Of a DNA stretch of 12,240 nt, positions 1-12,240 are shown in pieces. A model generated the notes under the pieces. The model saw only the letters and a list, made by a program, of their open reading frames with translations, was not told where the DNA came from and searched no databases. Both the position numbers and the translations under genes were made by a program. Numbering within the stretch: the first letter of the stretch is position 1; each line of letters starts with the position of its first letter. The DNA is from an uncultured Fibrobacter sp. (GTDB lineage Bacteria > Fibrobacterota > Fibrobacteria > Fibrobacterales > Fibrobacteraceae), in contig CALATK010000216.1 of the NCBI GenBank assembly GCA_937891805.1, positions 1-12,240 on the forward strand, in the 5' to 3' direction.

Positions 1-125
1 GACTGCTTCTCCGGTCAGCGCTCACTCCCACCTAAAGGTGGCCATGTACACTAAGCGCTAAAGCGCAAGTGTCCAAAGGTCGCCTACGACGACTCGTCAA
101 TACGAGTCATCTACGGCTCACAGAA
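1..125. other. Unassigned region with three tandem hairpins
   Basis: No reading frame here looks like a protein; all three forward frames stop within about 60 bases. The sequence instead holds consecutive inverted repeats. CCACC (28-32) pairs with GGTGG (37-41) around a TAAA loop. ACACT (48-52) pairs with AGTGT (68-72), enclosing GCGC (55-58) and GCGC (63-66) around another TAAA loop. GACTCGT (91-97) pairs with ACGAGTC (102-108) around CAAT. A GCTCAC word occurs at 20-25 and again at 116-121. With the terminator that follows, this could be the 3' part of a structured RNA entering from the left, or a decayed intergenic repeat. It does not resemble the 3' ends of tmRNA or RNase P RNA that I know. 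Strand is unassigned, although the terminator favours plus. Confidence 0.4.
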
Positions 126-132
126 ATTATTA

Positions 133-158
133 GGGAGGGCGAAGCCTTCCCGATTTTT
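133..158 (+). terminator. Intrinsic (Rho-independent) terminator
   Basis: GGGAGGGC (133-140) pairs with GCCTTCCC (144-151) around a GAA loop, with one G-U wobble in an otherwise GC-rich 8-bp stem. A run of five T (154-158) follows two bases later. This ends whatever transcript enters from the left. It lies immediately upstream of, and partly within, the promoter space of the next operon. Confidence 0.75.
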
Positions 159-159
159 G

Positions 160-165
160 TATATT
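160..165 (+). promoter_or_regulatory. Putative -10 element (TATATT), possibly leaderless
   Basis: TATATT lies exactly 7 nt before the ATG at 173. No Shine-Dalgarno sequence is visible in between, and no clear TTGACA-like -35 lies about 17 bp upstream, where the terminator stem sits. A start point about 7 nt after a -10 would fall on the A of ATG, giving a leaderless mRNA. The same element and spacing recur upstream of the RND gene. The promoter assignment is inference from base composition and spacing. Confidence 0.4.
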
Positions 166-172
166 GCTCTCC

Positions 173-367
173 ATGAGCATTAAAGAAAACAAGATCTTCC
201 TTTTCTGTAAAAATTACCTGAAATCCTTGAATTGGATTGTGCTCCTTGGTATTGCCCTGTTTTCCATCGCCCTGGCGGTGGTGAACAACATACGCGTAGA
301 TGATGCCAAGTCTGTCACTTGGATCGGTTCCCAGGACATTCTGGAAAAACCGGCGGATATTCTCTAG
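173..367 (+). CDS. Small one-pass membrane protein, possible truncated rhodanese-family relative
   Basis: This encodes 64 residues beginning MSIKENK. A single hydrophobic segment lies at about residues 20-38, preceded by a Lys-rich stretch, so the N-terminus is probably cytoplasmic. The tail ending SVTWIGSQDILEKPADIL is predicted to be exported or periplasmic. A TTG at 164 is in frame, but the ATG at 173 fits the -10 spacing better. The hydrophobic anchor plus an 'N-x-x-R-x-D' stretch resembles the N-terminus of membrane-anchored rhodanese-like proteins often found beside MauE/DoxX proteins. The rhodanese catalytic domain is absent. The TAG stop is in the same frame as the next gene, but that gene has its own strong ribosome binding site, so this looks like a separate short gene or a decayed remnant. 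Function is unknown. Confidence 0.55.
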   Translation: MSIKENKIFLFCKNYLKSLNWIVLLGIALFSIALAVVNNIRVDDAKSVTWIGSQDILEKPADIL

Positions 368-374
368 AAGGAGG
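368..374 (+). promoter_or_regulatory. Strong Shine-Dalgarno sequence AAGGAGG
   Basis: AAGGAGG begins directly after the TAG of the upstream small gene and lies 5 nt before the ATG at 380. It fixes the start of the MauE/DoxX-like gene and argues against reading the two open frames as one gene broken by a stop codon. It is the clearest ribosome binding site in the window. Confidence 0.8.
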
Positions 375-379
375 CGGAA

Positions 380-1090
380 ATGATTGATTGTTTTCAGCCT
401 CAGAATCGCAAGCGTTCTATTATTTCTGGCATCTTGATGCTGGTGGCCACCTTCTTTGTGTCCGTATGCGTTGCCGAAATCAGTTTTCCGGAATCTATAC
501 TGACTTTTACCGACCAGGAATGGCTTATTGACCTGTGGCCCAAGGCTTCCCGTTACAATATCCAGGTGGGACTTTGTGCCCTGATTATCGGCGGTGCCCT
601 GATTGTGCCCGCATTCAAGATTCAAAAGGATTTCGCCATCCGCGCCCTGGAAACCCTTTGCCGTATCGGCATTGGCGGCATGTTCATCTTTGCCTCGATT
701 TTCAAGATCCAGAACCCTCACGAATTTGCGGTTCTTGTAGCACAGTACCAGTTTTTCCCGGCACTTCACCTGGAATTCCTGAACAACTTTTTCGCCCTCG
801 TCTATCCGCAATTTGAATTGTGGTTTGGACTCGCCATGATTGTTTCGCCCTTTGTGCGGGAATCGGCCCTTGCCATATTCTGGATGTTCGTAAGCTTTAT
901 TATCGCCCTCGGCTGGGCGCTTTACCACGACCTGGGCATCACTTGCGGGTGTTTCGAGATTGAAGGTGCCGCCGACAAGGCGGAAACCTGGACCAGCCTG
1001 ATTCGCGACCTGATTCTGATTTGGCCTACCCTCTGGCTTGCCACACGCAAGAACAAGAGCCTGATTTCTATCTGGAAGGCATCCAAGTGA
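380..1090 (+). CDS. MauE/DoxX-like redox-associated membrane protein
   Basis: This is a 236-aa polytopic inner-membrane protein. Hydrophobic segments lie at about residues 13-33, 62-80, 92-110, 136-157, 161-182 and 205-222. The first belongs to an N-terminal extension ahead of a DoxX/MauE-like core. The core contains RIGIGGMFIFASIFKI (95-110) and, before the last helix, the motif TCGCFE with C189 and C191. A Cys-x-Cys-Phe near the last helix, followed by a conserved-looking Trp/Arg-Asp region (WTSLIRD), is typical of MauE-type proteins, which are linked to disulfide or electron transfer at the membrane. The exact substrate is not known. The gene follows the 64-aa membrane protein by 12 nt and overlaps the Nudix gene by 4 nt, so the three are probably one operon. 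The family call is from motifs and topology. Confidence 0.75.
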   Translation: MIDCFQPQNRKRSIISGILMLVATFFVSVCVAEISFPESILTFTDQEWLIDLWPKASRYNIQVGLCALIIGGALIVPAFKIQKDFAIRALETLCRIGIGGMFIFASIFKIQNPHEFAVLVAQYQFFPALHLEFLNNFFALVYPQFELWFGLAMIVSPFVRESALAIFWMFVSFIIALGWALYHDLGITCGCFEIEGAADKAETWTSLIRDLILIWPTLWLATRKNKSLISIWKASK

Positions 1091-1569
1091 TCAACACCTC
1101 CCTTTGTTATATCGAACAGGACGGCAAATACCTGCTGCTTCACCGCATCAAGAAAAAAAACGATATCAACAAGGACAAGTGGATTGGCATTGGCGGAAAA
1201 TTCGAAGAAAACGAATCTCCCGAAGACTGCATTATTCGCGAAGCCCGCGAAGAAACAGGTTTGACCATCGTCCCCAAATATAGGGGCATTGTCACTTTCA
1301 TTTCAGACGGGATGAACGAGACAGAGTTTATGCACCTGTTCACGTCCAAAGAATTTAGCGGAACAGTGCGGGAATGTGACGAGGGCGTTCTGGAATGGGT
1401 GTCGAAAGAAGACGTAATCAAGCTCCCCCACTGGGATGGCGATATGATTTTTCTTTCGTTGCTGAATCAGGATGTTCCCTTCTTTTCGTTGAAACTCACC
1501 TACCGGGGAAGCACACTCGTTGAAGCCATTCTAGACGGCAAAAACGTCGATTACAGGGATTTTATTTGA
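1087..1569 (+). CDS. Nudix hydrolase (MutT-like, 8-oxo-dGTP diphosphatase type)
   Basis: This cytoplasmic protein of 160 residues probably cleaves a nucleoside diphosphate linked to another moiety. The complete Nudix box GX5EX7REUXEEXGU runs from G37 to L59, with G37, E43, R51, E52, E55, E56 and G58 all present; the glutamates bind the catalytic Mg2+. The N-terminal strand 'CYIEQDGKYLLLHR' and the KWIGIGGK lead-in resemble 8-oxo-dGTP diphosphatases of the MutT/YjhB group, so nucleotide-pool sanitation is the likeliest role, though substrate cannot be settled from sequence. I chose the GTG at 1087 because it forms a GTGA overlap with the upstream stop and has GGAAGG (1074-1079) 7 nt upstream. 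An in-frame TTG at 1021 lies well inside the preceding gene. The 3' end overlaps the convergent outer-membrane gene by 8 bp. Confidence 0.85.
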   Translation: MINTSLCYIEQDGKYLLLHRIKKKNDINKDKWIGIGGKFEENESPEDCIIREAREETGLTIVPKYRGIVTFISDGMNETEFMHLFTSKEFSGTVRECDEGVLEWVSKEDVIKLPHWDGDMIFLSLLNQDVPFFSLKLTYRGSTLVEAILDGKNVDYRDFI

Positions 1570-3016
1570 ATTCCGGCGCAATGGTCAAAATCAGGTTGAC
1601 CCCGTGCAACCCATGGAAGCCCACCTGGGCACGGAAAAGGTATAATTCAGGCATCCTGACGCGAATACCGAAACCCCAGGAATTGTAGAATCGGTCAAAG
1701 CTGAACTCTTTTATCTTTTCGGCGTGCATAGCATATTCGTCAAACAGCACCCCATCTACAAAACGATCAATGGGCCAACGGTATTCGGCGCTAAGTCCCA
1801 TGATATGATATGCCGACCATTCGTCCCCGTAACCTCGCATTGGATACCGGGCATTCATTGTCGGGAAGGCGTTGAAGGGAGCTCCGCCCTTGTCCATTTC
1901 CCACATGTTTTCCATTCTGAACTGGAGTGCAACGACTCTTCGTTCAAGGAGCGTTTCCCTGATGTTTTCGGGTCTCCATACGCGAAGGGCCTCGTCCCAG
2001 GAAAAATCCGTGTAGAACTTGCGGCTTTGCCTGGCCTCTCTTGCCGAAAGAATATACTGTTTTGCCTTTCCAAAGTAGAAGTAATGCTGCCAGATAAGGC
2101 TGTTGTAGATGTAGTCGTGACTCTTGTCGCTCTTGGGAACTTTCCCGCTTCGCTGAGAGTCAAATGAATCATACCTTATTCCCCCATACTCCGGCGCAAA
2201 ATTGTATTCTCCGGAGAGGATGACTCTGTCCCCTTTCGAAGGAGCGTACGGAAAGTCCAAATCGTCATACACCAGAGATAGAGCTACGGAATACTGTTTT
2301 GAAGATTGATATAGACCACGATCGGCGATAGAAAAAACTGCATCGTTCAAAATACTGTCTTTTGAATTGTCCGGGAGATCTGCATCGATAAACATCTGGC
2401 TCGTTGACAGTTCCAAATTCAATTTCTTGGACTTGGTCAAGGGAGCTCCGATTCTCCATTGAAAGCTCATGGTTGAATCGGGTTGAATAAAGGCTTCCTT
2501 GGTTCCTGGAATAATAAAATTGGCGTCGCTGTCCCAATACAACTTGTAACGGAAGCCAACAAACAACGGCAAGCCAAAAGGTTCCTGCTTGGTGTAACGG
2601 TCCGAAAGGTACAGGTCACCGTTAGCATAATAACTACCCTGCAACACCAGATAATCCCTATTAAAGAGAATACTCCGGTGACGGTATGTCATACCCAACT
2701 GCGTTTGGGTTCCTGGTTTTAGGTTCATTGTGGGATAGACAAAAATTTTCTTGTCTTCACCAAAGGACATCAACTCTACGGACTTTTCAACAACACCGTT
2801 GTTCAAGGCATACCGAACAGGGGCGGACAACGGATAAACGGCAGCATTCAATACGGGCTGTAAAATATGGGCATAAAGCCAAGAATCGTCTTCACCCACC
2901 GTTTCTTCGGCAAATGCTGGTTGAAACAAAAGAAGGAATAGCAAAAGAACTAAAGGTCTTATGAACCTTTGACGATTCCATGCGTTACTCCCCTTGTTTC
3001 TATGACCCAAATACAT
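1562..3016 (-). CDS. BamA/Omp85-like outer-membrane beta-barrel protein without POTRA domains
   Basis: This is a 484-aa protein read from the ATG at 3016; an in-frame TTG at 3028 would add four residues. A long, Arg-rich n-region is followed by a Leu-rich core and a likely cleavage after QPAFA (about residue 36). The mature protein is dominated by alternating amphipathic strands rich in Tyr, Trp and Phe. Near the C-terminus YPMRGYGDEW (about residues 391-400) matches the (V/L)RG(F/Y) signature of the Omp85 superfamily. The last strands contain SWGFGIRVRMP and end LILTIAPEFK, with a penultimate aromatic residue. Only about 60-70 residues precede the first strands, so no POTRA repeats fit, unlike BamA or TamA. 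It may be a substrate-specific porin or surface-antigen type barrel. It is transcribed divergently from the RND exporter across a shared promoter region. An alternative out-of-frame start is noted in the findings. Confidence 0.7.
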   Translation of the reverse strand: MYLGHRNKGSNAWNRQRFIRPLVLLLFLLLFQPAFAEETVGEDDSWLYAHILQPVLNAAVYPLSAPVRYALNNGVVEKSVELMSFGEDKKIFVYPTMNLKPGTQTQLGMTYRHRSILFNRDYLVLQGSYYANGDLYLSDRYTKQEPFGLPLFVGFRYKLYWDSDANFIIPGTKEAFIQPDSTMSFQWRIGAPLTKSKKLNLELSTSQMFIDADLPDNSKDSILNDAVFSIADRGLYQSSKQYSVALSLVYDDLDFPYAPSKGDRVILSGEYNFAPEYGGIRYDSFDSQRSGKVPKSDKSHDYIYNSLIWQHYFYFGKAKQYILSAREARQSRKFYTDFSWDEALRVWRPENIRETLLERRVVALQFRMENMWEMDKGGAPFNAFPTMNARYPMRGYGDEWSAYHIMGLSAEYRWPIDRFVDGVLFDEYAMHAEKIKEFSFDRFYNSWGFGIRVRMPELYLFRAQVGFHGLHGVNLILTIAPEFK

Positions 3017-3026
3017 TCTAGGACAC

Positions 3027-3032
3027 AATATA
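3027..3032 (-). promoter_or_regulatory. Putative -10 element (TATATT) for the outer-membrane barrel gene
   Basis: Read on the minus strand, TATATT occupies 3032 to 3027, followed by a 10-nt gap to the ATG at 3016. It forms the left half of the 14-bp palindrome AATATAATTATATT (3027-3040). A second match, TATAAT at 3038-3033 on the same strand, is an alternative. No clear -35 box is seen. Confidence 0.4.
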
Positions 3033-3034
3033 AT

Positions 3035-3040
3035 TATATT
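3035..3040 (+). promoter_or_regulatory. Putative -10 element (TATATT) for the RND exporter operon, possibly leaderless
   Basis: TATATT lies exactly 7 nt before the ATG at 3048, with no Shine-Dalgarno sequence in the gap. It forms the right half of a perfect 14-bp palindrome shared with the divergent gene. A -35 box would fall at about 3012-3017, on the start codon of the divergent gene, so the two promoters probably cannot be occupied at once. This is inferred from spacing and sequence only. Confidence 0.45.
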
Positions 3041-3047
3041 TCAAGTG

Positions 3048-5486
3048 ATGTTTTCGCTAGTCACAAAAATCATCAAAAGAGCGACTCAATATCCGATAGC
3101 CATATTGGTTATATCTTTTGTCCTAGCGTTACTTTCTATCTATCCCGTCCAGAATTTGCGGTGGGAACTTCAGTTACAGGACGCCCTGACCTCAAAGGGG
3201 AGCTCGCCCCTTTACCATCAAGAAATAGAAGAAAAATTCGGGGCCCTTGGAAGCCTGACCGTTGTCATGGAGTCCGAAGACAGCACCCTGAACTATTCCG
3301 CCGCACGGTCGTTATACCAAAGATTGCAAGCTGACTCGACCATTCATTTTGCCGAATTTGAAACGGATATCGAGTTCTACAAGAAGCACAGTCTGCTCTA
3401 TATCGAAGAAGATGACCTGGACACGGTCGCCAATAGAATCCAGACGTTGCAAGAAAAAATCACTCTGGCCCACAACCCCCTATATGTGGACATGTCCGAC
3501 GAGTCACAGACTTCAGTCGATTCAAATGACAACAAGACCAACCAGGCCATTCTTGATTTTACTGATCTGGAAAACAAGTATTTCACCATCCTTTCGAGAA
3601 CCCACGCCAGCAGTGACGGAAAAATTCGGGTTGTTGACATCTATCCTAAAAATTCCCTATCCGACTTACAGGCCAACCGTGACTTGCTCGGCAAAGTCAA
3701 GTCATTCTTCAGGGACAATCCTAAATATGGCTCCATAAAAGTCTATTACACCGGAAAAGTCTACGACACCATCCAGACGGGGCGGACGCTACTCCCCGAG
3801 GCAAAATTTGCAGGAAAAATCACCGCCCTGTTCATCTTGCTGCTTTTCATTATCCATTTCTATAAGCAACCCCAGCTAATACTGGTATCGGCGATTCCAG
3901 TGGGGCTCCCGATCCTTTACACCCTGGCCCTGGCCTGGCTGCTGTATGGACGCATCAATGTATTCACCCTGTTGCTTGCCCTGGTTCTGCCCGGACAGGC
4001 CTGTCAGGTTATTACCCATGTGCTGAACCGATACTTTATAGAACGGTCCAGAAACTTGAGTCCCAAGCTTTGCATTGAGAGCGCCGTTCTGGGGATTGGT
4101 CCATCTACAGCGGTATCGGCCGGAATCATGGCTTCGTTTTTCGCCTGCATGATTATCGTGCCTGTGGCCGGGATCCGCGAGCTCGGCATCCTCGGTTCCA
4201 TAGGCTGCATTTTAAACTGGATTTTCACCATACTTATCTCTACATCTCTCCTGCACTTGTTCCAGCGAAAAAAAGCCTTCTCTGTCAACAGCTTCCGTTT
4301 CCAGAGAGTGTTCAAGATAACGCTCCTTTCTTACAGGACCAACGGAATCATTATAGCCGTTCTTTCCGTATTGAGTCTTGCGGCGTTGATTTATGGCGGT
4401 GTGAACCTGAAATTCCTTTATGATTTCTGGCAGACTGAACTCCCCCGCGAAGAACGGGTGGCGGATTCGTTAATCGCAAAAACAGGTTTCCCTCAATATG
4501 ACCCCGTCATCGTCATGATGTCAAAAGACAATGGCGATGAACTTTATAGAAGGTTCAAACAGCTCAAGTCTAAGGGCAAGATTCCTAATATTGAGAACGT
4601 TTATACATTAAGCGCTTTCTCGCCAAAGAATCAGGTCAACAAGAAAGAAAAGCTTAAAGAAATCCAAGCTTTCTTTACTAACGACATCTTGCAGCAGCTG
4701 GATTCTGCCGAAAAGCTGAATGTCTCGAAGATTTCTGAGATTCTTTACCGATTCGATTTTGATGAAGACGACCAACCCGAAAATATCCGCAAGAAGTTTA
4801 GCGACATCGACGGGAATGCAGGGGCCTTTGCCTTTATCTTTTCGAACATCAATCCGAACAACGGGCTGGAATGTAGGCATCTGGCACACGACCTAGCCCT
4901 CCTAAATGGCTCGGATGATAGCACCTACAAGATGACGGGCGTGCCTGTTGTGCGGGCAAAGTTCTTGGACCTGGTGCTATCTAATGTCGACAAGACCATT
5001 TTCTTGGGGTCTGTTCTGGTGTGGTTCTTCTTGCTGTTCTTCTACAATCGTTTCAGCAGGGCCATTTTTACTATCCTCCCTTCCCTATTTGCCATGAGTT
5101 GGCTATTGGCCCTAATCAACGTCCTTGGAATCAAGCTTTCTGTCTATAGCACTATCGCCTTTCCGATTTTAATTGGAGCAAGCGTTGACGGTTCTATCCA
5201 GTTGTGGACCGCCTATTACGAAAAGCGGAAAGGGACCGCCCTCACCCTTTTGCAAGGCAAGGCTTTCTCTATTTCCATAAGCCAGATGGCGGCCATGATT
5301 GGAACCTACGGTTTGCTGATTTCATCGCATCCGGGCCTAAAAAGCATCGGGCAAATTTCGTTTATCGGACTGATTTGCATCTCAATCGCCCAGTTCACAA
5401 TGTTTTCGTTAATTGCAGGTTCTCTAGACAACTACAGAATCCTGCAAAGGCAAAAAAAAGAAAATGCCCAAAAGTCTCTCCAATAG
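3048..5486 (+). CDS. RND superfamily (MMPL-type) exporter
   Basis: This inner-membrane protein of 812 residues has the duplicated RND layout. TM1 (about 16-35) is followed by a large periplasmic loop to about 255 and TM2-6 (256-405). TM7 (about 430-450) is followed by a second periplasmic loop to about 648 and TM8-12 (650-795). In the second half GASVDGSIQLWTAYYEK matches the G-x-G-V-D-x-x-I-h motif of MMPL/HpnN-type transporters, including the membrane Asp (D714) expected in proton relay. The equivalent first-half segment, LPGQACQVITHVLNRY, lacks an Asp. Members of this group export lipids, hopanoids or other hydrophobic molecules; the cargo here is unknown. A GTG at 3045 is in frame, but the ATG fits the promoter spacing. 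The 3' end overlaps the aminotransferase gene by 23 bp. The divergent neighbour is an outer-membrane barrel and could be a partner, which is conjecture. Confidence 0.8.
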   Translation: MFSLVTKIIKRATQYPIAILVISFVLALLSIYPVQNLRWELQLQDALTSKGSSPLYHQEIEEKFGALGSLTVVMESEDSTLNYSAARSLYQRLQADSTIHFAEFETDIEFYKKHSLLYIEEDDLDTVANRIQTLQEKITLAHNPLYVDMSDESQTSVDSNDNKTNQAILDFTDLENKYFTILSRTHASSDGKIRVVDIYPKNSLSDLQANRDLLGKVKSFFRDNPKYGSIKVYYTGKVYDTIQTGRTLLPEAKFAGKITALFILLLFIIHFYKQPQLILVSAIPVGLPILYTLALAWLLYGRINVFTLLLALVLPGQACQVITHVLNRYFIERSRNLSPKLCIESAVLGIGPSTAVSAGIMASFFACMIIVPVAGIRELGILGSIGCILNWIFTILISTSLLHLFQRKKAFSVNSFRFQRVFKITLLSYRTNGIIIAVLSVLSLAALIYGGVNLKFLYDFWQTELPREERVADSLIAKTGFPQYDPVIVMMSKDNGDELYRRFKQLKSKGKIPNIENVYTLSAFSPKNQVNKKEKLKEIQAFFTNDILQQLDSAEKLNVSKISEILYRFDFDEDDQPENIRKKFSDIDGNAGAFAFIFSNINPNNGLECRHLAHDLALLNGSDDSTYKMTGVPVVRAKFLDLVLSNVDKTIFLGSVLVWFFLLFFYNRFSRAIFTILPSLFAMSWLLALINVLGIKLSVYSTIAFPILIGASVDGSIQLWTAYYEKRKGTALTLLQGKAFSISISQMAAMIGTYGLLISSHPGLKSIGQISFIGLICISIAQFTMFSLIAGSLDNYRILQRQKKENAQKSLQ

Positions 5487-6660
5487 AACCCTGAATATTG
5501 CCGCCTCCCTGACAGTTGCCATTGACAGCCTTGCCAAGAAAATGATTGCCGAAGGCAAGGACGTGGTTAGCCTTGGTGCCGGCGAACCGGATTTTCCGAC
5601 TCCAGAACCTATCTGCAAGGCGGCGCATTGCGCCATAGACAGCGGAAAGACCCGCTACACCGCTCCCGTCGGCATTTTGGAATTGCGCAAAAAAATCTGC
5701 GAAAAGCTCTCCAAAGAAAACGGGCTCCGTTATGAACCCGAACAGATTACGGTCACCAGCGGCGCAAAGCATGCCGTGTTCAACTCCCTTGCCGCCCTGA
5801 TAAACCCCGGTGACGAGGTGATCATCCCCGCCCCCTACTGGGTGACTTATCCTGAATTGGTGAAGTGGCTTGGAGGCGTTCCCGTATTTGTTGACGGATT
5901 GCAGGAAAATGATTTCAAGATAACGGCCGAACAGCTGAAACAAGTTTGTAATGACAAGACCAAGGCCATTTTAATGAACAACCCTTGCAACCCCACCGGT
6001 TCCTTGTATAGCCGCGAGGAACTGGAGGCCTTGGCAAAGGTCATTGTCGAAAACGACCTCTACTGCATTTCTGACGAAGTCTATGAATACTTCGTTTATC
6101 AGGGAACTTTTACCAGCATCGCTTCTATTGACGGAATGAAGGAACGTTCCATTGTCATCAACGGCTTTTCCAAGTCTTACTGCATGACCGGCTGGCGCGT
6201 AGGCTACGACGCCTCCCCCGCTCCCATCGCCAAAATTATCGGGAAAATCCAGGGGCAAGCTACGCACCACCCGAGCAACATCGCCCAGTACGCCGCCTTG
6301 GGCGCTCTAGAGATGGGAAATGCCGAGTCTCTCAAAATGAGGGAGGTTTTCCGCAAGCGCAGGGACTTTATGGTGTCAAAAATCGGCGATGCCCTGGGGC
6401 AAAAGCTGCGCGCTCCTGAGGGAGCCTTTTACCTGTTCGCCCCTGTGAGCTCCGTCTATGGTCAAAAAACGCCTGACGGAAAGACCATCAAGGGGTCCGT
6501 AGATTTGTGCGAGTTCATCCTTGAAAGTCAAGGGCTTGCCATTGTACCGGGAGCAGCTTTCGGAAACGACAACTGCGTGCGTTTTTCTTATGCTGCCAGC
6601 GACGAAAATTTGGAAAGTGCCTGCAGGCGTTTCGAAGCTGCCATCAGGAGCTTGAAATAG
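5464..6660 (+). CDS. Class I PLP-dependent aminotransferase (aspartate/prephenate aminotransferase type)
   Basis: This cytoplasmic enzyme of 398 residues is of usual length for fold-type I aminotransferases, subgroup I-gamma (thermophilic AspC/AatA-like). Landmarks seen in order are GAGEPDFPTPEP (38-49), SGAKHA (99-104), PYWVTYP (124-130) with the ring-stacking Trp126, NNPCNPTG (172-179) with N176, ISDEVYEYF (202-210) with D204 and Y207, and NGFSKSYCMTGWRVGY (233-248) with the Schiff-base lysine K237 and R245. The substrate-carboxylate arginine R373 lies in CVRFSYA. Aspartate plus 2-oxoglutarate is the likeliest reaction; prephenate or other amino acids are possible and cannot be told apart here. 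The ATG at 5464 lies inside the end of the RND gene (23-bp overlap) with only a weak AAAGG about 12 nt upstream, so translational coupling is likely. The next gene starts 24 nt later. Confidence 0.88.
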   Translation: MPKSLSNRTLNIAASLTVAIDSLAKKMIAEGKDVVSLGAGEPDFPTPEPICKAAHCAIDSGKTRYTAPVGILELRKKICEKLSKENGLRYEPEQITVTSGAKHAVFNSLAALINPGDEVIIPAPYWVTYPELVKWLGGVPVFVDGLQENDFKITAEQLKQVCNDKTKAILMNNPCNPTGSLYSREELEALAKVIVENDLYCISDEVYEYFVYQGTFTSIASIDGMKERSIVINGFSKSYCMTGWRVGYDASPAPIAKIIGKIQGQATHHPSNIAQYAALGALEMGNAESLKMREVFRKRRDFMVSKIGDALGQKLRAPEGAFYLFAPVSSVYGQKTPDGKTIKGSVDLCEFILESQGLAIVPGAAFGNDNCVRFSYAASDENLESACRRFEAAIRSLK

Positions 6661-6684
6661 CCGTTCTAAAGGGCATCCGACGAC

Positions 6685-8748
6685 ATGTTCCATATAGTCA
6701 CACCTGAAAAAGGAAAGCCGTTTACCATCGGACGAAAGGAGGATTGCGACATCCGATTCTCCGACGTTTTCGTTTCCAGGGAACATGCGACCATAGAATT
6801 TGCCGATGGTTCATGGAATCTAAAGAACCTTTCAAGCAATAGCGTCACCCAGGTCAACGATGAAGACGTCTCTGAAATTTCTCTGAAAGATGGCGACATC
6901 ATCGTCATCGGGCTTCACCGCTTGAGAGTGACTTTACGGGGCGACGTCCTTTCCCTGCTGCTTCTGGATGCATCTGATTCTACGGAATCATATACCTTGA
7001 CCTCAGAAGACCAGGAGATTACACTGGAAGGTGAAAACGGGAACACCGCGTTGAAGGCGAAACTTTTGGATTCTGGCTGCAGACTCCATTTTGCAAAAAA
7101 ACTGACGGATTCCGACGGCAAAAAGACACACGAAATACGCCTGGATGCAGGCGACACCATCCGTCTTGAAAACTTCGAGTTTTCGTTCCAGGCTGGCGAC
7201 CTGCTGGTCAAGCGGGTCATGTCCGGATTTGACGTGACGCTTAGGAATCTAGATGTCTATGCCGGCAAAAAAGAGCTGTTGTCCGACATAAACCTCTACC
7301 TGCCCGCAGGAGAAATTCTTGCCATTATCGGACGCTCCGGCCAAGGAAAATCTTCGCTCCTAAAACTGCTGAAAGGGGAATACACCAAGTCTCCCGAAGG
7401 CGAAGTCCTTTATTCCGGGCTGGATTACCGCAACAAGGAAATCCGCAAACGGATAGCCTTCTTACCGCAGGACCCGGCGCTCCACAAGGACTTGACCGTC
7501 ATGGAAACGCTCCTGCATGGGGCGAAAATTTCCATGGACAAAAAGGAGCTGAAGGAATCTTTCCAGGAACGGGCTGACCGAATTTGTGAACTGTTCGGAC
7601 TCACCGCCCGCAAGAACAACCCCGTAAAGACTCTGAGCGGTGGCGAAATGCGAAGGCTTGCCTTGGCCCAGGAACTTATCGGCTCTCCTGGCCTGATTGT
7701 GCTGGACGAGCCCCTTTCGGGCTTGGACCCCTACAACGCAAACATTCTGTGCACCCACCTGAAACAGCTGGCCTTCTTGGGCCATACGGTAATTCTCACC
7801 ACCCACAGCTACGAGGCCCTGAATATCGCCAACAAGGTGTTGGTTATCCATCAGGGAAAACAGGTGTTCTATGGTTCACGCGAAGAATCGGTGGGGTTTT
7901 TCAATACCAAAAGTGCCGAAAGTATTTTAGCGGGATTGAACGACGACTCCTTTATCCGTTGGGCCTCTTCGAAAAAATCTATGGAAGTAGCTGAAGGCGA
8001 AAAAAAGAACCGAACCTATTTCAAGACCGATAAAAAATCGACTCTGCTTCCTTACCATATCCAGTTGATTCTCAAGCAGTGGTTTCGCGACAAGGGAAAA
8101 CTCTTTGCCCTGTTTATACAGCCCTTTATCCTCGGATTTGTCTTCTCCCAGATTTTTTCCAACAATTCGCCTCTTGGGATTGTAAGCTTTGCCTTAATCC
8201 TCTGTGCCAACTGGTTTGCCCTTTCCCTTTCGATTCGAGAAATCGTCCAGGAAAAAGAAATCTTGACTAACGACTTGCGAAAAGGCATGTCCATCGCCCC
8301 CTACCTGCTTGCCAAAACGGGAATTCCCTCCGTTGCAGCCTTTATGCAGACCTTCGTTATTTACGGTTTTATCTCCTTCAAGGTGACGATGCATCCGACC
8401 TTGCCGATTCTTGCCCTTGTGTTTGCCCTGACGGTGATTCCTGCCGTGAGCATGGGTTGCCTTGTCAGCGCATTTTCCAAGAATCCCGGACAGGCAAACG
8501 CTTTCTTGCCCCTGATTATCATTCCGCAGGTGGCCTTGGCCGGAGCCCTTGTTCCCCTGGACCAGATGCAGGCTATCGGAAAGGCTCTTTCCTTTGCCAT
8601 TTGGTCAAGGTTCGACCAGGACGCCCTTCTGGATTTACTTTTGGACAGGCCTTTCGAGAGCCTGAACTTTGTAATGCTGATGACACTCATCATTATATTT
8701 TGTATTATAACCTTCGTCAATTTACACCTCCTTAGAAAAGCAAAATGA
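6685..8748 (+). CDS. FHA-domain ABC transporter (ATPase and permease fused)
   Basis: This is a 687-aa half transporter of NBD-TMD order, like ABCG or Rv1747 proteins. Residues about 1-85 form a cytoplasmic FHA domain with FTIGR (G16, R17), SREH (S31, H34) and N52/N58, which are the expected phosphothreonine-binding positions. Residues about 88-176 are beta-rich and may be a degenerate second FHA copy. The ABC ATPase spans about 183-400 with Walker A GRSGQGKSS (216-224), Q-loop Q262, signature LSGGE (317-321), Walker B LIVLDEP (337-343) and H-loop H374, so it should be catalytically competent. Six hydrophobic segments follow at about 472-493, 498-517, 540-562, 572-597, 604-625 and 661-683 (ABC-2 type permease). 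It would work as a homodimer; cargo and direction are unknown, with export likely from the family. The downstream kinase gene overlaps it by 4 nt and probably phosphorylates a partner of the FHA domain, or the transporter itself. Confidence 0.85.
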   Translation: MFHIVTPEKGKPFTIGRKEDCDIRFSDVFVSREHATIEFADGSWNLKNLSSNSVTQVNDEDVSEISLKDGDIIVIGLHRLRVTLRGDVLSLLLLDASDSTESYTLTSEDQEITLEGENGNTALKAKLLDSGCRLHFAKKLTDSDGKKTHEIRLDAGDTIRLENFEFSFQAGDLLVKRVMSGFDVTLRNLDVYAGKKELLSDINLYLPAGEILAIIGRSGQGKSSLLKLLKGEYTKSPEGEVLYSGLDYRNKEIRKRIAFLPQDPALHKDLTVMETLLHGAKISMDKKELKESFQERADRICELFGLTARKNNPVKTLSGGEMRRLALAQELIGSPGLIVLDEPLSGLDPYNANILCTHLKQLAFLGHTVILTTHSYEALNIANKVLVIHQGKQVFYGSREESVGFFNTKSAESILAGLNDDSFIRWASSKKSMEVAEGEKKNRTYFKTDKKSTLLPYHIQLILKQWFRDKGKLFALFIQPFILGFVFSQIFSNNSPLGIVSFALILCANWFALSLSIREIVQEKEILTNDLRKGMSIAPYLLAKTGIPSVAAFMQTFVIYGFISFKVTMHPTLPILALVFALTVIPAVSMGCLVSAFSKNPGQANAFLPLIIIPQVALAGALVPLDQMQAIGKALSFAIWSRFDQDALLDLLLDRPFESLNFVMLMTLIIIFCIITFVNLHLLRKAK

Positions 8749-10256
8749 GTCCCGAGAATCAATCAAATACTTTCCCTCGCCCCTTTAACGAAAACTACGA
8801 CCTGATAGATACTCTCGGACGGGGAGGCATGGGCTACGTCTATAAGGCCCTGGACAAAAGGCTCGGCCGCGAAGTGGCCCTGAAGGTGTTGGACTCATCT
8901 TCTGACGAAGAGGCAATCCAGAGGTTTTATCTGGAAGCCCAGGCCATGAAAGAACTGGACCACATGAACATTGTCCAGATTTTCGACTTTGGAAAGCAGG
9001 CCAACCAGCTTTTTATTGCCATGACCTATGTGAAGGGCGTGGCGCTTTCCGACATTTTGCAGAAGCAGAGCAAACTCCCCTTCTCTTCTATTGAGGTGAT
9101 TATCAAGCAGATTGCCCGCGGTCTTTTGTATGCCCACAACCGCGGTATTGTCCATAGGGATGTGAAGCCCTCCAACATCATGATTACCCACGATAACCGT
9201 GTCTATATCATGGATTTCGGGATTTCTTACATCCAGGAGATGGAAAAACAGCGCCTTACCAGAACGGGCATGACCATGGGCACGCCCGAGTATATGTCTC
9301 CGGAGCAGTGCCACGGCGAAGAAGTGACCCTCCAGTCTGATATCTACAGCATGGGCATCATTTTGTTTGAAATGACCTGCGGACAGCTCCCGTTCAACGG
9401 CAACAAGCCCATAGAGATTGCCATTCAGCATGTGCAGAAACAACCGCCTGACCCGCGACAGTTCAGGCCGGACATGCCAAAGGGGCTTGCAGAGATGATA
9501 CTCAAATGCCTCAAGAAAAAGCTGAACGAGCGTTTCCACGACATGCAGGAGTTTTTGGATACCTGCGATGCGGTTTTCCCGCAAAAGGACACCCGAAGCA
9601 CAGGCAAAATTACAGGACGGAAAACTTCTTTGTTCAGCCATGGCAGAGAATCCATTGCCGAAGTGGCCACCAAGATTCCTTCTAAGGCAAAAAAAATCCA
9701 CCGCAAGCTTACGGCTCTCGCCCTTTCCATATTCCCGCTGATTATCATCTTGATGGTGCTCTTGATGCTCACTCACAAACCCGAAAGCACCCTTCGAGAT
9801 TTAGAGTGGGACGAAGCGGTCGGTAATTTCGAGACCAAGGCCCTGGAAAATGACGGTGGTATAGATTATGGTCTAGACAACCTGAATGACGGTGACCTGA
9901 AGACGGCATGGCTCAATAGCATGCCCCTGAAGCCGCAGAATCCCGTTTTGAGCCTTTATTTCAAGAAAAACACATTGGTCACCCACCTGGGAATCGCCAT
10001 CGGGTACCAAAAATCCGTTGACGACCTTTTTGGTGACCGGTTCCGTATTTTCAAGAAACCGAAAACTCTTACGGTAGAAACCGCTGATGGATTCAAGCAA
10101 AAAATCAAGCTGGAAAATATCAAGGGCATGCAGTACCCCACCATCCAGGCCATCGAAACCACAGAACTCAAGTTCTATCTGGAAGACATCTACGAAGGCG
10201 AAAACGAAGATTTCGCCATTTCGGAAGTACGGCTCCTGGGGATGGAGGTTGATTAG
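8745..10256 (+). CDS. Hanks-type Ser/Thr protein kinase with extracytoplasmic glycan-binding-like domain
   Basis: This is a 503-aa membrane kinase. The N-terminal kinase domain (about 18-278) has the Gly-rich loop LGRGGMGYVYKA (24-35), catalytic Lys K47, helix-C E64, HRDVKPSN (137-144), DFG (157-159) and GTPEYMSPEQ (179-188). Threonines T172, T174 and T177 in the activation loop are likely autophosphorylation sites. A basic linker leads to a transmembrane segment at about 325-343. The C-terminal part (about 370-500) lies outside the cytoplasm; features such as LNDGDLKTAW, IAIGYQKS, RPKT-like KPKTLTVE and FAISEVRLLG resemble the NADase-type glycan-binding (galactose-binding-like) domain. That gives a receptor kinase that may sense an envelope glycan. 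The ATG overlaps the stop of the FHA-ABC gene (ATGA), indicating coupled translation. It is the last gene of the operon. Confidence 0.88.
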   Translation: MSPENQSNTFPRPFNENYDLIDTLGRGGMGYVYKALDKRLGREVALKVLDSSSDEEAIQRFYLEAQAMKELDHMNIVQIFDFGKQANQLFIAMTYVKGVALSDILQKQSKLPFSSIEVIIKQIARGLLYAHNRGIVHRDVKPSNIMITHDNRVYIMDFGISYIQEMEKQRLTRTGMTMGTPEYMSPEQCHGEEVTLQSDIYSMGIILFEMTCGQLPFNGNKPIEIAIQHVQKQPPDPRQFRPDMPKGLAEMILKCLKKKLNERFHDMQEFLDTCDAVFPQKDTRSTGKITGRKTSLFSHGRESIAEVATKIPSKAKKIHRKLTALALSIFPLIIILMVLLMLTHKPESTLRDLEWDEAVGNFETKALENDGGIDYGLDNLNDGDLKTAWLNSMPLKPQNPVLSLYFKKNTLVTHLGIAIGYQKSVDDLFGDRFRIFKKPKTLTVETADGFKQKIKLENIKGMQYPTIQAIETTELKFYLEDIYEGENEDFAISEVRLLGMEVD

Positions 10257-10262
10257 AGGCTA

Positions 10263-10341
10263 GGTTCGTGGCACGAGGAATGTCATCCTCGCCCATTCGA
10301 CAAGCTCAGGGCAGGCTCCGGAGAGAATCCGCTTGAGGAAT
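10263..10341. repeat. Composite dispersed repeat, copy A
   Basis: The left part GGTTCGTGGCACGAGG (10263-10278) and ATGTCATCCTCGC (10280-10292) recur almost identically in copy B, as does the right end GAATCCGCTTGAGGAAT (10325-10341; 15 of 17 match). The middle differs: it holds ATTCGACAAGCTCAGGG, a word I associate with short dispersed repeats in other bacteria, and a GCCC/GGGC pairing. CGAGGA (10274-10279) and TCCTCG (10286-10291) can also form a hairpin. The right end contains the ribosome binding site of yraN. Confidence 0.6.
10335..10340 (+). promoter_or_regulatory. Shine-Dalgarno sequence GAGGAA inside a repeat
   Basis: GAGGAA ends 6 nt before the ATG at 10347 and lies within the conserved right end of repeat copy A. 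It supports the upstream start of yraN over the ATG at 10377, which has no such site. Confidence 0.55.
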
Positions 10342-10346
10342 TAACA

Positions 10347-10775
10347 ATGAAAAATGAATCTGTGAATCGCAATTCGATGAAGTCCGTCAACCGCAAGAAG
10401 GGTAACGCCATCGAGACGGAGGCTTCGGCCTACCTGATGCGGAACGGTTATGAAATTCTGGACAGAAACTACGCCTACCGCGGAGGCGAGCTGGACATTG
10501 TGGCCCGAGACGGACAGACTGTTGTTTTCGTAGAGGTCAAGTCCGTGTGGACCGCTGGGCAAGGAAATCCTGCCGCCCGCGTCAATGCCCTCAAACAGCG
10601 TAAAATCTGGAACACTGCCTGCCATTACCTCTACACTCAAAAAGAAAAGGCCCCAAAAGGCTTTGACACACCCTGCCGTTTCGACGTCCTTTCTATTCGC
10701 GCTTACCAGAAGCCCATGCAGTTTGAACACTACAAGAACGCCTTCGAAGGGTCACAGGTGATTCCGCAATGCTAG
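10347..10775 (+). CDS. yraN: YraN family protein (UPF0102, endonuclease-like)
   Basis: This encodes 142 residues. The core RKKGNAIETEASAYL, followed by GGELDIVARDG (46-56), FVEVKS (61-66) and the C-terminal RFDVLSI (111-117), matches the YraN/UPF0102 family. E48, D50, E63 and K65 form a PD-(D/E)XK-like nuclease arrangement. The cellular role of the family is not settled; its fold relates it to Holliday-junction resolvases and restriction endonucleases. From the ATG at 10347 the protein has about 15 residues before the family core, with a repeated SVNR word (5-8 and 13-16). A start at 10377 would give 132 residues but lacks a ribosome binding site. The gene is bracketed by two copies of a dispersed repeat, so its transcription may be separate from the kinase operon. 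Confidence 0.85.
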   Translation: MKNESVNRNSMKSVNRKKGNAIETEASAYLMRNGYEILDRNYAYRGGELDIVARDGQTVVFVEVKSVWTAGQGNPAARVNALKQRKIWNTACHYLYTQKEKAPKGFDTPCRFDVLSIRAYQKPMQFEHYKNAFEGSQVIPQC

Positions 10776-10952
10776 GGATTAGGGGGATAGGATCTAGGGA
10801 AATGTGGAGTGTGAAATGTGAGGTTCGAGGCACGAGGTTCGGGGTTCGAAGTGCGGGAGATGTCATCCTCGCGCAGGCGAGGATCCGCTTAAGGAATCAA
10901 AGGTTAGAAGGTCAGAAGTTAAGGAAAAAATGGAATAAAAGGTATTTGGTCT
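10776..10952. other. Intergenic mosaic of simple and dispersed repeats
   Basis: There is no credible gene in these 177 bases. They start with variants of a TAGGG/GATAGG word (about 10772-10799), continue with GTGNGA-like words (about 10804-10820), then three GGTTCG words (10822, 10836, 10843), repeat copy B, and a Lys-codon-like AAGGTTAGAAGGTCAGAAG stretch. Such low-complexity runs suggest slippage or repeat decay. The only other signal is AAAAGG (10937-10942), 10 nt before the next start codon, a weak ribosome binding site. Confidence 0.6.
10822..10897. repeat. Composite dispersed repeat, copy B, with perfect hairpin
   Basis: This shares GGTTCGAGGCACGAGG (10822-10837; 15 of 16 with copy A), ATGTCATCCTCGC (10860-10872; identical) and GGATCCGCTTAAGGAAT (10881-10897). 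Its centre is a perfect 8-bp hairpin: ATCCTCGC (10865-10872), loop GCAG, GCGAGGAT (10877-10884). It is in the same orientation as copy A, about 570 bp apart, with yraN between them. There is no T-run after the stem, so it is not a standard terminator. Confidence 0.65.
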
Positions 10953-11546
10953 ATGCGTTTTGAAGTACATCCAGACAATCCACAGGCAAGAATCGTTAAA
11001 CTTGCGGCTGCCGCCTTGGAAGACGACGGTCTGGTTCTCTACCCCACCGAATCCGGTTATGCTATCGGTTGTAACGCGGAATCTCCGAAGGCAATCCACA
11101 AGCTTTACGCTCTGAAAAAGCCTATGAAGAAATTCTTCATGGCCCTGATCGTGCCAAACATCAAAGCGGCTACGGACTATGCCCGCGTAGATAACTTTGC
11201 CTTCAACATCATGAAGCCGAGAGTCCCTGGGCCCTACACCTTTGTTTTGCCTGCGGACCCGCACATCGCCAGGCGGCTAGACGTAAAACGTCCGGAAATC
11301 GGCATCCGTATGCCGACACACCCCTTCTTCACGGAACTGTTCCAGCATTTTGACAAGCCTATCCTGAGTACGGCGGCAAAGCTCAGCGAAGAAGACCTTT
11401 ACGACCCCGACGAAATATGGAAGACCTTCGAACACTCCGTAGAGATGATGGTGGACTGCGGGCCTATCGAAATCAACCCCACGAACATCATCAGCCTGGT
11501 GGGAGACCAGGTGGAAGTGATTCGTGGGGAATTGCTGGACCCCTAA
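10953..11546 (+). CDS. yciO: YciO-type TsaC/YrdC/Sua5 family protein
   Basis: This encodes 197 residues, close to the usual length of single-domain YciO proteins. The start VHPDNPQARIV, then YPTESGYAIGC, PGPYTFVLPA, IGIRMPTHP, ILSTAAKLS and PTNIISL follow the order seen in YciO. The fold binds ATP and makes threonylcarbamoyl-AMP in true TsaC/Sua5 enzymes, the first step of tRNA t6A37 modification. YciO members are paralogues whose in vivo role is less certain, so a threonylcarbamoyl-AMP synthase role is only possible. The ATG at 10953 has AAAAGG 10 nt upstream. The stop codon is 12 bp from the end of the convergent FISUMP gene. The KKPMKK segment takes the place of the usual KR-x-P-x-x-K-P stretch. 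Confidence 0.85.
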   Translation: MRFEVHPDNPQARIVKLAAAALEDDGLVLYPTESGYAIGCNAESPKAIHKLYALKKPMKKFFMALIVPNIKAATDYARVDNFAFNIMKPRVPGPYTFVLPADPHIARRLDVKRPEIGIRMPTHPFFTELFQHFDKPILSTAAKLSEEDLYDPDEIWKTFEHSVEMMVDCGPIEINPTNIISLVGDQVEVIRGELLDP

Positions 11547-11558
11547 TTTTTCGATTGT

Positions 11559-12240
11559 TTAGTTTCCGTTGATGCAGCGGACAGAGTAGGCGTTGCCCTT
11601 GTTGTTCACAAGCTGTCGGACCATCTGGTCTGACATGCGGCCCATGGCCCAAAGCCAAATGGTTTCGTTCCTGCCGTTCTGGGACGACCAGAAACCCGCA
11701 TATTCGCCCATATCTTCGTAACGCACCGTCTTGGAACCGATCATCTTACGGTAGCCCGAAGAGAAAACCGTAAAGCCATATTCGTCTGTGCCGCCACCAC
11801 CGTGCCAGCCCGTAGTGGCCTTCAGTTTGCTTGCAAATGCACCGCATTTATCCACACCATCGTAGCACTGGGTGAGGCCCGTCAGCATGTCCTGCCATTC
11901 CCTGTCGCGGGGCAGATGCCAACCTTCGGGGCAAGCCTTGCGGGCTCCTTCTAAATCGTAAAGACGGCCACTACGGACACAGTAGTTGTCCTTGTCCTCA
12001 TAGCACCAGGAATGCCCGGGCACATCGTAATTTACGTTCTGGGCGAACCATTCACGGCCCTCGATCTTGATGGTCCTATAAACCTGACCGTCGCGGGGGT
12101 CCTTGAACTGGCTGGAATTGTCGCGGATGGTGGCTCGGTGTTCCTGTTCTTCGCGCCTGAAATTCACCAGCAGTTCGCGCTTGTACTTTTCGCCCTTTTC
12201 GTATTTCTTGTTCCATTCGTCCTGGGCTTTTTTGTTGAAG
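11559..12240 (-). CDS. FISUMP (Fibrobacter succinogenes major paralogous) domain protein, 5' end outside the window
   Basis: The frame stays open to the right window edge; 226 residues are visible and the true start lies beyond 12240. A GTG at 12167 is in frame but is probably internal, because coding sequence continues upstream (FNKKAQDEWNKKYEKGEKYK, charged and probably helical). The FISUMP domain covers about visible residues 45-226, with DGQVYRTIKIEGREWFAQN, the RLYDLEGARKACPEGWHLP signature, WQDML, TDEYGFTVFSSGYR, GFWSSQ and the end YSVRCINGN. Six cysteines (about 79, 87, 103, 125, 132 and 222) could form disulfides in an exported protein. The family is greatly expanded in Fibrobacter and related to formylglycine-enzyme/C-lectin-like folds; its function is largely unknown, with a cell-surface role often assumed. 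Signal sequence is not visible here. Confidence 0.88.
   Translation of the reverse strand, partial: FNKKAQDEWNKKYEKGEKYKRELLVNFRREEQEHRATIRDNSSQFKDPRDGQVYRTIKIEGREWFAQNVNYDVPGHSWCYEDKDNYCVRSGRLYDLEGARKACPEGWHLPRDREWQDMLTGLTQCYDGVDKCGAFASKLKATTGWHGGGGTDEYGFTVFSSGYRKMIGSKTVRYEDMGEYAGFWSSQNGRNETIWLWAMGRMSDQMVRQLVNNKGNAYSVRCINGN

What the first reader, a model, noticed from the sequence alone, without database searches (positions are those of the whole stretch)
6685..10256. Coupled FHA-ABC transporter and receptor Ser/Thr kinase module
The FHA-ABC half transporter and the Hanks-type kinase overlap by 4 nt, so they should be made together. FHA domains bind phosphothreonine, and the kinase keeps all catalytic residues plus threonines in its activation loop. 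In Mycobacterium the FHA-ABC protein Rv1747 is encoded beside kinase PknF and is regulated by it. A similar pair in a Fibrobacter-type diderm, with a different sensor domain, suggests a phosphorylation-gated export system that I do not know as described here. Cargo is unknown.
Basis: partly seen in the sequence, partly recalled or inferred. Interest (0 to 1): 0.75.

Follow-up and report, generated by a model that had tools for sequence, protein, structure and literature searches.

The report
FHA exporter paired with sensor kinase
A Fibrobacter bacterium carries an exporter with a phosphothreonine-reading domain whose gene overlaps that of a membrane kinase; the pair is kept through much of its phylum and looks like a variant of the known Rv1747/PknF pair of mycobacteria.

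Summary
An FHA–NBD–TMD half-exporter (6685–8748) overlaps by 4 nt an intact Hanks kinase (8745–10256). The pair is old in Fibrobacterota: in 73 of 80 fetched loci the kinase gene follows directly, and the other 7 sequences end within 162 nt of the exporter gene. Upstream neighbours differ between families, yet the pair stays together. In other phyla a kinase lies within 6 kb of 11 of 29 FHA-ABC genes, against 1 of 51 ABC genes without FHA.

(1) Outgroup members have two FHA domains, as Rv1747 does; in Fibrobacteraceae the second has decayed stepwise while FHA1 keeps Gly-Arg/Ser/His. (2) The kinase has a PknB-like core and a curated "NADase-type glycan-binding" ectodomain. (3) Dependence is one-sided: in the family all 93 genomes with the exporter also have the kinase, but 12 have the kinase without it, so the kinase probably has other targets.

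Best reading: a probably glycan-sensing kinase whose phosphothreonine is read by FHA1 of a partner exporter. Phosphorylation, docking and cargo are inferred. The neighbouring MMPL/Omp85 pair is separate. This is a new variant of the Rv1747/PknF kind, not a new kind.

The parts
6685..8748 (+). FHA-ABC half-exporter, 687 aa: FHA1, decayed FHA2, nucleotide-binding domain, ABC-2 membrane domain
   Evidence: ORF; Pfam; full-length matches in 36 of the 37 same-genus genomes searched
6724..6912 (+). FHA1 domain (residues 14-76), phosphate-binding Gly16-Arg17, Ser31, His34 intact; the usual Asn-Gly is Ser-Val
   Evidence: Pfam; G16, R17, S31, H34 in 37 of 37 Fibrobacter rows and 15 of 15 other Fibrobacteraceae rows, G/S/H in 23 and R in 22 of 24 outside rows (1 row has gaps); solved relatives incl. 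Rv1747 FHA-1
6934..7224 (+). FHA2-like segment (residues 84-180), decayed: no GR, S or H left
   Evidence: HHalign genus segment vs other Fibrobacteraceae 99% probability, these vs outgroup FHA2 96%, genus vs outgroup FHA2 78% over only 32 columns; unrelated controls under 1%; mean identity 0.31 vs 0.57 for FHA1
7279..7716 (+). ABC nucleotide-binding domain (residues 199-344)
   Evidence: PF00005 103.7 bits
8071..8577 (+). ABC-2 type membrane domain (residues 463-631)
   Evidence: PF01061 58.2 bits; hydrophobic segments
8745..10256 (+). Receptor-type Ser/Thr kinase, 503 aa, 4-nt ATGA overlap with the exporter gene
   Evidence: overlap of 4 nt in 34 of 35 Fibrobacter and 15 of 17 other Fibrobacteraceae pairs
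8796..9539 (+). Kinase catalytic domain (residues 18-265)
   Evidence: PF00069 192.5 bits; PknB/StkP are closest solved structures; best NCBIfam model PknB_PASTA_kin 341 bits, below its cut-off of 450
9258..9284 (+). Activation-loop threonines T172, T174, T177, T180
9714..9770 (+). Single transmembrane helix (residues 324-342)
   Evidence: hydropathy scan
9837..10232 (+). Periplasmic NADase-type glycan-binding (discoidin-like) domain (residues 365-496)
   Evidence: PF25302 47.7 bits; NCBIfam NF047619 69.1 bits, cut-off 38; profile matches solved chain 7ji1_A, E 9.2e-9
5464..6660 (+). Class I aminotransferase upstream (24-nt gap to the exporter); neighbour, not part of the module
10347..10775 (+). 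yraN (UPF0102), the most widely shared downstream neighbour

Best explanation
It is a two-gene phosphorylation module of the Rv1747/PknF kind. Shown by sequence: a single-pass kinase with an intact PknB-like catalytic core, conserved activation-loop threonines and a periplasmic NADase-type glycan-binding domain is translated together with an ABCG-like FHA-NBD-TMD half-exporter whose FHA1 keeps the phosphate-binding residues; the pair was present with a two-FHA exporter early in Fibrobacterota and one FHA decayed in Fibrobacteraceae. Inferred: a periplasmic glycan or envelope ligand drives kinase dimerisation and trans-autophosphorylation on T172/T174; FHA1 of each half of the exporter homodimer docks on a phosphothreonine, most simply the kinase's own activation loop; docking and/or phosphorylation then raises or lowers ATPase-driven export of an envelope lipid or polysaccharide. 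The kinase also serves other targets.
For: Domain calls (4, 31, 32, 75). Adjacency in 73 of 80 loci from 79 genomes, the 7 misses at sequence ends. The pair persists although the upstream gene differs between families (aminotransferase in Fibrobacteraceae, guanylate-kinase-like elsewhere). One-sided dependence: exporter never seen without the kinase ectodomain in the family (93 of 93). FHA1 phosphate-site residues invariant while FHA2 decays. Kinase within 6 kb of 11 of 29 FHA-ABC genes vs 1 of 51 ABC genes without FHA outside the phylum, Fisher p 3e-5. Precedent: Rv1747 is a PknF substrate in vitro, both FHA domains are needed for interaction in yeast two-hybrid, and PknF positively modulates it (PMC3908365, passages).
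Against: The kinase survives in 12 family genomes without the exporter. No specific co-divergence beyond linked genes: partial correlation FHA1-kinase 0.31, while an aminotransferase control gives 0.56. No threonine outside FHA1 and the NBD of the exporter is conserved in 95% of Fibrobacter, so an Rv1747-like phosphorylated linker is not evident. FHA1 lacks the usual Asn-Gly. Three of four outgroup kinases examined early (L069-L071) lack the ectodomain, so the ligand-sensing part is not universal. The glycan ligand, docking, phosphorylation and cargo are untested.
Confidence: 0.68

Rival explanations
1. The exporter's FHA1 reads a different phosphoprotein (as Rv1747 FHA-1 reads the stress protein Rv2623), and the neighbouring kinase is a general envelope kinase that supplies the phosphate indirectly.
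For: Rv2623 phospho-T237 binds Rv1747 FHA I (PMC5549992, passages). Kinase retained in 12 family genomes without the exporter. No conserved exporter threonine in the linkers.
Against: Neighbouring genes kept together through much of the phylum; only two FHA matches per Fibrobacter genome in the ten checked.
Confidence: 0.22
2. Housekeeping gene-order conservation only: the two proteins share an operon but do not interact.
For: They are in a run of conserved neighbours; mirror-tree gives no specific signal.
Against: Upstream context differs between families while the pair is kept; FHA-ABC genes are enriched near kinases in other phyla (11 of 29 vs 1 of 51); FHA1 phosphate-site residues invariant.
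Confidence: 0.07
3. One envelope-export machine: Omp85-like barrel, MMPL/RND transporter, FHA-ABC and kinase act together.
For: Adjacent in Fibrobacteraceae, with short spacings or overlaps.
Against: MMPL and the Omp85-like protein occur in all 12 g16 genomes, which lack the FHA-ABC, and there they lie on another contig than the kinase in the loci compared; the outgroup families with FHA-ABC mostly lack them.
Confidence: 0.03

Closest known systems
Rv1747/PknF of Mycobacterium tuberculosis
   Same: FHA-NBD-TMD half-exporter encoded beside a transmembrane Hanks kinase; FHA1 related by sequence (6cah, E 4.4e-5)
   Different: Rv1747 has two FHA domains joined by a disordered linker and forms phosphorylation-promoted condensates (PMC9312465, passages); here FHA2 is decayed and abuts FHA1. 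pknF is upstream of Rv1747, here the kinase is downstream. Ectodomain here is NADase-type glycan-binding (comparison with PknF's ectodomain not made).
FHA-ABC genes near kinases in Streptomyces, Rhodococcus, Brasilonema, Blautia, Faecalicatena
   Same: FHA-ABC with a kinase gene close by
   Different: Order and strand vary; found for a minority (11 of 29 within 6 kb) rather than nearly always
PknB/StkP PASTA kinases
   Same: Kinase core and TxT activation loop
   Different: No PASTA repeats; NADase-type glycan-binding ectodomain; NCBIfam PASTA-kinase cut-off not reached (341 vs 450 bits)

Membership tests
Rv1747-type FHA-ABC exporter | N-terminal FHA followed by NBD and ABC-2 TMD in one chain | tested here: met
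Rv1747-type FHA-ABC exporter | two intact FHA domains (both needed for PknF interaction in yeast two-hybrid) | tested here: not met
   one Pfam FHA stretch; FHA2 segment has lost GR, S and H. Hence filed as a variant
Rv1747/PknF module | exporter gene paired with a Ser/Thr kinase gene | tested here: met
Rv1747/PknF module | kinase upstream of the exporter in a two-gene operon | tested here: not met
   kinase is downstream here
Rv1747/PknF module | kinase phosphorylates the exporter | not testable with these tools
   needs a kinase assay; no conserved linker threonine found
Hanks-type (PknB-like) kinase | catalytic Lys, Glu, HRD Asp, Asn, DFG Asp | tested here: met
   86 of 86 rows
PASTA kinase | extracellular PASTA repeats | tested here: not met
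   no PASTA in Pfam scan; ectodomain is PF25302
NADase-type glycan-binding domain | score over curated cut-off | tested here: met
   NF047619 69.1 vs 38; PF25302 47.7 vs 27; glycan binding itself not testable here
ABCG-type half-transporter | NBD before TMD, closest named subfamily of the ABCG/WHITE kind | tested here: inconclusive
   order met; best NCBIfam model TIGR00955 160.6 bits, far under its cut-off of 736

The most novel reading that the evidence does not exclude
A PknB-like kinase that has a periplasmic glycan-binding domain in place of PASTA controls an envelope exporter by one-to-one FHA docking on the kinase's own phosphorylated activation loop. This would be a monovalent switch, unlike the two-FHA, condensate-forming control of Rv1747, reached by stepwise decay of an ancestral second FHA; the exporter depends on the kinase for its existence in the genome but not the reverse.
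Probability: 0.25. Interest if true: 0.62.

Novelty: new variant of a known kind. Interest (0 to 1): 0.42.

Why it matters
It places the Rv1747/PknF kind of control in a diderm phylum of fibre-degrading gut bacteria (genus Fibrobacter), with a harmless model protein pair for biochemistry. The phylum offers natural comparisons: exporters with two FHA domains, exporters with one, and lineages with the kinase alone. These make testable which FHA matters and whether the two-FHA condensate mechanism is essential.

Tried and rejected
MMPL/Omp85 as part of an export machine: rejected by their separate distribution. Mirror-tree co-divergence of FHA1 or exporter domains with the kinase: no signal above linked-gene controls. 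Conserved phospho-acceptor threonine in exporter linkers: none at 95% in Fibrobacter. Dedicated PP2C_2 phosphatase: found in 2 of 10 Fibrobacter genomes, while SpoIIE-type phosphatases occur in 9 of 10, so the eraser is undecided. Anti-phage defence: PADLOC matches are the generic kinase and ATPase domains; not pursued. Promoter scan: 8 sites vs 7.5 expected; terminator-like sites 20 vs 10.5 expected, mostly inside genes and not interpreted. A limit: only 6 candidates per genome were scored, so absence of the exporter in the 14 g14/g16/g19 genomes was rechecked with the FHA model: no FHA match there lies in a frame longer than 282 aa. In class relatives f3-f4, 12 of the larger FHA-bearing frames were fetched and none holds an ABC domain; the rest were not examined. 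Papers: searches; none of those listings shows an FHA-ABC/kinase pair described in Fibrobacter, and Fibrobacter + serine threonine kinase + FHA domain gave 0 papers; subscription journals are mostly not held.
Full report
What is there. The window is from the genus Fibrobacter: relatives of the exporter carry names such as Fibrobacter sp. and Fibrobacter succinogenes; its own assembly is not held. The 687-aa exporter and the 503-aa kinase stand at the stated coordinates, with FHA, ABC_tran and ABC2_membrane in the first and Pkinase plus NADase_transloc in the second. The stop of the first and the start of the second share ATGA. Upstream, an aminotransferase ends 24 nt before the exporter and an MMPL gene overlaps the aminotransferase by 23 nt; a barrel gene of the Omp85 superfamily is divergent; yraN and sua5 follow the kinase.

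Conservation. Searching 60 relatives with the exporter gave full-length matches in 36 of 37 genomes of the genus. A profile search of 167 genomes of the phylum matched 123; three of those (G040, G044, G054) cover only the ABC part, leaving 120: 76 of 80 in the genus, 17 of 31 in other genera of the family and 27 outside it, some as fragments (my count). I fetched neighbourhoods for 80 loci from 79 genomes: 36 of the 76 genus genomes, all 17 of the other family genomes (18 loci, one genome split over two contigs), and 26 of the 27 outside. The kinase follows on the same strand in 35 of 36, 17 of 18 and 21 of 26; all 7 misses end within 162 nt of the exporter gene. One of the 73 kinases (L118) reads as truncated, and two outside pairs have gaps of 268 and 330 nt. 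The 4-nt overlap holds in 34 of 35 genus pairs and 15 of 17 other family pairs, and in 0 of 21 outside.

Context. In the family the order is MMPL, aminotransferase, exporter, kinase, yraN, sua5. Outside it a guanylate-kinase-like gene (named by eye) lies upstream, in 19 of 22 loci and also in L069-L072; yraN is found downstream in 14 of those 26 loci. So the pair persists while the upstream gene differs.

The second FHA. In four outgroup exporters scanned, Pfam finds two FHA stretches; in six exporters of other family genera and in the window it finds one. Outgroup FHA2 has G, R, S and H in 23 of 23 rows. Other family genera keep R in 15 of 15 and G in 11 of 15, but S is Pro in 15 of 15 and H is Leu or Tyr in 15 of 15. 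In Fibrobacter (37 rows) none of these is kept. HHalign links genus to family segments (99%), family to outgroup FHA2 (96%), and genus to outgroup FHA2 more weakly (78%, 32 columns); unrelated segments give under 1%. FHA1 keeps G16, R17, S31 and H34 in all 52 family rows. Mean pairwise identity in the genus is 0.57 for FHA1, 0.31 for the FHA2 segment, 0.73 for the NBD, 0.63 for the TMD, 0.86 for the kinase domain and 0.74 for the ectodomain. The usual Asn-Gly of FHA domains is absent from FHA1 (Ser-Val in the window), a point against canonical binding.

The kinase. Its core is closest to PknB/StkP among solved structures. All five catalytic residues are identical in 86 of 86 rows, and T172 and T180 too; T172 and T174 align with PknB's TxT. 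The ectodomain passes the cut-off of the NCBIfam model named 'NADase-type glycan-binding domain-containing protein' and its profile matches solved chain 7ji1_A. The ectodomain is not universal: L072 has it, L069-L071 end after the membrane helix, L091 and L131 score under the Pfam cut-off and L101 has no match.

Who needs whom. In the family (111 genomes searched) the kinase ectodomain is found in all 93 genomes with the exporter and in 12 without it (G094, G160 and 10 of 12 of genus g16); 6 have neither. Two of the 12 match weakly (G098, G099), but their loci show the kinase itself at 37% identity. In three g16 loci the aminotransferase lies directly beside the kinase with no exporter between (L132, L136, L139). 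For G160 the contig begins 574 nt before the kinase, but no exporter was found elsewhere. An FHA search of the 14 genomes concerned finds FHA only in frames of at most 282 aa. These are drafts, some under 80% complete. The reading is that the exporter depends on the kinase, not the reverse.

Beyond the phylum. With models built from Fibrobacterota proteins, 29 have FHA-ABC (26 with two FHA) and 51 an ABC gene without FHA. A kinase lies within 6 kb in 11 of 29 vs 1 of 51 (Fisher p 3e-5) and within 1 kb in 6 of 29 vs 0 of 51. These loci are not phylogenetically independent and many are cut short. Of 17 plasmid records matched, I read the first four: a kinase lies near in Brasilonema, Streptomyces and Rhodococcus, none in Nostoc sp. 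C052.

What was tested against the reading. Co-divergence shows no specific signal. No conserved threonine lies outside FHA1 and the NBD of the exporter. Kinase-only genomes argue for other targets. MMPL and Omp85-like genes are a separate pair: present in 12 of 12 g16 genomes without the exporter, and mostly lacking outside the class where the exporter is present.

Verdict. What it works like: Rv1747/PknF. Membership: exporter architecture and pairing are met; two intact FHA domains and kinase-first order are not. It is filed as a new variant. Experimental facts about Rv1747 are from passages of PMC3908365, PMC5549992 and PMC9312465. A proteome paper on F. succinogenes, PMC6851124, was seen in passages: it does not contain the word FHA in its main text.

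Noticed in passing
window 1562-5486: A divergent Omp85-superfamily barrel and an MMPL/RND protein (best NCBIfam models HpnN and BstA, under cut-off) form a conserved pair of their own in the class, also where the FHA-ABC is missing; possibly lipid transport to the outer membrane.
   Followed up: partly
G001:C87:122649-122840 (L001) and counterparts: Each of ten Fibrobacter genomes has one further FHA match, in a frame of about 290-410 aa; its partner kinase is unknown.
   Followed up: no
L166, L171, L153: Firmicutes (Faecalicatena, Blautia, Eubacterium) carry two-FHA ABC genes with kinase genes close by, two of the loci also with kinase-FHA fusions.
   Followed up: no
Fibrobacter genomes: PP2C_2 phosphatase is missing from 8 of 10 Fibrobacter genomes although 3-6 Pkinase matches are present; SpoIIE-type phosphatases are found in 9 of 10.
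   Followed up: partly
window 11559-12239, - strand: FISUMP (Fib_succ_major) domain protein, cut by the window end.
   Followed up: no
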